From Candidatus Aquicultor sp. (GTDB lineage Bacteria; Actinomycetota; Aquicultoria; Aquicultorales; Aquicultoraceae): DNA of 64,000 nt. Within the stretch, counting starts at the first letter, position 1. The number at the start of each line of letters is the position of its first letter. The notes beneath the pieces are model-generated. The model had not been told where the DNA came from. It saw nothing but the letters and a program-made list of their open reading frames with translations, and ran no database searches. This document shows positions 1 through 64,000 of this stretch, piece after piece. The stretch is from positions 124,001 to 188,000 of the forward strand of contig DASXVE010000034.1 of the NCBI GenBank assembly GCA_036504445.1, read 5' to 3'. The position numbers were made by a program, and so were the translations under genes.

Positions 1-1
1 A

Positions 2-1924
2 CAAGATGTAGTCGTTATCAGCAACGTAAAGGTAGACCTGGGCATTGTCGCTGCAGGACCCCTTGATATGAAGTGTTCGCTCTCGGGAGCAGTAACAGAG
101 ACACTTCATTCATTTCCGGCAAAGGTACAAAACGGACTCATCTTCTCATGCGCTGCAGTAAACACTGCTCTCAAAACCGATACTAACAATCAAGCTGTAG
201 TGTTCCAGTTTGACGAGTCAGCGACCGGCACTGTTGAGAAAGACGATATCCTCACAGTTACCGCACCGGCTGGCGTTACGTTCTATGAGCCACCGGTAGC
301 CACCATTGTATCGGGCACCGGGTTCGGCCTTTATTCGCTCAACGGCTCGTTAAACGCCGATCGCACTCAAGCGACATGGCAGGTAAGTGCAGCTGCAACA
401 TCACCGATTAAAATCACCTTTGCAGCTAACGTTAATGTCGCAGCAAGTTTTGCCGCTGATGCTGATGTTAACTTCACGTCCACAACCAATAACACTGGTT
501 ATGCAGTGGCACCGGCGAGCGTAAAAGTAGCTAAAACTACAGCTACGGATGCCCTCACATTTGAGGCGGCGGCAGCGCCAACTATCAGCAATAGTATCAA
601 CCAAGCCGCAGCGGGTATCACAATTAGTGAGAGCAAAGCTTCGTCATTTGCAGGTTCTGATACGACGCTTACCGTTCAGCTTCTTAGCGGTACATTCGCA
701 AGCAGCCCTGTTGGAACTCCTTCAGGCGCCGGCCTTACCCTAAAGAATGCTTCGGGCGACGCTGTAACAACAGGTCTTCCTGGTAACCTCACCACAGTCG
801 TTGGCTTCCAGAGAGCCACATGGACGATCGCCGATCAGTCAACCGCTGCTGGCAAGATCAGCATCAGCAACATAGCGGTCAATGCTTCAGGTCTCACCGA
901 TGGCGCTGTCCAGGTTAAGATCTATGGTACTGCTGTTGGTATCCCAACAATTGCAGGTGCGAAAGTACTTACAATTGCTAACGTAAACAGCAGCCAGACT
1001 GTAAAACTCAGCGCAGTAACCACGCCTGCTCTTATGATCAATGCTGCAAACCAGGCTGGTGGCGATGTTCTTATCACCGAGACGAAGGCTGGTGCTCTTA
1101 CTGCCGGTCTTGTCACGCTGCATGTCTTCGGAAACAGCGCTGATAAAGAGGTACTGTTAGGTCAAGCACCAACCGTATCAGTTAGCAGCGGTGATATAAC
1201 TATCAGTAATGTTACGCTAGCAGCAGGTAGCGAGGATGTTACATTTACAGTTACTCAGAGCACCAAGGCAAGCACAATTAAGATCTCTGGTATCAAGTAT
1301 GATATCAATTCCAAGGCAAAAGCTGGTGCAATTCAGCTTCTCGTTACCAATGCTGGCACAAGGATTGGAACTGTAAGCGATGCCACAATCGGCACCGCTG
1401 TAGCCAAGTTTAGCGATGTCCCAGCAACCTTCTGGGCATTCAACGCGATTGATTACCTTGCAAGCCAGAGCATCATTAGCGGCCGTACAAGCGGTCTCTT
1501 CGATCCAAGCGCAAGCATAACCCGTGCCGAGTTCGCAAAGATCGTTTGCCTCGCTGCTGGTCTTAAAGCGACCACGCCGAGCACTGCGAGCTTTAGCGAC
1601 ATCAGTGGCAACTGGGCAGCCGGCTACATCGAGGCTGCTAAGGCTGCTGGAATCATCGGCGGTTACACGGATGGAACCTTCCGTCCAAACAACAAGATCA
1701 CCCGTGCGGAAATCGCTAAGATGGTCGTTACGGGTGCGAAGTACACAGTTGTAACGAGCGGTGCTAGCTTCACCGATATCTCAAGCAACTGGGCTAAGGA
1801 CTTCATCGTCACAGCTGCTGTGAAGGGCGTTGTCAGTGGTTACACCGACGGCACCTTCAAGCCGGGCAACAACGCAACCCGCGCTGAAGCAAGCCAGATG
1901 ATCTTCAAGTGGCTCGTTCCGTAA
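2..1924 (+). CDS. S-layer-type surface protein, three C-terminal SLH domains (5' end outside window)
   Basis: The frame is open from base 2 with no stop before 1922-1924, so the gene starts upstream of the window; the ATG at 68 is internal because the beta-rich sequence continues before it. About 640 residues are visible. The first 450 or so are Ala/Thr/Ser/Val-rich and contain at least two copies of a module that opens with an ISES or ITET-like motif and closes with an IKISGIKYDI-like strand. Three SLH repeats follow (roughly nt 1405-1560, 1585-1740, 1765-1920), each with FSD(V/I), a W near position 8 and the closing ITRAE signature. SLH domains bind pyruvylated wall polysaccharide, so this is probably a cell-surface or S-layer structural protein. 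No catalytic domain is visible. Convincing as an SLH protein; exact role unknown. Confidence 0.9.
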   Translation, partial: QDVVVISNVKVDLGIVAAGPLDMKCSLSGAVTETLHSFPAKVQNGLIFSCAAVNTALKTDTNNQAVVFQFDESATGTVEKDDILTVTAPAGVTFYEPPVATIVSGTGFGLYSLNGSLNADRTQATWQVSAAATSPIKITFAANVNVAASFAADADVNFTSTTNNTGYAVAPASVKVAKTTATDALTFEAAAAPTISNSINQAAAGITISESKASSFAGSDTTLTVQLLSGTFASSPVGTPSGAGLTLKNASGDAVTTGLPGNLTTVVGFQRATWTIADQSTAAGKISISNIAVNASGLTDGAVQVKIYGTAVGIPTIAGAKVLTIANVNSSQTVKLSAVTTPALMINAANQAGGDVLITETKAGALTAGLVTLHVFGNSADKEVLLGQAPTVSVSSGDITISNVTLAAGSEDVTFTVTQSTKASTIKISGIKYDINSKAKAGAIQLLVTNAGTRIGTVSDATIGTAVAKFSDVPATFWAFNAIDYLASQSIISGRTSGLFDPSASITRAEFAKIVCLAAGLKATTPSTASFSDISGNWAAGYIEAAKAAGIIGGYTDGTFRPNNKITRAEIAKMVVTGAKYTVVTSGASFTDISSNWAKDFIVTAAVKGVVSGYTDGTFKPGNNATRAEASQMIFKWLVP

Positions 1925-1940
1925 GTTTCTTTAAACTTAC
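1921..1940 (+). repeat. Perfect 8-bp hairpin over the stop codon
   Basis: GTAAGTTT and AAACTTAC flank a 4-nt loop; the 5' arm contains the TAA stop of the SLH gene. It sits directly before the main terminator hairpin. Confidence 0.4.
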
Positions 1941-1952
1941 ATAGCACAACTA

Positions 1953-1984
1953 AAAAAGAGCGCCTCGAAAGAGGCGCTCTTTTT
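1953..1984 (+). terminator. Rho-independent terminator of the first SLH gene
   Basis: A 13-bp stem (arm AAAAGAGCGCCTC) closed by a GAAA tetraloop is followed by a T run, 29 bases after the stop codon. Confidence 0.9.
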
Positions 1985-2316
1985 ATTTCCCGCACTTTTA
2001 TCCTACAAGACAAGCACGAACTCCTAAGGCCAGATATCCAACCTAGCAACCATGGAGCGTACTCTCACTATCCCCGCTTATTAATCACATGTCGAAATTC
2101 GAACTTGTCTAAGCTAGGGATCGCATAACTCACGACATAATTGCTCACAAATTAAGGCTACTGCGGCAATTCGCAGGGAGGGAGGTGGTGGCTAGCGGTA
2201 ATCATAAGTTATTAATAATCATTAGTGGGTACAAAACAACGGTGAAATCGTTAAGGGGATGAAATTAAAAAAAGCACTTCAGGTCATTTATGAGTTCAGG
2301 AGAGGAAGGTGTTTAT
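1985..2316. other. Intergenic leader before the second SLH gene
   Basis: No gene is supported here. A short hairpin (CTGCG/CGCAG) lies near 2160-2176. The 3' end carries a long purine-rich Shine-Dalgarno tract at 2298-2309. I do not recognise a riboswitch. Confidence 0.5.
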
Positions 2317-3432
2317 ATGGAGAGAAAGGAAAGGCGACTACTATCTTTATCGTTGGCCATGGTATTGGTTGCCGGCATGTTATTCCTGGGTGCAATTATA
2401 GCATTCGGTAGCCCGGCATCAGGAGCAGGCGGTAAGGCTGCCGCGGCGATTACGGGGCCGGCACGGTTGCCGAAGGTGGTGCAGGGCTTTACCGGTCAGT
2501 TGGCCGGTAATCTCAGGGTGAGTGAAAGTACGGGGCCGAGCGGCACTACGGGATCGTTTAACAATCAAGATCTCTGGTTGCGCATAGCCTCGACAGCAAC
2601 GTCGACCGCCAGAGGTGTAACGTTCTCTTCCGTGCCCGAGGTAACACGCTCATCGGGGAATGCAACCGTGGGTATGCCTACCCTGGTTAACGGTATGGTA
2701 CGTATACCGATCACTGAGGCAGCCACAGCGACGAGGGCGGCAACAACTATCAGCATAACGAACATCAGGTATGATGTAGTCGCATCGGCTCCGGAGGGGA
2801 CCGTAATGGTCGAGGTACTAGCGAGCGATGGAACGCCGACCTCCGCAACACCCATATTTGGCAGCGCCGCAAACGCCAGGGTTGTTACCGGTGAGACCAT
2901 AACGTTCCCGGATATCGTTGCAGGGCAGCCTGGGTTCTTCGCAGTGGCGGCAATCAGTTTCCTTGAGCTTAGGGGTGTTATTAACGGTTATCCGGATGGC
3001 CGGTTCCGGCCGCAAAACAATGTAACCAGGGCGGAGTTTGCTAAAATGGCCGTCATAACGAGAGGCATTACCCTTGTTCCAGCCGGTGCGGCATCATTTG
3101 GCGATGTACCGGCAAACTACTGGGCGGCTCGCTATATAGCGACGGCAAGAGCCGCCGGCTTGATCAAAGGTTATCCGGATGGCCGGTTCCGTCCGAATAA
3201 CAATATAACAAGGGCTGAAATCGCAGCGATTATAGTACGAGCGTCGGGTGTCGCTACAAACACAAACGGCACGACATTTAGTGATGTGCCATCAAGTTTC
3301 TGGGCATTTAACGAGATCATGACGGCGCGCAATGATGGTTTCTTGTCTGGATACACGGACAATACCTTTAGGCCGAATAATCTGGCTACGAGGGCCGAAG
3401 CCGCACAGTTCAACTTTAACTGGGCTCAATAG
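2317..3432 (+). CDS. Exported SLH-domain protein
   Basis: 371 residues. I chose ATG 2317 because AGGAGAGGAAGG ends 7 bases upstream; the in-frame ATG at 2290 contains that ribosome binding site. A basic N-terminus (MERKERR) and a hydrophobic stretch (about residues 8-33) form a signal peptide. Residues 40-190 carry one copy of the beta module found twice in the preceding gene (VSES motif, then TTISITNIRYDV). Three SLH repeats fill about residues 195-371 (IVAGQPGFFAVAAISFL, VPANYWAARYIATA, VPSSFWAFNEIMTA), each ending in TRAE. Likely a wall-bound surface protein related to its upstream neighbour; no enzyme motif is seen. Confidence 0.9.
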   Translation: MERKERRLLSLSLAMVLVAGMLFLGAIIAFGSPASGAGGKAAAAITGPARLPKVVQGFTGQLAGNLRVSESTGPSGTTGSFNNQDLWLRIASTATSTARGVTFSSVPEVTRSSGNATVGMPTLVNGMVRIPITEAATATRAATTISITNIRYDVVASAPEGTVMVEVLASDGTPTSATPIFGSAANARVVTGETITFPDIVAGQPGFFAVAAISFLELRGVINGYPDGRFRPQNNVTRAEFAKMAVITRGITLVPAGAASFGDVPANYWAARYIATARAAGLIKGYPDGRFRPNNNITRAEIAAIIVRASGVATNTNGTTFSDVPSSFWAFNEIMTARNDGFLSGYTDNTFRPNNLATRAEAAQFNFNWAQ

Positions 3433-3489
3433 ACACATATTGCACTCTTGCTCTGTGAAAGCGCGGCATTAATTACATCGCGATGGGTA

Positions 3490-3527
3490 ACAAAAAGCGG
3501 TGGGGCAACACCCCACCGCTTTTTTTC
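3490..3527 (+). terminator. Strong bidirectional terminator
   Basis: A 14-bp stem (AAAAAGCGGTGGGG with CCCCACCGCTTTTT) has A- and T-tracts on both sides, so it can end the SLH transcript and the convergent glycosyltransferase transcript. Confidence 0.9.
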
Positions 3528-3577
3528 AAACGCCTATTCCAACCATCAGTATTTAGGTTAACGACGCCTAGATTCAA

Positions 3578-5167
3578 CTACACGGTATCTCGCAGATCAA
3601 GAACCATGGTATCGGCGGGCGTATCAGGCTGTTCTTCATCAGCAAAACCACCGCGGGCACGCCACAATATCACCGTACTCGCTGCAAAGGCGATAAGAGC
3701 ACACACGCCGAACATTAAACCTGCATCCTGATCGATCATGTTATCGGAGTTCATAAGGGGTGGCAGCCATAGTGCAATAGCCAACATGCCTGCAACGATG
3801 TCAATAATCGTTGCGTATCCTATAATGAGTCGGCCGGTTCGCGATTCAAACCATGAGGTAGTGGTTTCGACGGCGCCGACTAAAAAGCTTGCTATAAGAA
3901 TAGCGTTCAAGCTTGCAAGAGGCATTACAAAACGCGGGTGCCCGAAGGCGAATATAAGGTGGAATAAGAACCAATAACCATAGAGGAGTAGGAGTAATGA
4001 GGCGTATTGGGTGCGGCGGAAACGAAGCAGCATTAGGAAACCAAGCCCGGTCATACCCCACATGAAATACGCCATCATGGTAAGATTGCGCTTCCACACA
4101 TTATAGATGCCCGGGTTAAACCCGCCTATTGGGCGCACGTAGAATGGTTTGTTTAAGATCTCTTTTGTCCAGTTATGATCCTTGGAATCAAGTAGGTTCC
4201 AACCTAGTCCGTCGGGAGCTCTGAAAAAGCGGCGATATTTAAGGCTAATCGTGTCCACAAATTGCCGCGGGTTTGCTTTGATAGCCGCTATCGTCAGGCG
4301 ATAACCAAGGTCGCTGCGTGCAATTTCACCCTTGGTTTGCTCGATCGGATTATGTGGCGGATAGTAACGGCCGCCGGAACCGTATTTAGCGGCACCGGAA
4401 GAGTTTGACATCCAGAACACCGTACCGCCATTCGACGAGATCAATACCGGTTGGCCGAGAGCAACGCTATTGCGAACCGTCCACGGCAGGATCACCGCGA
4501 GCATCAGCACGCCCATAAGCATGCTATAACCTATCGCTTGGGAGAACCGGGTACGCTTGATTATAAGCCAGATAAGAAACACAACTGGAAACAAGAGGAT
4601 CGCCGGCCGTGTTAACGCCGCTAGCCCCAGCATCAACCCGGAGGCGCCGATGCGTACCGGGAGTTTGAGCGGGAGGCTATCATCAAGGATAAGTAGTATA
4701 GTACCAAGCATGAGTGGTATAAAAAGGTTTTCCGATGCGAGTAGGTTAGAAAAGAAAATATAATCCGGATACACTGCGATGAGAGCCGTTGCCAGAAGCG
4801 CGACTCGCTCGCTGGCGACGAGTCGTGCAATTCGGTAAACAAGATAGCAGGAGAATGTTCCGATTACAGCCTGTGCTAGTTTTACACCGAGAAGACCTCT
4901 GCTAATCCACAGAAGAAAAGCCAGGAAATAGGGATATGCCGGCGGGTATTGTGCGGTCGAGTGACCCGCAATACTGTACCCATGCCCTGCAAGTATTGAT
5001 AAGGCCCGGTCGTAGTACCATCCAAAATCACTCACGGGGATCGACGGCAGCCATAAAACCCAGGCCGTCCGCAAACCAAACGCAGCGATTAGCAATATCG
5101 TCAAAATAATACGTCTATTGGATTGTTGCTCGTTTTGCCTTTGCGGTATTTGCGAACGTTGTTGCAC
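3578..5167 (-). CDS. Polytopic membrane glycosyltransferase, PMT_2/GT39-like
   Basis: 529 residues from GTG 5167, preferred because GAGGAAG lies 4-5 bases upstream; ATG 5182 has no nearby Shine-Dalgarno. The protein has about 10-12 hydrophobic helices. The first external loop after TM1 has an acidic SDFGWYYDRA segment of the type that holds the catalytic Asp in polyprenyl-phosphate-sugar dependent transferases (ArnT/PMT/GT-C fold). A soluble region lies around residues 265-375. It probably transfers a lipid-linked sugar to a surface protein or wall polymer on the outer face of the membrane; its position among S-layer genes suggests surface glycosylation (inference). Acceptor and donor cannot be read from sequence. 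Confidence 0.75.
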   Translation of the reverse strand: MQQRSQIPQRQNEQQSNRRIILTILLIAAFGLRTAWVLWLPSIPVSDFGWYYDRALSILAGHGYSIAGHSTAQYPPAYPYFLAFLLWISRGLLGVKLAQAVIGTFSCYLVYRIARLVASERVALLATALIAVYPDYIFFSNLLASENLFIPLMLGTILLILDDSLPLKLPVRIGASGLMLGLAALTRPAILLFPVVFLIWLIIKRTRFSQAIGYSMLMGVLMLAVILPWTVRNSVALGQPVLISSNGGTVFWMSNSSGAAKYGSGGRYYPPHNPIEQTKGEIARSDLGYRLTIAAIKANPRQFVDTISLKYRRFFRAPDGLGWNLLDSKDHNWTKEILNKPFYVRPIGGFNPGIYNVWKRNLTMMAYFMWGMTGLGFLMLLRFRRTQYASLLLLLYGYWFLFHLIFAFGHPRFVMPLASLNAILIASFLVGAVETTTSWFESRTGRLIIGYATIIDIVAGMLAIALWLPPLMNSDNMIDQDAGLMFGVCALIAFAASTVILWRARGGFADEEQPDTPADTMVLDLRDTV

Positions 5168-5182
5168 GATGCTTCCTCGCAT

Positions 5183-5683
5183 TTAGATTTATTCTGGGCC
5201 CTACTCTTATATGTGGGCTTTTTACGGTGAGTTATAACGCGTAGACTGCTAGAGACCTGTAAGACAAGTTTGAAAGTGTACGATGTTAAAGTGAATAACG
5301 GGACATCAAGCGGAGGCATCCTTATAGGTTTGAAGGTGAGCTGCCACCCCTAGCTTAACATGTGGAATAGGGAAGTATAATGTAAGACTTCATAGTCACT
5401 ATAGGCTTAATAATGCCTGGTATTTAGATTAAGCTGTAAATTCCTCAAGTTAGGGGGCGCTATAAATAAACCTCAAGTAGAGCTATACTATAGCGAATGG
5501 CAATCCGAGCGCCCTCGCGCTGCCGGCCTGCGCTAAGCAGGTACAAAGCGCTTGCCACACAAGAAATATACTAGAAGGCACCCAAATGGGTGCCTTTGCA
5601 TCGGTAACATTTACCTGCTACTCTAACAAAGGTTATGCTACGATGAATGCATCCGCCCCCCCACGGTAGCTTTGGAGGTCTAT
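5183..5683 (+). other. Long divergent intergenic region with a possible structured leader (5498-5600)
   Basis: No gene is supported. At 5498-5557 an outer TGGCAA/TTGCCA pairing encloses two hairpins, AGCGC-CCTC-GCGCT (5508-5521) and CCTGC-GCTAA-GCAGG (5527-5541). It is followed at 5577-5597 by AAGGCACCC-AAAT-GGGTGCCTT with a weak T tail, like an attenuator upstream of the M23-SLH gene. GCGCT at 5548-5552 could compete for the first hairpin arm. It does not match the c-di-GMP or c-di-AMP riboswitch consensus as I remember them. Confidence 0.4.
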
Positions 5684-6835
5684 ATGTTGCAAACGATGTT
5701 GCCAAGAACCTTCCTACGTTTGATTCCTGTTGTGCTTGCTGTAATTGTTATGATGCTGTTGCATACAAACGCTAAGGCGCAGACGCAAACGCCAACTCCC
5801 ACAACAACAAATCCACCGGTAAAGGTGGTTGTACCGATCGTGTTTCCGCTCGGCGGCAAGTGTAACTATACCGACTCGTTCGGTGCTCCGCGAGACGGCG
5901 GAAAGAGGGGGCATGAAGGCTGCGATATAATGGCCGCCAAGATGACGCATATACTCGCCGTGGTAGACGGCACGGTTGACTGGCTCAACGACGGGACGCA
6001 AACCAGCACGGCAAACGGGCTTCCATACTATAATTTGATGCTTCACGGTGACGACGGCAACGATTACTACTATATTCACATAAACAACGATACACCGGGT
6101 ACCGATGATGGATTGGGCGGTCCGGCCTGCGCGTATGCGCCGGATATTACCGATGGATGCCGCGTAGTTGCGGGCCAGCATATCGCCTACGTCGGCGATA
6201 GTGGAAATGCCGAGGATACAGCCCCGCATCTGCACTTTGAAATACACCTTGGCGGTTACAAAAATCCGGTCAATCCGTATCCTTCGCTTGTCGCCGCTCA
6301 GCGGGGGAGCTTGTTCACCGATGTGAAACCCGGCGATTGGCCGTTCCAGTACATAAACACCCTGGCCAAAGAAGGCATAGTAAACGGTTACGGCAATGGT
6401 AAGTTTAAGCCGGATGCGCTCGTTACCAGAGCCGAGTTCATTAAAATGGTTGTTACGGCAACGAAAGTCGAAGCATCGACAACGTTCGAGGGGCTATTCC
6501 CGGACGTGCCGAAGACTCATTGGTCATGGTTGTATGTTGAGGCGGCCCGTCGCACCGGCATTATCGCCGGTAATGTAAACGGGCGGTTCAGGCCTGATAT
6601 GCCGATCAACAGGGCCGAAGCCGCAAAAATAGTTACGAGCGCCCGGCATATAGCGTCGAGTTTTAAAGAGCCCGTGTTCTCAGACGTCGCGAAAGATTTC
6701 TGGGCTTGTGAGTCGATTATGGCTGCGTACAGTAATGGTACGCTCTCGGGTTATCCAAACGGCACGTTTAAACCGCTCAACCCTACAAACAGGGCGGAGT
6801 CGTCAAAAATAATTTACAAGATAAGTCAGCCGTAA
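5684..6835 (+). CDS. Exported M23 (LytM-type) peptidase with three SLH domains
   Basis: 383 residues from ATG 5684, with TTTGGAGG 6 bases upstream. A signal peptide covers about residues 1-35, followed by a Thr/Pro-rich linker. The M23 domain (about 45-210) shows the zinc-site pattern: H77 and D81 in GHEGCD, and H182-L-H184 in PHLHFE. Three SLH repeats follow (about 210-383; TRAEF, NRAEA, NRAES). Such enzymes cut peptidoglycan cross-bridges; the SLH domains would hold this one on the wall. The order of domains is reversed relative to housekeeping M23 proteins with coiled coils such as the one at 38617. An active zinc enzyme is inferred from intact motifs. Confidence 0.92.
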   Translation: MLQTMLPRTFLRLIPVVLAVIVMMLLHTNAKAQTQTPTPTTTNPPVKVVVPIVFPLGGKCNYTDSFGAPRDGGKRGHEGCDIMAAKMTHILAVVDGTVDWLNDGTQTSTANGLPYYNLMLHGDDGNDYYYIHINNDTPGTDDGLGGPACAYAPDITDGCRVVAGQHIAYVGDSGNAEDTAPHLHFEIHLGGYKNPVNPYPSLVAAQRGSLFTDVKPGDWPFQYINTLAKEGIVNGYGNGKFKPDALVTRAEFIKMVVTATKVEASTTFEGLFPDVPKTHWSWLYVEAARRTGIIAGNVNGRFRPDMPINRAEAAKIVTSARHIASSFKEPVFSDVAKDFWACESIMAAYSNGTLSGYPNGTFKPLNPTNRAESSKIIYKISQP

Positions 6836-7050
6836 CTAAATACATTATAGCGGCGTTATAAAGCTTGAAGAGGCAATTTGCCCTGATTATGCTGATGAAC
6901 GCTTTCTATCACCAGGATACTACCAGGGGTCTTTACTAATCTGCAATTACCTGTAAACTAATGAATAGCATTAGAAACGTACCAATTAACGGTATGCATG
7001 CGGTAGTAAAGCGAGCCGTAGCAAAGTAAGCAATTTCGAAGGAGGCCTTT

Positions 7051-8193
7051 GTGGTTTACAAAAGACTAACAGCATTAGCAATCGTAGCGGCAATGATGGT
7101 GATCATAGTTGTGGCTATAGCCCCGAGCGCTACTCGAGGGGCCGACAGCGAGGAGGTTGCACTCCTTAATCAAATTAACCAGTACAGAGCCCAGCAAGGT
7201 TTGGGGAAACTGGTGTTGTCAACCAAGCTTACACAGGCTGCATACAGTCACAGTTCAGACATGGCGTCCAAGAATTATTTCGCACATGACTCACTCAACG
7301 GCGCGAGTTTTGCCGACAGGATCAAAGCGACCGGTTACAGCGGAAATACCTATCTCGGCGAGAACATCGCAGCCGGAATATCGACCGGGGCCCAGACGTT
7401 TAGTATGTGGAAGAACTCGCCCGGGCATAATGCAATCATGCTTGGCAAGGATTACAAAGCGGTCGGGATAAGCAGGGCATATAACGCAAATTCGACGTAC
7501 AAGTGGTATTGGACAGCCGATTTTGGCGGTATAGCCGATACGCCGGTCACGACAAATAATCCTACGACTACCACCTCGGTAAAGCCAACGACTACGACAA
7601 CATCGACGAAACCAACCACCTCTACAACAGCGGTATGCCCGACCACGTCGACAACATTAGAGAAAAGCACAACTCCGCCATCGCCGCCGGGTGTAGGCAC
7701 TCAGTGCTGGGCAAATTCATATATGCGGTGGCTGGTGAAGTGTAAAGTCATGACCGGCTACAAAGACGGTTCGCTGCGGCCAAGCAAGGCGATTACCAGA
7801 GCCGAGTTCGTGGTTCTTGTAGCTAAAGCATTTAAGATTCCGTCTAAAGGCAGTAAGTCATTCAAAGATGCGAAGAAACACTGGGCACAGGGCTATATAG
7901 CCGCGCTGGCCGATCGAGGTTATGTTAGCGGTTACGATAACGGGAAATTTAAGCCGAACGGCAACATAACACGTGCCGAAATGGTTAAGATTCTCGATAA
8001 AGCAGCCGGGCTGAAAATGAAGACGGGTGCTGCAGGGTTCCGCGATACCGGTGGCCACTGGGCTAAGTCTTATATCTTGGTTGCATCATCGAATGGGGTT
8101 ATCAACGGTTACATGAACGGCAAATTCAGGCCTAATACGACCTGTTCGCGAGCAGATGTGTCCGCTTGCCTCTACAGGTTGCTTAATAAGTAG
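7051..8193 (+). CDS. CAP-domain (SCP/PR-1) surface protein with three SLH domains
   Basis: 380 residues from GTG 7051; GGAGG is 6 bases upstream. A signal peptide covers about residues 1-30. The CAP domain spans about 33-160, with LLNQINQYRAQQGL at its start, the SH..M..KNYFAHDS region and the SPGHNAIML motif. A Thr-rich low-complexity linker (about 165-215) leads to three SLH repeats (about 222-380; CWANSYMRWL, AKKHWAQGYIAAL, TGGHWAKSYILVA). The Cys residues in the linker and first SLH repeat are unusual. CAP proteins of this YkwD type are secreted and common in spore formers and actinobacteria, but their biochemical role is mostly unclear. A second CAP protein without SLH domains lies at 12458. 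Confidence 0.9.
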   Translation: MVYKRLTALAIVAAMMVIIVVAIAPSATRGADSEEVALLNQINQYRAQQGLGKLVLSTKLTQAAYSHSSDMASKNYFAHDSLNGASFADRIKATGYSGNTYLGENIAAGISTGAQTFSMWKNSPGHNAIMLGKDYKAVGISRAYNANSTYKWYWTADFGGIADTPVTTNNPTTTTSVKPTTTTTSTKPTTSTTAVCPTTSTTLEKSTTPPSPPGVGTQCWANSYMRWLVKCKVMTGYKDGSLRPSKAITRAEFVVLVAKAFKIPSKGSKSFKDAKKHWAQGYIAALADRGYVSGYDNGKFKPNGNITRAEMVKILDKAAGLKMKTGAAGFRDTGGHWAKSYILVASSNGVINGYMNGKFRPNTTCSRADVSACLYRLLNK

Positions 8194-8700
8194 CAAAAGC
8201 TTGTCTCTAAAGGTTAACGAACAAGCGCGAAGGTGCTCGATAACTTATAGAAGCTTGCTTTATGGGCTGCTAAATAAGCGATATAATTTCGATTTTGCTA
8301 TCGCATAACGCTGAAATTCATGTGTGCTATCTGCCTAATGGTAGATAGCACACGCAGCTAAAAAGGTTACCTCTCAAGCGCGAAAACAATCCTGTAAAAT
8401 AACTCGTTTGTATTATAATGTAATACAAACAGTATCTCTGCTACTTGTAAATGATTGGCAAAATACCTGGTCAAGGAAGTGTTAAGATTTGTTACTGAAA
8501 TTAATTTTCAGTTTAGCCACCAAATAACCGTTGCCCAATTTGGCATTTTGTCATACCATGTTAGTTCAGTGGCACTAGTTTGCATCCACCCATATGTCGT
8601 ATCCAAAGTAGAAATGTCGGCAGGTTTGTTTCTGTGTACAATCAGGAACTCACAAAGAAAAACAGACCGTGGTTATTGAAGTAGGTTAGGTGGTCAAGGA
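8194..8700. other. Intergenic region with two strong hairpins
   Basis: At 8322-8353 a 14-bp stem (GTGTGCTATCTGCC with GGTAGATAGCACAC, one G-U pair) with a 4-nt loop probably marks the end of the CAP-SLH transcript, though no T run follows. A second 10-bp stem (GTTTGTATTA/TAATACAAAC) lies at about 8407-8431. The rest holds no convincing gene; the 74-codon frame at 8455 lacks a ribosome binding site. Confidence 0.5.
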
Positions 8701-10806
8701 ATGCCTTCGCTTACAAGAGTAAAACCTTTGGTGGCAGTGATTCTGTCGTCACTCATCATTAATTGCCAGATGGTCGGGTACGCGGCGGTAGGGAATCAAG
8801 GTACAAAACCGCACACCGCAGCCGCAAAATCAGCAAGCGGTATTTCAGCAAGTAAATTGGTAGCCAACCAGGTCTTACTACGACCTAAGCGAGGCGTAAC
8901 CCGCGCCACGATCAATAAATTCAACGAGCAGATCGGCGTAAAGACCGCATCGACCAATAAACTCGGCGTCATGAAAGTCAGTCTTACCGGCAGTGATCTA
9001 AAGAAAGCGCTTGCGACATATAATGCGAGCGACCTCTTCGAGTATGCCGAGCCCAATTACAAGCGCAAAGCCGCAGATATTACGCCGAACGATACTTTGT
9101 ACTCCGAGCAGTGGGGGCTTGCAAAGATCGGCATGCCGACCGCATGGGGCGTGGCATCAAGCAGCTCAAACGCCGTAAAGGTCGCCATACTTGATACCGG
9201 CGTTGATACCTCTCACGAAGATTTGCAGGGCATATTCGCTATGGACCCGAACAATCCAAGCCGCATTCTCGGCAAGCATTTTTACTCGGATGTTTCGGGT
9301 CGCCAGCTGAGCGATGACATTCTGACCGATAACGCAGGCCACGGCACGCATATCGCCGGAATTATAGCGGCTGTTGCCAACAACAGCAAAGGTATCGCGG
9401 GTATTGCTTCGGCTGCCAAGATTATGCCGGTAAAGATTCTTGATGACGTCGGCTATGGTGATGACGCCAATATCGCCCAGGGCATTATCTGGGCAGCCGA
9501 TAACGGCGCCCATATCGTTAACATGAGTCTAGCCGGGCCTGCGCAGTCGCGTACCCTCGCCGATGCGATCAAATACGCGCACGATAAAGGTGTTGTGGTA
9601 GTTGCCGCAACGGGCAACGAAGCCAGTTCGGAGCCTAATTATCCGGCGGCATATGACGGCGTAATCGGCGTTGGGGCTACCGACACAAATGATACCTGGG
9701 TACCGCAATCAAACTTCGGTAATTATGTCGATGTCACGGCGCCGGGAATGTCGATTATATCCACATTCCCGCCGGCAAAATCGTATGATGGCCAGCCGTA
9801 TGAAGTGCATAGCGGCACGTCAATGGCAGCGGGTTTTGTCAGCGGTCTTGCAGCGTTGCTTTGTTCCATCAACCCGAATCTCACCAACGCGATGATCGAG
9901 GGCAAGATATATGCCTCTGCCGATGACCTTGGCACGGTTGGTTGGGACCGGTATTTCGGCTACGGGCGCATCAATGCGGCTCGCGCGGTAAGCATGCCCG
10001 CGGATAGCACCGTGCCGGTTGTAAGAATCGCCGCACCGGCCGGCGGTATTACCGTCTCAGGAAAAACCCTGAACGTAATCGTAGACGTCTCCGACGCCAG
10101 CAATGACATAGCTTTTGTCGATTTCTTTGTAAACGGCCAGCGTGTAGGCTCGGCCGCGACGTTCCCGTACAGTTTAAGTATCAACACGACCCAGTTTACC
10201 GGACGCAATTCGATACGGGCTGTCGCCTATGATAAGAGCGGCAATTCGAGCACGGCGGAGACCGTCTGCTACCAACAGACGTTCCGCGATGTTCCGCCGT
10301 CATACTGGGCGTTTGACGATATTGAAGCGCTTACAGCCAAGAAAGTGCTCTCAGGCTATCCCGGCGGCGAGTTCAAACCGGCTAATGCGGTCGGCCGCGC
10401 TGAGTATATAAAAATGCTGATGGAGGGAATGGGCCTCTCCAAGAAATCCTTCTACAGCGGCTATTTCAAGGATGTCCCCAAAACCTATTGGGCTTGGCCG
10501 TATATCGAGGCGGCGCATGATATGGGCCTTATCACCGGCTATAGCGGTAAGACCTTCTCACCGGAATCGAGAATAAAGAGGGTCGAGATGGCTACGATTC
10601 TCATTAAAACAGGAGCGTTCGCCATAGACTATTCCGGGGATTCTTTCGCCGACGTTACGCCTTCATACTGGGGATATGCCTACGTCATGTCGGCACGCAA
10701 TGCGCACGTTATAAATGGTTATCCGGGGAATATGTTCCGGCCCGAGCAATCGATGAACAGGGCAGAGGCGGCCCGCGTCATCCAGAATGCGTTTTTCAAT
10801 AATTAA
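8701..10806 (+). CDS. Exported subtilisin-like serine protease (S8) with three SLH domains
   Basis: 701 residues. A signal peptide (about 1-28) precedes an I9/fervidolysin-like propeptide (about 55-125, with NQVLLRPKRG and FEYAEPNY). The S8 catalytic domain (about 135-440) has an intact triad: D165 in AILDTGVD, H214 in GHGTH and S374 in GTSMA, plus the oxyanion-hole segment AATGNE. A bacterial Ig-like domain follows (about 445-525), then three SLH repeats (about 527-700). This is a wall-anchored extracellular protease that may mature S-layer proteins or digest external protein. The start has AAGGA abutting the ATG and TAGGTGG further upstream, so the initiation site is only moderately certain. 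The stop lies 5 bases from that of the convergent gene. Confidence 0.93.
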   Translation: MPSLTRVKPLVAVILSSLIINCQMVGYAAVGNQGTKPHTAAAKSASGISASKLVANQVLLRPKRGVTRATINKFNEQIGVKTASTNKLGVMKVSLTGSDLKKALATYNASDLFEYAEPNYKRKAADITPNDTLYSEQWGLAKIGMPTAWGVASSSSNAVKVAILDTGVDTSHEDLQGIFAMDPNNPSRILGKHFYSDVSGRQLSDDILTDNAGHGTHIAGIIAAVANNSKGIAGIASAAKIMPVKILDDVGYGDDANIAQGIIWAADNGAHIVNMSLAGPAQSRTLADAIKYAHDKGVVVVAATGNEASSEPNYPAAYDGVIGVGATDTNDTWVPQSNFGNYVDVTAPGMSIISTFPPAKSYDGQPYEVHSGTSMAAGFVSGLAALLCSINPNLTNAMIEGKIYASADDLGTVGWDRYFGYGRINAARAVSMPADSTVPVVRIAAPAGGITVSGKTLNVIVDVSDASNDIAFVDFFVNGQRVGSAATFPYSLSINTTQFTGRNSIRAVAYDKSGNSSTAETVCYQQTFRDVPPSYWAFDDIEALTAKKVLSGYPGGEFKPANAVGRAEYIKMLMEGMGLSKKSFYSGYFKDVPKTYWAWPYIEAAHDMGLITGYSGKTFSPESRIKRVEMATILIKTGAFAIDYSGDSFADVTPSYWGYAYVMSARNAHVINGYPGNMFRPEQSMNRAEAARVIQNAFFNN

Positions 10807-10811
10807 ATTGG

Positions 10812-12347
10812 CTATTTTTCTTTTAGATCGTAGTAAACACAACCGTGTCGCGTTACATGCTTGGTAAGATTTGTCGCGAGATACTGCTGAAGTGCTTTGT
10901 CCTGCTCGGCGTTTATAGGAATAAAATAGCCGGCTCCTTTAGATTCTAAAAACCGTAGCTCTTTAAGCGATATCTTGGTCGCACGCCAACCGCGGTGGCC
11001 GCTATAGAAGAGGATAACAGGATTATACGAGCCGAGAACCACCGGTTCACCCACGCGCAATTCTTGGTTTAAATCAGCCCCGTACAGGTGCGGCACGGTG
11101 TTTTGCTCGTAAAGCGGTGCGGCCAACCCATACGATTGGTATGCCAAACCGCCCACTATGACCGCGACGGCCACCCATCCAACCGCAACCCGTTTCAATC
11201 GTACTCGGGAGAGGCCGATAAGCGAACGGGCCATAAAAAACGCGGCGATGGGGAGCAGCGGTACCAGGTAGTAATCGATCCGAACTATCGCTACAAGCGT
11301 GAGCATGTATATCAGAATCGCAGCGAGCCACGCATACAACGGTTGAATTTTAACGCGGTCATCGCCAAAAATCTTGAGCGGCAAGAAGCCAATGAGTAGC
11401 AGGATAAAACCGATAGGCGTAAGCGCAAGGCCCGGTAAATACCTTGTAAAATATCCCGATGCTTGTGTTGACTGAAATGCCGTCAAAAGCTCCGGCAAAA
11501 TATGCTTTTGCATGATATTGGCGACAAAATTGCCGGTCTGGACCCCCGGATGTAAATAGTTGCGGTAATCGTATGGTGAGCCGAAGTTTTTCACCAGCCA
11601 CCCGAGGTAGCCAAAGTACGCGGCGGTCACCGCCAGAATAATCCCAAAATACAGGATAAGTCGGCGATCACGCCACACGTTGTTCCTGAGACGCTCGCGC
11701 GCAATAACAAGAACCGGCAGGAATAAAAAGATATTGGGAAGCTTCGCGAGCACCGACAGGATACCAAAGACGAGCATAACCGCATAGGCCTGCCGGGTTT
11801 GTTTTTCAGCCCAGACCGAGGCGTAATACAGCGAGCCGATCCCAAAAAAGAGCATAGCGGCTTCCGGTTGTACCGCCCGGCTGTAGTAGATGCTCATCGG
11901 CAGAATCGCAAATAGAAATGCGCTCATATTTGCTGCGGCCCTACTACTGTAGTGGCGGATAAGCAGGTAGAGATAGATGATAGCCCCCAGCGAGAAAAGT
12001 ACGGGGATGATGCGGGCGTATAATTCGCGCATCCCGACGAATTTAAAGAGCAGCGCAATGAACGCAGTCGTGATTTGCAGCTCGAGCTGGCTGTAATTGG
12101 GCCCCGGTCCGTCATAGTCGAGTTGCGGGTGAAAGATATTAAAATCGTGTAAGACGAAGTTTCGCGCGATCGACGCCGTATCTATCTGGCGCCAGCTTGA
12201 GAAGTCGCTCAAAGGGCTTCCGATATCGTACAAGCGGATAAGCAAAGCGACCGCAAGGATAACTACGAGCCAGAGGTCGATCGGTGCTATTCTTGCTATT
12301 AATGGTTTGCGTGCCGTTGCTACATCACGAGTATTTGGTTGCGTCAT
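10812..12347 (-). CDS. Polytopic membrane glycosyltransferase, PMT_2/GT39-like
   Basis: 511 residues with about 11-12 membrane helices. After TM1 the loop reads LSDFSSWRQIDTASIARNF, the classic GT-C/PMT_2 catalytic loop with acidic residues and W-R-Q-x-D-T. The C-terminal region (about 420-511) is soluble. It resembles the transferase at 3578 in fold but not closely in sequence. Likely role: polyprenyl-phosphate-sugar dependent glycosylation at the outer membrane face, perhaps of the neighbouring surface proteins (inference from location). It ends almost head-on with the S8 protease gene and no terminator separates them. Confidence 0.78.
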   Translation of the reverse strand: MTQPNTRDVATARKPLIARIAPIDLWLVVILAVALLIRLYDIGSPLSDFSSWRQIDTASIARNFVLHDFNIFHPQLDYDGPGPNYSQLELQITTAFIALLFKFVGMRELYARIIPVLFSLGAIIYLYLLIRHYSSRAAANMSAFLFAILPMSIYYSRAVQPEAAMLFFGIGSLYYASVWAEKQTRQAYAVMLVFGILSVLAKLPNIFLFLPVLVIARERLRNNVWRDRRLILYFGIILAVTAAYFGYLGWLVKNFGSPYDYRNYLHPGVQTGNFVANIMQKHILPELLTAFQSTQASGYFTRYLPGLALTPIGFILLLIGFLPLKIFGDDRVKIQPLYAWLAAILIYMLTLVAIVRIDYYLVPLLPIAAFFMARSLIGLSRVRLKRVAVGWVAVAVIVGGLAYQSYGLAAPLYEQNTVPHLYGADLNQELRVGEPVVLGSYNPVILFYSGHRGWRATKISLKELRFLESKGAGYFIPINAEQDKALQQYLATNLTKHVTRHGCVYYDLKEK

Positions 12348-12411
12348 GAGTTTTAGCTTAGTGCAGCCTATCGAAAAAATCTACCCTCGGCAAAAGCCCG
12401 GGCAACGAAAA

Positions 12412-12434
12412 AGCGAGGGCACGTGCCCTCGCTT
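12412..12434 (-). terminator. Rho-independent terminator of the CAP/copper-amine-oxidase-like gene
   Basis: On the minus strand the palindrome GCGAGGGCACGTGCCCTCGC is followed directly by TTTTT, about 25 bases after the stop codon of the CAP gene. Confidence 0.85.
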
Positions 12435-12457
12435 GATATCACTTGTTTTCGTGACTT

Positions 12458-13333
12458 TTACTGTTGCGGTTGTTCTTTGGTAGTAACCTCAATGGTATGC
12501 AGTTTATTATCCCATTTTACATCCGCACCAAGGCTTTCGGCTACGAAACGGAGCGGGACAAACGTGCGGTTGTCTTTCATCGTTGGCGCCGTATCAAGGA
12601 TTACCGGCTGGTCATTGACGAGACCGACGCTGTTGCCGATCGCCAGCAAGATATTGACGCCGGGATGGTTGATTGCAATTTGCTGGTGCTCGCTGTCCCA
12701 CTGGACCACCGAACCGAGTTCCTCAAAGAATTGGCGAATCGGTACATATGCACGGCCTTCATTAATAAACGCCGGCGGATCTGAGTAGAGAAGCTTATCG
12801 TTGATATAGACGAGCACGTCTTGCGCCGGGTTGTTCGACATAAAGTATCCGCTCTTCGGATACGCGACGAACTCCTGGGTGAACATTTTTCCGTACGGAC
12901 CGCCGTCCACTACACCGATTCCAGCGTGGGTGTATTTCGGCTCAAGCATGTTTTCCTTATGCGAAGGGCTGTTCATGAGGCCTTCAAACGCGGCCTCTAC
13001 AGTCGGTGCCCCGGCAAGGTTCTCGCCTGCAAGCAGCCATCCATCTTCAACGCCGGCGGCTGTAACCCTATCAAGCAATTGGCCGGACACGGGGGACGTA
13101 TGGCTAAAAAAGTTATGGTCGATCATTTCCTGGCTGTAACGTCGTGCCATGAGCTCGAGTTTTGGATCAATCTCAAGTGGATTCAGGCCGTTGGCCCGTC
13201 TTTCTTTATTGACGAGGTTTAACATTGTTTGCTCGTCTGTGCTAAGCGATACTGCATACGCTGCTGTGCTGAGGCTAAGAACTGCGATGAGCGCTATGCT
13301 TACTAAAATAATAAAGCGCGCCTTGTGGCTCAT
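12458..13333 (-). CDS. Secreted CAP-domain protein with a copper amine oxidase N-domain-like tail
   Basis: 291 residues; GAAAGGATGG precedes the ATG. A signal peptide covers about 1-28. The CAP domain (about 33-160) has LNLVNKERRANGL, the HNFFSHTSP segment, GENLAG and SPSHKENML. The C-terminal half (about 170-285) contains two beta units typical of the Cu_amine_oxidN1 domain (GRAYVPIRQFFEELG...VQWD and DNRTFVPLRFVAESLGADVKWD). This pair is common in secreted Firmicutes-type proteins and probably binds wall polymers; no copper enzyme activity is implied. It differs from the CAP protein at 7051 in using this tail rather than SLH domains. Confidence 0.88.
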   Translation of the reverse strand: MSHKARFIILVSIALIAVLSLSTAAYAVSLSTDEQTMLNLVNKERRANGLNPLEIDPKLELMARRYSQEMIDHNFFSHTSPVSGQLLDRVTAAGVEDGWLLAGENLAGAPTVEAAFEGLMNSPSHKENMLEPKYTHAGIGVVDGGPYGKMFTQEFVAYPKSGYFMSNNPAQDVLVYINDKLLYSDPPAFINEGRAYVPIRQFFEELGSVVQWDSEHQQIAINHPGVNILLAIGNSVGLVNDQPVILDTAPTMKDNRTFVPLRFVAESLGADVKWDNKLHTIEVTTKEQPQQ

Positions 13334-13659
13334 TAGTTACCATCCTTTCAGAAAAGGCGATACGCTCTGTCGTGTTTTTAGTTATCAAGCACCCCTAAGA
13401 AGTTTGGATAGCACCGTTACGAGTGTTTCGGCGACTATCCCGTTGCTACATACTAATATCGGCAAATCCTCAGCTGACTTTAGTAGTTGTTGCTGTTCCG
13501 AGGCGGTGTGGTGGTTTGAAACATGCAGCATCCGGCAGCCCGCCGCCGGAAAAAAACAGTAGCTGCAAATTAGCATTTTCCGACGCATTATTTAGCTTGT
13601 TTTGATAAAATGGTTGAGACTCCAAAAAGCCCTGATAATTTTTAGCAATTGAGAGTGTA
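13334..13659. other. Divergent intergenic region
   Basis: It separates the minus-strand CAP gene from the plus-strand csaB fusion and should hold both promoters. Short frames exist on both strands, but none has a ribosome binding site. No RNA element recognised. Confidence 0.4.
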
Positions 13660-15417
13660 ATGAAGAAAGTACTGATTTCAGGATACTACGGGTTTGGAAA
13701 TACGGGCGATGAAGCCATCCTTTCAGCGATAATATCATCGCTGAAGTTGGAGATACCGAATATCGACATTACCGTCTCATCGGCACGCCCCGAAGAGACT
13801 GAACACAGATATTCCGTAAAAGCGATTTCCAGGTCGGTGCGGGAGGTTCGCCGGACGCTGAAGAGAACCGATCTCTTTATAAGCGGTGGCGGCGGGCTTC
13901 TTCAGGACGTAACCAGCCTTAAGAGCCTCGCATATTACTGCGGGTTGCTTATTCTGGCGCGCATCGAGCGAGTACCCGTTATGATTTTCGGGCAGGGAAT
14001 CGGCCCTCTTAAGCGGCGTATAAGCAGGATGTTAACGCGTCTGGCGGTTTCCGGCTGTAATGCGATTGCGGTACGCGATGAAGGCTCAAAGCGGGTTTTA
14101 GAAGAGATAGGCGTGCGTCGTGAAAGCATTGTCACCGCCGACCCGGCGTTTTTACTAAAACCGGTAAAGACGTCACGGTTTGATGATACGGAACGACCCG
14201 TTGTCGGGTTTGCCTTAAGGGCATGGCAGGGGATCGATTTCGCCAGCATAGCGCGCGCCGCCGACGCGATAGGTGAGCGTCTTGGCGGGACAACAGTCTT
14301 TATTCCGTTTCACCAGGGGCGCGACCACTCGGTTGCCGAGCAAATCACCCAGAGGATGAAGCGCAGCGCGGTCGTGGTCGATGAAGTCGATTTGCCGGCT
14401 GAAGTTCTCGGTGTAATCGGTGAGCTCGATGTGCTTGTCGGTATGCGCCTGCATTCCACTATCTTTGCGGCGATGCAGAGCGTGCCGTTTGTACCCATTT
14501 CATACGACCCGAAGGTAACGGAATTTGCGATGGCCGTCGGGACGATGGAGCCGGTCTCAAGTGTTAATATTGATGCCGATATGCTTGTTTCAAGAGTCGA
14601 AAACATTCTGGGCTTGAGCAGCAGCCTTGACGGAGGCTTGAGTTATCCCATCGAGGATATGCGCCTCAAGGCACGGCAAAATGCGGTTTTTGCAAAGCAA
14701 CTGCTCAAGGAGCGCCGGGTTCTCGGTATCCGGTTTGATGCGCTTGAGATGGATGAGGCGGCCGATAGTATCGAGCGCTGTATCGCCGAAGGGCGTCCGC
14801 ATCTTGTCGTAACGCTTAACGCTGAGATGATGGTAATGGCGAACAGCGATGCCGCATTTAAATCGGTCTTAGAAAAAGCAGATCTACTCATCCCCGATAG
14901 TATCGGGATTACCTGGGCTGGAAAGCTGCGGGCGCGTGTGCCCGGTATTGAAATGATCGATGAACTGGCGAAACGTGCCGCCGGCAAAGGCTATTCACTC
15001 TATATGGTGGGCGCCGATCACGGCATTGCTGAAAAAGCGGCGGCAAAGCTCCGGCAAAAATATCCGGGCTTGAGAATCGCTGGTGCCCATAGCGGCTATT
15101 TTACAAAAGCACAAGAGGCGGAGCTTGTCGCTGAAATACAAGCAATAAAACCGGACATTCTCCTTCTCGGCTTAGGTATGGGCAAGCAGGAGAAGTGGAT
15201 CGCGGAGCATCTGCACACGCTGGGCGTACCGGCATGCCTTGGCGTCGGCGGTAGCTTCGATGTCATTGCGGGTAACGTAAATCGCGCGCCGGTTTGGGTG
15301 CGCCAAGCCGGTCTGGAATGGCTGTACCGGTTCGCACAGCGTCCGACGCGGCTTAAACGGCTGCTGGCGCTGCCGAAGTTTGTCTATCTGGTTATCCGCG
15401 AGCGGGGGTTGATGTAA
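13660..15417 (+). CDS. csaB: CsaB (polysaccharide pyruvyl transferase) fused to TagA/WecG-family glycosyltransferase
   Basis: 585 residues holding two normally separate enzymes. Residues 1-350 match CsaB: the start MKKVLISGYYGFGNTGDEAIL, the ISGGGGLLQDVTS loop, FGQGIGPL and the GMRLHS motif. Residues 355-585 match the WecG/TagA/CpsF family (GT26): TLNAEMMVMA, IPDSIGITWA, GLGMGKQEKWI and GVGGSFDVIAG. CsaB adds a ketal pyruvate to the secondary wall polysaccharide that SLH domains recognise; TagA-type enzymes add ManNAc to an undecaprenyl-linked primer. A fusion suggests one protein contributes to making and decorating the SLH ligand, which fits five SLH proteins just upstream. murJ begins 18 bases after the stop. 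Confidence 0.9.
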   Translation: MKKVLISGYYGFGNTGDEAILSAIISSLKLEIPNIDITVSSARPEETEHRYSVKAISRSVREVRRTLKRTDLFISGGGGLLQDVTSLKSLAYYCGLLILARIERVPVMIFGQGIGPLKRRISRMLTRLAVSGCNAIAVRDEGSKRVLEEIGVRRESIVTADPAFLLKPVKTSRFDDTERPVVGFALRAWQGIDFASIARAADAIGERLGGTTVFIPFHQGRDHSVAEQITQRMKRSAVVVDEVDLPAEVLGVIGELDVLVGMRLHSTIFAAMQSVPFVPISYDPKVTEFAMAVGTMEPVSSVNIDADMLVSRVENILGLSSSLDGGLSYPIEDMRLKARQNAVFAKQLLKERRVLGIRFDALEMDEAADSIERCIAEGRPHLVVTLNAEMMVMANSDAAFKSVLEKADLLIPDSIGITWAGKLRARVPGIEMIDELAKRAAGKGYSLYMVGADHGIAEKAAAKLRQKYPGLRIAGAHSGYFTKAQEAELVAEIQAIKPDILLLGLGMGKQEKWIAEHLHTLGVPACLGVGGSFDVIAGNVNRAPVWVRQAGLEWLYRFAQRPTRLKRLLALPKFVYLVIRERGLM

Positions 15418-15435
15418 ATAGCGAAAGACTCTGGT

Positions 15436-17028
15436 ATGAGTAACGGCATTAGTAGGGGGAAAGCGCTTGCATTATCAGCGATTACTGTTACCGTAGCGAC
15501 ATTTCTTGGTCGCATCTTTGGCTTTGCCAGGGAAATGGTGGTCGCCAAAGAATTTGGGGCAAACGCCCATACCGATGCATTTCTAACCGCGTTTACCATC
15601 CCGAGTTTTATTTACAGTTTAGCTGTAATGGGGGCACTCAGCGCATCGTTTATCCCGATATTTTCGGGTCTTATCGCGAACGATAAGGAACGCGATGCGT
15701 GGCGGCTTGCATCAAGCATCTTCAACCTGCTTCTTATCGGCTTCGGCGCGATCACGGCGATTCTAATGGCGTTCGCACCGCAAGCCATATACATAATCGC
15801 GCCAGGATTCGGCTCGTCAGATCAGTTAACGCTGGCCGCAAATCTTCTGCGTTTAATGGCTCCGGCGCTTATCTTCATGGGCATTTCGGGCTTGATGGCG
15901 GGAATTCTTAATTCATACAATCACTTTGCGGCGCCGAGCTTGGTAGCGCTCGCACAAAACGTCATCGTGGTCGCGTCGATTCTCGTGTTTGCCAAAGAAA
16001 TGGGGCTCTACGGGGCGGCGCTCGGTCTCTTGCTTGGTTCGATAGCGATGGTATTAGTACAGCTACCGGTCTTCATTAAGCGCAAGTTGCCTTTGTTGCC
16101 GTCTTTTACGTTTAAGCACGAGAGCTTGGCGGATATCGGTAAGCTTTTCGTGCCGGTGCTTATCGCTCTCGCCGCAAGTCAGTCAAATACGGTCATCGAT
16201 AAGTGGATGGCGTCGTTTCTCGCACATGGAAGTATCTCGTACCTAAATTATGCCTTTAAAGTCGGCAGTTTGCCGTTAAATACGCTTATCGCGGCTATAG
16301 CAATCGTGCTCTTTCCAACGCTATCGCGGCATGCGGCGACCGGCGATATGGTGGCGCTGAAAAGTTCGGTGTCGCTCGGCATTAGAATGATATGCCTGGT
16401 GGCGATACCGGCGTCGGTCGTTCTCTTTGTGCTGAGTATGCCGATTACCAGGTTGCTCTTTGAAAACGGCGCGTTTAGCCGAACTGCGACCATTGCGACG
16501 TCCTCAGCCCTTGCCGTTTACGCATTCGGATTGCTTGCAATGGGTTTGAATATGCTGCTCGTGCGGGCGTTTTATTCGCTAAAAGACGGTGTTACGCCGC
16601 TTATTGCGGCGCTCGTGTTTGTCGTCGCACTCATAGTGCTCGATTTTCCGCTTCGAGCCGAATTTGCGCACACAGGCCTTGCTATCGGTTATGTGCTTGC
16701 CTCATGCTTGATGGCCGTGGTCCTCATGTGGAGGCTCTCACGACGTTTGGGCGGTTTACATGAGGCACAGCTTGTCACCTCGTTTTCAAAGACACTGGTA
16801 GCTGCATGCGTGATGGGTGTGGTAACCTGGTTTGCGGCGACCGAATTGACTGCGCTGCTCGGAGCGGCATCGAAGCTTCATGAACTCGCTATTGTAGCCT
16901 GCGCTACTATAGCCGGCGCCGGCGCATACGGTACGACGCTGATTCTTCTTCGTACCGATGAGATCACCATGCTATGGAACATGATTAAGTCGAGGGTGTC
17001 GCGCACCGAACCCCAAACCGCCGGCTAA
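15436..17028 (+). CDS. murJ: Lipid II flippase MurJ (MviN family)
   Basis: 530 residues, 13-14 predicted membrane helices, normal length for the MOP-superfamily flippase. Recognisable segments include the N-terminal FLGRIFGFAREMVVAKEFG, SFIYSLAVMGALSASFIPIFS, and FYSLKDGVTPL in TM10. It exports lipid II, or possibly a related lipid-linked wall precursor, to the outside. Gene position directly after csaB-tagA suggests co-transcription, so it might serve the secondary wall polysaccharide instead of, or as well as, peptidoglycan (inference). Confidence 0.92.
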   Translation: MSNGISRGKALALSAITVTVATFLGRIFGFAREMVVAKEFGANAHTDAFLTAFTIPSFIYSLAVMGALSASFIPIFSGLIANDKERDAWRLASSIFNLLLIGFGAITAILMAFAPQAIYIIAPGFGSSDQLTLAANLLRLMAPALIFMGISGLMAGILNSYNHFAAPSLVALAQNVIVVASILVFAKEMGLYGAALGLLLGSIAMVLVQLPVFIKRKLPLLPSFTFKHESLADIGKLFVPVLIALAASQSNTVIDKWMASFLAHGSISYLNYAFKVGSLPLNTLIAAIAIVLFPTLSRHAATGDMVALKSSVSLGIRMICLVAIPASVVLFVLSMPITRLLFENGAFSRTATIATSSALAVYAFGLLAMGLNMLLVRAFYSLKDGVTPLIAALVFVVALIVLDFPLRAEFAHTGLAIGYVLASCLMAVVLMWRLSRRLGGLHEAQLVTSFSKTLVAACVMGVVTWFAATELTALLGAASKLHELAIVACATIAGAGAYGTTLILLRTDEITMLWNMIKSRVSRTEPQTAG

Positions 17029-17124
17029 GTAACTAGAGCGCGGATTATTGTGGTATTATAATAAATCGTACTGCGAGTTGTTACTAAGTAACCGTTATCT
17101 AAATATATGAAGCAGGGGATTACA

Positions 17125-17955
17125 ATGGATTTAATCGACCAGGTACGACAAGGCATAAAAGATGCGTCGCGGTATATCACGGACCGGGTAGAAGCCGATC
17201 TCGATATTGGAATTATCTTAGGCTCCGGGCTCGGAGCGGTGGTCGATGCAGTTGAGGATGCAGCCGTATTTCCATACAGCGAGATGCCGCATTTCCCGAA
17301 ATCGACGGTAGAGGGCCATAAGGGCAATCTGGTTATAGGCGAGCTTGGCGGTAAGCGCGTAGGCATTATGCAGGGGCGTTTTCACTACTACGAGGGCTAC
17401 ACGGCCACCGGAATCGTGTTTCCGGTACGGCTACTCAAGGCGCTTGGGGCTAAGGTCCTCATCGTTACGTGCGCCGCGGGCGGCTTACGGGCTGATTTTC
17501 GCCCCGGGGACATTATGGCGATTACCGACCATATCAATTTCTTAGGCACCAACCCGCTAGTAGGCTCGAATGATGAGGAATTGGGCCCACGGTTTGTCGA
17601 TATGGCCGAGGCTTATAATAGGGAACTTTTAGGGGTTGCGCGGCAGCAAGCGCTCGCCATAGGTGTCGATTTGCAGGAGGGCGTTTACATTGCCGTACTT
17701 GGCCCGAGCTACGAAACACCCGCTGAAATTAAGTTGTTCACAACCTACGCCGACGCGGTGGGAATGTCGACGGTTCCAGAAGTTATAGCGGCGCGTCATA
17801 TGGGAATGAGAGTGCTTGGGCTTGCAGTTATCACGAACACCCCGGGCGCAGAGCAGGTTATAAGTCATGATGAGGTTCTTGTCGCAGCACAACGCTCATC
17901 GGAGAAGTTGAGCAGGCTGATCATCAATATAGTTGGGCAGAGCACTGTAGAATAG
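17125..17955 (+). CDS. Purine nucleoside phosphorylase (trimeric PNP/MTAP family)
   Basis: 276 residues from ATG 17125, chosen because AGGGG lies 6-7 bases upstream; ATG 17107 has no such site. Motifs: GIILGSGLG (phosphate loop), MQGRFHYYEGY, VTCAAGG, GPSYETPAEI and DAVGMSTVPEV. The base-binding Asn of 6-oxopurine PNPs appears to be present in VITN, whereas MTA phosphorylases have Asp there. It therefore probably splits inosine, guanosine or 5'-methylthioinosine with phosphate. Its place before ahcY, an aldolase and mtnA suggests a role in salvaging S-adenosylmethionine by-products, perhaps after deamination. Substrate is uncertain. Confidence 0.88.
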   Translation: MDLIDQVRQGIKDASRYITDRVEADLDIGIILGSGLGAVVDAVEDAAVFPYSEMPHFPKSTVEGHKGNLVIGELGGKRVGIMQGRFHYYEGYTATGIVFPVRLLKALGAKVLIVTCAAGGLRADFRPGDIMAITDHINFLGTNPLVGSNDEELGPRFVDMAEAYNRELLGVARQQALAIGVDLQEGVYIAVLGPSYETPAEIKLFTTYADAVGMSTVPEVIAARHMGMRVLGLAVITNTPGAEQVISHDEVLVAAQRSSEKLSRLIINIVGQSTVE

Positions 17956-17973
17956 CGAAGGAGCGAGTTTTAT

Positions 17974-19230
17974 ATGGATTATGATGTTAGGGATCTTGCC
18001 CTTGCCGGGGAGGGCAAGAAAAGGATTGAGTGGGCCGATAAGGACATGCCGGTCCTCAGACTGATCAGAGACCGTTTCTTAAGTGAGCGTCCGCTGCAGG
18101 GGGTAAAGATGTCCGCATGCCTGCACGTAACGTCGGAGACGGCCAATCTGATGCGCACATTAAAAGCGGGCGGTGCCGATGTGGTGCTGTGTGCTTCCAA
18201 CCCGCTCTCAACCAACGATGAAGTTGCGGCATCGCTCGTAAAGGATTATGAAATGCCGGTGTTCGCCATTAAAGGCGAGGACGACAAAACGTATTACGAG
18301 CACATCAACGCCGCGCTCGATCACCATCCTCAAGTAACCATGGATGATGGTGCGGATCTTGTCTCGGTACTCCACTCGGAGCGGCCGGAACAGGTTGCCG
18401 AGGTAATCGGGGGCACGGAAGAGACGACAACCGGCGTTATCAGGCTTAAAAGTATGGCCGAGCAAGGCGTGCTCAAATACCCGATTGTTGCGGTAAACGA
18501 TGCGCTTACCAAGCATCTCTTTGATAACCGTTACGGCACAGGCCAAAGCACGATCGATGGCATTATTCGTGCGACGAACGTTCTTCTCGCAGGTAAAACG
18601 CTAACCATTTCGGGCTACGGCTGGTGCGGCCGCGGTGTCGCGATGCGAGCGAAAGGCTTGGGCGCAAACGTTATTATTATCGAAATCGATCCGTTAAAGG
18701 CGCTAGAGGCGGTTATGGACGGCTTCCGCGTTATGCCGTCGGTCGAAGCGGCTATGGTCACCGATGTATGGGTAACGGTAACCGGCGATATCCACGTTCT
18801 CGACGAGCGGCACTTCAAAGTCATGAAAGACGGCATCATTATCTGCAATAGCGGTCACTTTAATGTCGAGATCAATATCCCGGCCCTTGAGGCAATGTCG
18901 GAGCATCGCAAAGAAGTTCGTCCGTTTACCGAAGAGTTTCTAACGAGGGACGGTAGGCGTATTTACTTGCTGGCGGACGGACGTCTCGTCAATCTTTCCG
19001 CTGCCGAAGGTCACCCCGCCAGCGTTATGGATATGAGCTTTGCCAACCAGGCGTTTTCCGCCGAATACATACTCAGCAACGCGGCGAATTTGGAGAACAT
19101 CGTTTATCCGGTTCCGGCCGATATCGATGCCAACATCGCTCGTCTCAAGCTTGAATCGATGGGCATACATATCGATCACCTTACTCCGGAGCAGGAGCAC
19201 TACCTGCATTCGTGGGAGATGGGCACGTAA
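17974..19230 (+). CDS. ahcY: S-adenosylhomocysteine hydrolase
   Basis: 418 residues, the compact form seen in thermophilic and archaeal-type enzymes, without the insertion of mycobacterial AhcY. GGAG lies 10-14 bases before the ATG. The catalytic domain holds [28 protein letters not shown] and the [18 protein letters not shown] segment; the Rossmann domain holds [10 protein letters not shown] and IEIDPLKA for NAD+, then [10 protein letters not shown] and the ending [10 protein letters not shown]. It reversibly hydrolyses SAH to adenosine and homocysteine, relieving inhibition of methyltransferases. Eighteen bases after the PNP gene, so probably the same transcript, letting PNP and AhcY act on linked nucleosides. 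Confidence 0.95.
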
Positions 19231-19300
19231 TCAAAGACACAGTACGTGTTACTGATGGCTGTTGATTCGTAGCATCGTATCGCAGCTGTTCGGAGTCATG

Positions 19301-19384
19301 ATAATTCAGGACTAAATTAGTCTGAATTATAGTTAACCAAATATATTACATAAACGGGGTGAAACAGATTTCGCCCCGTTTATC
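19301..19384 (+). terminator. Two tandem hairpins after ahcY
   Basis: The first (19301-19330) pairs ATAATTCAG with CTGAATTAT plus an inner ACTA/TAGT. The second (19350-19384) is a 15-bp stem, ATAAACGGGG..TTTCGCCCCGTTTAT. A clean T run is missing, but the second stem is strong and the gap to the next gene fits transcript termination. TATAAT at 19417-19422 may start the next unit. Confidence 0.6.
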
Positions 19385-19506
19385 GTTATTATCGGTAGCG
19401 CAACTTTCTCTGCTGCTATAATAACCCTTATATATTTTGTACGGTTGATTATAGACAGCAGAGGGTTGTCAGATTATAAGTTGGATAACATATGCGGGGT
19501 AACAAC

Positions 19507-20097
19507 ATGAAAACAGAAGAGAATTCTCACGAACATCAGGTTCAAGAACAACTCATTCGTGCAGGGAAGGAGCTTGCCGGCAAAGGTCTGGTGAGCGGTA
19601 GATCAGGTAATATCAGTATTCGCCTTATGACCGGCAACATACTTATCAGCGCGACTCATACATTTCTTGGGATGCTCGAACTCGATGACCTTATCGAGAT
19701 TGACTTTGACGGTAGGGCTGTCGGAGAAGGCAAAGCCCCGTCGAGCGAGCGCTTTCTTCATATGGAAATATATAAAGCCAGACCGGATGTGCACGCCATT
19801 GTCCATACGCATTCAGTGCACGCCTCGGCGTATGCGTTTCTCGATAGGCCCCTTCGCTCGGTCAATTACGAAAACGATCTGGTTCTCGGCGAAGTACCGA
19901 TTGTGTCGTACGCACAGCCGGGGACGATTGAGTTTGCACGCTCGGCTTGCGAAGGCCTTGGCAATAAAGCCGCCGCGTTACTGCAGAGGCACGGCACTGT
20001 CGCGGTCGGTGAGGATATTTTTGATGCCCTGGCTGTCGCCGAACTGCTTGAGGATGTCGCAAAAGTCAATTACCTTATAGATACGCTGTCGAAATAG
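19507..20097 (+). CDS. Class II aldolase (AraD/FucA family), probable Ald2-type aldolase of the DHAP shunt
   Basis: 196 residues from ATG 19507 (GGGG 7-8 bases upstream; ATG 19492 overlaps that site). Zinc ligands are visible: HTHSVH (two His) and QRHG (third His), with a Glu in SSERFLHMEI matching the catalytic acid of the family. SGNISIR and LLQRHGTVAVG are family signatures. Lying next to mtnA, it resembles the Ald2 aldolase that cleaves 5-deoxyribulose-1-phosphate or 5-methylthioribulose-1-phosphate to DHAP plus an aldehyde. The alternative, fuculose-phosphate aldolase or MtnB dehydratase (same superfamily), cannot be excluded. Confidence 0.82.
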   Translation: MKTEENSHEHQVQEQLIRAGKELAGKGLVSGRSGNISIRLMTGNILISATHTFLGMLELDDLIEIDFDGRAVGEGKAPSSERFLHMEIYKARPDVHAIVHTHSVHASAYAFLDRPLRSVNYENDLVLGEVPIVSYAQPGTIEFARSACEGLGNKAAALLQRHGTVAVGEDIFDALAVAELLEDVAKVNYLIDTLSK

Positions 20098-20151
20098 GAC
20101 CGCTTACCATGCGGCTGCTATGATTATGTACAAACAACCAGAGGAATGTTT

Positions 20152-21198
20152 ATGAAAACTATCGAGTGGAAAAAGGGCAAGGTCATTCTTATCGATCAGA
20201 CCAAGCTGCCGCTTAAAGAAGAATATATTGAGACGGACGACTACATGCGCGTGGCTGAAGCCATCAATACGCTTAGCGTGCGTGGGGCGCCGGCAATAGG
20301 TGTTGCAGCTGCATATGGGGTGGCGCTTGCCGCGCAGCAATCACATGCAACCGACACCAAGGAGTTTATACACGATATTGACGAAGCCGCTCGCATTCTT
20401 GGGGAAACACGACCGACGGCCGTGAACCTCTTCTGGGCGTTAAGCCGGATGACGAAAAAAGTTCATGCAAACGATCACCTGGCTGTCAGCAGACTAAAGC
20501 GTGTGGTCGCAGAGGAAGCCAACACCATTGCGGCTGAAGAGCTTGAAATGAGCCGTCGTATCGGTAAGCATGGGGCAGAGCTGTTCGATGACGGTGACAG
20601 CATCCTCACGCACTGCAATGCCGGTGCGCTCGCTACGGTTGATTACGGTACAGCGCTGGCACCGGTCCGGGTTGCGCACAATCAGGGCAAACAAATCGAA
20701 GTCTACTCGGACGAGACGCGGCCGCTTCTTCAGGGCGCGCGCTTGACCACGTGGGAGCTTATGCGTGACAACATCCCGGTAACGCTTATCTGTGATAATA
20801 TGGCCGGCTACATGATGAGCCTTGGAAGAATCAGCAAGGTTATCGTGGGCGCGGATAGAATTACCGCCAACGGTGACGTAGCCAACAAGATCGGCACCTA
20901 TTCAGTAGCTGTACTTGCTAAAGAGCATAATATCCCGTTTTATGTCGCCGCACCGATTTCAACGATCGACACTTCGCTTGCCGGCGGTACTGAAATACCT
21001 ATTGAAGAGCGTTCGCCGGATGAGGTAACGACATTTGCCGGTGTGCGTGTTGCGCCCGAGGGTGTTGCCGTTGCAAACCCCGCGTTCGACGTTACACCGA
21101 ATCACCTTGTTACTGCGATAATAACGGACAGAGGTGTGTTGAAGCCTCCATATGATAAATCAATCGCGGAGTTGTTCGCGCACCGGGTGGGAAGCTAA
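20152..21198 (+). CDS. mtnA: S-methyl-5-thioribose-1-phosphate isomerase
   Basis: 348 residues; ATG 20152 is preferred because AGAGGA at 20140-20145 is 6 bases upstream, while ATG 20146 abuts it. Family signatures: IRGAPAIG-like SVRGAPAIGVAAAYG, ETRPTAVNLFWA, the catalytic Cys in THCNAGALAT and catalytic Asp in VGADRI, then NKIGTYSVAVLAKEHN and the GTEIPIEER loop. It converts methylthioribose-1-phosphate (or 5-deoxyribose-1-phosphate) to the ribulose form, the substrate for the aldolase encoded immediately upstream. Forty-eight bases separate this start from the aldolase stop. eIF2B-alpha-like fold. Confidence 0.95.
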   Translation: MKTIEWKKGKVILIDQTKLPLKEEYIETDDYMRVAEAINTLSVRGAPAIGVAAAYGVALAAQQSHATDTKEFIHDIDEAARILGETRPTAVNLFWALSRMTKKVHANDHLAVSRLKRVVAEEANTIAAEELEMSRRIGKHGAELFDDGDSILTHCNAGALATVDYGTALAPVRVAHNQGKQIEVYSDETRPLLQGARLTTWELMRDNIPVTLICDNMAGYMMSLGRISKVIVGADRITANGDVANKIGTYSVAVLAKEHNIPFYVAAPISTIDTSLAGGTEIPIEERSPDEVTTFAGVRVAPEGVAVANPAFDVTPNHLVTAIITDRGVLKPPYDKSIAELFAHRVGS

Positions 21199-22116
21199 AT
21201 CGGCGCTCTAATCAACGTTATCCTGTCAGTACTCATACTTATTTCAATCGGGTTTTTTAGCAAGAAGATCGGAATTCTTCAGAAAGAACACGTTGCCGTT
21301 CTTAACAACGTTATCACATATCTGGCAATGCCGGCGCTTGTCTTTCGCGCCATTGTTGATGCTAAAGTCTCGCTATCTCTGCTGATCCTTCCCGGAATCG
21401 GTATCGTCGTTGTGTTAATATGTATGGCGGTGGCCTACCTTACCGGGCGGTTTACTCACTTCAAGCGGCCAACTACCGGGGCGCTTATTCTACTCGCGTC
21501 AATAGGGAATACAGGATTTTTAGGTTATCCGCTTGCCATACAACTCTTCGGTATGCATAACTTCGTCCGAACGGTATTTTACGATCTGTTCGCCACGGTT
21601 GTCGTCATGTTCACAATCGGTCTGCTTGTCGCCGAGCGTTTTGGCGAGGGGAAGGACCGGATCAACATCGTTAAAGAGTTTCTTACATTTCCGCCGCTCG
21701 TCGCACTTTATGCGGCGCTAATTTTAAGATTTGTCACCCTGCCGACTTTCGTTACGGATACGATCGGATTTATGGCGGGGGCTGCAATTCCCCTGATAAT
21801 GTTTTCGATAGGACTTTCGCTTGAGTTTGCAGGCATTGGGAAGTACAAGCTGGGCATCGGTATTGTAGGTTTCATTAAGCTGGTGCTCTCACCGCTCGCC
21901 GCACTTTTGATTGTCATGCTTGTCGGCGTACATGGGGTTGATCGCGGCGTAATTATGCTTGAGTCGTCTATGCCGCCGTTCTTGTTTTCCATGGTAATCG
22001 GGTTAAAATACGACCTAGATACCGATTTTATCCCGGCCGCTATCGTGGTATGCACGATTATTAGCCTGGTTACGATTCCGATATGGCAGTATATCCTCAG
22101 AGTGTTTGCCGCGTAA
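21199..22116 (+). CDS. AEC (auxin efflux carrier) family transporter, apparent non-AUG start
   Basis: The first ATG in this frame is 21328, but the frame is open back to the mtnA stop and encodes a normal AEC first helix (GALINVILSVLILISIGFFS) and LNNVITYLAMPALVF, which belong to the family. No ATG, GTG or TTG precedes 21328; ATC at 21199 immediately follows the mtnA TAA and is placed 3-4 bases behind GGTGGGAAG. Starting there gives 305 residues and about 10 helices, the usual family length. It probably exports or imports a small organic anion; the substrate is unknown. Alternatives: start lost by mutation, or the short form from 21328 lacking TM1. Confidence 0.75.
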   Translation: MGALINVILSVLILISIGFFSKKIGILQKEHVAVLNNVITYLAMPALVFRAIVDAKVSLSLLILPGIGIVVVLICMAVAYLTGRFTHFKRPTTGALILLASIGNTGFLGYPLAIQLFGMHNFVRTVFYDLFATVVVMFTIGLLVAERFGEGKDRINIVKEFLTFPPLVALYAALILRFVTLPTFVTDTIGFMAGAAIPLIMFSIGLSLEFAGIGKYKLGIGIVGFIKLVLSPLAALLIVMLVGVHGVDRGVIMLESSMPPFLFSMVIGLKYDLDTDFIPAAIVVCTIISLVTIPIWQYILRVFAA

Positions 22117-22155
22117 GTAAGCCGAGCGGCGAATATACCCGGCGAGAGCAAGCAT

Positions 22156-22434
22156 AAAAAAACGAGCAATCCGTTTAGCCGACCTGGTCTTTGACCCCAC
22201 ACTCGCCTGCCGGAGGCTTCGCAGCCCCATTCTGGACCACTGGAACCCCTCTCGCCATCATGTGGCGGCAGGGCTTACCCCTAAGACGCACCATGCTCGG
22301 CAACCCGCACCCTAGCTACAAGAGCTAAAGCCCGCGCACCTTACGTGGATCCCTTTGCCTGCGCCTAGCTTGGACTACCCGGTTCCCGGATAAACCGGTC
22401 ACCGGGGCAACCACAGACCTAAACGGATGCCCGC
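22156..22434 (-). ncRNA. Structured ncRNA downstream of comFC, candidate raiA-motif RNA
   Basis: About 279 nt, read on the minus strand. The 5' end (22434-22419, GCGGGCATCCGTTTAG) pairs with the 3' end (22178-22163, CTAAACGGATTGCTCG) in a closing helix of about 15 bp with one bulge, followed directly by seven U residues. A consensus promoter lies just upstream. The interior is GC-rich with several further hairpins (for example CCGGTGACCGGTTTATCCGG). No coding frame has a start. raiA-motif RNAs are large structured RNAs of Firmicutes and Actinobacteria found near raiA/hpf and comFC; both genes are here. It lacks RNase P, 6S and SRP signatures as I know them. That it is a structured RNA is well supported; the family name is inferred. 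Confidence 0.7.
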
Positions 22435-22440
22435 GTACAT

Positions 22441-22469
22441 ATTGTAACGTCATTATCGTAGTATCACAA
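22441..22469 (-). promoter_or_regulatory. Sigma-70-type promoter of the ncRNA
   Basis: On the minus strand TTGTGA (22469-22464) and TACAAT (22446-22441) are separated by exactly 17 bases. The predicted start, about 7 bases on, coincides with the first paired base of the ncRNA closing helix. Confidence 0.7.
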
Positions 22470-22484
22470 CAGGTCGGGGACGCA

Positions 22485-23177
22485 TTAGTCCATAAGGGGA
22501 GTTCTGGCGACAGTAACAACGCATACCTCGGCTGCTCCGGCGGCACGAAGAGCGGCAGCGCACTCACTAGCCGTGCTGCCGGTTGTAAAGACGTCATCTA
22601 TAAGGACAACACGCCCGGTTACAGGGATGCGGGCTGAGAATGCACCGGCGACGTTACCTGCGCGGTCGGTGAGGCCGAGTTTGTTTTGCTCCGTGATATC
22701 CTTCGTCTTAACGAGGCCGCTGTAGAGCGGTTTATCGAATGACGCTGCGAGCCGTACGGCAAGCAGTTTTGATTGGTTGTAACCGCGTACAGCTTCCTTT
22801 CGGCGGGTCAGCGGTACGAAGGCAATTGCATCGGCATCACTTAAAAAATGGCCGGTTGATCGGGCAGTGAATTCGGCAAGCTGGGATACGAGTCTCTTAC
22901 CATTTCTATACTTCAGATTGTGAATTGCGTCTTTCAGCAATCCAGTGTATATACCGCCAGCCCGGGCTTGAGCAAAATGAAAATCTTTATTATTACATTC
23001 CTGGCACTGTTGAACAGGTTTTTCTGTGGGCTTACCACAGCGCGAACAGGTCACCTCGCCGATTCGCGGGAACGCCTGTAAACAGCTGCGGCAGATCGGC
23101 TGAGACGATTGGGCGCCGCATAAACGGCAGGACGAAGGAAAGATTAGGTCAAGCAAACTGTTAATTACATCGCGCAT
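22485..23177 (-). CDS. comFC: ComFC-family phosphoribosyltransferase-like protein
   Basis: 230 residues. The N-terminal zinc-ribbon has CRLCG, CRSC, CSRCG and CQEC pairs (residues about 17-60). The C-terminal PRTase fold ends with VVLIDDVFTTGSTASE, the PRPP-binding loop. RGYNQSKLLA is also typical. ComFC is a late competence protein needed for DNA uptake/transformation in species studied; its enzymatic function is unresolved. A structured ncRNA promoter starts 16 bases after its stop on the same strand. Divergent from csp and hpf. Confidence 0.92.
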   Translation of the reverse strand: MRDVINSLLDLIFPSSCRLCGAQSSQPICRSCLQAFPRIGEVTCSRCGKPTEKPVQQCQECNNKDFHFAQARAGGIYTGLLKDAIHNLKYRNGKRLVSQLAEFTARSTGHFLSDADAIAFVPLTRRKEAVRGYNQSKLLAVRLAASFDKPLYSGLVKTKDITEQNKLGLTDRAGNVAGAFSARIPVTGRVVLIDDVFTTGSTASECAAALRAAGAAEVCVVTVARTPLMD

Positions 23178-23461
23178 AATAACTCCTGGTGTGATGGTCC
23201 TACAACAACGATTCCGTTCAACGAAAAATAATGGTGCAAACTAAAAATTACATGTGTAAAGGTTTGCTAGCTTTGGGAATATACACACCAAACCACAAAG
23301 AATATGGCGAAATATGTAATATTACAAATTTTACCTGGTCAACTTACGAACTTAGTGGTATGTATAGCAGTAAGATACCGTTGAGATGCTTTTTTGACAA
23401 GCCAATTACCGGTATTGTATTGTTTAATTGTTGTTGGCTTGCTGGTTTTTAGGAGGTGCAC

Positions 23462-23665
23462 GTGCTTCAGGGAACAGTCAAATGGTTTAGCGCGGAAAAA
23501 GGTTACGGATTCATCGAACAAGATACGGGCGATGACGTCTTCGTGCACTTTTCTGCAATCCAAGAGGATGGCTACAAGGCGCTCAACGAGGGACAAAAAG
23601 TTAATTTTGAAATCGTTGACGGCGATCGTGGTCCTCAAGCTGCAAACGTCCAAAAGATGGTTTAA
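23462..23665 (+). CDS. Cold-shock protein (CspA family)
   Basis: 67 residues from GTG 23462, with a perfect AGGAGG 5 bases upstream; the in-frame GTG at 23456 overlaps that site. RNP1 (KGYGFIE) and RNP2 (VFVHFSAI) motifs are intact. Small single OB-fold nucleic-acid chaperone that melts RNA secondary structure. It stands alone between comFC and hpf with its own terminator. The 280-bp region upstream is AT-rich and may include a long 5' UTR, as in other csp genes. Confidence 0.95.
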
Positions 23666-23693
23666 TCGTAAGCAGCATTTGGATACCAACAAC

Positions 23694-23722
23694 ACCCCAT
23701 GTATTTTTATACATGGGGTTTT
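23694..23722 (+). terminator. Rho-independent terminator of csp
   Basis: ACCCCATGTAT and ATACATGGGGT flank a TTTT loop, followed by TTT. Confidence 0.88.
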
Positions 23723-23845
23723 ACATTCGCCACTTAGTTCCGATATTAGGGTTAGCAGGTGAATTGTATTTACCCTCAAACATACCGTTACGCTAGCAAT
23801 CAAGAAGCAAGAGCTAAAGTCAAGCATCAATAGGAGTGTGTTTAC

Positions 23846-24406
23846 ATGGAAATTATCGTAAAAGGCAGAAACATGGACGTTACGGGTGCCTTAAGGGCAT
23901 ATGCCGAGGACAAAGTCGGGCGCATCGTAAAATACTTCGATCAGATACAGAAAGTTGAGATTGAATTTAGCGACGCGAAAAATCCCAGCATTGCCAACGG
24001 TAAAACAGTAGAGGTAACCGTGTTCCCCAAAGGCCCCGTGCTTCGCGCCAAAGAATCCTCTAACGATATGTACGCATCGATCGATATGGTTGTCGATAAG
24101 CTTGAGCGTCAGGTCAAGCGGTATAAGGACAAGACATATAAATCCAACAAACATGCTCCCGGCCTCGGTGAGCTTGCTGCTGCAAGGTTTGCGAACGATG
24201 AAATCGAGGAAGTCGTACCGCAGATCGTTAAAATTAAGCAAGTATCGGTTAAGCCGATGGACCCGGAAGAGGCGACTGCACAGATGGAGCTTCTCGGGCA
24301 CGACTTCTTTGTCTTCACGAACGCGGATACGGAAGAGATCAACGTTGTCTACAAAAGAAAAGACAACAACTACGGTCTGATCGAGCCGGTTCACGGTAAA
24401 GCTTAA
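23846..24406 (+). CDS. hpf: Ribosome hibernation promoting factor, long form
   Basis: 186 residues; TAGGAGTG precedes the ATG. The N-terminal domain (1-100, IVKGRNMDVTGALRAYAEDKV) is the S30AE ribosome-binding fold; the C-terminal domain (about 125-185, VVPQIVKIKQVSVKPMDPEEA...NVVYKRKDNNYGLIEP) is the dimerisation domain of long HPF. It binds the decoding centre and pairs 70S ribosomes into inactive 100S particles in stationary phase. It sits between csp and the secA region, and near the candidate raiA-motif RNA, which is named after this gene. Confidence 0.95.
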   Translation: MEIIVKGRNMDVTGALRAYAEDKVGRIVKYFDQIQKVEIEFSDAKNPSIANGKTVEVTVFPKGPVLRAKESSNDMYASIDMVVDKLERQVKRYKDKTYKSNKHAPGLGELAAARFANDEIEEVVPQIVKIKQVSVKPMDPEEATAQMELLGHDFFVFTNADTEEINVVYKRKDNNYGLIEPVHGKA

Positions 24407-24613
24407 AGGTATTTTTCATTTTCCATCGAATACAAATAGCTATATAGTAGTTGTTGGTTAAGATTAACAGCGGCTGGATGCTCGTACCCTAATACCAAGT
24501 AAAAGAGCATCTATCGTTGAGCTTGCCGTATTTATGTATGCAACACAATATCCAGAATTATTTAGCGATTATTTGAAGTCGGGGCCACAGAAGCGATTAC
24601 GAAAAGGACACCA

Positions 24614-25258
24614 ATGAGTTCGATAATTGAGACGTACCTTATCGACGAGATCGAGAATTTACTCTGTCAGATCGAGGACGTACAAGCCGCTCGCATTGTG
24701 GTCGGCACCGACCAAACCATCCAAGAGGTCCATATCCTGGCTAACTCGATCAAAGGGCCCAAACAGCTATCGCGTGATATCGAATCGGTCTTGATGGCCA
24801 AGTACGGCATTTCGTTGAACCACCGCAAGATAAGTATCGCCCAGATCAATAACCAGGCAATCTCATTTAATAAAGCCAGGCCGAAGCTCATCGCAGTTAA
24901 GCATGAGATTCTAAACATGCGGGCGAGAGTCAGTGTGACGCTTGAGTTTAACGGTAAAGAGTATGAGGGTGCCGAGGAGGGCGTACCATCGAAAATGGGA
25001 CGGTTACGCCTGGTGGCAGGGGCAACACTTCATGCGATTGAGAAAATTGTTCCCGATACATATGGGTTCGCGCTAGAAGATATTACTGCAATAAAAACCG
25101 GCAAAGATATGGCCGTTATTGTATTAATTGCTATACTAAGCTTAGAGGGCGATGAAACATTCGTCGGCTGTGCGCTTGTACGAGATGACGAGCGTGAGTC
25201 GATTGTGCGTGCGGTGCTGGATGCAGTCAACCGCCGCCTGAGTTTCTTGATAACTTGA
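24614..25258 (+). CDS. Conserved hypothetical protein, two apparent domains
   Basis: 214 residues; AAAAGGA lies 5-6 bases before the ATG. I do not recognise the family. The N-terminal part (about 1-85) alternates strands and helices (VQAARIVVGTDQTIQEVHILA, then SRDIESVLMAKYGISLNHRKISIAQI). The C-terminal part (about 95-212) looks like an alpha/beta domain with MRARVSVTLEFNGKEYEG and VLIAILSLEGDETFVGCALV. No signal peptide or transmembrane helix. It precedes two membrane HD-domain proteins, so a signalling link is possible but unproven. The stop codon falls within a triple TTGATAAC repeat. Confidence 0.75.
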   Translation: MSSIIETYLIDEIENLLCQIEDVQAARIVVGTDQTIQEVHILANSIKGPKQLSRDIESVLMAKYGISLNHRKISIAQINNQAISFNKARPKLIAVKHEILNMRARVSVTLEFNGKEYEGAEEGVPSKMGRLRLVAGATLHAIEKIVPDTYGFALEDITAIKTGKDMAVIVLIAILSLEGDETFVGCALVRDDERESIVRAVLDAVNRRLSFLIT

Positions 25259-25270
25259 TAACTTGATAAC
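25247..25270 (+). repeat. Three tandem TTGATAAC units
   Basis: Three exact copies of an 8-base unit overlap the stop codon of the preceding gene. Because 8 is not a multiple of 3, changing copy number would move the stop codon. Confidence 0.8.
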
Positions 25271-25422
25271 CGCATAGCTTTGGACCGGCATCACATTCTG
25301 GGCTTACGTAGAATTTATCAAATACTTAAGAGTTGAACCCCTGTTTATGTGAGCGGAGCGATAAGTACCTTTCCAATATTTTAGCGGAGAAGGGAAGAGA
25401 ACCTAAGAGGAGGTCTCTTTCA

Positions 25423-25563
25423 ATGAAGGCTCGTTTTCTATTGACTCTCGCCGCACTTGCGAGCTTAATTATTGCTGGTAGTGCCGGCGGTAGGCTTGGG
25501 TAGTTTTTAGATATCGATGTCGGTCCTTTTTTCTTACAAACATCTACAAAGCAAAAAATGTGA
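25423..25563 (+). pseudogene. Small membrane-peptide ORF with an in-frame TAG, coupled to the HD-GYP gene
   Basis: A strong ribosome binding site (AGAGGAGG) precedes ATG 25423. The first 26 codons encode a hydrophobic peptide (MKARFLLTLAALASLIIAGS then AGGRLG) ending in TAG at 25501. The same frame continues for 19 sense codons (FLDIDVGPFFLQTSTKQKM) to TGA 25561, which overlaps the GTG start of the next gene (GTGA). A TGG-to-TAG change would explain it (GRLGWFLDIDVG). It may be a nonsense-mutated small gene, a genuine 26-residue peptide, or an assembly error. Confidence 0.5.
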
Positions 25564-26879
25564 AAAGTGTTCCAGTAGAGGCCAGGGTATTCTTCTATAG
25601 CATTTACGTAGCGGCGTTCGTAGTTCTGGTCATGAGTCTAGCAACAAAACCGGCACTACCGTGGTTAGAGGTCGCTTTCTTTGCGCTGCTCATTTTCATC
25701 GCGGATTCTTTCGCCATCCAACTTCCCAAAAAGGCGTTCATCACCGTAAGCTTTGCAATCATTTTTGCTGCAATCGTTCTCTTTGGGCCGGTTGCTGCGA
25801 TTCTTGCGAGCACGATTACCATTTTAAATATCAACGATATCAAGCATAAAATCGGCTGGTATAAGATGCTCTTTAGCGCTTGCAACTATGTGGTTTCGGG
25901 GTGCGCCGCCGGTTTTACGTATAAGCTGGCGGGGGGCGCAATCGGCCACATCGGGGCAAGCGACTTTCCGTTTATCATCGCACCGTTCATCTTATCGTGC
26001 ACGGTGTTTTTCTTTACCAACACATCGCTGATCGCGCTCGCAGTAGGCTTTCTTTACGATGAACCGGTGGTTAATACCTGGCGCTATAACTTCCAGTGGT
26101 TGATCCCGAACTATTACGCGCTCGGCGTGCTCGGTATTATCCTGGCGCAGATTTACGCGTCATCGGGGCCGGCCAGCATCATCCTTCTTGTCGTGCCGCT
26201 GCTCATCTCGCGGCAGACGTTTATGGTCTACATGCAGCTTCGAGGCGCCTACGTCGACACCGTCAGCATCTTGGTGCAGGCGCTTGAAGCAAAAGACCCG
26301 TACACGCGGGGCCACTCGGAGCGCGTTGCCCAGTACGCCGAGGCGATTGCGCGTGAACTCAAACTCCCCGACAACAAGATTGAAACCTTGCGCTACGCCG
26401 CTCTCTTGCACGACATAGGAAAAATCGGTATCGCACGGCGTATCTTAAATAAGCCGGGTCGCTTGAGCGATGACGAATTCGGTCGCATTAAAACACACCC
26501 GCAGATCGGCGCGGAGATTATCGGCGATATCGATTTTCTTGCAGATGCCATCCCCGCGGTCTTTTATCACCACGAACACTTGAATGGTCGCGGTTATGCT
26601 TCGGGCTTAGCGGGGGATAGGATACCGCTGCTCGCGCGCATTATGACCGTTGCTGATAGTTTCGACGCTATGACATCGACCCGCCCATACCGTCCCGCGC
26701 TTAGTTTTGAAGAAGCTGCGGTAGAGTTGGAGCGCTGTAGCGGTAGTCAGTTCGATCAGCAGATCGTGCAAGCGTTTATCAAAGCCATGGGAATATCTTT
26801 AGAAGCGGAAAAACCTGATATTGAGGAGTTGCAGCTTACAATTGCAGTCGAGGACCCAGTACAGACTACTCTTGCTTAA
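25560..26879 (+). CDS. Membrane HD-GYP-type phosphohydrolase, GYP motif altered
   Basis: 439 residues from GTG 25560, overlapping the small upstream frame. Seven or so hydrophobic helices cover about residues 10-225, followed by an HD domain (about 235-420). Metal and signature residues are visible: GHSERV, LLHDIGKIG, HP..GAEII, HHEHLNGRGY and ADSFDAMTS. The canonical GYP reads G-Y-A here (GRGYASGL). HD-GYP proteins hydrolyse cyclic di-nucleotides, mainly c-di-GMP. The core HD ligands remain, so activity is plausible but specificity is uncertain. The next gene overlaps or abuts its end and encodes a related but more degenerate protein. Confidence 0.85.
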   Translation: MKSVPVEARVFFYSIYVAAFVVLVMSLATKPALPWLEVAFFALLIFIADSFAIQLPKKAFITVSFAIIFAAIVLFGPVAAILASTITILNINDIKHKIGWYKMLFSACNYVVSGCAAGFTYKLAGGAIGHIGASDFPFIIAPFILSCTVFFFTNTSLIALAVGFLYDEPVVNTWRYNFQWLIPNYYALGVLGIILAQIYASSGPASIILLVVPLLISRQTFMVYMQLRGAYVDTVSILVQALEAKDPYTRGHSERVAQYAEAIARELKLPDNKIETLRYAALLHDIGKIGIARRILNKPGRLSDDEFGRIKTHPQIGAEIIGDIDFLADAIPAVFYHHEHLNGRGYASGLAGDRIPLLARIMTVADSFDAMTSTRPYRPALSFEEAAVELERCSGSQFDQQIVQAFIKAMGISLEAEKPDIEELQLTIAVEDPVQTTLA

Positions 26880-26886
26880 GACATCA

Positions 26887-28086
26887 ATGATATTGCTCGG
26901 CGCGGCCTTTATTGGCGTTTTCCTGCCGAGATTTTCGACGGCGCACATAATGAGTGTGGCGGTTTTTGCTGTCGCCGTTGCGACGAGCAGGCTGCTTGAT
27001 GTCAGGCTGCCGCAGGGCGGCAAGCTTCACATCGATACGGCGGTAATTATCGCGAGCATTGTCTTATTCCCGTTTACGGATGTCATCGTAATAATTATCA
27101 GCGGTATTCTGGTAGCAATGCTCATCAAACAGGTGTCATTCGAACTCGGTAGCGCAGCCTACCCGCTCTCGCTCAAGATTATTACTGCGTTTATGGCGGC
27201 GTATATGTTCTATACGATTGGGGGCAGACCGGGTAATGTGGAGCCCGTATTCGGCATCGTTTCGCTTGCACTGTTATGTGTTGTGTACTCGATTGTCGAT
27301 CTCGGCTTTGATCAGCTGACCATAGCGATCAGGCGCGGAACCCCGTACTTCCCGGGTTTGGTTTCATCTGCGAAATTCCTCGGTCCCATCTATCTCTCGC
27401 TGTCTTCGCTTGGCGTGCTTCTTGCTACCATGTACAAGGGGATGGGCTATTGGAGCCTGGTTCTCTTCTTCGTCCCATTGCTCGTAACGCGGCTCTCATT
27501 TAAATCGTATCTGGATATCCGCAAAGTATATCGTAAAACGATTGAAGCGCTCTCGAACGCGATTGAGGCACAAAACTCAAAGCGCAGCGGGCACGGCAGG
27601 CGCGTCGCTAACTATTCCGTCGATATCGCCAAAGAGCTTGGAATTCACGGGCGTGAACTCGAGCTTATCGGCTATGCCGCGCTTTTGCATGATATCGGCA
27701 TGCTCGGTGTTGATGAGGATTCGCTCGATCAGCTGCTCGAAAACGTAAGCGCGCGAAGCGGCGAAGCGCCGCACGCAATTATCGGGGCTGAGGTTGTCGA
27801 GCAAGTTGATTTCCTGCAAGACGCCGCGGATATGGTGCGCAAGCACCACATACCATACGATAAGGTACGCCGTACCGATGTGGTGCCGCTTGGAGCGCGC
27901 ATCATAAATGTCGCAAGCCGTTTCGACCGGCTCACTAAAACCGATAGCTCGGCCGATCGCCTAACCCCATATCAAGCTATTAGCAATATCAAGGGGGACC
28001 AGGGCATTACGTTTGACCCGAAAGTGGTGCGCGCACTCGTCAACCTTTTGAAAAAACGGGGCAAGTTGATGGAGTTTGTCAGTTGA
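26887..28086 (+). CDS. Membrane HD-domain protein, degenerate relative of the preceding HD-GYP protein
   Basis: 399 residues from ATG 26887, 7 bases after the upstream stop; TTG 26872 or 26821 within the upstream gene are alternatives and no clear ribosome binding site decides. Multiple membrane helices (about 1-210) precede an HD domain (about 230-395). GHGRRVANYS and LLHDIGMLG are kept, but the second half reads HHIPYDKVRR, with no GYP, and the spacing before it is shortened. It may bind a nucleotide without cutting it, or dimerise with the upstream HD protein (inference). Clearly arose from the same family. Confidence 0.78.
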   Translation: MILLGAAFIGVFLPRFSTAHIMSVAVFAVAVATSRLLDVRLPQGGKLHIDTAVIIASIVLFPFTDVIVIIISGILVAMLIKQVSFELGSAAYPLSLKIITAFMAAYMFYTIGGRPGNVEPVFGIVSLALLCVVYSIVDLGFDQLTIAIRRGTPYFPGLVSSAKFLGPIYLSLSSLGVLLATMYKGMGYWSLVLFFVPLLVTRLSFKSYLDIRKVYRKTIEALSNAIEAQNSKRSGHGRRVANYSVDIAKELGIHGRELELIGYAALLHDIGMLGVDEDSLDQLLENVSARSGEAPHAIIGAEVVEQVDFLQDAADMVRKHHIPYDKVRRTDVVPLGARIINVASRFDRLTKTDSSADRLTPYQAISNIKGDQGITFDPKVVRALVNLLKKRGKLMEFVS

Positions 28087-28105
28087 TATGTGGTAAAAAG
28101 GTAGT

Positions 28106-28513
28106 ATGACGAATTCAATTACGAGTCACAATAACCAAAGACTCTATTTCGCCATCACAGTTTTCGCCGTTTTAAGTGTTTTAAGCTGTGCGCCACCGGC
28201 TACCGCTCGATTTGGAGTCGACCTTCAGAGCGGCATCGCCATGATCGAACCTGATCGTAAAGCCGCCGGTGAAAAATCCGAAACGGCTCTTTCCGAAAGC
28301 TATCAAAACCAGCTACTTCTCTTAAAGCTCATAAGGTATGCGGATAAGCTGCACGTGCGCCATGCATCCGAACAACGCTCATCAATGCATGCGGCACATA
28401 CCGGGCATGAGGTTTTCGCTCAGAATTCGCGGGCATTCGTCGCCCATCCTCGCACGCTCGCAGCCAGTAGTTCACCGGTCGCTGCCGGTTTTGCCCGCGC
28501 TCCGCCGGCCTAA
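28106..28513 (+). CDS. Hypothetical exported protein
   Basis: 135 residues, 19 bases after the HD-domain gene; AAAAGGTAG precedes the ATG. Residues 10-35 form a signal peptide (LYFAITVFAVLSVLSCAPPATA); the Cys resembles a lipobox but the preceding Ser is atypical. The rest is Ala/His/Ser-rich without a known domain. It could be secreted; composition is biased, so the frame is only moderately supported. Confidence 0.5.
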   Translation: MTNSITSHNNQRLYFAITVFAVLSVLSCAPPATARFGVDLQSGIAMIEPDRKAAGEKSETALSESYQNQLLLLKLIRYADKLHVRHASEQRSSMHAAHTGHEVFAQNSRAFVAHPRTLAASSSPVAAGFARAPPA

Positions 28514-28661
28514 CTTCGACATCTTCGTTTTGCAGGGACTGTAATTTGAGCTTGTTAAAAGCGTCTATTGTAAAAGCGCTCTCCCAGCGACTGCCTTGTA
28601 TGTCCTTAGTTTTACCAGGAACAATAGGGTAATTATCGCGAATATTTTGTACTTCCCGCCA

Positions 28662-28690
28662 ATGACCGTCCCTGTAAAACGTGTTACAAT
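28662..28690 (+). promoter_or_regulatory. Possible secA promoter
   Basis: ATGACC and TACAAT separated by 17 bases, about 52 bases before the secA start. The -10 matches well, the -35 partly. Confidence 0.4.
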
Positions 28691-28742
28691 ACCGTATTGT
28701 TTACACGGAACTATTTTGTTCTAGATGTGGAGTTGAATAACA

Positions 28743-31286
28743 TTGTTAAAAGCATTAGAGCGCGTTCTCCGTATGGGAGAAGGCAAAAAATTAAAACTAT
28801 TAGAAGAAAAAGTGGCGTGGGTAAACGCCTGGGAGCCCGAGATAGAAAAGCTTTCCGATGCCGAACTGAAAGGCAAAACGGATGAGTTTAAACAGCGTCT
28901 TATCGAGGGTGAAACGCTGGACGATATTCTCCCGGAGGCATTTGCAGTTGTCCGCGAGGCGGGCAAGCGGGTACTTCGTATGCGCCACTTTGACGTGCAG
29001 ATCATGGGCGGCATCGTCCTTCACGAGGGGAAAATCGCCGAGATGCGAACCGGTGAAGGTAAAACGCTCGTTGCGACACTTCCCGTGTATTTAAATGCCC
29101 TGAAAGACAAGGGTGTACACGTTGTTACTGTTAACGATTATCTCGCCAGGCGTGACAGCGAGTGGATGGGGCAGATCTACGAGTTTTTAGGGCTTAAGGT
29201 CGGCCTGCTGCAAAACGATATGCCGCCGGTGTTGCGCGTCGACGCGTACAAGGCCGACATTACCTACGGTACGAACAGTGAGTTTGGCTTCGATTACCTG
29301 CGTGACAACATGATTTCGCATATAAGCGAGCGAGCGCAGCGGGGCCACGGTTATGCCATCGTCGATGAGGTGGATAGCATCCTTATCGACGAGGCGCGAA
29401 CACCGCTCATTATCTCCGGTCAACCGGAGCAATCGGCGGACACCTATTATACGTTCGCACGCATCGTACCGCGTCTCAAGAAAGGCCGTGACTTCGAGGT
29501 TGATGAGAAGCATCGTGCGGTTTCGATTACCGAAGACGGTGTCGGCCGCGTTGAAGAGGCGCTCGGCATCGAGAATATGTACGATCACATCAACAGCCAG
29601 CTGGTTAATCACCTGCAACAGGCGCTTCGGGCGCACGCGCTGTTTAAGAAAGACGTCGACTATATCGTCAAAGACGGCGAGGTCATCATCGTTGATGAGT
29701 TCACCGGTCGTTTAATGGACGGCAGGCGCTATAGCGAGGGCCTTCACCAGGCGATCGAGGCAAAAGAGGGCGTGAGGATCCGCGAGGAAAACCAGACGCT
29801 CGCAACGATTACTTTGCAGAACTACTTTCGCATGTACGGTAAGCTTGCCGGTATGACCGGTACGGCGTCGACCGAAGCGGACGAGTTCATGCATATCTAT
29901 AAGCTGGAAACCGTCATAATCCCAACGAACCAACCGATGGTCAGGGACGACATGGCCGATTCCATCTATAAGAACGAAGACATCAAGTTCAAAGCGGTTA
30001 TCGAAGACATAGTTCAGCGGAATAAGGTAGGTCAGCCGATTCTCGTTGGCACTATCTCTATTGAAAACAGCGAACGTTTGAGCAAGATGCTCAAACGCCG
30101 CGGTATAGCCCACGAAGTCCTTAACGCCAAGTACCACGAGCGCGAGGCTGAAATTATCGCGCAGGCGGGCCGTAAGGGTGCGGTTACAATCGCAACCAAC
30201 ATGGCCGGTCGAGGTGTCGACATTATCCTCGGCGGCAATCCGCAGGATGCGGAAGAAGCGAGAGAAGTGTGCGAGGCCGGCGGCTTGCATATCATCGGTA
30301 CCGAACGCCACGAGTCGCGGCGAATCGACAATCAGTTGCGAGGCCGTGCAGGTCGCCAAGGCGACCCGGGTTCGAGCCAGTTCTTTCTCTCGCTCGAAGA
30401 CGATTTGATGCGTCTCTTCGGTTCAAACCGCATCGGCAGCATCATGGAGCGCCTCGGCGTGCCGGATGACCAGCCGATTGAGCATTCGCTCATTTCGAAA
30501 TCAATCGAAACGGCGCAGAAGCAGGTAGAATCGCAAAACTTCAGTATGCGAAAGCACGTTCTCGAGTATGACGATGTCATGAACAAGCAGCGCGAGCTCA
30601 TCTATGAAGAGCGCCTGCGCGTCCTTGAAGGCGCGGACCTACATGAGCGCATCGGAGACATGATCGACGATGTTATGCGTGCGGCAGTTATGGCCTTTAC
30701 AAATGAAGCCCAATACCCGGAGGAATGGGATTGGGAAGGTCTTCTCTCATATATTAATCAGTTGTTCCCGCTTGGGTGGGGTAAAGATGACATCGATATC
30801 ACGAAAATCGATCAAGAAGAGCTCATCGACCGGCTGGCGGATGCGGCAAAAGCCCGCTATGAAGCGCGAGAGGCTGAGCTAACACCCGATATCATGCGCG
30901 ACCTCGAGCGGCTTGTCATGCTCGAAGTCATCGATAATAAGTGGCGCGAGCATCTCTACGAGATGGATTATCTCAAAGAGGGTATCGGTCTTCGTGCGAT
31001 CGGCCAGCGCGACCCGTTAATCGAGTACAAAAACGAGGGCTTCAATATGTTTAACGGCATGATCGAGGCGATCAAAGAAGATGTGCTCCAATATATGTTC
31101 CATATCCAGGTGGTTCAGGAAGAGTCGGTTCGGCCGAAACAGAAGGCGATGGTCACGACTGGTGGCGGTTCTGATTCGGCACCGCCGAAACCGGTTAGGA
31201 ACGATGGGAAAGTCGGCCGTAACGATCCATGCCCGTGCGGAAGCGGTAAGAAGTATAAAAAATGCTGTGGTCTAGAGGCGTCGTAG
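28743..31286 (+). CDS. secA: Preprotein translocase ATPase SecA
   Basis: 847 residues from TTG 28743, with TGGAG about 8 bases upstream. Motor motifs are complete: MRTGEGKT (Walker A), [17 protein letters not shown] (Walker B region), the cross-linking domain, [10 protein letters not shown], and [15 protein letters not shown]. The C-terminus ends in a zinc-binding [13 protein letters not shown] tail that binds SecB or ribosomes. It drives export through SecYEG, which the many surface proteins in this window need. prfB follows after 4 bases, likely co-transcribed. Confidence 0.98.
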
Positions 31287-31290
31287 AAGG

Positions 31291-32419
31291 GTGAAGGTAT
31301 TGGTTGTTGATTTAGCCGAACGCATTGCGGAAATAAGCGAAAAAATTACAAATATTAAGGATTATCTTTGACATAGACGGCAAACGGGAGCAGGTCGTAA
31401 AGCTCGAAACCGAGGCCGCAAAGCCCGGTTTCTGGGACGATCAGGAAGCTGCCCAGAAGGTTATGTCACATCTTAGTGACCTCAAAGACGATATCTCCAC
31501 CTGGGGGCAGGCGAGAGATGAGACTGAGGAGCTCGACGTTATGAACGAACTCGCTACTTCGGAAAACGATGAGGCGCTCGGGACGGAAGCCGAAAGCCGG
31601 CTCACCAAGCTTAAACGTTTTGTCGATGAGCTGGAGCTGAGAAGCTGGTTTACCGACCCTATGGATAGCCACGGCGCCATCGCAACGTTCTATCCCGGCG
31701 CGGGCGGCACTGAGTCGCAGGACTGGGCGGAGATGCTCATGCGCATGGTGATTCAGTGGGCGCGAAGCAAAGGTTTTGAGGTCAACATCAACGAGTATGT
31801 TCCGGGCGAGGAAGCCGGCATTAAAACCGCAACAGTTACCATCGACGGCAAATATGCTTACGGATATTTGCAGTCTGAGCGGGGCGTACATCGTTTGGTG
31901 CGAATATCGCCGTTTGATTTTAGCAGTCGCAGGCATACGTCATTCGCCTCGATCGACATTATTCCGAAGGTCGACCAGGACATCGATATGACTATCGAGC
32001 CGACCGACCTGCGTATAGAGACGTTTCGCTCAACCGGCGCGGGCGGCCAGCATGTAAACGTCACCGACTCGGCCGTGCGGATTACGCATATCCCGACCGG
32101 TGTTGTTGCCCAGTGCCAGAACGAGCGCTCGCAAACAAAGAATAAAGAGACGGCTTTACTGATTTTAAAAGCCCGGCTGTATGAACGCATACAGGATGAA
32201 AAGGCGCGGGAGGAAACCGAGCGCTATAAGGCTAAGAGAGACATCGCGTTCGGCAGCCAGATTCGCTCGTACGTGTTGCATCCGTACCAGCTTGCAAAGG
32301 ATCACCGAACCGGTCTCGAGAAGGGCGATGTGCAGGCGGTACTTGATGGAGAGATCGATGATTTTATCATCGAGTATCACCGCCAAAGGGTGCTCAAAGC
32401 AGCCGGCGGGCAAGGGTAG
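31291..32419 (+). CDS. prfB: Peptide chain release factor 2, programmed +1 frameshift
   Basis: Two frames join: 31291-31368 and 31370-32419. The first frame starts at GTG 31291 or TTG 31300 (AGAAGGG at 31285-31291 favours the latter) and stops at TGA 31369 after ...IKDYL; a +1 shift continues DIDGKREQ. The joined protein has about 375 residues, as usual for RF2. GGQ (about 251-253) hydrolyses peptidyl-tRNA; SPF in RISPFDF recognises UGA/UAA. Low RF2 raises frameshifting at its own UGA, an autoregulatory loop known from many bacteria. It ends 2 bases before the PHP-domain gene. Confidence 0.96.
31357..31372 (+). promoter_or_regulatory. RF2 programmed frameshift site
   Basis: AAGGATTAT CTT TGA C: an internal Shine-Dalgarno-like AAGGA stands upstream of the conserved CTT-TGA-C slippery stop. 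Slipping one base at CTT moves translation into the main frame. Confidence 0.95.
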
Positions 32420-32421
32420 TT

Positions 32422-33165
32422 ATGAACACGATTGCGTATACAATAGAAGCCGATCTACACGTCCATACGGTCGCCAGCGGGCACGCATACAGCACGGTCG
32501 ATGAAATCACCCGTGAGGCGGCGAAACGCGGCTTAAAAATGGTTGCAATTACCGACCACGGCCCGTGTTTGCCCGGTGGAGCGCACCGCTATCATTTCTG
32601 GAATTTGCGAATCATGCCGCCCGAGCTTCACGGCGTTCGCATTTTGCGGGGAATCGAGGCTAATATCATTAACGAGGCAGGGGAGATCGACCTGCCATTA
32701 GATTATCTCGAACATCTTGATATAGTACTCGCCGGTTTTCACCCGAGCTGCGGCTATGAAAGCACTACCGCCAAAAAAAATACCGAGACGCTGATCCGAG
32801 CGATTCAAAACCCGGTGATAGATGCCATCGTTCATCCCGGTAACATGAAGTTTCCCATCAAGCCGGAGCCCGTGGTCGAAGTGGCCGCGCAAGCCGGCAT
32901 GGCGCTCGAGCTTAACAATAGTTCGTTTTTGCCTGCAAGCAGCAGGGAGTTTGCCTACGAGACCGATGAAGCAATCGCTCGTTTTGCCAAAGAGCAAGCC
33001 GTGCCTATAATATTAAGTAGCGACGCCCATATTTATACTCAGGTCGGCGACGTCATGTATGCTGCCGCCTTAGCATTTGATGTGGGTTTGCCAGCCGAAC
33101 AGATACTAAACACATCCGTTGAAGCCGTCCTGGATTATCTTGCAAAACGGCATACGCGACACTAG
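32422..33165 (+). CDS. PHP-domain phosphatase (YcdX-like)
   Basis: 247 residues. PHP metal motifs are present: ADLHVHTVASGHAYST (motif I), AITDHGP (II), GIEANI, GFHPS, VHPGNM and SSDAHIYTQVGD (IV). The GHAYST signature matches the YcdX group of trinuclear-metal phosphoesterases. Probably a soluble phosphatase; the natural substrate is unknown. It begins 2 bases after prfB, within the secA-prfB operon. Confidence 0.88.
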   Translation: MNTIAYTIEADLHVHTVASGHAYSTVDEITREAAKRGLKMVAITDHGPCLPGGAHRYHFWNLRIMPPELHGVRILRGIEANIINEAGEIDLPLDYLEHLDIVLAGFHPSCGYESTTAKKNTETLIRAIQNPVIDAIVHPGNMKFPIKPEPVVEVAAQAGMALELNNSSFLPASSREFAYETDEAIARFAKEQAVPIILSSDAHIYTQVGDVMYAAALAFDVGLPAEQILNTSVEAVLDYLAKRHTRH

Positions 33166-33174
33166 GAGCTGGGC

Positions 33175-33909
33175 ATGAGAAAGGTACCGACAATCGCTAT
33201 TCTTATACCGATCATCGTAATTCTCGGATTCTTGTTCGTTATCGTCGTGCCCGCTCTTACCAACAGCGTTATACAATCCGCAGTCGTCGATACTATCAGG
33301 CATGATTATGGCGTAAAAGACAACGCCTATGTCAGAATCGATTCAAGTATGTTAAAGCTCGTGCGCGGCTCCATTGACGAGGTCTATATCGAATGCCCGC
33401 ATTGCGGGTTTGACGGTATTACGCCGAAGAGCCTGGTTGTTATCTTGCATGATGTTAAGTTCGATGTCGCGGGTACCATTTTGAATAAGAAAGGCTCTAA
33501 ACTAAAGAGCATCCGCGAAGCGGATGCGCGGATCGTTTTCGACCAGGCCGGGATTAATCGTTATGTAGCAGAGAAGTATCCCGATCTTAAAGGGTGGCCG
33601 CTACGGCTTTACCCGAACCTGATTACAGCGATGGCAAAAGTCGAAATGCTGGGGAAGGTCCAAGTTAGCTTTGTTCCGAGGATTACCGGCGACCGGCTTG
33701 TCCTGGAACCGCAGGACGCAAAGTTTGACGATACTAGCACGCCCTCGAATGATGTGGTGAAAGAGCTGAGGAAAATCGGAGAGGTCGCCGCCCGGAATTG
33801 GGTTCACGAAATACCGATCGGGCTGCCGGTGAGTAACTTACCATTCGGTATGAAAGTGACGAAAGTGCTTGTCGAACGGGGGCAGCTCGTGGTATCAGCT
33901 GGAAAATAG
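33175..33909 (+). CDS. DUF2993 (LmeA-like) membrane-anchored protein
   Basis: 244 residues; GGAG lies 7-8 bases upstream. One N-terminal membrane helix (about 7-30) anchors an extracytoplasmic beta-rich domain. The pattern VRIDSSMLKLVRGSIDEVYIEC...GITPKSLVVILHDVKFD and the C-terminal GLPVSNLPFGMKVTKVLVERGQLVVSA matches DUF2993, whose mycobacterial member LmeA binds phospholipid and affects lipomannan elongation. A CPHC pair (about residues 75-78) is unusual. Role here unknown; likely cell-envelope lipid binding. Last gene of the secA operon before a hairpin. Confidence 0.82.
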   Translation: MRKVPTIAILIPIIVILGFLFVIVVPALTNSVIQSAVVDTIRHDYGVKDNAYVRIDSSMLKLVRGSIDEVYIECPHCGFDGITPKSLVVILHDVKFDVAGTILNKKGSKLKSIREADARIVFDQAGINRYVAEKYPDLKGWPLRLYPNLITAMAKVEMLGKVQVSFVPRITGDRLVLEPQDAKFDDTSTPSNDVVKELRKIGEVAARNWVHEIPIGLPVSNLPFGMKVTKVLVERGQLVVSAGK

Positions 33910-33965
33910 GTCATATTGTGAGGTATAGTAAATAAATAGAAGACCATGTACTAATTGCATGTAAT

Positions 33966-33992
33966 CCGGGGGTCCCAAAAGCGGGGCCCCTA
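33966..33992 (+). terminator. Hairpin after the DUF2993 gene
   Basis: GGGGTCCC and GGGGCCCC around AAAAGC form an 8-bp stem with one G-U pair. A T run is nearly absent, so termination is probable but not certain. Confidence 0.5.
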
Positions 33993-34005
33993 ACTTTGTA
34001 TATCT

Positions 34006-34977
34006 TTGTATGAAAATATCAACGGGGGTGGTTTTGATGGGGTAAAGACGAGGTTTCTCACATTTGCGCGAGCTGCCCGCAGGAATCCTGCGCTGCCGTT
34101 GCGCAAGGCTGCGGGATTAGTGAAGCCCTCGGTCGGACGAATCCTATACGAGTATTTCGGCATAACGGTCGGCATACTGATAACGGCAATCGCCCTGGAC
34201 GTGTTTTTAATTCCAAACAGGTTGGCTGCCGGCGGTGTCAGTGGTTTTGCGACCGTTTTACATTATAGATTCGGTTTTGGTATAGGCATTACGATGGCCA
34301 TCATCAACGTTTTACTCTTTGCGATCGGAACCGGACTTAACGGCTGGAAGTATGGCATGAAGACGATATACGGAGCGTTCGGTCTCTCGTTTGCCGTTGA
34401 TGCGATTATGCCGCTCGTGCGGGCGTTCGTGGTGACGGGTGACCCGATTATCACAACGCTCTATGGTGGAATTTTGTCAGGCATCGGCATGGGGCTCGTA
34501 TTTAAGAACGGTGGCAATACCGGTGGTACCGATATTGTGGCGCAGATTTTGCAGCGTTACAGCAATCTGGGCCTAGGACAGCTCTTTTTACTTGCCGACG
34601 GTTTTGTTATGCTAACAGCAGCTGCAGTCTTCGGCTTGAAGCTCGCGCTGTACGGTATGATCGCGGTTATCGTAATGGGCCGTGTTATCGACTACATACA
34701 AGAGGGCTTGAGCGTAGAGAAAGCGGCATATATTTTTTCTCGGCATACCGATGAAATTGCTTCGGCGATCCTGGTTGATATGCAGCGCGGCGCGACTGCC
34801 CTCAAAAGCAAGGGTTACTATACGGGCGAGCATCGTGATACAATATTTTGCGTTGTTGAACGGCGCCAGGTTGAACAGCTGAAGCGAATTGTACACGCTA
34901 TCGACCCGCAGGCGTTCGTCATCATTTCAGATGTCTATGAGGTCGTTGGCGAAGGGTTTAAGCAGTTCGTCGCTTGA
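34006..34977 (+). CDS. YitT-family membrane protein with C-terminal DUF2179 domain
   Basis: 323 residues if read from TTG 34006; no good ribosome binding site marks this start and GTG 34120 would give 285 residues, a more usual family length starting just before TM1. Five or six helices (about 45-235) contain [21 protein letters not shown] and [12 protein letters not shown], both typical. The C-terminal cytoplasmic domain (about 240-323, [12 protein letters not shown]...[15 protein letters not shown]) is DUF2179. Function of the family is not established. Transketolase genes follow closely. Confidence 0.85.
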
Positions 34978-34990
34978 AAGAGGAGTTGTT

Positions 34991-35848
34991 TTGGTTACAT
35001 ATGCCGCACTTGAGGGCCAAGAGCTGATCGAAGCTCTCGAAGCAAAGGCGCGAAAACTTCGCGTGGATATTGTTAAGATGGTAGGTATGGCGCGCTCGGG
35101 CCACCCCGGTGGGTCGCTCTCGGCGGCTGATATTGTCGCCACGCTCTACTTCTATGAAATGAACCATAAACCCGATCAGCCGAATTGGTCTGATCGCGAC
35201 CGTTTCGTATTGAGTAAGGGACATGCCGCGCCGGTGCTCTACGCCGCGCTCGCCGAAAGCGGGTATTTCCCGGTTGATGATTTATGGACACTTCGAAAAA
35301 TCGACAGTCACCTGCAGGGTCATCCGGATATGCGAAAGACCCCCGGTGTTGAAATATCTACCGGCAGTCTCGGCCAGGGTTTTGCGACTGCGGTTGGTAT
35401 GGCGCTTGGGTGCAGGTTGGATAATAAGTCCTCGCACGTGTATGCGCTCATCGGGGACGGTGAAAGCCAGGAGGGCATCATCTGGGAGGCCAGCATGTTT
35501 GCCGCCCAGCATAAACTCGATAACTTAGTCGGCATTCTCGACTATAATAATATGCAGATAGACGGTCTGGTAAGCGATATCGTCGATATTCAACCGGCGG
35601 CGGCCAAGTGGACGGCGTTCGGTTGGCATACAATTGAAATCGACGGCCACAATATCGCAGATATTATTCAAGCACTTGATGAAGCACGCTCGGTTAAAGG
35701 CAAACCAACGATGATTATTGCCAACACCATAAAAGGCAAGTGCGTTTCATTTATGGAAGGTCAGGTCGACTTCCACGGCAAGGCACCAAGCGATGCCGAG
35801 GTAGAACAGGCGCTTTATGAACTTGAGTGTCTAGGCCCGATTGGATAA
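34991..35848 (+). CDS. Transketolase, N-terminal (TPP-binding) subunit
   Basis: 285 residues from TTG 34991, with AAGAGGAG 5 bases upstream; longer frames run inside the preceding gene. Motifs: [44 protein letters not shown] and the TPP motif GDGESQEG...NN. This is the split two-gene form of transketolase common in archaea and some anaerobes. With the next gene it should form an alpha2beta2 enzyme that moves two-carbon units in the non-oxidative pentose phosphate pathway. Stop lies 10 bases before the partner start. Confidence 0.94.
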
Positions 35849-35858
35849 GAGGAGAAAC

Positions 35859-36791
35859 ATGTCAACAAAGAAAGCGACACGTGAAGCCTACGGCGAAACG
35901 TTAATAGAGCTGGGACGCGAATATCGGAATATTGTGGTGCTGGAAGCCGATCTTGCAAAGTCGACCACATCGATAAAGTTTAAGAACGCTTTTCCGGAGC
36001 GTTTCTTCGATTGCGGTGTCGCCGAGCAGAATATGATGGCGGTCGCGGCCGGTCTGGCGACAACAGGGAAGATATGTTTTACCGGATCGTTTGCGATGTT
36101 TGCGACGGGGCGTGCGTTTGAGATCGTACGAAACAGCATCGCCTATCCAAGGCTCAACGTAAAGCTATGCCCGACACACTCGGGCATCACAGTCGGCGCC
36201 GATGGTGCGTCACACCAGACGATTGAAGATATCGCTCTGATGAGGGTAATCCCGGGGATGACGGTCATCGCTCCGGCCGATTACTACGAGGCAAAAGCGG
36301 CGATAAAAAAATCGGTTGAGATCGACGGCCCGGTATACATTCGTCTCGGTCGCGCAACAGTTCCGACACTCTACGATGAATCGTATGAGTTCGTACCAGG
36401 TAAAGCGCTTCTCGTACGGGAAGGCTCCGACGTCTCAATCTTTGCGACCGGAATTATGGTCGATGAGAGTTTAAAAGCCGCTGAAAGCCTGGCGGAAGCC
36501 GGCATCAGTGCTGAAGTTATAAATGTCTCCACGATAAAACCGCTCGACACCGACACAATTCTTGCATCCGCTTCAAAGACGAAAAAAGTTGTCGTAGCAG
36601 AAGAACATAGCATTATAGGTGGTTTAGGAAGCGCAGTTGCAGAAGTTCTGTGCAAACAATGCCCGGTACCGATGACGCATATCGGCATCAAGGATGTATT
36701 CGGCCGTTCGGGTGAGCCCGACGAGCTGCTTGAGTACTTCGGGCTTACCAGCAAAGATATCTCCCAAGCGGCACAAGGCCTTCTAGGTTAA
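35859..36791 (+). CDS. Transketolase, C-terminal subunit
   Basis: 310 residues from ATG 35859 (AGAGGAG upstream; an earlier ATG at 35841 lies inside the partner gene). Contains the pyrimidine-binding domain with VLEADLAKST, RFFDCGVAEQNMMAVAAGLA (catalytic Glu) and the transketolase C domain (GSDVSIFATGIMV...VVVAEEHSIIGGLGSAVAE). It completes the active site of the N-terminal subunit. DXS or pyruvate-dehydrogenase beta subunits share this architecture, but the pairing with the upstream gene fits transketolase. Confidence 0.94.
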   Translation: MSTKKATREAYGETLIELGREYRNIVVLEADLAKSTTSIKFKNAFPERFFDCGVAEQNMMAVAAGLATTGKICFTGSFAMFATGRAFEIVRNSIAYPRLNVKLCPTHSGITVGADGASHQTIEDIALMRVIPGMTVIAPADYYEAKAAIKKSVEIDGPVYIRLGRATVPTLYDESYEFVPGKALLVREGSDVSIFATGIMVDESLKAAESLAEAGISAEVINVSTIKPLDTDTILASASKTKKVVVAEEHSIIGGLGSAVAEVLCKQCPVPMTHIGIKDVFGRSGEPDELLEYFGLTSKDISQAAQGLLG

Positions 36792-36877
36792 GCTTTTGTA
36801 AGCTATAGCAGATTACCGATAGCCTTTGATTTATGCCCAACATTCAGGTAGGATACCGATTTGGGAGTGATTATTCC

Positions 36878-37567
36878 ATGATTAAGATGAAAGACGTAAC
36901 CATGAAGTACAAGGGAGGTCAACGGCCTGCCTTGCGCGATGTCAATGTTGATATCGACCGAGGTGAATTCGTATTTTTAGTCGGTCCTTCGGGTTGCGGA
37001 AAATCCACATTTATACGACTGCTTCTGAGGGAGCTTATTCCTACACAAGGTGATATATTTATCGCCAATCACGATATCGTTGCTATGCGGCGCTGGCGGA
37101 TATCACAACTCCGCCGTAATATCGGCTGTGTGTTTCAGGATTACAAGCTTCTACCAGGTAAGACTACATACGAAAACGTCGCGTTTGCTCTAGAAGTTAT
37201 AGGTAAACCGACTCGTGTAATTAAGGCACAGGTACCCGAGGTACTCAGGCTCGTAGGTCTCGAAGATAAGGGCAGCAGCTACCCGGATGAACTCTCCGGC
37301 GGCGAGCAGCAGCGTGTTTCCATTGCGCGAGCCTTTGTTAACCGGCCGGCGATAATCCTTGCGGACGAGCCAACCGGAAACCTCGATCCGGCAACTTCGA
37401 GCGACATTATGGCGCTCTTGAATAAAATCAATAGAACCGGGACAACCGTGCTTATCGCCACGCACGATCGCGAGATGGTCGACAACATGCGCAAGCGAGT
37501 TCTCGCACTCGAAGAGGGCGTGCTAATTCGCGATCAGCAACGCGGTGTCTACGGTTATGAAGAGTAA
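36878..37567 (+). CDS. ftsE: Cell-division ATP-binding protein FtsE
   Basis: 229 residues from ATG 36878; GGGAGTGATT precedes it, and the upstream ATG in frame (36833) lacks a site. ABC ATPase motifs: GPSGCGKST (Walker A), the Q-loop [26 protein letters not shown] (signature) and [11 protein letters not shown] (Walker B). Length is exactly that of FtsE. With FtsX it transmits ATP hydrolysis to peptidoglycan hydrolases at the septum. Fifteen bases from ftsX. Confidence 0.97.
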
Positions 37568-37582
37568 TAAGGGGTATCTACC

Positions 37583-38461
37583 ATGTCATTTCGTCCGTTC
37601 TATTTCTTGAAGGAATCACTGTTAAGTTTTAAAAAGAATTGGGTTATCAGTATAGCCGCAATCACCACTGTTACGCTCTCTCTGCTTGTCATGGGATTTT
37701 TTATGCTTATCGCATTTACCGTAAACGACTGGATGAAGATGACGGAGCAGAAGGTAGAGGTTGTCGCGTTTCTGGCCGAGGGCATACCGGCCGAGTCGGT
37801 TCAGGCGCTGCAGAGCGAGATTATGTCGTGGCCCGAGGTAAAACAGGTAAAGTACGTATCGAAAGATCAGGCGCTTGAGCGGCTGCGCAAGGAGTTTAAA
37901 GACACCGATATGCTCGACATGCTGGAGGGCAATCCGCTTCCGGCATCACTGGAAGTTTCCATGAAGGATCCTCAGAGGGCCGATGCTATAGTCAAGAAGC
38001 TAAAAGGCCGGTCAGAGATAGAGGATATCAGGCACGATCGTCAGACGGTCGAGCGGCTTTTTGCGTTTACAAAGATGGCGCGGTGGATCGGTATAGCGTT
38101 CGCCAGTCTCCTGGCATTCACGTCGCTCGTGCTGATAGCTAACGCCATTCGCTTGGCCATTTACGCGCGGCGCAAAGAAGTTGCAATTATGCGTCTTGTA
38201 GGTGCATCAAACTGGTTTATCCGCTGGCCGTTTTTGCTTGAGGGCATTATGCAGGGCATAATCGGCGCTACCATAGCGATATCGTTGCTTTATGTCGTAA
38301 AGGTTACCGTCATAGAACAGATACAACGCGTCCTTGTTTTCTTGCCGATGCAATCCGGCGGCTCACAGTTCTATCAGTTAGTCTTCGGGCTCATCATCAT
38401 AGGCATTGTTATTGGCGCAATGGGAAGCTCGCTTGCTTTGCGGCGCTATTTGAAAGTATAA
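37583..38461 (+). CDS. ftsX: Cell-division membrane protein FtsX
   Basis: 292 residues, four membrane helices: one near residues 22-48, and three in the C-terminal half. The extracellular domain between TM1 and TM2 (about 55-165, EVVAFLAEGIPAESVQALQSEI...LEVSMKDPQRAD) is the hydrolase-binding ECD. RRKEVAIMRLVGAS before TM3 is the FtsX/MacB signature. It recruits and activates an external murein hydrolase, very probably the M23 protein encoded next. Confidence 0.96.
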   Translation: MSFRPFYFLKESLLSFKKNWVISIAAITTVTLSLLVMGFFMLIAFTVNDWMKMTEQKVEVVAFLAEGIPAESVQALQSEIMSWPEVKQVKYVSKDQALERLRKEFKDTDMLDMLEGNPLPASLEVSMKDPQRADAIVKKLKGRSEIEDIRHDRQTVERLFAFTKMARWIGIAFASLLAFTSLVLIANAIRLAIYARRKEVAIMRLVGASNWFIRWPFLLEGIMQGIIGATIAISLLYVVKVTVIEQIQRVLVFLPMQSGGSQFYQLVFGLIIIGIVIGAMGSSLALRRYLKV

Positions 38462-38482
38462 AGTTACAGAAAAATAACAATT

Positions 38483-38513
38483 AAAAGAGCGCACATACCG
38501 TGCGCTCTTTTTT
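38483..38513 (+). terminator. Rho-independent terminator of ftsEX
   Basis: AAAAGAGCGCAC-ATACC-GTGCGCTCTTTT followed by further T residues. Confidence 0.92.
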
Positions 38514-38616
38514 GTTGCGCAATGCAGCCGTTTTAGCTGCTAATACGGTTGGTAATTGAGTTGGCGCCTGGTTGACTTGTCCTTTTATCAGTGATTAACT
38601 AAGTCTAAGGTGCGCC

Positions 38617-39864
38617 ATGATTTCAACTACTTCTTTACGGCACAAAACAACAGCATTAATTATAGTAGCGCTTGTACTTGGCTTGTTCACTGCGCCTGCC
38701 CACTCATCCGAGCTCTCCAAGAAACGTAACCAATTAGGCACTGTTAAGAGTAAACTTACTCAGACGCGCAATAAAATCAAAGAGACGAAAGTGCGCGAGC
38801 AGCAGCTCGTCGGACAAATAGACTCTGTAGACAACCGGATCAACGTTGTCCAAAAAGAATACGACCGGCTCGATGGGGAGCTGGAGAAGGTAAGCTCACA
38901 GCGCGGCAAGACAGAGAACCAGCTTACAGCGCTGCAAGCTGAATTATGGAATACGCAACAAGAACTCGACCGCACCCAAGCAAGGCTTACCGAGCAAAAA
39001 GGCACGCTTGACCACCGCATGCAGCAGATTTACATACGAGGCAATACCAGTTATTTAGATTTCATCCTTAATTCGAGTGATTTCGTAAATCTGCTTAATC
39101 GGATTCGCTTTTTGGAATTCATCGTCGACCAGGATGTAAGCATTATAAAGCGTTTTGAGGATACCAAGCGCGCATTTGAGGAGAAGAAGGCCCAGGTTGA
39201 GCAGGATAAAGCGTCCGTTAACACCGAAAGAATCCAGCTGATCGATCAAGAGCGTTACATCAAAACGCTTACCGATGCCAAGCGGTCGCAAAAGCTGGCG
39301 CTTCAGGGCGAAATTAACAAGAAACAATCGCTACTCTCGCAGATTAAAAATGATAGGGCGGCGTATGAGCTTGCGGAAGACGTACTGCTTAATGAATCAA
39401 ACAGCCTTGTTTCGAAGATACGACAACTCGAACGCAGTGTAAAAAACCGCGTTGGACGAAAAGTATCGAGGCCGGCCGGTGCGGGCGGGTTTGAATGGCC
39501 GACCGATGGTTATGTTACCTCATCGTTCGGCATGAGGATGCATCCGATTCTGCACACCATGCGTATGCATACCGGAGTAGATATTGGCGCACCGTACGGC
39601 CAGTCGGTTCTTGGAGCAGATGATGGTGTGGTTATCCAGGCAGGAACGCTTAAGGGCTACGGTCAAACCGTCATCATCGCGCATGGTAACGGCATTAGCA
39701 CGCTGTACGGCCACCTATCCGCTATACTGGTTTCAGAAGGGGAGTCCGTTTCGCGTGGCAGCAATATCGGTAGGATCGGTTCAACCGGTCTTTCCACCGG
39801 GCCGCACCTGCACTTCGAAGTTCGCAAGGATGGCGAGCCACAAAATCCTATGAGCTGGTACTAG
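38617..39864 (+). CDS. Exported coiled-coil M23 peptidase (EnvC/FtsEX-associated type)
   Basis: 415 residues. Signal peptide (about 1-30), then two long heptad-rich coiled coils (about 32-130 and 170-285) separated by a loop, then an M23 domain (about 290-415). Zinc-site residues are intact: H318 and D322 in MHTGVD, H397 and H399 in PHLHFE. The architecture matches EnvC-like or SipA-like proteins regulated by FtsEX; having all four ligands, it is predicted to be an active endopeptidase, unlike E. coli EnvC. Location just after ftsEX supports this pairing. Confidence 0.92.
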   Translation: MISTTSLRHKTTALIIVALVLGLFTAPAHSSELSKKRNQLGTVKSKLTQTRNKIKETKVREQQLVGQIDSVDNRINVVQKEYDRLDGELEKVSSQRGKTENQLTALQAELWNTQQELDRTQARLTEQKGTLDHRMQQIYIRGNTSYLDFILNSSDFVNLLNRIRFLEFIVDQDVSIIKRFEDTKRAFEEKKAQVEQDKASVNTERIQLIDQERYIKTLTDAKRSQKLALQGEINKKQSLLSQIKNDRAAYELAEDVLLNESNSLVSKIRQLERSVKNRVGRKVSRPAGAGGFEWPTDGYVTSSFGMRMHPILHTMRMHTGVDIGAPYGQSVLGADDGVVIQAGTLKGYGQTVIIAHGNGISTLYGHLSAILVSEGESVSRGSNIGRIGSTGLSTGPHLHFEVRKDGEPQNPMSWY

Positions 39865-39972
39865 CTAACGTCTTGCATGTTTTCCTCGAAGTAAATGCAC
39901 ATATTTGTGCTAGAAGTAATCCATGTTTTTGCTTATACTGAAACAAATGCTATTAGATGAGGTGTTAGAACT

Positions 39973-41199
39973 TTGGAAAGAAAAACCCTAGTCGCCGCCA
40001 TTATAATTCTTGCGGTGCTCGTAGTATTCTCGTCGTTTGCGGGAGGCATGTTCCTCGGCAAATCAATAGAGCAGCGCTATGCTCAAGATTATGCAAGCGA
40101 TATCCCCTCGGTCGATAAGGTTGGAGAAGTATTACAAATCATCGACCACGCATATGTCGACCCGGTTTCAGATCGAAAACTTGTCAACGGTGCAGTCCAG
40201 GGCATGGTCGATGCAATTGGCGATCCGTTTACACACTACTTGGACGCAACACATTTTAAGGCGTTTAACGAAGAGACGAGCGGTCACTTCGACGGCATCG
40301 GTGTTGTGGTGAGTGAGGGCAAAACCAAAGAACTCGTTGTGGTCAAGCCGATTGAGGGCACACCGGCAGCGCGCGCCGGCATAAAAGCAAACGATGTCAT
40401 CGTAAAGATCGGCGACAAGGCAACGCGCGGCATGGATCAGGAGTCAGCTGTAAAACTGATTAAGGGTAAAGCCGGCACAAAGGTAACACTTACCATACGG
40501 CGCGAGGGCGAGAAAAAGCTGCTCACATTTACCCTGGTGCGCGAGCAGATTAATGTTCCAAACGTTACATCAAAAATGCTCAAGAACCAAGTCGGGTATG
40601 CCCGTATCGAGCAGTTTAACCAGCGTACCGGTGAGGATCTTAAAAAGGAATTTGATAAGCTTAGCGGAGAGGGAATGAAGGGCTTCATTCTTGATCTCAG
40701 ACAAAATCCGGGCGGTATTGTCGATGAGGCGGTTAACGTCGGCAGCCAGTTTATCCAGTCGGGCCCGATCGTAAAGATAAAATCGAAAACCGGTCAAATT
40801 GATTCCCGCGATGCAACGGGTGGGGCGGATACCACGACCCCGGTTGTTGTCCTGGTAGACAAGGGAAGCGCGAGTGCATCAGAGATCGTCTCGGGCGCAC
40901 TGCAAGATTACAAGCGCGCGGTTATTGTCGGTACGACGACGTTTGGTAAAGCATCGGTGCAAACCGTTATCAGGTTATCGGATGGTTCCGGCATTTTGCT
41001 TACGACCGATCACTACCTCACACCGGCAGGCAGAATGATCCATAAGAAGGGCATTAAGCCGGATGTCATAGTTAAGTTCAAGAAAACCGATAAGACGGAT
41101 GTACAGCTTGAGAAAGCCCAGCAGGTTGTCCAAGACCTGATCTCTGGCAAGATGAAACTTGAACCGGTATCACCGGACCAGTTCAAAGCGGCGTCGTAA
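39973..41199 (+). CDS. S41 carboxyl-terminal processing protease
   Basis: 408 residues from TTG 39973 (GATGAGGTG about 10 bases upstream). An N-terminal membrane anchor (about 8-30), a PDZ domain (about 100-185, GIGVVVSEG...GIKANDVIVKIGD) and a tail-specific protease domain follow. The Ser in GSASASEIVSGAL and Lys in TFGKASVQ form the catalytic dyad. CtpA-type enzymes trim C-termini of envelope proteins or control wall hydrolases. Its position after ftsEX and the M23 protein suggests involvement in division-wall remodelling. Confidence 0.94.
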   Translation: MERKTLVAAIIILAVLVVFSSFAGGMFLGKSIEQRYAQDYASDIPSVDKVGEVLQIIDHAYVDPVSDRKLVNGAVQGMVDAIGDPFTHYLDATHFKAFNEETSGHFDGIGVVVSEGKTKELVVVKPIEGTPAARAGIKANDVIVKIGDKATRGMDQESAVKLIKGKAGTKVTLTIRREGEKKLLTFTLVREQINVPNVTSKMLKNQVGYARIEQFNQRTGEDLKKEFDKLSGEGMKGFILDLRQNPGGIVDEAVNVGSQFIQSGPIVKIKSKTGQIDSRDATGGADTTTPVVVLVDKGSASASEIVSGALQDYKRAVIVGTTTFGKASVQTVIRLSDGSGILLTTDHYLTPAGRMIHKKGIKPDVIVKFKKTDKTDVQLEKAQQVVQDLISGKMKLEPVSPDQFKAAS

Positions 41200-41291
41200 G
41201 CGTAGCGTTCAGCGGGCGCATTGATCGTGACGTTCTTTTTAAAGAGCGTGGCTTAAGATGAGCAAACGCGAAGAGTGCGAAACAACACAAT

Positions 41292-41323
41292 AGCGAAGGG
41301 CGGAAATATTTCCGCCCTTCTTT
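41292..41323 (+). terminator. Rho-independent terminator of the S41 protease gene
   Basis: GAAGGGCGGAAA-TA-TTTCCGCCCTTC followed by TTTTT. Confidence 0.92.
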
Positions 41324-41350
41324 TTCCCCAAGTATTTGCTTTTCTTTTTG

Positions 41351-41788
41351 CTACAAGCGTTCGTCGTCGTCGCCGTCTTCAAAAAGCTCAGCCGGTGTTT
41401 CGTCGTCAAAGCGGCTGGTAGTGAAGACCTCACGACTAATCCTGGTTATCCGCTTGGGTTCGTCTTCTATCGGGACCAATTGCAGGATTCGCGTATCCTC
41501 GACCAGCTCAAGCGTTGCCGTGCCGTTATCTTGCGTGTGAAAACGCACATAATTAAAACTAAGGATATTCAAGAATAGGCAGCCGTTTACAACGAGTGTT
41601 GCGGTGTCGGGGCTGGAAAAAACTTTAACAACAACCCCTTCACCTTGATTGATGGGATCACCATCGACAATATAGGTATATTTCACGCTCTCGAGTGTTT
41701 CCAGGGCGCGAAGCATATCTGTCCTGTTAATAAGTATGCCTTCATTGACGATACAAGGAGCAGGGGTTTTACCATGAAAGTTTTGCAT
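41351..41788 (-). CDS. Hypothetical cytoplasmic protein
   Basis: 145 residues from ATG 41788, chosen because CGGAGG lies 8 bases upstream; the longer frame to 41935 runs antisense to rnr. No membrane segment. The central part has beta strands (KYTYIVDGDPI, GVVVKVFSS, ATLVVNGCLFLNIL) and the C-terminus is very acidic (PAELFEDGDDDERL). I do not recognise a family. It is transcribed away from rnr; a shared regulatory region of about 110 bases separates the two starts. Confidence 0.7.
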   Translation of the reverse strand: MQNFHGKTPAPCIVNEGILINRTDMLRALETLESVKYTYIVDGDPINQGEGVVVKVFSSPDTATLVVNGCLFLNILSFNYVRFHTQDNGTATLELVEDTRILQLVPIEDEPKRITRISREVFTTSRFDDETPAELFEDGDDDERL

Positions 41789-41897
41789 AAAACTAGGACC
41801 TCCGGGGTTTCTGGTTCTGTGCTCATAATATAACAGATATTTAGAGCCGTAAATAGCGGTTATCAAACGTAGGTAGTATTTAATTGAGGTGAAGACT

Positions 41898-44000
41898 ATG
41901 CAGCTTACAAAGCAAATCGTGAAACTAATGAGCAAAAAAGGCTACACTCCGCAGGATATTGATGGTATAGCTGAAGCTCTCGATTTGCCGGGCATCGACA
42001 AGCTTGAGATAAAAAGAGCTCTTGATATTCTCGAATCCGAAGGTAAAGTTCTGATGACAAAAAAGGGGAGGTACGCACTTCCGTCGCAATTAGACCTTAT
42101 TGTCGGTGAGCTGCAAGCAAACAGGGCGGGTTACGGATTCGTACGAACCGCCATCGGTGATATATTCGTCCCGGCCAGCAAAATGAGCGGCGCGATGCAT
42201 CAAGATAAAGTCGCCGTACGCGTAAGCAGCCGGCGTACGCGCCAAGGCCTGCGTAGCGAGGGTGAGATCGCTCGCATAATCGAGCGCGCTCACGAAACGG
42301 TTGTCGGACGATACGAAGCGCATGGTAAGATCAGTATGGTCGTCCCATCGGACAAGAAACTTTACTACAACATCATGGTGCACAGAAACGAAAACATGGA
42401 AGCTAAAGACGGCGACATGGTGGTTGCCAAAATCTTCGAGTATCCGGATGGCGACCGCTCGGGCAGGGGAATTATTACCGAAATTATCGGGGACGAGAGT
42501 TCGCCGACGATCGAAATCGATGTTATCGTTCGCGGACACAACCTTGACCCGGTGTTTTCACCGGCGACAATGGCGGAGGCCGAAGCGACTCCATCCAAAG
42601 TAACCGATGTCGATCTCTCAGACCGCAAGGATTACCGCGATGTTTACACGGTTACAATCGACGGCTTAGACGCCAAGGATTTTGACGACGCGGTGGCCAT
42701 TCATCGCGATGACGATACGGGTCACTTTCACCTCGGCGTACACATCGCCGATGTCTCATATTACGTGAAGATCGGCAGCGCTCTTGATGACGATGCCTAC
42801 ACCAAGGCAACGAGCGTGTATCTCGCCGATCGCGTCATGCCGATGCTGCCGCATAAGTTATCAAACGGAATCTGCAGTCTTAACCCGAATGTCGATCGTC
42901 TGACGCTCTCCGTCGAGATGGTAATCGATGAGAACGGCGAAGTTATCGACCACGAAATCCACCGCGGCATTATCAACAGCAATTATCGTTTAACTTACGA
43001 GCAGGTTGATGAGTCGTTTAAGACCGGCGAATACCCGAACCCGGATGTCCGCGACCTGCTGCTTAATATGCGAGAGCTGAGCCAGGTTTTAGAGCACAAG
43101 CGGCTGAAACGCGGAAGCCTCGATTTTGAAACGGTCGAGCCGAAAGTCATTCTTGATGAGAACCTGAAACCTGTGGAGGTAATCATCCGCGAGCGCACAC
43201 CCGCCACCCAGCTTATCGAAGAGGCGATGATCGTCACAAACGAGACTGTTGCGGGATATATGTACTGGCAAGATGTCCCAATGGTCTATCGCGTTCACGA
43301 CAAGCCAAATGAAGAGAGCCTCATACAACTTGAAGAGCTTATCGAAAACCTTCATTACCCGGTTAAAAAGCTAAAAGGGGCACATCCCAAGGTTATTCAG
43401 CAGATTATCGAGTTTGCGCATGATCGTCCCGAGAAGCTGCTTGTCAACAATATCTTACTCAGAGCGATGAAGCGCGCGAAGTATACGCCGTCGAACACGT
43501 TGCATTTCGGCTTGGCGTCGCAGCACTATACCCACTTCACCTCGCCGATTAGGCGCTATCCGGACCTGATGGTGCACAGGCTGGTTAAAGCAGTTATGGA
43601 CCAGGATCTCTCTGAGCCGGACATCGTGCATATGGTCGATGACCTCGCGGATGCCTGTGAGCACTGCTCATATATGGAGCGCGAAGCCGACGACGCCGAG
43701 CGCGAATCGGTTAGTGTGAAGCTCTGCGAACTCATGCGCGAGCATATCGGTGAAGTATTCGAGGGTACGATTACCGGTGTGTCGGGCTACGGTTTCTTCG
43801 TGCAGCTCGCAAACACCGCCGAGGGCCTGGTTCATGTGCGCGACCTTAAAGGGGATTTCTATCATTATGATGAAGCATCCTTTACCCTGGTCGGGCAGCG
43901 AACGGGGAAGAGCTTCCAGATCGGGCACCGCGTTACCGTACAAATTACCAATGTGGTTATCGGAGAGCGCCGCATCGATTTCGTTCTGGCGGAAGAATAG
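41898..44000 (+). CDS. rnr: Ribonuclease R
   Basis: 700 residues from ATG 41898 (TGAGGTGA 6-7 bases upstream; GTG 41889 overlaps it). Domain order: a winged-helix N-terminal region (about 1-65), two cold-shock domains (about 70-230), the RNB catalytic domain (DVYTVTIDGLDAKDFDDAVA with the four Asp residues; HFTSPIRRYPDLMVHR) and an S1 domain (about 615-700, EVFEGTITGVSGYGFFVQL). It degrades structured RNA 3' to 5'. smpB and tmRNA lie 1.8 kb downstream, consistent with the known RNase R/trans-translation partnership. Ends 5 bases from the convergent gene. Confidence 0.96.
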   Translation: MQLTKQIVKLMSKKGYTPQDIDGIAEALDLPGIDKLEIKRALDILESEGKVLMTKKGRYALPSQLDLIVGELQANRAGYGFVRTAIGDIFVPASKMSGAMHQDKVAVRVSSRRTRQGLRSEGEIARIIERAHETVVGRYEAHGKISMVVPSDKKLYYNIMVHRNENMEAKDGDMVVAKIFEYPDGDRSGRGIITEIIGDESSPTIEIDVIVRGHNLDPVFSPATMAEAEATPSKVTDVDLSDRKDYRDVYTVTIDGLDAKDFDDAVAIHRDDDTGHFHLGVHIADVSYYVKIGSALDDDAYTKATSVYLADRVMPMLPHKLSNGICSLNPNVDRLTLSVEMVIDENGEVIDHEIHRGIINSNYRLTYEQVDESFKTGEYPNPDVRDLLLNMRELSQVLEHKRLKRGSLDFETVEPKVILDENLKPVEVIIRERTPATQLIEEAMIVTNETVAGYMYWQDVPMVYRVHDKPNEESLIQLEELIENLHYPVKKLKGAHPKVIQQIIEFAHDRPEKLLVNNILLRAMKRAKYTPSNTLHFGLASQHYTHFTSPIRRYPDLMVHRLVKAVMDQDLSEPDIVHMVDDLADACEHCSYMEREADDAERESVSVKLCELMREHIGEVFEGTITGVSGYGFFVQLANTAEGLVHVRDLKGDFYHYDEASFTLVGQRTGKSFQIGHRVTVQITNVVIGERRIDFVLAEE

Positions 44001-44005
44001 TATTC

Positions 44006-45604
44006 TTACGGCATTTCGCTCGCGAAATTCGACCAGAAGCCGGTATCGTTGGCGAGGTCTTTAAGGCCTCTGCCTTGTCGTTCGGCAACCTTAATGACAC
44101 TCCCGATAGCCTGAGCCTCAGATATCCCGATAGAAACTACACGAGCCGATGCAGCGGCTTTCGGTGTGCAGGATATTGTCCGGCCGACCAGCGCGAGATT
44201 ATCGATTCGCATCGGCAACAGCGATCGCATTGGAATACCGTAGAGCTTCGGCTGCAGGTGCAGGTCGACCAGACTGCCGTAGTTTTGCAGGTTTTGCCGG
44301 GCTTCCTCCGGCGTATAGGGGTGTTCGTCAACGGTGTGGCCGGCACGGGCGATCGTATCGTAGGGCTGCTCGCCACGAACTACGCTATCGAGCGAAAGAA
44401 TATAGTTGCCGATAAAATGCCTGCTCTCGCGCACGTAAAGCGTATTGGCCGAATCGATAAGATACGCGTCTTGGAAGGGCGGCAAGGTGGCTTTTAGGTA
44501 AGAAACAACTGCCGGTAGGTCTGCTTTACCGCGCCGAACGCCATCGTTAACCGAGCCCCATAACGTTCCGTTGACGTTAAAAACAAGAAGCCCGTTAACC
44601 AGAATCGACCCATCGGATTGCCTACCCAGGTTAAGCCCGCTCAACATTACTCCGTTTGCGGTGCTTGTCTGGTTATTGAAATCAGGCGCGACCTGGTTGT
44701 AGCCCCAGCCGGCGTTCTCAGAACGCGCGAACTTGTCCTGATCGCCGTTGTGACTGATGTTTCTTAAATCATCCCAGTGAACGCCGCCGAGGCGAAACAT
44801 GAGTGTCGCCGACATCTGCCGCTGGTCCGGCCCATAATCGCTTTCAGTGAGCCGAACCGGTGTATCGGTAGTCCCGTAGATGGTTTGCCCGCGTCCGAGC
44901 GTGTACGGGCAACCGGCGCACGCAGCGAGGTCTCCATTTTCCGACGCATCGATGAAATACCTCGCGCTGACGGTTCTTGTATCGGTGCCGGAAAGGGTCA
45001 TGTCCATCGTCGTCAGTGTTCGGCCGATAATGTTTGGCGTAAAATTTTGAAACACGAGCTTATCGATTTTGTTGTCTTTTAGAAGCTGGGTAAACAGTGG
45101 TGATACTCGTGCCGTATCAAAAACCCCGTCATAGTAGCCGTTTTCCATCTTCTTAATGCCGAGGAGGCGCATGAATGACTCATTGAGGCCTTGGTTGGTA
45201 AGCGTATAATACGGCGCAGTATCGGTTGATCCGGAGCTTGGAACCATCATGCTGTAGGAGTTATCCATTTGATTAAGCTGCGCATGCGCCCATACGCCAC
45301 CGAGCGTTTCGGTTTCGCTGACAAGGCATACTTTAAGGCCGTGCCTGCTACAGGAAATTGCAGCGGCGACTCCCTCGGGGGTGCCTCCATACACCGCAAC
45401 ATCATAGGATGCGGTTTCTTTTGATGCTGCTTCAGCGACCGCCTCATTGTTCTTCGACGGAGAATTTCTTAGGGCGGCAATTTTAGTATCCGGGCGGTTT
45501 GCAGATCGGAAGCGATCGGGGTTTACAAAGAAACCTGCCCCAACACCTAGGAATAATGCGGCTATGAAAATAACGGCGATGACTGTTTTTTTGAAAGCAC
45601 TCAT
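44006..45604 (-). CDS. Membrane-anchored, extracytoplasmic FAD-dependent oxidoreductase
   Basis: 532 residues. One N-terminal hydrophobic segment (about 8-27) acts as signal or anchor. The FAD-binding start is YDVAVYGGTPEGVAAAISCSRHGLKVCLVSE (about 67-97), a GxGxxG variant, followed by TLGGVWAHAQLNQMD. Near the C-terminus RIDNLALVGRTISC and ARVVSIGISEAQAIG match the FAD_oxidored (PF12831-type) family. Substrate unknown; a flavin enzyme outside the cell, possibly acting on polysaccharide or small organic compounds. A CAGCPY pair could bind metal or form a disulfide. Confidence 0.82.
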   Translation of the reverse strand: MSAFKKTVIAVIFIAALFLGVGAGFFVNPDRFRSANRPDTKIAALRNSPSKNNEAVAEAASKETASYDVAVYGGTPEGVAAAISCSRHGLKVCLVSETETLGGVWAHAQLNQMDNSYSMMVPSSGSTDTAPYYTLTNQGLNESFMRLLGIKKMENGYYDGVFDTARVSPLFTQLLKDNKIDKLVFQNFTPNIIGRTLTTMDMTLSGTDTRTVSARYFIDASENGDLAACAGCPYTLGRGQTIYGTTDTPVRLTESDYGPDQRQMSATLMFRLGGVHWDDLRNISHNGDQDKFARSENAGWGYNQVAPDFNNQTSTANGVMLSGLNLGRQSDGSILVNGLLVFNVNGTLWGSVNDGVRRGKADLPAVVSYLKATLPPFQDAYLIDSANTLYVRESRHFIGNYILSLDSVVRGEQPYDTIARAGHTVDEHPYTPEEARQNLQNYGSLVDLHLQPKLYGIPMRSLLPMRIDNLALVGRTISCTPKAAASARVVSIGISEAQAIGSVIKVAERQGRGLKDLANDTGFWSNFASEMP

Positions 45605-45746
45605 TTGATTACCTTTATCAAAGATAGATTATATGGTTGAAGCACCCATATTTCTAGAAATTACCGGTTGGGAGGCAGGGTATATGCCTCCGATCTTTGC
45701 CATATGTAACCAGCGAAAACCAGCATCAAGCAAAGTTAAAAAATGA

Positions 45747-45752
45747 TATAAT
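45747..45752 (+). promoter_or_regulatory. Consensus -10 box overlapping the smpB start region
   Basis: TATAAT at 45747-45752 places the transcript start at about 45759-45760, exactly at the smpB ATG, which suggests a leaderless message. The -35 region is weak. Confidence 0.45.
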
Positions 45753-45759
45753 GGCAGGT

Positions 45760-46236
45760 ATGAAAAGAGCGAGAGATAAGGTCGCTGCGACAAATCGCAA
45801 GGCCTACCATGATTATCATATAGATGAGACTTACGAAGCAGGTATTGAGCTTAAGGGTTCCGAGGTAAAATCGGTTCGCGCTGCGCGCCTTAATTTAAGA
45901 GATAGTTATGCGCGTGTCGAAGACGGCGAGCTGTGGGTCTTTAATATGCACATCAGCCCGTACAGTCACGTCGATCGTTTTACGCAGCCGGAACCCGATA
46001 GGGCGCGGAAATTGCTGCTGCACAAAAAAGAGATCTTGAGGCTTATCGGCAAGACGAAAGAGAAGGGCTACACGCTCATACCGCTTAAAGTATATTTTAA
46101 CGACCGAGGCAAAGCCAAGATTCAAATTGGCCTGGCGCGAGGCAAACAGCTCTACGATAAGCGCCAGGATATCGCCGAGCGTACGCAAAAGCGCGAAGTG
46201 GAGCGGGCGTTGCGGGAGCGTCAAAAAGGTGAATAG
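45760..46236 (+). CDS. smpB: SsrA-binding protein SmpB
   Basis: 158 residues from ATG 45760 ([20 protein letters not shown]), matching the usual SmpB start; ATG 45751 falls inside a consensus -10 box. Family motifs: [62 protein letters not shown] and the basic tail. SmpB brings tmRNA to stalled ribosomes and mimics the codon-anticodon duplex. ssrA starts 110 bases downstream on the same strand. Confidence 0.97.
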
Positions 46237-46346
46237 CAGCGGTTGCCTTACAACTGCACGTAGATAGATGCTTTACAGCGGCGGCTCATTTACAATGACC
46301 GGCGTTTTTCTTATACTTAGGGTTCCGATCATTGAAATTTAAATAT

Positions 46347-46953
46347 GGGGGCGTTAGGTTTCGACTGAGGTTGGTTCTGGCAGGAGAAGCGCGCCGAGCT
46401 CAGGTAACTCGTTAAACTGCTTGGAAAAAACAAACGCAAATAACGAATTTGCATTAGCTGCTTAATTGCGGCTCGTCAACCCGGGATTAGGCTCACGGCC
46501 CCGGCACGACGTCATTTAAGTGGGCTCACCTCGCCCGGATGCTCATAAGGGTTGAGGGACATTTAATGAGCTAGCGTGAAGGCTGCCCTGCCTGTGGGGA
46601 GGCAGATCGCGAATAATTAATCGCAGGATACGCTCGTAGATGCTTCTGTGGGAATGCCTTAGGACGTGGGTTCGATTAGAAATGGTCGCCAGCAGCGGTA
46701 ACGCTGTTAGGAAAAACAGGGCTTACATCGGTGAACTCTAAGTTCTTCTAAGAATACGACAACGCCGAGGGGTACAAGAGGATAATGATACCTTGGGTGC
46801 CCTGTAGAGACTTATGTAGAAGTTACGCTGAAAAGCAAATCTATGGCTTCTACTATACGCTTTGCAACCGCGCTGTGTTGAGTACATGCACGGTTGAAGA
46901 CATAGTCCAGTCCTTTTGGAAACAAGAGGGTAGCTGTCCCACCGCCTCCACCA
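46347..46953 (+). ncRNA. ssrA: tmRNA (ssrA), interrupted by an intron in the T-loop
   Basis: The 5' end GGGGGCGTTAGGTTTCGAC and the 3' end CGCCTCC-ACCA form a 7-bp acceptor stem with one G-U pair; CCA is encoded. The tag reading frame ends GCA AAT AAC GAA TTT GCA TTA GCT GCT TAA, giving ANNEFALAA at the C-terminus; the resume codon could be that GCA or lie a few codons upstream (EKTNANNEFALAA). The gene is 607 nt, too long for a tmRNA, because the T-arm GTGGGTTCGAT is separated from TCCCAC by 260 nt. Without it the RNA is 347 nt, a normal size. It tags stalled nascent chains for proteolysis with SmpB. Confidence 0.95.
46677..46936 (+). other. Group I intron-like insertion in the tmRNA T-loop
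   Basis: 260 nt with no protein-coding frame. Boundaries fit group I rules: the upstream exon ends in U (TTCGAT) and the insert ends in G (AGCTG), restoring TTCGAT-TCCCAC. A P1 helix can form between exon CGAU and GUCG at 46685-46688 with the required U-G pair at the splice site. Core-like motifs are visible: CAGCAGCGGTAACGCTG (about 46690), an R-like GTAGAGACTTA, and an S motif AAGACATAGTCC at 46897-46908. T-loop group I introns in tmRNA genes have been described in other bacteria. Not tested by folding. Confidence 0.85.
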
Positions 46954-46955
46954 AT

Positions 46956-47126
46956 TTATTTTGAAAGCCACCTATTTGAGGTGGCTTTTTTATTGCCATT
47001 ACTGCGCTTGTTGAACCGCAGCTTACGTGGCTCAAACAAGCCGGTTTCGCTGATGTCGATTGTTTCTTTAACCTCTTTAGATTCGCCCTTCTTGGCAGAA
47101 CTAAGCCTATCTACCAACCAATCCAT
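46956..47126 (-). CDS. Possible small protein antisense to the ssrA terminator
   Basis: 56 codons from ATG 47126, rich in Lys, Glu and Ser (for example KKGESKEVKETIDISETG), with gene-like composition. The ribosome binding site is poor and it covers the ssrA terminator on the other strand. No family recognised; it may be a remnant or not a gene. Confidence 0.25.
   Translation of the reverse strand: MDWLVDRLSSAKKGESKEVKETIDISETGLFEPRKLRFNKRSNGNKKATSNRWLSK
46964..46991 (+). terminator. Rho-independent terminator of ssrA
   Basis: AAAGCCACCT-ATTTG-AGGTGGCTTT followed by T residues, 10 bases after the CCA end. Confidence 0.9.
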
Positions 47127-47231
47127 AAATATGTTACTAACCTGTTACATCCTTGCAGGAAAAGCCGATTAAATGGATAAGTTATTACATACAGTCAGAT
47201 GTAACTTTCTAGGGGAAAGGTAGGATAAGAA

Positions 47232-47891
47232 ATGAAAGATTTTTCAGTTGGTGAAGCGATAAGCAATGCTTGGGAGGTGTTTAAGCGCAATTGGGTGCTG
47301 TTTGTCGGATTAGCAGTTATATCTGCCGTTATATCTGGGATCGCAAGCAGCATCGATAGGTCGCTTGGCATATCGAATTTTGGAATTTTCGGATTCCTGG
47401 CTGCAACGTTTATAGCGATGGGTGCGGCCAATGTAGCGCTTAAATCCATTAAAGGCGAAACCGCCGAGTTCGCGGATTTCTTTACCGTGTATCCGCTCTT
47501 TTTGGTATTTTTGATCAGTAATTTCTTGTTTAGTGTTATCGTAAGTATCGGCTTTATCTTGATCATTATCCCTGGTATCTATCTTGCCGTTCGGCTTCAG
47601 TTCTTCGGCTACTATATCGTAGACAAGAACGCGAGCGGGACCGAAGCGGTTACAGAATCGCTACGAAACAGCTGGGAGCTCACAAGGGGCATAACATTGA
47701 AAGTATTCGTGCTCGACCTGGCGTTTCTCGGTCTCATTATCCTTGGTGCAATACCGATAGGTCTCGGCCTCTTAATCGTGTTCCCGCTAATAACTCTCGC
47801 CAGCGCATATGTATATCTGAAGCTTGCGGGGGCAGAAGCATCGCCCGTAAAGGAGCCGGAGCCGGTAGGAACACCGGGCGCACACGCGTAG
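47232..47891 (+). CDS. Polytopic membrane protein, DUF975/GDPD-membrane-domain-like
   Basis: 219 residues with about five to six hydrophobic segments. The start MKDFSVGEAISNAWEVFKRNWVLFVG and the central GFILIIIPGIYLAVRLQFFGYYIVDKNA...EALRNSWELTRG-like segment are typical of this group of six-helix proteins of unknown function. The C-terminus is a short Pro/Glu-rich tail. A related but frameshifted gene lies directly downstream, so the pair arose by duplication. No catalytic motif. Confidence 0.8.
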   Translation: MKDFSVGEAISNAWEVFKRNWVLFVGLAVISAVISGIASSIDRSLGISNFGIFGFLAATFIAMGAANVALKSIKGETAEFADFFTVYPLFLVFLISNFLFSVIVSIGFILIIIPGIYLAVRLQFFGYYIVDKNASGTEAVTESLRNSWELTRGITLKVFVLDLAFLGLIILGAIPIGLGLLIVFPLITLASAYVYLKLAGAEASPVKEPEPVGTPGAHA

Positions 47892-47933
47892 TCATCACAA
47901 AATGTCTGACTACGAAATTGATTAGCTTTTATT

Positions 47934-47962
47934 AATGCCGGAGTTAACTCCGGCATTTTTAT
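47934..47962 (+). terminator. Rho-independent terminator
   Basis: AATGCCGGAG-TTAA-CTCCGGCATT followed by TTTATTTTG. Confidence 0.92.
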
Positions 47963-48115
47963 TTTGTCTGACATACATGATAACTAAATAGAAGCTCGTT
48001 TTTTACGCATAAACAGCACCCGAGAAATGCATCTAACGGAAGCAGGTAAATACAAACCGGTCGTAGAATAAACTATTAGTCGTACTTATATAAAACGAAA
48101 TCGGGGGAGTAGTAC

Positions 48116-48801
48116 ATGGCGACACAAAGTTTTTCTATGGGGGAGGCTGTTCGGTTTGGCTGGAGCACGTTTTGGCGTAATATCGGGGTTTTCATCCTTA
48201 TCATCCTTTCCTAGCTTTAGTTCTTTACACGCCTCAGATCATTTTTTCTCTAGTGGGAGAAGACGGTAGCCTTACAGACTTGATTCTTGCCGTTGTTGGT
48301 TTTATCCTTAGCCTCATACTATTACCTGTGCAGATCATAGTAAGTATAGGGGCAATCAATATTGCTAACAAACTCACGCTGGAGCAAAAGGTTGCGTTTA
48401 GTGATCTATCCTCAAGCTACCGTCTATTCTTCAGATTTCTAGGAAGCTCGATCCTTGCGGGAATCATTGCACTAATCGGGTTCATTTTGTTGATTATTCC
48501 AGGAATTATTTTAGCAATTCGCTTGCAATTCTATATGTACCTTATAGTAGATAAAAACGCTGGCGCTATTGAAGCCTTGCAGCAAAGCTGGAACATGACA
48601 AAAGGCTTAACCGGGCGTCTATTCCTCTTTGGTTCGCTACTATTCTTAATAGAAATACTCGGCGTTCTCGCGCTTGGTGTTGGCATATTAGTTGCGATAC
48701 CGGTAATTTATCTAGCCCAGGCATATGTTTACCGGATTCTTGCTGATAGGGGAATGGTAGTTGAGGCGGCGCCTGTTGTGCCCGAGCCGGTTCTGTCGTA
48801 A
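48116..48801 (+). pseudogene. Second DUF975-like membrane protein, frameshifted
   Basis: ATG 48116 follows GGGGGAG and opens MATQSFSMGEAVRFGWSTFW, clearly like the upstream paralogue, but the frame meets TAG at 48212 after ...FILIILS. The homologous continuation is in the -1 frame (from about 48208: FLALVLYTPQIIFSLVGEDG) and runs to the stop at 48799-48801, including FILLIIPGIILAIRLQFYMYLIVDKNA. One lost base near 48206-48211 explains this. A downstream GTG (48253) could still make a truncated protein. A sequencing indel or frameshifting are alternatives; the site is not a canonical slippery heptamer. Confidence 0.75.
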
Positions 48802-48813
48802 CGTGCCGGCTCG

Positions 48814-49089
48814 CTAGGCGAGTGCGCCGTCTAAGAAAATAGTGCGGATCGTATCATACATGGTTTGGCAGGGGACATCCGGGTGAAATGCCGCCCAATC
48901 GAGGCTTGCGATAGAAACCAACCCGAAAAACGCGGTTGTAGCGGCTTTCGTATCGAGGTCGCGTTTAAAGTAGCCGCCTTGTTTACCTTCTTCGATGATT
49001 TCACGGATTATCGATAGGTAGCGTTCCTGGATCTTTTGGGCGTCCTTTTCCCAGCGGCTCTCAAGATGCCAAAGCTCGCTTAAGAGCAC
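48814..49089 (-). pseudogene. TetR-family regulator fragment (C-terminal domain only)
   Basis: 91 codons resemble the ligand-binding C-terminal half of a TetR repressor (RYLSIIREIIEEGKQGGYF...DLDTKAATTAFFGLVSIASLDW). The DNA-binding helix-turn-helix is absent, so it should not work as a repressor. The apparent GTG start lies in sequence shared with a membrane-protein fragment in another frame. Best read as a remnant after a deletion. Confidence 0.65.
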
Positions 49090-49240
49090 ACTGCAACATT
49101 AGAATTACAAGGCCGACGAATTTGCCGGGCTGATCCCCAAGCACCGATACGAGAAACTGCAGGATAGCGATAAAACACCACGATATAAGGATCGTGAACC
49201 CAAAGAACATTCCTACATTGAGCTGCGCGACCCCATCTAT
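49061..49240 (-). pseudogene. YhgE/Pip-like membrane protein fragment
   Basis: In a different minus-strand frame from the TetR fragment, about 50-55 codons read NVGMFFGFTILISW, FIAILQFLVSVLGDQPGKF and VGLVILMLQCAL, which resembles the C-terminal membrane part of YhgE/Pip proteins. It stops at 49061 soon after it overlaps the TetR piece and lacks everything upstream. TetR and YhgE genes are often neighbours, so an internal deletion joining the two explains the pattern. Confidence 0.5.
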
Positions 49241-49498
49241 ACCTGGTTCTGGCCGCTTGATAGTCGGGTGACACTGGCTTTGTATTTACAAACGTAGGGT
49301 CGGATTGGGCTTCCGCATATGTGCCTGGTTGATGTCCGCGTTTCCCAGGCTAACTTAGCGATTCAGATAGCTTGAATATCAGCTTGTTTACAGCTAAAGG
49401 AAGCCCTGCGGCTAGACGATACTTCTATAGATACAGCTGTAGGTATCTGGAACCACGAATAATTCAATCGCTAAAAATAAACGAGGAGGGCGCTACGA

Positions 49499-49921
49499 AT
49501 GGCCATAGCGAAATGGACCGATGAGCTAAAAACCGGCGTTTCCGATGTAGATAAGCAGCATAAAGAGCTTATTAATCTGATTAATAATCTGCACGACGCA
49601 CTGATTCAAGGCAAGGGCAAGGAGCGGGTTGAGGAAGCGTTAACCTTCTTATCGAACTATGTCGTTGAGCACTTCAAGTGCGAGGAAGACCTTATGTTGA
49701 AACATAACTACACTGGGTTTCCCGCACATAAGCGCGAGCACGAGAGATTTGTGTATGATGTTACTGCGCTGGCTAACGATTTCAAGCAAACAGCGAACCC
49801 TTCATTTCTCGCGATTACACTGCAGAAATCGATAGTAGACTGGCTCGTTAATCACATTCTCAAAGTAGATAAGGAAATGGCGAAGTTTATTATCGAGAAA
49901 ACAGGCGGCAGGGCAGCATAA
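49499..49921 (+). CDS. Bacteriohemerythrin
   Basis: 140 residues; GAGGAGG lies 7-8 bases upstream. The di-iron ligand set is present in order: H in DKQHKEL, H and E in EHFKCEED, H and H in AHKREHERF, H and D in NHILKVDKEM. A four-helix single-domain hemerythrin that binds O2 reversibly. It may store or sense oxygen in a microaerobe or anaerobe. It stands 175 bases before a large PAS-GGDEF-EAL protein; oxygen and c-di-GMP signalling could be linked (inference). Confidence 0.94.
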   Translation: MAIAKWTDELKTGVSDVDKQHKELINLINNLHDALIQGKGKERVEEALTFLSNYVVEHFKCEEDLMLKHNYTGFPAHKREHERFVYDVTALANDFKQTANPSFLAITLQKSIVDWLVNHILKVDKEMAKFIIEKTGGRAA

Positions 49922-50096
49922 GCATTGCGTGCTTTAGAATTTCAGCAATATGCGGTGCTATCGTCAAGCAGAAAGCCAAGTAAATGAAGAAACAACCGGA
50001 AGCAATACATAATTACAAGGCGTTTATGATAACAACGAACAAACTATGGGCCACAGACACATGCCCCTTAAATCATGAGAGGTTGGGGTGGACACC

Positions 50097-53000
50097 ATGT
50101 CGTGGTTAGTCCCGGCAATCCTCATGATCATGTCGTGCACCTGTATATTGGCGCTCGTCTATGCTAATCTCTATCTGCAATATCGTCAGAGACACATGGG
50201 CATATGGACGCTTGCGTGGGGTATCTACGTGCTCAGGCTTATTGCCGAACTATGGATGGCTTCGCACCCGGACTCGGTATTTGCTCTTATCTGCAGCCAA
50301 GCATGCATGCTCCTTAATTCCGTGGTTATATTATGGGGCGCATACGAGTTCTCCGGTAAGCGTACTCCGGCTTGGTTGATTTATGTAGCAGGATTAGGAA
50401 CCGCATGGATCGTCGGTGCGGCGCTGCTACATGTGCCGTTTACACCACTTACATTGCCTGCATGCACAATCCAAGCGCTTGCAGCAGTATTTACCGGTAT
50501 GTTGTTCCTTAGAATGCAAGCCGGGGATCCAAAGAATATTGGTAATAGGGTTGCCGGGTGGGCGTTCATTCTATGGGGTCTGCACCGACTCGATTTTCCG
50601 TTTTTGAAACAAGTGGCCTGGTTTGCGCCATGGGGCTATCTCATCGGTGGGTTTTTTTCGATTACGGCAGCTGTAGGTGTCCTACTTATGTATTTACAGA
50701 AGTCTGCAAGCGACCTTGCTGCAAGCGAAGATCTTTACCGTTCCCTTATCGAGCTTTCCCCGGATGCGATCGTGGTAGTTAACAAAGGTAAGTTCATTTA
50801 TGCGAACCCGAAGGCCGCCGAATTGCTAGGTGCGAAACATGTCAGCGAACTTATCGGTAAACATGTCGTGTTCTTCATCAGCCCCGATGAGCGAGAATGG
50901 GTTACCGCAAATATCCGACGCGTCGAGCAGGGTGGAACAAGCGTTCACAACCAAAGACTCATCCAGTTTAATGGCGACTTTATCGATGTCGAGGTCCTGG
51001 CATCTAATGTTATATACGAAGGTAAACCATCTGTTCAAGCAATTTGGCGTGATATAACCGGGAAACAGCAAGCTGAGGAAGAGCTGCATTTTAAGTCGCT
51101 CTTGCTCGATAACGCCGTGGACTCTGTATTTGTCTCGGATCTTAACGGCAAGCTCATCTATGCTAACAAGGCGGCCTATGAGACAAGAGGTTATTCCTTT
51201 GAAGAGCTCATGGCCATGAATATGACCGACATAGATGCCCCGGATGATGCCCTTGAGCTCTCTAAACGATTTAAGAATATAAGAAAAACCGGTAGCGCGA
51301 TTTACGAGCTAAATCACACTAAGAAGGACGGATCGCTCTTACCTGTTGAAGTACATGCGAGGCTTTTACAATATAACGGCGAGGACGTAATCTTTGGGCT
51401 CGTGCGCGATATGACCGAGCGTAAGAGCGTAGAAGCGGAACTTCGCGCGGCAAAAGAACGCATTGAGCTCGTGTATGATGTTATCCCGAGCGCTATCTTT
51501 ACGGTCGATGCCAAAGGTCTCGTAACAACCTTTAACAAGAAAGCCGAGGAGATCACCGGATTTAAAGCTGAGGAAGTTATCGGGAAACCATGCAAAACAT
51601 TCGCGCTTCAGCCGTGTGCGACAAGCTGCGGCCTTCTGTCACCAAAGGTAAAGAAGCCGCTTAATAATCGAGAATGTACAATCAGGAGGAAAGACGGGGA
51701 GATCCGAACCATATCAAAGAACCTCGATGTTTTAAGCGACAGTGATGGCAACATGATCGGTGGCGTTGAGAGCTTTGAGGATATTACCGAACGCAAGCAA
51801 GCGATGGAGACTTTGCGGGAATCCGAGCGCCGTTTCCGCGATATGCTGGAAAACGTCAACCTGGTCGCTCTGATGGTTGATCAAAAGGGTAATATCGCAT
51901 TTTGTAACGATTTCTTCTTAAATCTGACCGGTTGGGAATGGGCTGAAGTGATCGGCCGTAATTGGTTCGATACCTTTGTGCCTGAGACTAATCGTGAAGC
52001 AATTCGCAGGCAAATCCTTGACTCGATAACCTCCGAGAAATCGGACATCAGCACGCAATACGATATAATGACGCGCGACGGGGAGTTGCGCACAATATCG
52101 TTTAGCGGAAGTATGTTGAGAAGTCCGGGTGGCGATGTAATCGGTATCGCGAGCATCGGCGAGGACATCACCGAGCGTAGACGCGCCGAGGAACGGGTAA
52201 ACTACCTTGCATACTATGATTCGCTCACAGATTTGCCAAACCGTGTGCTCTTTAACGATCGTCTCTCATTAGCGATGGCACATGCCCATCGTAACGAAGA
52301 CTTGCTCGGTTTGATGTATCTCGACCTGGACAGCTTCAAGACCATCAACGATACGCTCGGGCATGCCGTCGGCGACCAATTACTCAAACTGGTTGCCGAA
52401 CGTTTGAGCAAAAGCATGCGCGAGGGTGACACTGTCGCCCGGCTTGGTGGAGATGAGTTCGTCATGCTGCTACCGCAAGTTGGCAGCGCGGATGATCTGC
52501 CAAAGGTAGCCGAGAAAGTGATAGAAGCGCTCAAACCGCCATTTACGGTCGATGGTCAAGAACTACATATAACGACGAGTATCGGCATTAGTGTATATCC
52601 ATACGATGGTAAGGATATCGAATCACTGCTTAAGAACGCGGAAGTAGCGCTCTATCGTGCAAAAGAGCAGGGTCGGGATAACTACCAGCTCTATACATCT
52701 GCGATGAATGCTAAGGCGTTTGAACGGCTTGCACTCGAAAACAGCTTGAGAAAGGCGCTTGAGCGGGAAGAGTTTGCGGTATACTACCAACCTCAAGTAG
52801 ACCTTTTGACCGGTCTGGTTATCGGTATGGAAGCACTGATCAGGTGGAACCACCCGGATCTCGGCCTGATAGGCCCAGCCCAGTTTATCCCTCTTGCCGA
52901 GGAAACCGGTTTGATCACGTCGATTGGTGAGTGGGTTTTGCGTACGTCTTGCAAGCAAACCAAAGCATGGCAAGATAAGGGTTATACGAATAATAGGATT

Positions 53001-53537
53001 TCGGTTAATCTTTCGGCGCGACAATTCCAGCAGCACGACCTCGTTGAGATGGTTGATCGCGTGATCCAGGATTCCGGCCTTGATCCAAGCTATTTGGAGC
53101 TTGAAATTACCGAGAGTGTCGTTATGCAAGATGCCGACCAGGCGATTATGATACTTAACCAATTCAAAGAGCGGGGAATAAAGGTCGCGATCGATGATTT
53201 TGGAACAGGTTACTCGTCATTGAGCTACTTGAAGCAGTTCCCGATAGATAGAATTAAGATTGACCGGATCTTCATTCATACGATCATCACCGATTCTGAT
53301 GATATGGCAATTACCGCGGCAATTATCGCTATGTCGCACAATCTCAATGTCGCCGCTGTCGCGGAAGGTGTAGAGACCGTCGAACAGCTCGATGTTTTAA
53401 CCGAGCTTGAATGCGATGAAATCCAAGGATTTGTCTTCAGCCGCCCGGTACCTGCCGATGAGGCTGAGAAACTGTTTGCCAATCCGCCACAAAGATTATT
53501 AAACTACTGGATGGACGGAGAAATTCAGAGCGCATAA
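50097..53537 (+). CDS. Membrane PAS-GGDEF-EAL protein (c-di-GMP synthesis and breakdown)
   Basis: 1146 residues from ATG 50097 (TTGGGGTGG upstream). Six or seven N-terminal helices (about 1-205) form a membrane sensor, followed by four PAS domains (about 215-340, 335-460, 455-585, 580-705). The GGDEF domain (about 710-870) has RLGGDEFVML and an RxxD inhibitory site (REGD) five residues before it. The EAL domain (about 885-1140) has EALIRW, NLSARQF, ELEITES and DDFGTGYSSLSYLK, so both activities appear intact. Which dominates depends on the sensors; a CALQPCATSC cluster in PAS3 may bind metal or respond to redox. Confidence 0.95.
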   Translation: MSWLVPAILMIMSCTCILALVYANLYLQYRQRHMGIWTLAWGIYVLRLIAELWMASHPDSVFALICSQACMLLNSVVILWGAYEFSGKRTPAWLIYVAGLGTAWIVGAALLHVPFTPLTLPACTIQALAAVFTGMLFLRMQAGDPKNIGNRVAGWAFILWGLHRLDFPFLKQVAWFAPWGYLIGGFFSITAAVGVLLMYLQKSASDLAASEDLYRSLIELSPDAIVVVNKGKFIYANPKAAELLGAKHVSELIGKHVVFFISPDEREWVTANIRRVEQGGTSVHNQRLIQFNGDFIDVEVLASNVIYEGKPSVQAIWRDITGKQQAEEELHFKSLLLDNAVDSVFVSDLNGKLIYANKAAYETRGYSFEELMAMNMTDIDAPDDALELSKRFKNIRKTGSAIYELNHTKKDGSLLPVEVHARLLQYNGEDVIFGLVRDMTERKSVEAELRAAKERIELVYDVIPSAIFTVDAKGLVTTFNKKAEEITGFKAEEVIGKPCKTFALQPCATSCGLLSPKVKKPLNNRECTIRRKDGEIRTISKNLDVLSDSDGNMIGGVESFEDITERKQAMETLRESERRFRDMLENVNLVALMVDQKGNIAFCNDFFLNLTGWEWAEVIGRNWFDTFVPETNREAIRRQILDSITSEKSDISTQYDIMTRDGELRTISFSGSMLRSPGGDVIGIASIGEDITERRRAEERVNYLAYYDSLTDLPNRVLFNDRLSLAMAHAHRNEDLLGLMYLDLDSFKTINDTLGHAVGDQLLKLVAERLSKSMREGDTVARLGGDEFVMLLPQVGSADDLPKVAEKVIEALKPPFTVDGQELHITTSIGISVYPYDGKDIESLLKNAEVALYRAKEQGRDNYQLYTSAMNAKAFERLALENSLRKALEREEFAVYYQPQVDLLTGLVIGMEALIRWNHPDLGLIGPAQFIPLAEETGLITSIGEWVLRTSCKQTKAWQDKGYTNNRISVNLSARQFQQHDLVEMVDRVIQDSGLDPSYLELEITESVVMQDADQAIMILNQFKERGIKVAIDDFGTGYSSLSYLKQFPIDRIKIDRIFIHTIITDSDDMAITAAIIAMSHNLNVAAVAEGVETVEQLDVLTELECDEIQGFVFSRPVPADEAEKLFANPPQRLLNYWMDGEIQSA

Positions 53538-53560
53538 GCTACACTCAGAGTAGAACGCAC

Positions 53561-53587
53561 GCCGGCGCCTGCCGGCTTTTTTGTTTT
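53561..53587 (+). terminator. Rho-independent terminator
   Basis: GCCGGC-GCCT-GCCGGC followed by TTTTTTG and TTTT. Confidence 0.88.
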
Positions 53588-53706
53588 ACGGGCTAGATGG
53601 AAAGACATTCTGGTAGCGTGCTGCGCGTTTACTTGCAGTGAATTAGCGTTATAATGAAAAAGTTGCGGTCGGTAGAACCTGTGCTACCCAATGAACTGGA
53701 GGATGT

Positions 53707-54540
53707 GTGGATAACAGGCCAATAGGTGTATTCGATTCAGGCCTTGGCGGGCTAACTGTTGTAAAAGAGATTATGAGGCAGCTTCCCAATGAGGAAATTG
53801 TGTATTTTGGCGACACAGCGCGCTTTCCATATGGGCCGAGAAGCACCATTGAACTGCGAGGATTCGTTTTCGAAATTATCGACTTTCTGCTTTCGCAGAA
53901 TGTAAAGTTCGTTGTCGTCGCGTGCAATAGCGCGTCGGCAGCCGCGCTTGACGCTGCTCAACAGTATTATGATATTCCAGTTATCGGGGTTATCGAGCCT
54001 GGGGCCAGAGCGGCGGTACATGCGACCCACAGCCGGCGGGTCGGCGTTATCGGTACGCAGGCTACAATCTCAAGCGGTTCGTATGTGGCTGCGATAAAAT
54101 CAATGGATGCCGGTGTGCATGTGCACCCGGTGGCGTGCCCCGATCTTGCGGATTTCGTCGAACGAGACGAAACGAGCGGGGAGGTTGTCGAGACGGCCAT
54201 CAGACGGTATTTGGGGCCGCTTGTTAAAGCAGGAATCGATAGCTTGATTCTTGGCTGCACGCATTATCCTTTGCTTGCGGAGACCATCGCGAGCGTTGCC
54301 GGCGAGAACATCAAGCTTATAAGCTCGGCGCAAGAGACAGCCCGCGAGCTTCAAGAATATCTCACCAGGAAGGATAGCTTGCGTGAGACCGCAACCTCAC
54401 CGTGCCCACGTTTTTACTCCAGCGGTGATGAGGACATCTTTAAGCAGCTCGGTGCGCGGTTCCTCGGTCAAGCCATAACGGCCGTTGAGCAGGTTCGATT
54501 ACCGGTTCGCGAGGGGGTTTCCAGCGTTGAAGCGAAATAG
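53707..54540 (+). CDS. murI: Glutamate racemase
   Basis: 277 residues from GTG 53707, with GGAGGA 4 bases upstream. Catalytic Cys pair is present: ACNSASA and GCTHYPLL, with VFDSGLGGLTV and YFGDTARFPYG at the N-terminus. It makes D-glutamate for peptidoglycan. First gene of a five-gene run, and queT overlaps its end by 11 bases. Confidence 0.97.
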   Translation: MDNRPIGVFDSGLGGLTVVKEIMRQLPNEEIVYFGDTARFPYGPRSTIELRGFVFEIIDFLLSQNVKFVVVACNSASAAALDAAQQYYDIPVIGVIEPGARAAVHATHSRRVGVIGTQATISSGSYVAAIKSMDAGVHVHPVACPDLADFVERDETSGEVVETAIRRYLGPLVKAGIDSLILGCTHYPLLAETIASVAGENIKLISSAQETARELQEYLTRKDSLRETATSPCPRFYSSGDEDIFKQLGARFLGQAITAVEQVRLPVREGVSSVEAK

Positions 54541-55030
54541 CCTTGCCTGGCTAACCCGGGGTGCGGTTATTGCCGCACTCTACGTGGCGCTCACCATAAC
54601 GCCACCGCTCAACGCGCTCAGCTACGGACAGGTGCAGTTTAGAATTTCTGAGGCTCTTAACGTGCTCGCGTTTTTTGAGCCGGCTGCGATTCCCGGGCTT
54701 TTTGTCGGCTGCGTGCTTGCGAATCTGGGCAGCCCGCTCGGTATCTACGATGTTGTTTTTGGCTCGCTACTCACGCTCGTTTCAGCGTTTTTAATTTGGA
54801 AGATTAAAAGGCCATCTCTCGCACTCCTGGCTCCCGTCATTATTAACGCGTTTGGGGTTGCACTTGAGCTCAACCTGGTGCTGCATTTGCCGCTCTTGTT
54901 GAGCGCGCTCTTCGTTGGCATCGGTGAAGCTATAATCGTTTATGGGTTGGGCTACCCGCTTTTGCTTGCGCTAATTCAAAGAAAAGCCCTGATTAGAACG
55001 GATATTTTCGCCCGCAAGATGGGAAACTAA
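54530..55030 (+). CDS. queT: QueT-family transporter (queuosine precursor uptake)
   Basis: 166 residues from TTG 54530, with GAGGGGG about 8-14 bases upstream; this overlaps murI by 11 bases, and longer frames lie inside murI. Five to six helices. The family signature GQVQFRISEALNVLAFF and GCVLANLGSPLGIYDVVFGSL are clear. QueT-type proteins are ECF transporter specificity subunits or stand-alone carriers for queuine/preQ1-like bases. No preQ1 riboswitch is visible upstream, as expected for an internal operon gene. Confidence 0.88.
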   Translation, partial: KRNSLAWLTRGAVIAALYVALTITPPLNALSYGQVQFRISEALNVLAFFEPAAIPGLFVGCVLANLGSPLGIYDVVFGSLLTLVSAFLIWKIKRPSLALLAPVIINAFGVALELNLVLHLPLLLSALFVGIGEAIIVYGLGYPLLLALIQRKALIRTDIFARKMGN

Positions 55031-55035
55031 CATAG

Positions 55036-55776
55036 ATGGAACTCATTTTGCTTGGAACATCGGCGGCATATCCGACGGTTGACCGCGCTTGTAGCGGGTT
55101 TTTGGTTCGTAACGACGCTACGACTATCCTTGTCGATATGGGAAGCGGCGTAACCAGGAACCTCATGCGCTGGGTCGACCCACACCGCCTAAACGCAATA
55201 ATTATAAGTCACCTGCATCAAGATCATTTTACCGATATCTATCCGCTTTACTATTACCTGGCGTTTAGCAAAGCGCTCAATCTGCCGATCGACGTCTATG
55301 CGCCGGCGGGCGCGCGCGACTTTATCGCCAAATTGCTGCCGCGGGAATCCCGCTTTGATGAGGTTTACCGGTTTGTAGCGCTTGATGATCGCCGGGAATT
55401 TAGCATCGGTTCGTTGACGTGCAAGAGTTTTGCGGTTAAACACAGTATCCCGGCATATGGCCTGCGCATTGAAGGGGAACGCACCGTAGCTTATTCCTCG
55501 GATACCGATTTTGATGGAGTTCTCTATGAGATTGCTGAAAATAGCGATGCCTTTATTTGCGAAGCGACTAAGCAGGCAGATTACGAGGATGTTCTTCACT
55601 TAACTGCGGCTCAAGCCGGGCAAATTGCCGCCCGGGCCGGCGTGCGCAACCTGATTCTCACTCATATATGGCCGGAGTTCGACCCGGCAGTTTCCCGGCG
55701 GATGGCCGCCGATGAATACGAGGGTTCCATTATCGTGGCTGAGGATAATATGTGCATCTCGCTTGACGAGGGATAG
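55036..55776 (+). CDS. MBL-fold metallohydrolase (Rv1339-like)
   Basis: 246 residues. The metallo-beta-lactamase motif SHLHQDHFTD, an Asp in SSDTDFDG and a late HIW give the metal site. The fold is RNase Z-like. In mycobacteria the gene between murI and rph (Rv1339) encodes this type and has been reported as a cAMP phosphodiesterase; here the same neighbours are kept. Activity of this protein is inferred only from family and position. Confidence 0.88.
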   Translation: MELILLGTSAAYPTVDRACSGFLVRNDATTILVDMGSGVTRNLMRWVDPHRLNAIIISHLHQDHFTDIYPLYYYLAFSKALNLPIDVYAPAGARDFIAKLLPRESRFDEVYRFVALDDRREFSIGSLTCKSFAVKHSIPAYGLRIEGERTVAYSSDTDFDGVLYEIAENSDAFICEATKQADYEDVLHLTAAQAGQIAARAGVRNLILTHIWPEFDPAVSRRMAADEYEGSIIVAEDNMCISLDEG

Positions 55777-55840
55777 CCAAACAGGTGAAATAAGTAGAAA
55801 GAGCCGTTTTTGATTTGCATATGATTTAAGGAGTTCTTTT

Positions 55841-56584
55841 ATGCAGCGTGTAGATGGGCGAAAACCCGATGAGATACGGAAAATCAGCATCCAGAGAAAT
55901 TTTGTGCCGCACGCCGAGGGTTCGGTGCTGATTGAGTTCGGCAATACGAAAGTGATTTGTACGGCGACCGTTGAAGAAAAAATCCCGGGCTGGCTGCGGG
56001 CGCAAGGTGGCGGGCAGGGCTGGATAACGGCCGAGTATGGGATGCTGCCAAGGGCAACCGATGTGCGCACCATGCGCGAAGCTACACAGGGCAGAGTGGG
56101 CGGCAGGACCCACGAGATACAACGGCTCATCGGCCGTTCGCTGCGTTCGGTGGTTGATTTAAAGGCTTTACCGGAGGTCACGATCTGGATGGATTGTGAT
56201 GTTATCCAGGCGGACGGCGGCACGCGTACTGCCTCGATTACCGGTGCGTTTATTGCGCTCTATGATGCGCTGCAGTGGCTGATTAACCAAAAGAAACTTA
56301 CCGAGATGCCGCTTTCTGAGTTTGTTTCCGCGATTAGCGTCGGCATTGTCGATGGTGTGCCGCTGCTCGATCTCTGCTACGTTGAGGACTGCCAGGCCCA
56401 GGTAGATATGAACATCGTTATGACCGGGTCGGGTAAGTTCATCGAGGTACAAGGCACGGCGGAAGGTAACCCCTTCGACCAGGAAGAGTTAAACGCGCTG
56501 ATTGAACTCGGCAAGAAAGGGATACAAGACCTCATTGCGGCACAACGCCTTGTTTTAGGGCAGGGACTGGCAAAACATGCGTGA
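55841..56584 (+). CDS. rph: Ribonuclease PH
   Basis: 247 residues; AAGGAG lies 8-9 bases before the ATG. Signature: [68 protein letters not shown], and GTAEGNPF. It trims tRNA 3' ends with phosphate. It overlaps rdgB by 8 bases. Confidence 0.97.
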
Positions 56585-57188
56585 GCTCATTATTGCCAGC
56601 AAGAATGAGGGGAAAATCCGGGAAATCGTCGATATTCTTGACCTGCACGACGTAAATATCCACGCCTATAAAGACTTCGAGGATTGGCCCGACGTCGAAG
56701 AAACCGGCGATACGTTTTACGAGAACGCTTTAATCAAGGCCCGTGCGCTGGTGGAGAAGTACAATAAACCGGCCGTAGCCGACGATTCAGGCCTCGAAGT
56801 TGATGCGCTGGGTGGCGCACCCGGTGTGTACTCATCCCGCTATGGGGGTGAAGAGGGTAATGATGTCAAGAATATCACCAAGCTGCTGCGAGAGCTAAAG
56901 GGCACGTGCGACGTGAGGCGGATGGCTCGTTTTCGTTGCGTAGCAGTACTTATGACCCCTGACGGTTGGGTTGCCTCGGCCGAGGGCATGCTTGAAGGAC
57001 GAATCGGCTCTGCAACCCGCGGCGATCAAGGCTTTGGGTATGACCCCGTTTTTATCCCGACAGGGCAGGTGCGTACGCTTGCCGAGATGGGGCTCAACGA
57101 GAAGAACAAGATCAGCCATCGCGCCCAAGCGTTTACCAAGCTCAAAGAAAAGATGGGCGAGTTCCGGCAGCATGCCGGCGATTGTTAG
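56577..57188 (+). CDS. rdgB: XTP/dITP diphosphatase (RdgB/HAM1)
   Basis: 203 residues, overlapping rph by 8 bases. Motifs [10 protein letters not shown] at the N-terminus, [24 protein letters not shown] and [10 protein letters not shown] match the family. It removes deaminated purine triphosphates (dITP, XTP) from the pool. End of the murI operon. Confidence 0.97.
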
Positions 57189-57372
57189 ATCTCTAGATTC
57201 ATAATTTACAGAGAACCACGTTAAAGGCTACTGTTGGAAATCATCTTTAATTGTGAGCATACTAGGATGTGTGTATAATAAGTACTGCGTAACAGGCTGA
57301 ATGTACTTTGCACGAAGTTTATGATTTGTGGTAAAATACCCTCTGGCACGGTTGCCAGGTATTTATACCGTT

Positions 57373-57447
57373 CGGGGTGTGGCTCAGTTTGGTTAGAGCA
57401 CCGGTTTTGGGAACCGGGGGTCGGAGGTTCGAATCCTCTCACCCCGA
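57373..57447 (+). tRNA. tRNA-Pro (anticodon UGG)
   Basis: Acceptor CGGGGTG/CACCCCG, D-arm GGCTCAG.., anticodon loop TTTGGGA within stem CCGGT/ACCGG, T-loop TTCGAAT. CCA is not encoded. Confidence 0.95.
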
Positions 57448-57448
57448 C

Positions 57449-57485
57449 AATAAAAAGACGGCTCGATCGAGCCGTCTTTTTATTG
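57449..57485 (+). terminator. Palindromic terminator after tRNA-Pro
   Basis: AATAAAAAGACGGCTCGA and its exact complement form an 18-bp palindrome rich in A then T; it works in both directions. Confidence 0.9.
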
Positions 57486-57968
57486 TGAAAACGTAACCCA
57501 TATGAGATGGTTTCTGCGGTTGATGCTATATCTTGTCACCCGAAGCAGTAGCCCAAGCAAAATTACTTGAATTATTTTTCGTAAAATGTGAAAGATTACG
57601 TAAGTTTTCTCGTATCTACTAATGAAGGGCTAGAATACCGGGTGCGGTATAGGTATGAGATAAAAGGACTGGAGAGGTGGTGGCTCTCCAGTCAAAGGGC
57701 GAAGAATAACCTATAGGTAGGAGTATTCTTGTCATTTTAGTGGATATCATAGCCGGTCTCTATTCAATCCATGAAATACTGCATATTTTAAGCCATATCC
57801 TCCTACCGTATTAAATGCGAATTTAGCCTTATGATGTACCTCCAAGTATTCGAGGTAGGAGTATTCATAGCAGCTCACGGTAATCACGTGATAAAGGGCG
57901 TAATTGAATTGAATCTACTCGACTTTTCGAGTAGATTCTGCTATTATATCAGGGCGGTTTAGACGCGC
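57486..57968. other. AT-rich intergenic region with hairpins and a direct repeat
   Basis: No coding frame is convincing. A 10-bp stem GACTGGAGAG/CTCTCCAGTC lies at about 57667-57694. AGGTAGGAGTATTC occurs at 57715-57728 and again at 57853-57866. A 12-bp hairpin GAATCTACTCGA/TCGAGTAGATTC covers 57911-57938, just before tRNA-Gly. The origin is unknown. Confidence 0.5.
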
Positions 57969-58041
57969 GCGGACGTAACTCAGTTGGTAGAGTCACAGCC
58001 TTCCAAGCTGTTGGTCGCCGGTTCGAATCCGGTCGTCCGCT
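57969..58041 (+). tRNA. tRNA-Gly (anticodon UCC)
   Basis: Acceptor GCGGACG/CGTCCGC, anticodon loop CTTCCAA in stem ACAGC/GCTGT, T-loop TTCGAAT. Confidence 0.95.
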
Positions 58042-58094
58042 CAAGAAACTTTATATAGTTTACAGATCGGCGCTTTGCGCCATTCTGGTTTTAT

Positions 58095-58168
58095 GCGCCC
58101 GTAGCTCAGCAGGACAGAGCATCGGACTTCTAATCCGAGGGTCACAGGTTCGAATCCTGTCGGGCGTG
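58095..58168 (+). tRNA. tRNA-Arg (anticodon UCU)
   Basis: Acceptor GCGCCCG/CGGGCGT with a G-U first pair, anticodon loop CTTCTAA in stem TCGGA/TCCGA, T-loop TTCGAAT. Confidence 0.95.
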
Positions 58169-58171
58169 CAG

Positions 58172-58213
58172 GTGAGAGAGGGTGTAGGAAGAAACTACAG
58201 CCTCTTTTTTCAT
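58172..58213 (+). terminator. Terminator of tRNA-Arg
   Basis: GAGGGTGTAG and CTACAGCCTC pair around GAAGAAA with one mismatch, followed by TTTTTT. Confidence 0.75.
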
Positions 58214-58414
58214 AATTTTCTTCCTAAATGTGGGGAAACACCCATCTTCTGTACATGACTGCACTTGTTTTGCACTTATCATGTTTGCATTGCAGTAATC
58301 ATGCTTTTGGTTGCCCGCACAGTATGGCTTATTATATATGTAACAAAGGAAACACTCGTTATATAGACTTCATCATCCGCCCAGGTAAATAATCAAGGTA
58401 GGCTTTTGTGGCGC

Positions 58415-58462
58415 CGATACGTTAAACAAGCGCTTAACACTTGTTTAACGTATTGAGTATCG
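58415..58462 (+). promoter_or_regulatory. Long palindrome upstream of the Panacea module, possible operator
   Basis: ACGTTAAACAAG and CTTGTTTAACGT (12 bp, perfect) flank a 9-nt spacer, with CGATAC and GTATCG repeated outside it. It ends 38 bases before the antitoxin-like ATG, where an autoregulatory protein could bind. It could equally be an RNA hairpin in the leader. Confidence 0.55.
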
Positions 58463-58499
58463 GGTATATTTGAGTAAATCCATGAGAAGGGTTGATTTT

Positions 58500-59102
58500 A
58501 TGGTATCGTGCGCGATTCGCTTTAAATACGATGTTGAGAAATTTGCAAATGTCGTCGCTTTTTTTGCCTCAAAGGATATTCCAGATCTAACGAAACTTAA
58601 AATCTGCAAACTACTCTTTTTCGTAGATAAATTACATCTTCAGAGATATGGACGTCCAGTAACAGGCGACGTCTATTACGCTATGGGGCGTGGTCCTGTA
58701 CCATCAGTTTCACTTAACGTTATGAACGAAGCTATAAACGGCGAAGCCTCATACCCGGATATTACAGAAGAAACCAGCGTCAAGATATTTGCTGAGCTTG
58801 TTGATATCAATAGGAATGATAGACACCCAGTCTTTCAAGCAAGAAAACAACCCGAGCTAGATGTGTTTTCTGAATCTGAGCTTGAAGTATTAACCGAGGT
58901 TACAGATAAGCTAGGTTCTCTATCTGCATCTAGCCTTATAGAGCGAACCCATGATGATGTGGCTTGGCGGAGAACGGCAGAAAACTCTGAAATTGATTTC
59001 CGCTTATTTCTTGAAGACCTCGACCCTAAGCATAAAGAAGCGCTGTTAGAGCTATTAGAGCACGATCAAGAAAACAGAGACATTTTTGAATTGAGCAGAT
59101 GA
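58500..59102 (+). CDS. Panacea-domain (DUF4065/SocA-like) protein, putative antitoxin
   Basis: 200 residues from ATG 58500 (GAGAAGG 9-10 bases upstream; 58470 and 58482 are less likely). The N-terminal 110 residues match the Panacea domain: TKLKICKLLFFVDKLHLQRYGRPVTGDVYYAMGRGPVPS. The C-terminal part (about 115-200) is acidic and helical and includes SASSLIERTHDDVAWRRT. Panacea domains occur in antitoxins that neutralise varied toxins encoded beside them. The 4-base ATGA overlap with the next gene, and the palindrome upstream, fit a toxin-antitoxin operon. Antitoxin role is inferred. Confidence 0.8.
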   Translation: MVSCAIRFKYDVEKFANVVAFFASKDIPDLTKLKICKLLFFVDKLHLQRYGRPVTGDVYYAMGRGPVPSVSLNVMNEAINGEASYPDITEETSVKIFAELVDINRNDRHPVFQARKQPELDVFSESELEVLTEVTDKLGSLSASSLIERTHDDVAWRRTAENSEIDFRLFLEDLDPKHKEALLELLEHDQENRDIFELSR

Positions 59103-59542
59103 TAGATTTTCCGGCAGAGATTACAAACGATACATTCAATACACTGTTTAGCCGGGGAATGGTAATACGCACAAAAGTGGTTCTTCACGATGGATCGGAG
59201 GACTACAAAAGGCTTATTGTTGTTAGCTTAGATTGCACCGTGGATGATACTTATCACATGATCTGCACCTCGAAGACAGCGTTCTTTACAAATAATCCCT
59301 TTGTTAAAGAGGACTGTCATTTTATTGAGCCTGGTCAAACAACCATATTTGATAGACAGGCTGTAATTGATTTGCGCAAGATATTCTCGCTTCAGAAAGT
59401 CGAATTAGTGCAGCGTTACAGCCGTAACAATCTTGACTTTCTTGGTGCACTTCGTGACGATATTATGTTGCTTGTTGACGGCAAACTTCGTCGCTCAAGG
59501 TTGCTCTCACCAAAACAAAAGACATCGATAGTAACGCTATAG
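59099..59542 (+). CDS. Putative toxin partner of the Panacea protein, SH3-barrel-like, unrecognised
   Basis: 147 residues, start codon overlapping the previous stop (ATGA). I do not recognise the family with certainty. The central part reads RGMVIRTKVVLHDG, KRLIVVSLDCTVDDTYHMICTSK and IEPGQTTIFDRQAVIDLRKI, a strand-rich pattern reminiscent of PemK/MazF barrels (..RPaLVls..iaplTSk..). Key MazF residues are not clearly conserved, so RNase activity cannot be assumed. The C-terminal 35 residues are basic (GKLRRSRLLSPKQK). It could be a toxin or an accessory protein. Confidence 0.6.
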   Translation: MIDFPAEITNDTFNTLFSRGMVIRTKVVLHDGSEDYKRLIVVSLDCTVDDTYHMICTSKTAFFTNNPFVKEDCHFIEPGQTTIFDRQAVIDLRKIFSLQKVELVQRYSRNNLDFLGALRDDIMLLVDGKLRRSRLLSPKQKTSIVTL

Positions 59543-59842
59543 GTTACCGTACCACATGATGCAGCAAGCAACTTCAACGAAATGCGTCACACCCACCAAC
59601 ACAATCCCATCAAATAAAAAATGCTCGGATCGATCCCATTAAACAATCAGGCAGACAAGGAGAGCGGCCTCATCTGGAGAGATGAGGCCTAAGGAAATCG
59701 GAACAGCATCCGATCATGGTGATGATCTAATTCTATTATCGTATACTATTGGAAACACTTAATATAAAAGTCATATTATTATTATAAAATTATACAGGTG
59801 GTATTATAATGTCACATAAAGCCCAAGTTACCACTGAAGAGA
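59543..59842. other. Intergenic region after the Panacea module
   Basis: Nothing coding is supported. A 10-bp hairpin GGCCTCATCT-GGAG-AGATGAGGCC at 59666-59689 may stop or protect the transcript, without a T run. The region after 59740 is strongly AT-rich. Confidence 0.45.
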
Positions 59843-60157
59843 CTATGCTGATTTGGCCATGCCCATACCGCTTTCCGCTTGAACTTCATAGACGCCGCCT
59901 GAACCGCTGTTCATAAAACTTTGAATTTTGCCGATCTCGCCGCGCGCATCTTCTTCGTTGGAAAACTCGTATATTTTCACAAAATCTATATGAGTCATGC
60001 CGTCTCTGAGCGACTCATGCGCAGTTACCGGAACCTCCGGTACGGCTCGGGGAAGGTAACCATAGAGAAGGAATGAGGTTTCGCTTTCCCTGTATACCTC
60101 AATACCTGTAATTTCAAATAATCCGTAATGGTTTCCAACGGCTACTTTAATCCACAT
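59843..60157 (-). CDS. Hypothetical small protein
   Basis: 104 residues from ATG 60157; AGGAGGG lies 7 bases upstream, while the longer frame to 60184 overlaps that site. Mixed strands and helices (WIKVAVGNHYGLFEITGIEVYRES, HIDFVKIYEFSNEEDARGEIGKIQ) with a Gly/Ser-rich tail. No signal peptide, no known domain. Probably cytoplasmic. Confidence 0.65.
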   Translation of the reverse strand: MWIKVAVGNHYGLFEITGIEVYRESETSFLLYGYLPRAVPEVPVTAHESLRDGMTHIDFVKIYEFSNEEDARGEIGKIQSFMNSGSGGVYEVQAESGMGMAKSA

Positions 60158-60351
60158 AGCAATCCCTCCTGAATATCGATGCAAATTAACATGTGTTCAT
60201 CATTATACCCATAGAGAATATGGGACGGCCTTACCTGAAGAAAATTCGGCTTGCCTGGGATGCGCAACTACCACATTAGTCTAAAGGTTGTCCTTTAACT
60301 AGACGATAAATAATCCATCGCAGTAACGGATGAGGGAAGAGCTAAATCACG

Positions 60352-61131
60352 ATGAAGCAAAAAACCACGGTTCAACGCATAATTACATCTATTGAAGAAA
60401 TATTATCCGGCAAGTTTTCTACCAGGGTTAAGACCTCACAAACAGATGAGCTTTCAGGGGTAGTGCAGGCGGTTAATGCGCTCGCCGATCGCTACCAGAT
60501 GGCGCATGAAACCATCAAGTTACTCGACGAGCAGGTGAAGAGAAGCAATCTGCATACCATCATGGCTCTCGTCGAGGCGCTAAACGCAAAGGACCCGTAC
60601 ACCAGGGGCCATTCCGAGCGTGTAACCACGTATTCTATGCTTCTCGCCAAGGCACTGAATCTCTCCGATGAAGAGATAGATAGCATCTATATAGCATCGT
60701 TTCTGCATGATATAGGGAAGATAGGCATTCACGATAACATCCTTAATAAGCCGGCGAGCCTGACAAGCGAGGAATACGAACTCGTGAAGAGCCACGCTAA
60801 TATTTCAAGCCAGATAGTCTCGCACCTGCCGAACTTATCGCATATCGCCCCGGCCGTGCGGCATCACCACGAGCGCCATGACGGCTACGGCTATCCGGAT
60901 GGTTTAAGCGGGGAGAGCATACCGTTAGGCGCGCGGATTCTGTCAATTGCCGACGCGTTCGACGCGATGACATCAACACGGTCGTATCGCAGTGCATTCA
61001 CGCCACAGCAGGCGCTCAATGAGATTAAGCAGTGCGCAGGGCAGCAATTCGACCCCGAACTGGCGCAGATCTTTGTAGACGCCTATAACAAGACTCACGG
61101 CGGGCGTCTTCCAAACAAACGTGCTTCGTAG
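60352..61131 (+). CDS. HD-GYP domain c-di-GMP phosphodiesterase, cytoplasmic, HAMP-like N-terminus
   Basis: 259 residues. Residues 1-45 resemble a HAMP segment (SGKFSTRVKTSQTDELSGVVQAVN) but no transmembrane helix precedes it. The HD-GYP domain (about 65-250) is complete: GHSERV, FLHDIGKIG, HHHERHDGYGYPDGLSG, ADAFDAMTSTRSY. With the intact GYP it is the best candidate for active c-di-GMP hydrolysis among the three HD proteins in this window. The start has GGGAAGAG upstream. Confidence 0.92.
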   Translation: MKQKTTVQRIITSIEEILSGKFSTRVKTSQTDELSGVVQAVNALADRYQMAHETIKLLDEQVKRSNLHTIMALVEALNAKDPYTRGHSERVTTYSMLLAKALNLSDEEIDSIYIASFLHDIGKIGIHDNILNKPASLTSEEYELVKSHANISSQIVSHLPNLSHIAPAVRHHHERHDGYGYPDGLSGESIPLGARILSIADAFDAMTSTRSYRSAFTPQQALNEIKQCAGQQFDPELAQIFVDAYNKTHGGRLPNKRAS

Positions 61132-61192
61132 ACCCATCCACAAGTAGGACAATCATCTTCTTAATGCAATCGTTTAAGTGAATAACTTACAT

Positions 61193-61942
61193 TTAAGGCA
61201 ATTGATTGAGCCCGCCCAGACCGCCGACTGCCGACATTACTGCAGCAACTATAAAAACCACCAGAATAATAGCAACGATAATGAGAATGATAACCGGTGC
61301 GAGAAATGTTATGGCAGCCCTTCCGGTAGAGAAGCGGTACGTCTCGCGAATGGCAATGATATTGAGTACGATTACCCAGATAGCTAAAGCCAGCTGTATC
61401 AATGATGTAATGACACCAATTATTGTTGAACCAATCAAATCCAGCAATGAAAAGGGAACGAAGAATACTTGGGGGATGCTGGCGAACCCAATCGCCGCTA
61501 GCAGGCCCAGCACATCGCCTTTACCTTTGAGCATGCTCGCGATGACATGGTAAAAACCGATCAGGGCAGGGAGTACAAATACTGTAAACAGCGGTGTAAT
61601 AATTACAACCAGAACCGCGAAGGTTCGTGCCGACCCTGGGTTTATGTTAGTTCCGGCAAACTGATTCAAACCAGAGCCAATGAGAATCGACGGCAGGCTG
61701 GCGAGACCGGATATCCAGAGTACCAGTATATAAATAATAAGGCCTTTAACCCAAAACCGGTTGTCACTGATATGGCGAAGGGTTTCAACCGGTTTCGTTA
61801 TGACGCCGTAGAAGAGATCGAACAGGCTTTGCTTTTCGGGCTTAGCCGCCTCGCTTTCTTGCGCTTCTTCGCTTTGCGCAATGTCATTATGTTGCGTGAT
61901 GTCATCCTTTATAACTTCATGAGGCTGCGTCGTATCATCCAT
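61193..61942 (-). CDS. Yip1-family membrane protein
   Basis: 249 residues. A polar acidic N-terminal 45 residues, then five hydrophobic helices. The start of the membrane part, SLFDLFYGVITKPVETLRHISD, is the typical Yip1/DUF1282 opening. Function unknown in bacteria. One base after the sppA stop, so co-transcribed with it. Confidence 0.82.
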   Translation of the reverse strand: MDDTTQPHEVIKDDITQHNDIAQSEEAQESEAAKPEKQSLFDLFYGVITKPVETLRHISDNRFWVKGLIIYILVLWISGLASLPSILIGSGLNQFAGTNINPGSARTFAVLVVIITPLFTVFVLPALIGFYHVIASMLKGKGDVLGLLAAIGFASIPQVFFVPFSLLDLIGSTIIGVITSLIQLALAIWVIVLNIIAIRETYRFSTGRAAITFLAPVIILIIVAIILVVFIVAAVMSAVGGLGGLNQLP

Positions 61943-61943
61943 G

Positions 61944-62888
61944 TTATTGTCCTCCAGCGTAGCGGTATTGAGGGATTCCGAACATGCTCCGGATATTTTC
62001 CAAAATGGTAATATCGCGCCCGACTAAGTAGCTTCGCACCAAGGCAAACGCGTTTCCAGATGAGCCGCCAAGAAGCTCCTCAAATACATTTGGTCCTTGG
62101 TATTCTTCAACATGCGGGTTTTCTATATTTGCAAGTTTCGCTGCCGTATCGATCGCCGTTTGATAACCGCCGATCTCATCGACAAGCCCGAGTTTCTTCG
62201 CTGTGGTCGCCGCATAGAGCTCACCGGTTGCCAGTTTCAGCACCTTATCTTTCTTAAGTTTGCGCCCTTTGGCAACGTCGCCAACAAACTGCTGGTAAAG
62301 CTCATCGGACATAGCCTGGAACTTTGCGCGTTCCTCAGACGTAAGGGTTCGCTCGAACATATCCTTATTCTTGCCGGTCTTGATTGTTTGCATCCTTATG
62401 CCGAGCTTGTTGTAGAGGCCGGTCAGGTCGGGAATCTGCGAGATGACCCCGATGCTTCCGACCAAGCTTCCCGGTTTGGCTACGATCTTATCGGCCTGCG
62501 ATGAGATATAGTAGGCGCCTGAGGCAACCATATCGCCGGCGAAGATAACCACAGGTATATCTGTTTTCTTAATAACTTCGGCGATTTCCTGTGACGCGCC
62601 GACCGACCCGCCCGGGCTGTTAACTTTGAAAACAATCGCTTGAATGTTCGCATCATTTTCTGCCTGCTCGATGCGGTGCCGTACGAATTCCGGGGTAATG
62701 CCGGCGCCGCCTGATAGCACCGACGCCGAACCGCCATCAGCTATCGCGCCGTCAAGGTTCACGTACAAGATGGTGCCGCCATAGGCCAAGTTATCTGAGG
62801 GTTTGAGAATTGCAACAACTACTATGGCTATGACTGAAAGAACGATGATACCGAGGATAATTGATATGATGAGCGTGCTTCGTTTCAA
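61944..62888 (-). CDS. sppA: Signal peptide peptidase SppA (S49)
   Basis: 314 residues from TTG 62888, with AAAGGAG 6 bases upstream; the longer frame to 62990 lacks a site. One N-terminal membrane helix, then a single S49 domain with VFKVNSPGGSVGASQEI, the Ser in DMVASGAYYIS and Lys-bearing region KPGSLVGSIGVIS. Length fits the short Gram-positive SppA. It degrades cleaved signal peptides or damaged membrane proteins. Yip1 follows after one base. Confidence 0.93.
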   Translation of the reverse strand: MKRSTLIISIILGIIVLSVIAIVVVAILKPSDNLAYGGTILYVNLDGAIADGGSASVLSGGAGITPEFVRHRIEQAENDANIQAIVFKVNSPGGSVGASQEIAEVIKKTDIPVVIFAGDMVASGAYYISSQADKIVAKPGSLVGSIGVISQIPDLTGLYNKLGIRMQTIKTGKNKDMFERTLTSEERAKFQAMSDELYQQFVGDVAKGRKLKKDKVLKLATGELYAATTAKKLGLVDEIGGYQTAIDTAAKLANIENPHVEEYQGPNVFEELLGGSSGNAFALVRSYLVGRDITILENIRSMFGIPQYRYAGGQ

Positions 62889-63315
62889 GTGCTTCTCCTT
62901 TGTGGTGCGATGTTCGCCAATAACAAGAGCCCGGCAAGATAACAGTCTTGTCACATAATTCTGTACGAGACACTCAAATTCCTTTACCATCCGAAAGATT
63001 TCAGTAAAAACAGCAGGACGGCTGAGCCACCGTCCTGCTGTTCAGCTATATATTATAGGATGATTGTTGGCCGCCATAGCCTACGCTCGCTTCATATATT
63101 CCCGTTTTTTAGCATTCTAATCAGCGACCACCAGTGACTTTAAGCAGGCAATCAGGAGCCCTTTATTTTTATTTCGACTCGTGGTATCTTTGTCTACGTT
63201 CGTGCGAGGCCGGATACCTTGAAAATTACCGGAAATGGGTTTAAAATAGAGAGGTTACAGCAGCGCATCATGCATGGGGTGCCAGACTGTATCAGGCTTA
63301 TTAGTAGCCCACCAT
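62889..63315. other. Intergenic region between sppA and tRNA-His
   Basis: A 13-bp hairpin (AACAGCAGGACGG/CCGTCCTGCTGTT) covers 63009-63042; on the minus strand it is followed by TTTTT. A minus-strand TATAAT lies at about 63053-63058, so the hairpin would start the sppA leader. Nothing else recognised. Confidence 0.5.
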
Positions 63316-63390
63316 GGTGATCGTAGCTCAATTGGTTAGAGCGTCGGACTGTGGCTCCGAAGGCTGTGGGTTCAAGTCCCATCGGTCACC
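63316..63390 (+). tRNA. tRNA-His (anticodon GUG)
   Basis: Acceptor GTGATCG/CGGTCAC with the extra G-1 opposite C73, anticodon loop CTGTGGC in stem TCGGA/TCCGA, T-loop TTCAAGT. Confidence 0.95.
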
Positions 63391-63480
63391 CAGAGAACCG
63401 CCGAAAGGCGGTTTCTTAGATATATACTAGGCACTGAGCGGGGAGCACCTGACAAGTGCTTAGTAGAGAAGGGTTAGCAT

Positions 63481-63556
63481 GCGCACTTAGCTCAATTGGC
63501 AGAGCAGCGGACTCTTAATCCGGAGGTTACAGGTTCGATTCCTGTAGTGCGCACCA
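63481..63556 (+). tRNA. tRNA-Lys (anticodon CUU)
   Basis: Acceptor GCGCACT/AGTGCGC, anticodon loop CTCTTAA, T-loop TTCGATT, CCA encoded. The outermost anticodon-stem pair is G-G, a mild anomaly. Confidence 0.93.
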
Positions 63557-63642
63557 GTTATATCAACGCCATCGGAGACTGCCTGTTCGGGCAGTTTTTG
63601 TGGAAAGAGGGAACTTTTTATTCTCCTTTTCCGTTGCGATGG

Positions 63643-63727
63643 GCGAGAGTGGCGGAATTGGCAGACGCGCTAGACTTAGGATCTAGTGGGGAGACCTGTG
63701 GGGGTTCGAGTCCCCCCTCTCGCACCA
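63643..63727 (+). tRNA. tRNA-Leu (anticodon UAG)
   Basis: Acceptor GCGAGAG/CTCTCGC, anticodon loop CTTAGGA in stem CTAGA/TCTAG, long variable arm (TGGGGAGACCTGTG), T-loop TTCGAGT, CCA encoded. Confidence 0.95.
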
Positions 63728-63980
63728 TGATGTCAATGTAACTCATACTCAATCACACATAATCTTACGAATTTCCATGAGGGTATGGACTACAGCAGGA
63801 GCGAGAAGGTGTAGACTGACTCGAGCTATGCCGTAATCCATACTTTTTTCGTTTTAAAGCATAGCTTGCTGAATAGCCAAGCGATAGGATAATTTGGTTT
63901 ATGGGTAATAACAGGGTACTGAGTGTTAATCTACGCCATAGAGGCGTATTAATTTAATTCCACATATAGGAGGCTCAATA

Positions 63981-64000
63981 TTGAACGCGGAAGCTGTCAA
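63981..64000 (+). CDS. Start of a gene cut by the window end
   Basis: TAGGAGG at 63967-63973 is placed 7 bases before TTG 63981, and the frame (MNAEAV) is open to the last base. Trigger factor often follows tRNA-Leu in such genomes, but six residues cannot show it. Confidence 0.35.

Follow-up and report, generated by a model that had tools for sequence, protein, structure and literature searches.

The single-copy tmRNA gene of a Candidatus Aquicultor genome, interrupted in its T-loop by a compact group I intron

The tmRNA gene (ssrA) of this Candidatus Aquicultor genome is very probably a single-copy, otherwise normal gene with a compact IA-like group I intron placed after nucleotide 6 of its T-loop, an intron that is predicted to splice. 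The gene lies in the 64,000-nucleotide stretch of DNA that was analysed, which we call the window. A group I intron in the T-loop of this tmRNA, with its boundaries and its P1 helix, had been put forward in a sequence-only reading of the window, and the proposal is upheld by comparative evidence that includes a natural empty site. The locus consists of the following features, in window coordinates (R1 is an intron-specific covariance model that is introduced below).

46347-46953, + strand: tmRNA (ssrA) gene, interrupted by a 260-nt insert; 347 nt once joined
46347..46676, + strand: ssrA exon 1, with the 5' tRNA half, tag frame (ANNEFALAA), pseudoknot region, T-arm 5' strand and T-loop nt 1-6 (RF00023; ARAGORN on the spliced sequence)
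46677..46936, + strand: group I intron, 260 nt, with a terminal G and no significant ORF (empty site in G008, covariation, R1 248.6 bits, RF00028 31.1 bits)
46937..46953, + strand: ssrA exon 2, with the last T-loop nucleotide, T-arm 3' strand, acceptor 3' strand and encoded CCA end (ARAGORN on the spliced sequence)
45697..46236, + strand: smpB, for the tmRNA partner protein (NF003843 211 bits, TIGR00086 193 bits, both above cut-off); frame as listed, the start probably lying further in
46289..46317, + strand: promoter-like TTTACA-17-TATACT upstream of ssrA; weak, as the number of such matches in the scan is near chance expectation
46964..46994, + strand: terminator-like hairpin AAAGCCACCT-ATTTG-AGGTGGCTTT followed by a T-rich tail; read from the sequence and absent from the listing of the terminator/promoter scan

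The two exons make a complete tmRNA once the insert is taken out. The RF00023 match (46354-46678, 125.2 bits with a cut-off of 47, E 6e-50) stops in the T-arm at the insert, and ARAGORN calls no tmRNA on the uninterrupted DNA, given either as the whole window or as the local unspliced stretch. After in silico removal of 46677-46936, it reports a 347-nt tmRNA with a full acceptor stem, a T-arm, the resume consensus and the tag ANNEFALAA; the textbook T-arm and the RNA length expected from joining the halves are thus borne out. By RF00023 and ARAGORN together, the joined exons have the complete tRNA-like domain and tag frame that define a tmRNA. The 5' part of the T-arm, GTGGGTTCGAT (46666-46676), and TCCCAC (46937-46942) have exactly 260 nt between them, as had been noticed earlier, and the exon junction reads ...GGGTTCGAT/TCCCAC. 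The insertion point falls between T-loop nucleotides 6 and 7, the "position 7" of intron-form tmRNAs (PMC11915505), as fixed by the exact empty site in a relative.

The gene starts 110 bp downstream of an intact smpB, with the gene for RNase R (rnr) further upstream. The source genome that was searched has 2.57 Mb in 34 contigs and a completeness estimate of 100%; it contains only one tmRNA over the RF00023 cut-off, and the intron is likewise single-copy by model search and DNA search. The CCA end is encoded in the window tmRNA and in the intronless genes of G002 and G009; the genes of the other carriers and of G008 end in CCTCCACA and would need CCA addition. Elsewhere in the window, a raiA RNA motif lies at 22170-22427 on the minus strand (154 bits, above its cut-off).

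The structure of the intron was assigned by hand on ten introns, from which the helical core was cut out, each segment being confirmed in order in its locus. In the window intron the helices are arranged as follows.

46673..46688, + strand: P1, 5' exon CGAU and intron UA with the internal guide UGGUCG; U.G at the splice site, GAAA loop; pairs 5 and 6 covary
46691..46708, + strand: P2 with a GUAA tetraloop; 7/7 pairs change on both sides
46717..46722, + strand: P3 5' strand, partner 46859-46864 (comparative alignment)
46728..46768, + strand: P4 enclosing P5; P4 is 46728-46733 with 46763-46768 (comparative alignment)
46769..46803, + strand: P6, 46769-46773 with 46799-46803; its loop is where relatives differ in length
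46809..46814, + strand: P7 5' strand of the guanosine-binding helix, partner 46903-46907; nearly invariant
46816..46853, + strand: P7.1, a subgroup IA-type feature, 46816-46822 with 46847-46853; 4/7 pairs change on both sides
46859..46864, + strand: P3 3' strand, partner 46717-46722 (comparative alignment)
46867..46894, + strand: P8 (comparative alignment)
46897..46907, + strand: S-like core motif AAGACAUAGUC and P7 3' strand (46903-46907); invariant in the family introns (RF00028 alignment)
46909..46936, + strand: P9.0 (46909-46911 with 46933-46935), P9 with a GAAA loop, and the terminal omega-G; 8/10 P9/P9.0 pairs change on both sides

The core helices P3, P4, P6, P7 and P8 thus stand in the conserved arrangement of a group I intron by folding and comparison, P7 being assigned from its position and motif and not from covariation because it is nearly invariant. 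On P7.1, the subgroup is IA-like. The smaller marks named in the sequence-only reading are all in place: exon 1 ends in U and the intron in G, the guide GUCG faces CGAU with a U.G at the junction, and the S-like core motif is present (AAGACAUAGUCC). The U.G pair of P1 is invariant in 8/8 rows of the core alignment.

Pair counts were taken on the eight distinct rows of this hand-cut core alignment, which was used because MAFFT on the full introns misplaces P6 and P7 in one relative (L038). Paired cells amount to 97.5%, a percentage that is biased upward by the fact that the core segments were picked by eye to suit the structure; shuffling brings it to 84.6%, and sliding the partners by 1-3 columns lowers it to 37-45%. 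Many both-side changes are unlikely to come from such a choice: 27 of the 59 pairs change on both sides (62 cells), a level reached by 0 of 500 shuffles. Unconstrained minimum free energy folding of the insert recovers P1, P2, P4, P5, P6, P7.1, P8 and P9, with an energy z of -4.0 relative to shuffles. This structure also bears on the idea that the insert is cut out by ribonucleases without ligation, leaving a two-piece tmRNA like the circularly permuted forms. Other lineages often have tmRNAs in two pieces (PMC11915505). Here, however, the group I structure of the insert is complete and covaries, it takes the 5' exon into P1, and the insert ends in G; nor is the known two-piece form one that is broken in the T-loop and leaves a 3' piece of 17 nt unligated. 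We regard that outcome as extremely unlikely.

Covariance models place the insert among group I introns, with a similarity far beyond chance. R1 was built from seven introns, the window intron among them, and gives this member of its own training set 248.6 bits; the introns that were held out score 229 bits (L021), 230 (L025), 181 (L077) and 121 (L038). A search with the Rfam group I model had been suggested as a check on the intron, and it gave a mixed answer: RF00028 (Intron_gpI) matches 46780-46929 from end to end of the model with E 1.8e-5, but the 31.1 bits fall short of its gathering score of 50. P3, P8, the S motif and P9 are common to the window intron and this model. The low score reflects how the model behaves on tmRNA introns, because 10/10 related tmRNA introns that were tested also stay below 50, at 32-48 bits; the gathering score is non-discriminating here and is not a biological defining feature.

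The score below the cut-off, together with a very weak P10 (one G.U pair by eye in the window, where relatives are able to form 2-3 pairs), might be taken as signs of a gene that has decayed to a pseudogene, or of an intron dead for splicing, with rescue done by another system. Such decay is very unlikely, since the genome has only the one tmRNA gene above cut-off, its exons together give a complete tmRNA fold in which the tag is intact, and the window's own substitutions in P2 and P9 preserve pairing. The other systems that were looked for are also absent above cut-off in the source genome: for ArfB (NF006718), the only matches are weak ones to two proteins of ~360 aa, which is the length of release factors, and RqcH (PF05833) has no match above cut-off. 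ArfB is equally without a match above cut-off in the other ten genomes of the family.

Homologous introns sit at the identical site in six further genomes of the family, making carriers of 7 of its 11 genomes, and also in other classes and phyla; intron-bearing tmRNAs occur as well in records titled Actinobacteria/Actinomycetota and Candidatus Poribacteria. An assembly artefact or a chance similarity, for which nothing was found in favour, is contradicted by these shared sites and can be given practically no weight. Among 396 genomes drawn from across the phylum, 9 contain a conserved 16-nt core motif of the intron, and 7 of the 9 belong to the source family. The uninterrupted tmRNAs of the family are those of G002, G004, G008 and G009. 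In one genus, the intron is present in G003, G006 and G010 and absent from G008, with exons that are 97-98% identical and flanks that are continuous on both sides; the empty site of G008 is exact and reads GTGGGTTCGATTCCCAC. Genus g5 has the carrier G007 and the non-carriers G004 and G009, the exons of G007 and G009 being 92% identical. On the exon tree of ten family genomes (G004 left out), the pattern needs at least three changes. With two introns as outgroups, those of the family group into a single clade, within which most branchings lack resolution, so that the tree does not separate vertical loss from transfer.

The relatives' introns offer some observations of their own. In L021:722-1174 (G001) and L025:1334-1694 (G007), an insert full of repeats enlarges the loop of P6; it contains AAACAAG units in tandem and a hairpin, GAAAGGTGCGNAGCACCGGTCT. 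It seems that a dispersed repeat landed inside the intron in these relatives, because the hairpin is found at five places in G007 (with at most 2 mismatches). Relatives' genomes also hold group I introns at other sites: L064 and L069 adjoin or lie within pieces of 23S rRNA genes in G007 and G036, and L065, L066, L067, L068, L070 and L071 are further ones elsewhere (RF00028 64-96 bits). R1 gives 36-67 bits to the same-phylum group I introns that lie within or close to 23S rRNA or in other places (L064-L076, L078, L079). Their sites differ from that of the window intron, and their distance from it is far greater than that of the complete tmRNA introns, which R1 scores at 121-253 bits.

No homing endonuclease is encoded in the insert, in keeping with the earlier statement; a single ORF over it reaches 70 aa, an antisense frame of 77 aa that matches nothing in NCBIfam, so that the LAGLIDADG or similar gene of a mobile intron is lacking. 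The intron has no blastn match in phage and plasmid collections. In an Elusimicrobia record (L039:2803-3481, minus strand), a tmRNA 3' end is preceded by a group I core that is split by ~350 bases; the break falls near P7.1, where published homing endonuclease genes sit.

The first intron in a tmRNA was reportedly the subject of a paper by Williams in 2002. The sequence-only reading had described T-loop introns in tmRNA as known but rare. The first word stands, but the second needs qualifying because 883 unique intron-form tmRNAs have been catalogued, most of them with the intron at this main position, and the position is known from 21 phyla (PMC11915505); the intron form accounts for ~0.9% of all unique tmRNA sequences that the published database contains (PMC11915505). 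The window intron has in common with them the gene, the insertion site, the U before the junction paired to G in P1, the terminal G and the P7.1 region; it is 260 nt long against a published mean of 293, and it is without an endonuclease like ~96% of them (PMC11915505). Nothing fundamental differs, apart from a lineage in Actinomycetota where most of the published ones are from Bacillota (PMC11915505). The window intron is therefore genuine but of a well-described kind, hundreds of tmRNA genes with such an insertion being on record.

If the intron works as others of its kind do, the primary transcript would fold the core for which covariation speaks, a guanosine bound in P7 would cut after the U.G of P1, and ...UUCGAU would be ligated to UCCCAC. 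Ligation would restore the T-arm, which could not form before splicing. From what is known of tmRNA biology, the restored RNA would then have its ends processed, receive alanine and act together with SmpB. Judged on ArfB and RqcH alone, tmRNA may be the only rescue route of this organism, with splicing required for it; the lack of matches above cut-off for these two proteins strengthens the inference that rescue depends on splicing. A bolder version would have rescue wholly gated by group I splicing, the rate of splicing (through GTP or temperature, for example) regulating the supply of tmRNA, and presence and absence within genera reflecting selection and not neutral gain and loss; this we consider very unlikely. 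Within the family, the endonuclease-free intron may have been inherited with occasional exact loss, or it may now and then have been acquired by transfer, with the conserved exons of tmRNA as the place of recombination.

There is a practical gap here, in that ARAGORN misses the window gene, the Rfam group I model stays under its own cut-off on every tested intron of the group, and the published tmRNA_intron model is absent from Rfam. For the biology of the family, the finding documents exact presence and absence of an intron between near-identical genes (97-98% exon identity) within one bacterial family, and it provides a good natural setting for the gain and loss of an endonuclease-free intron inside a gene that is probably indispensable.
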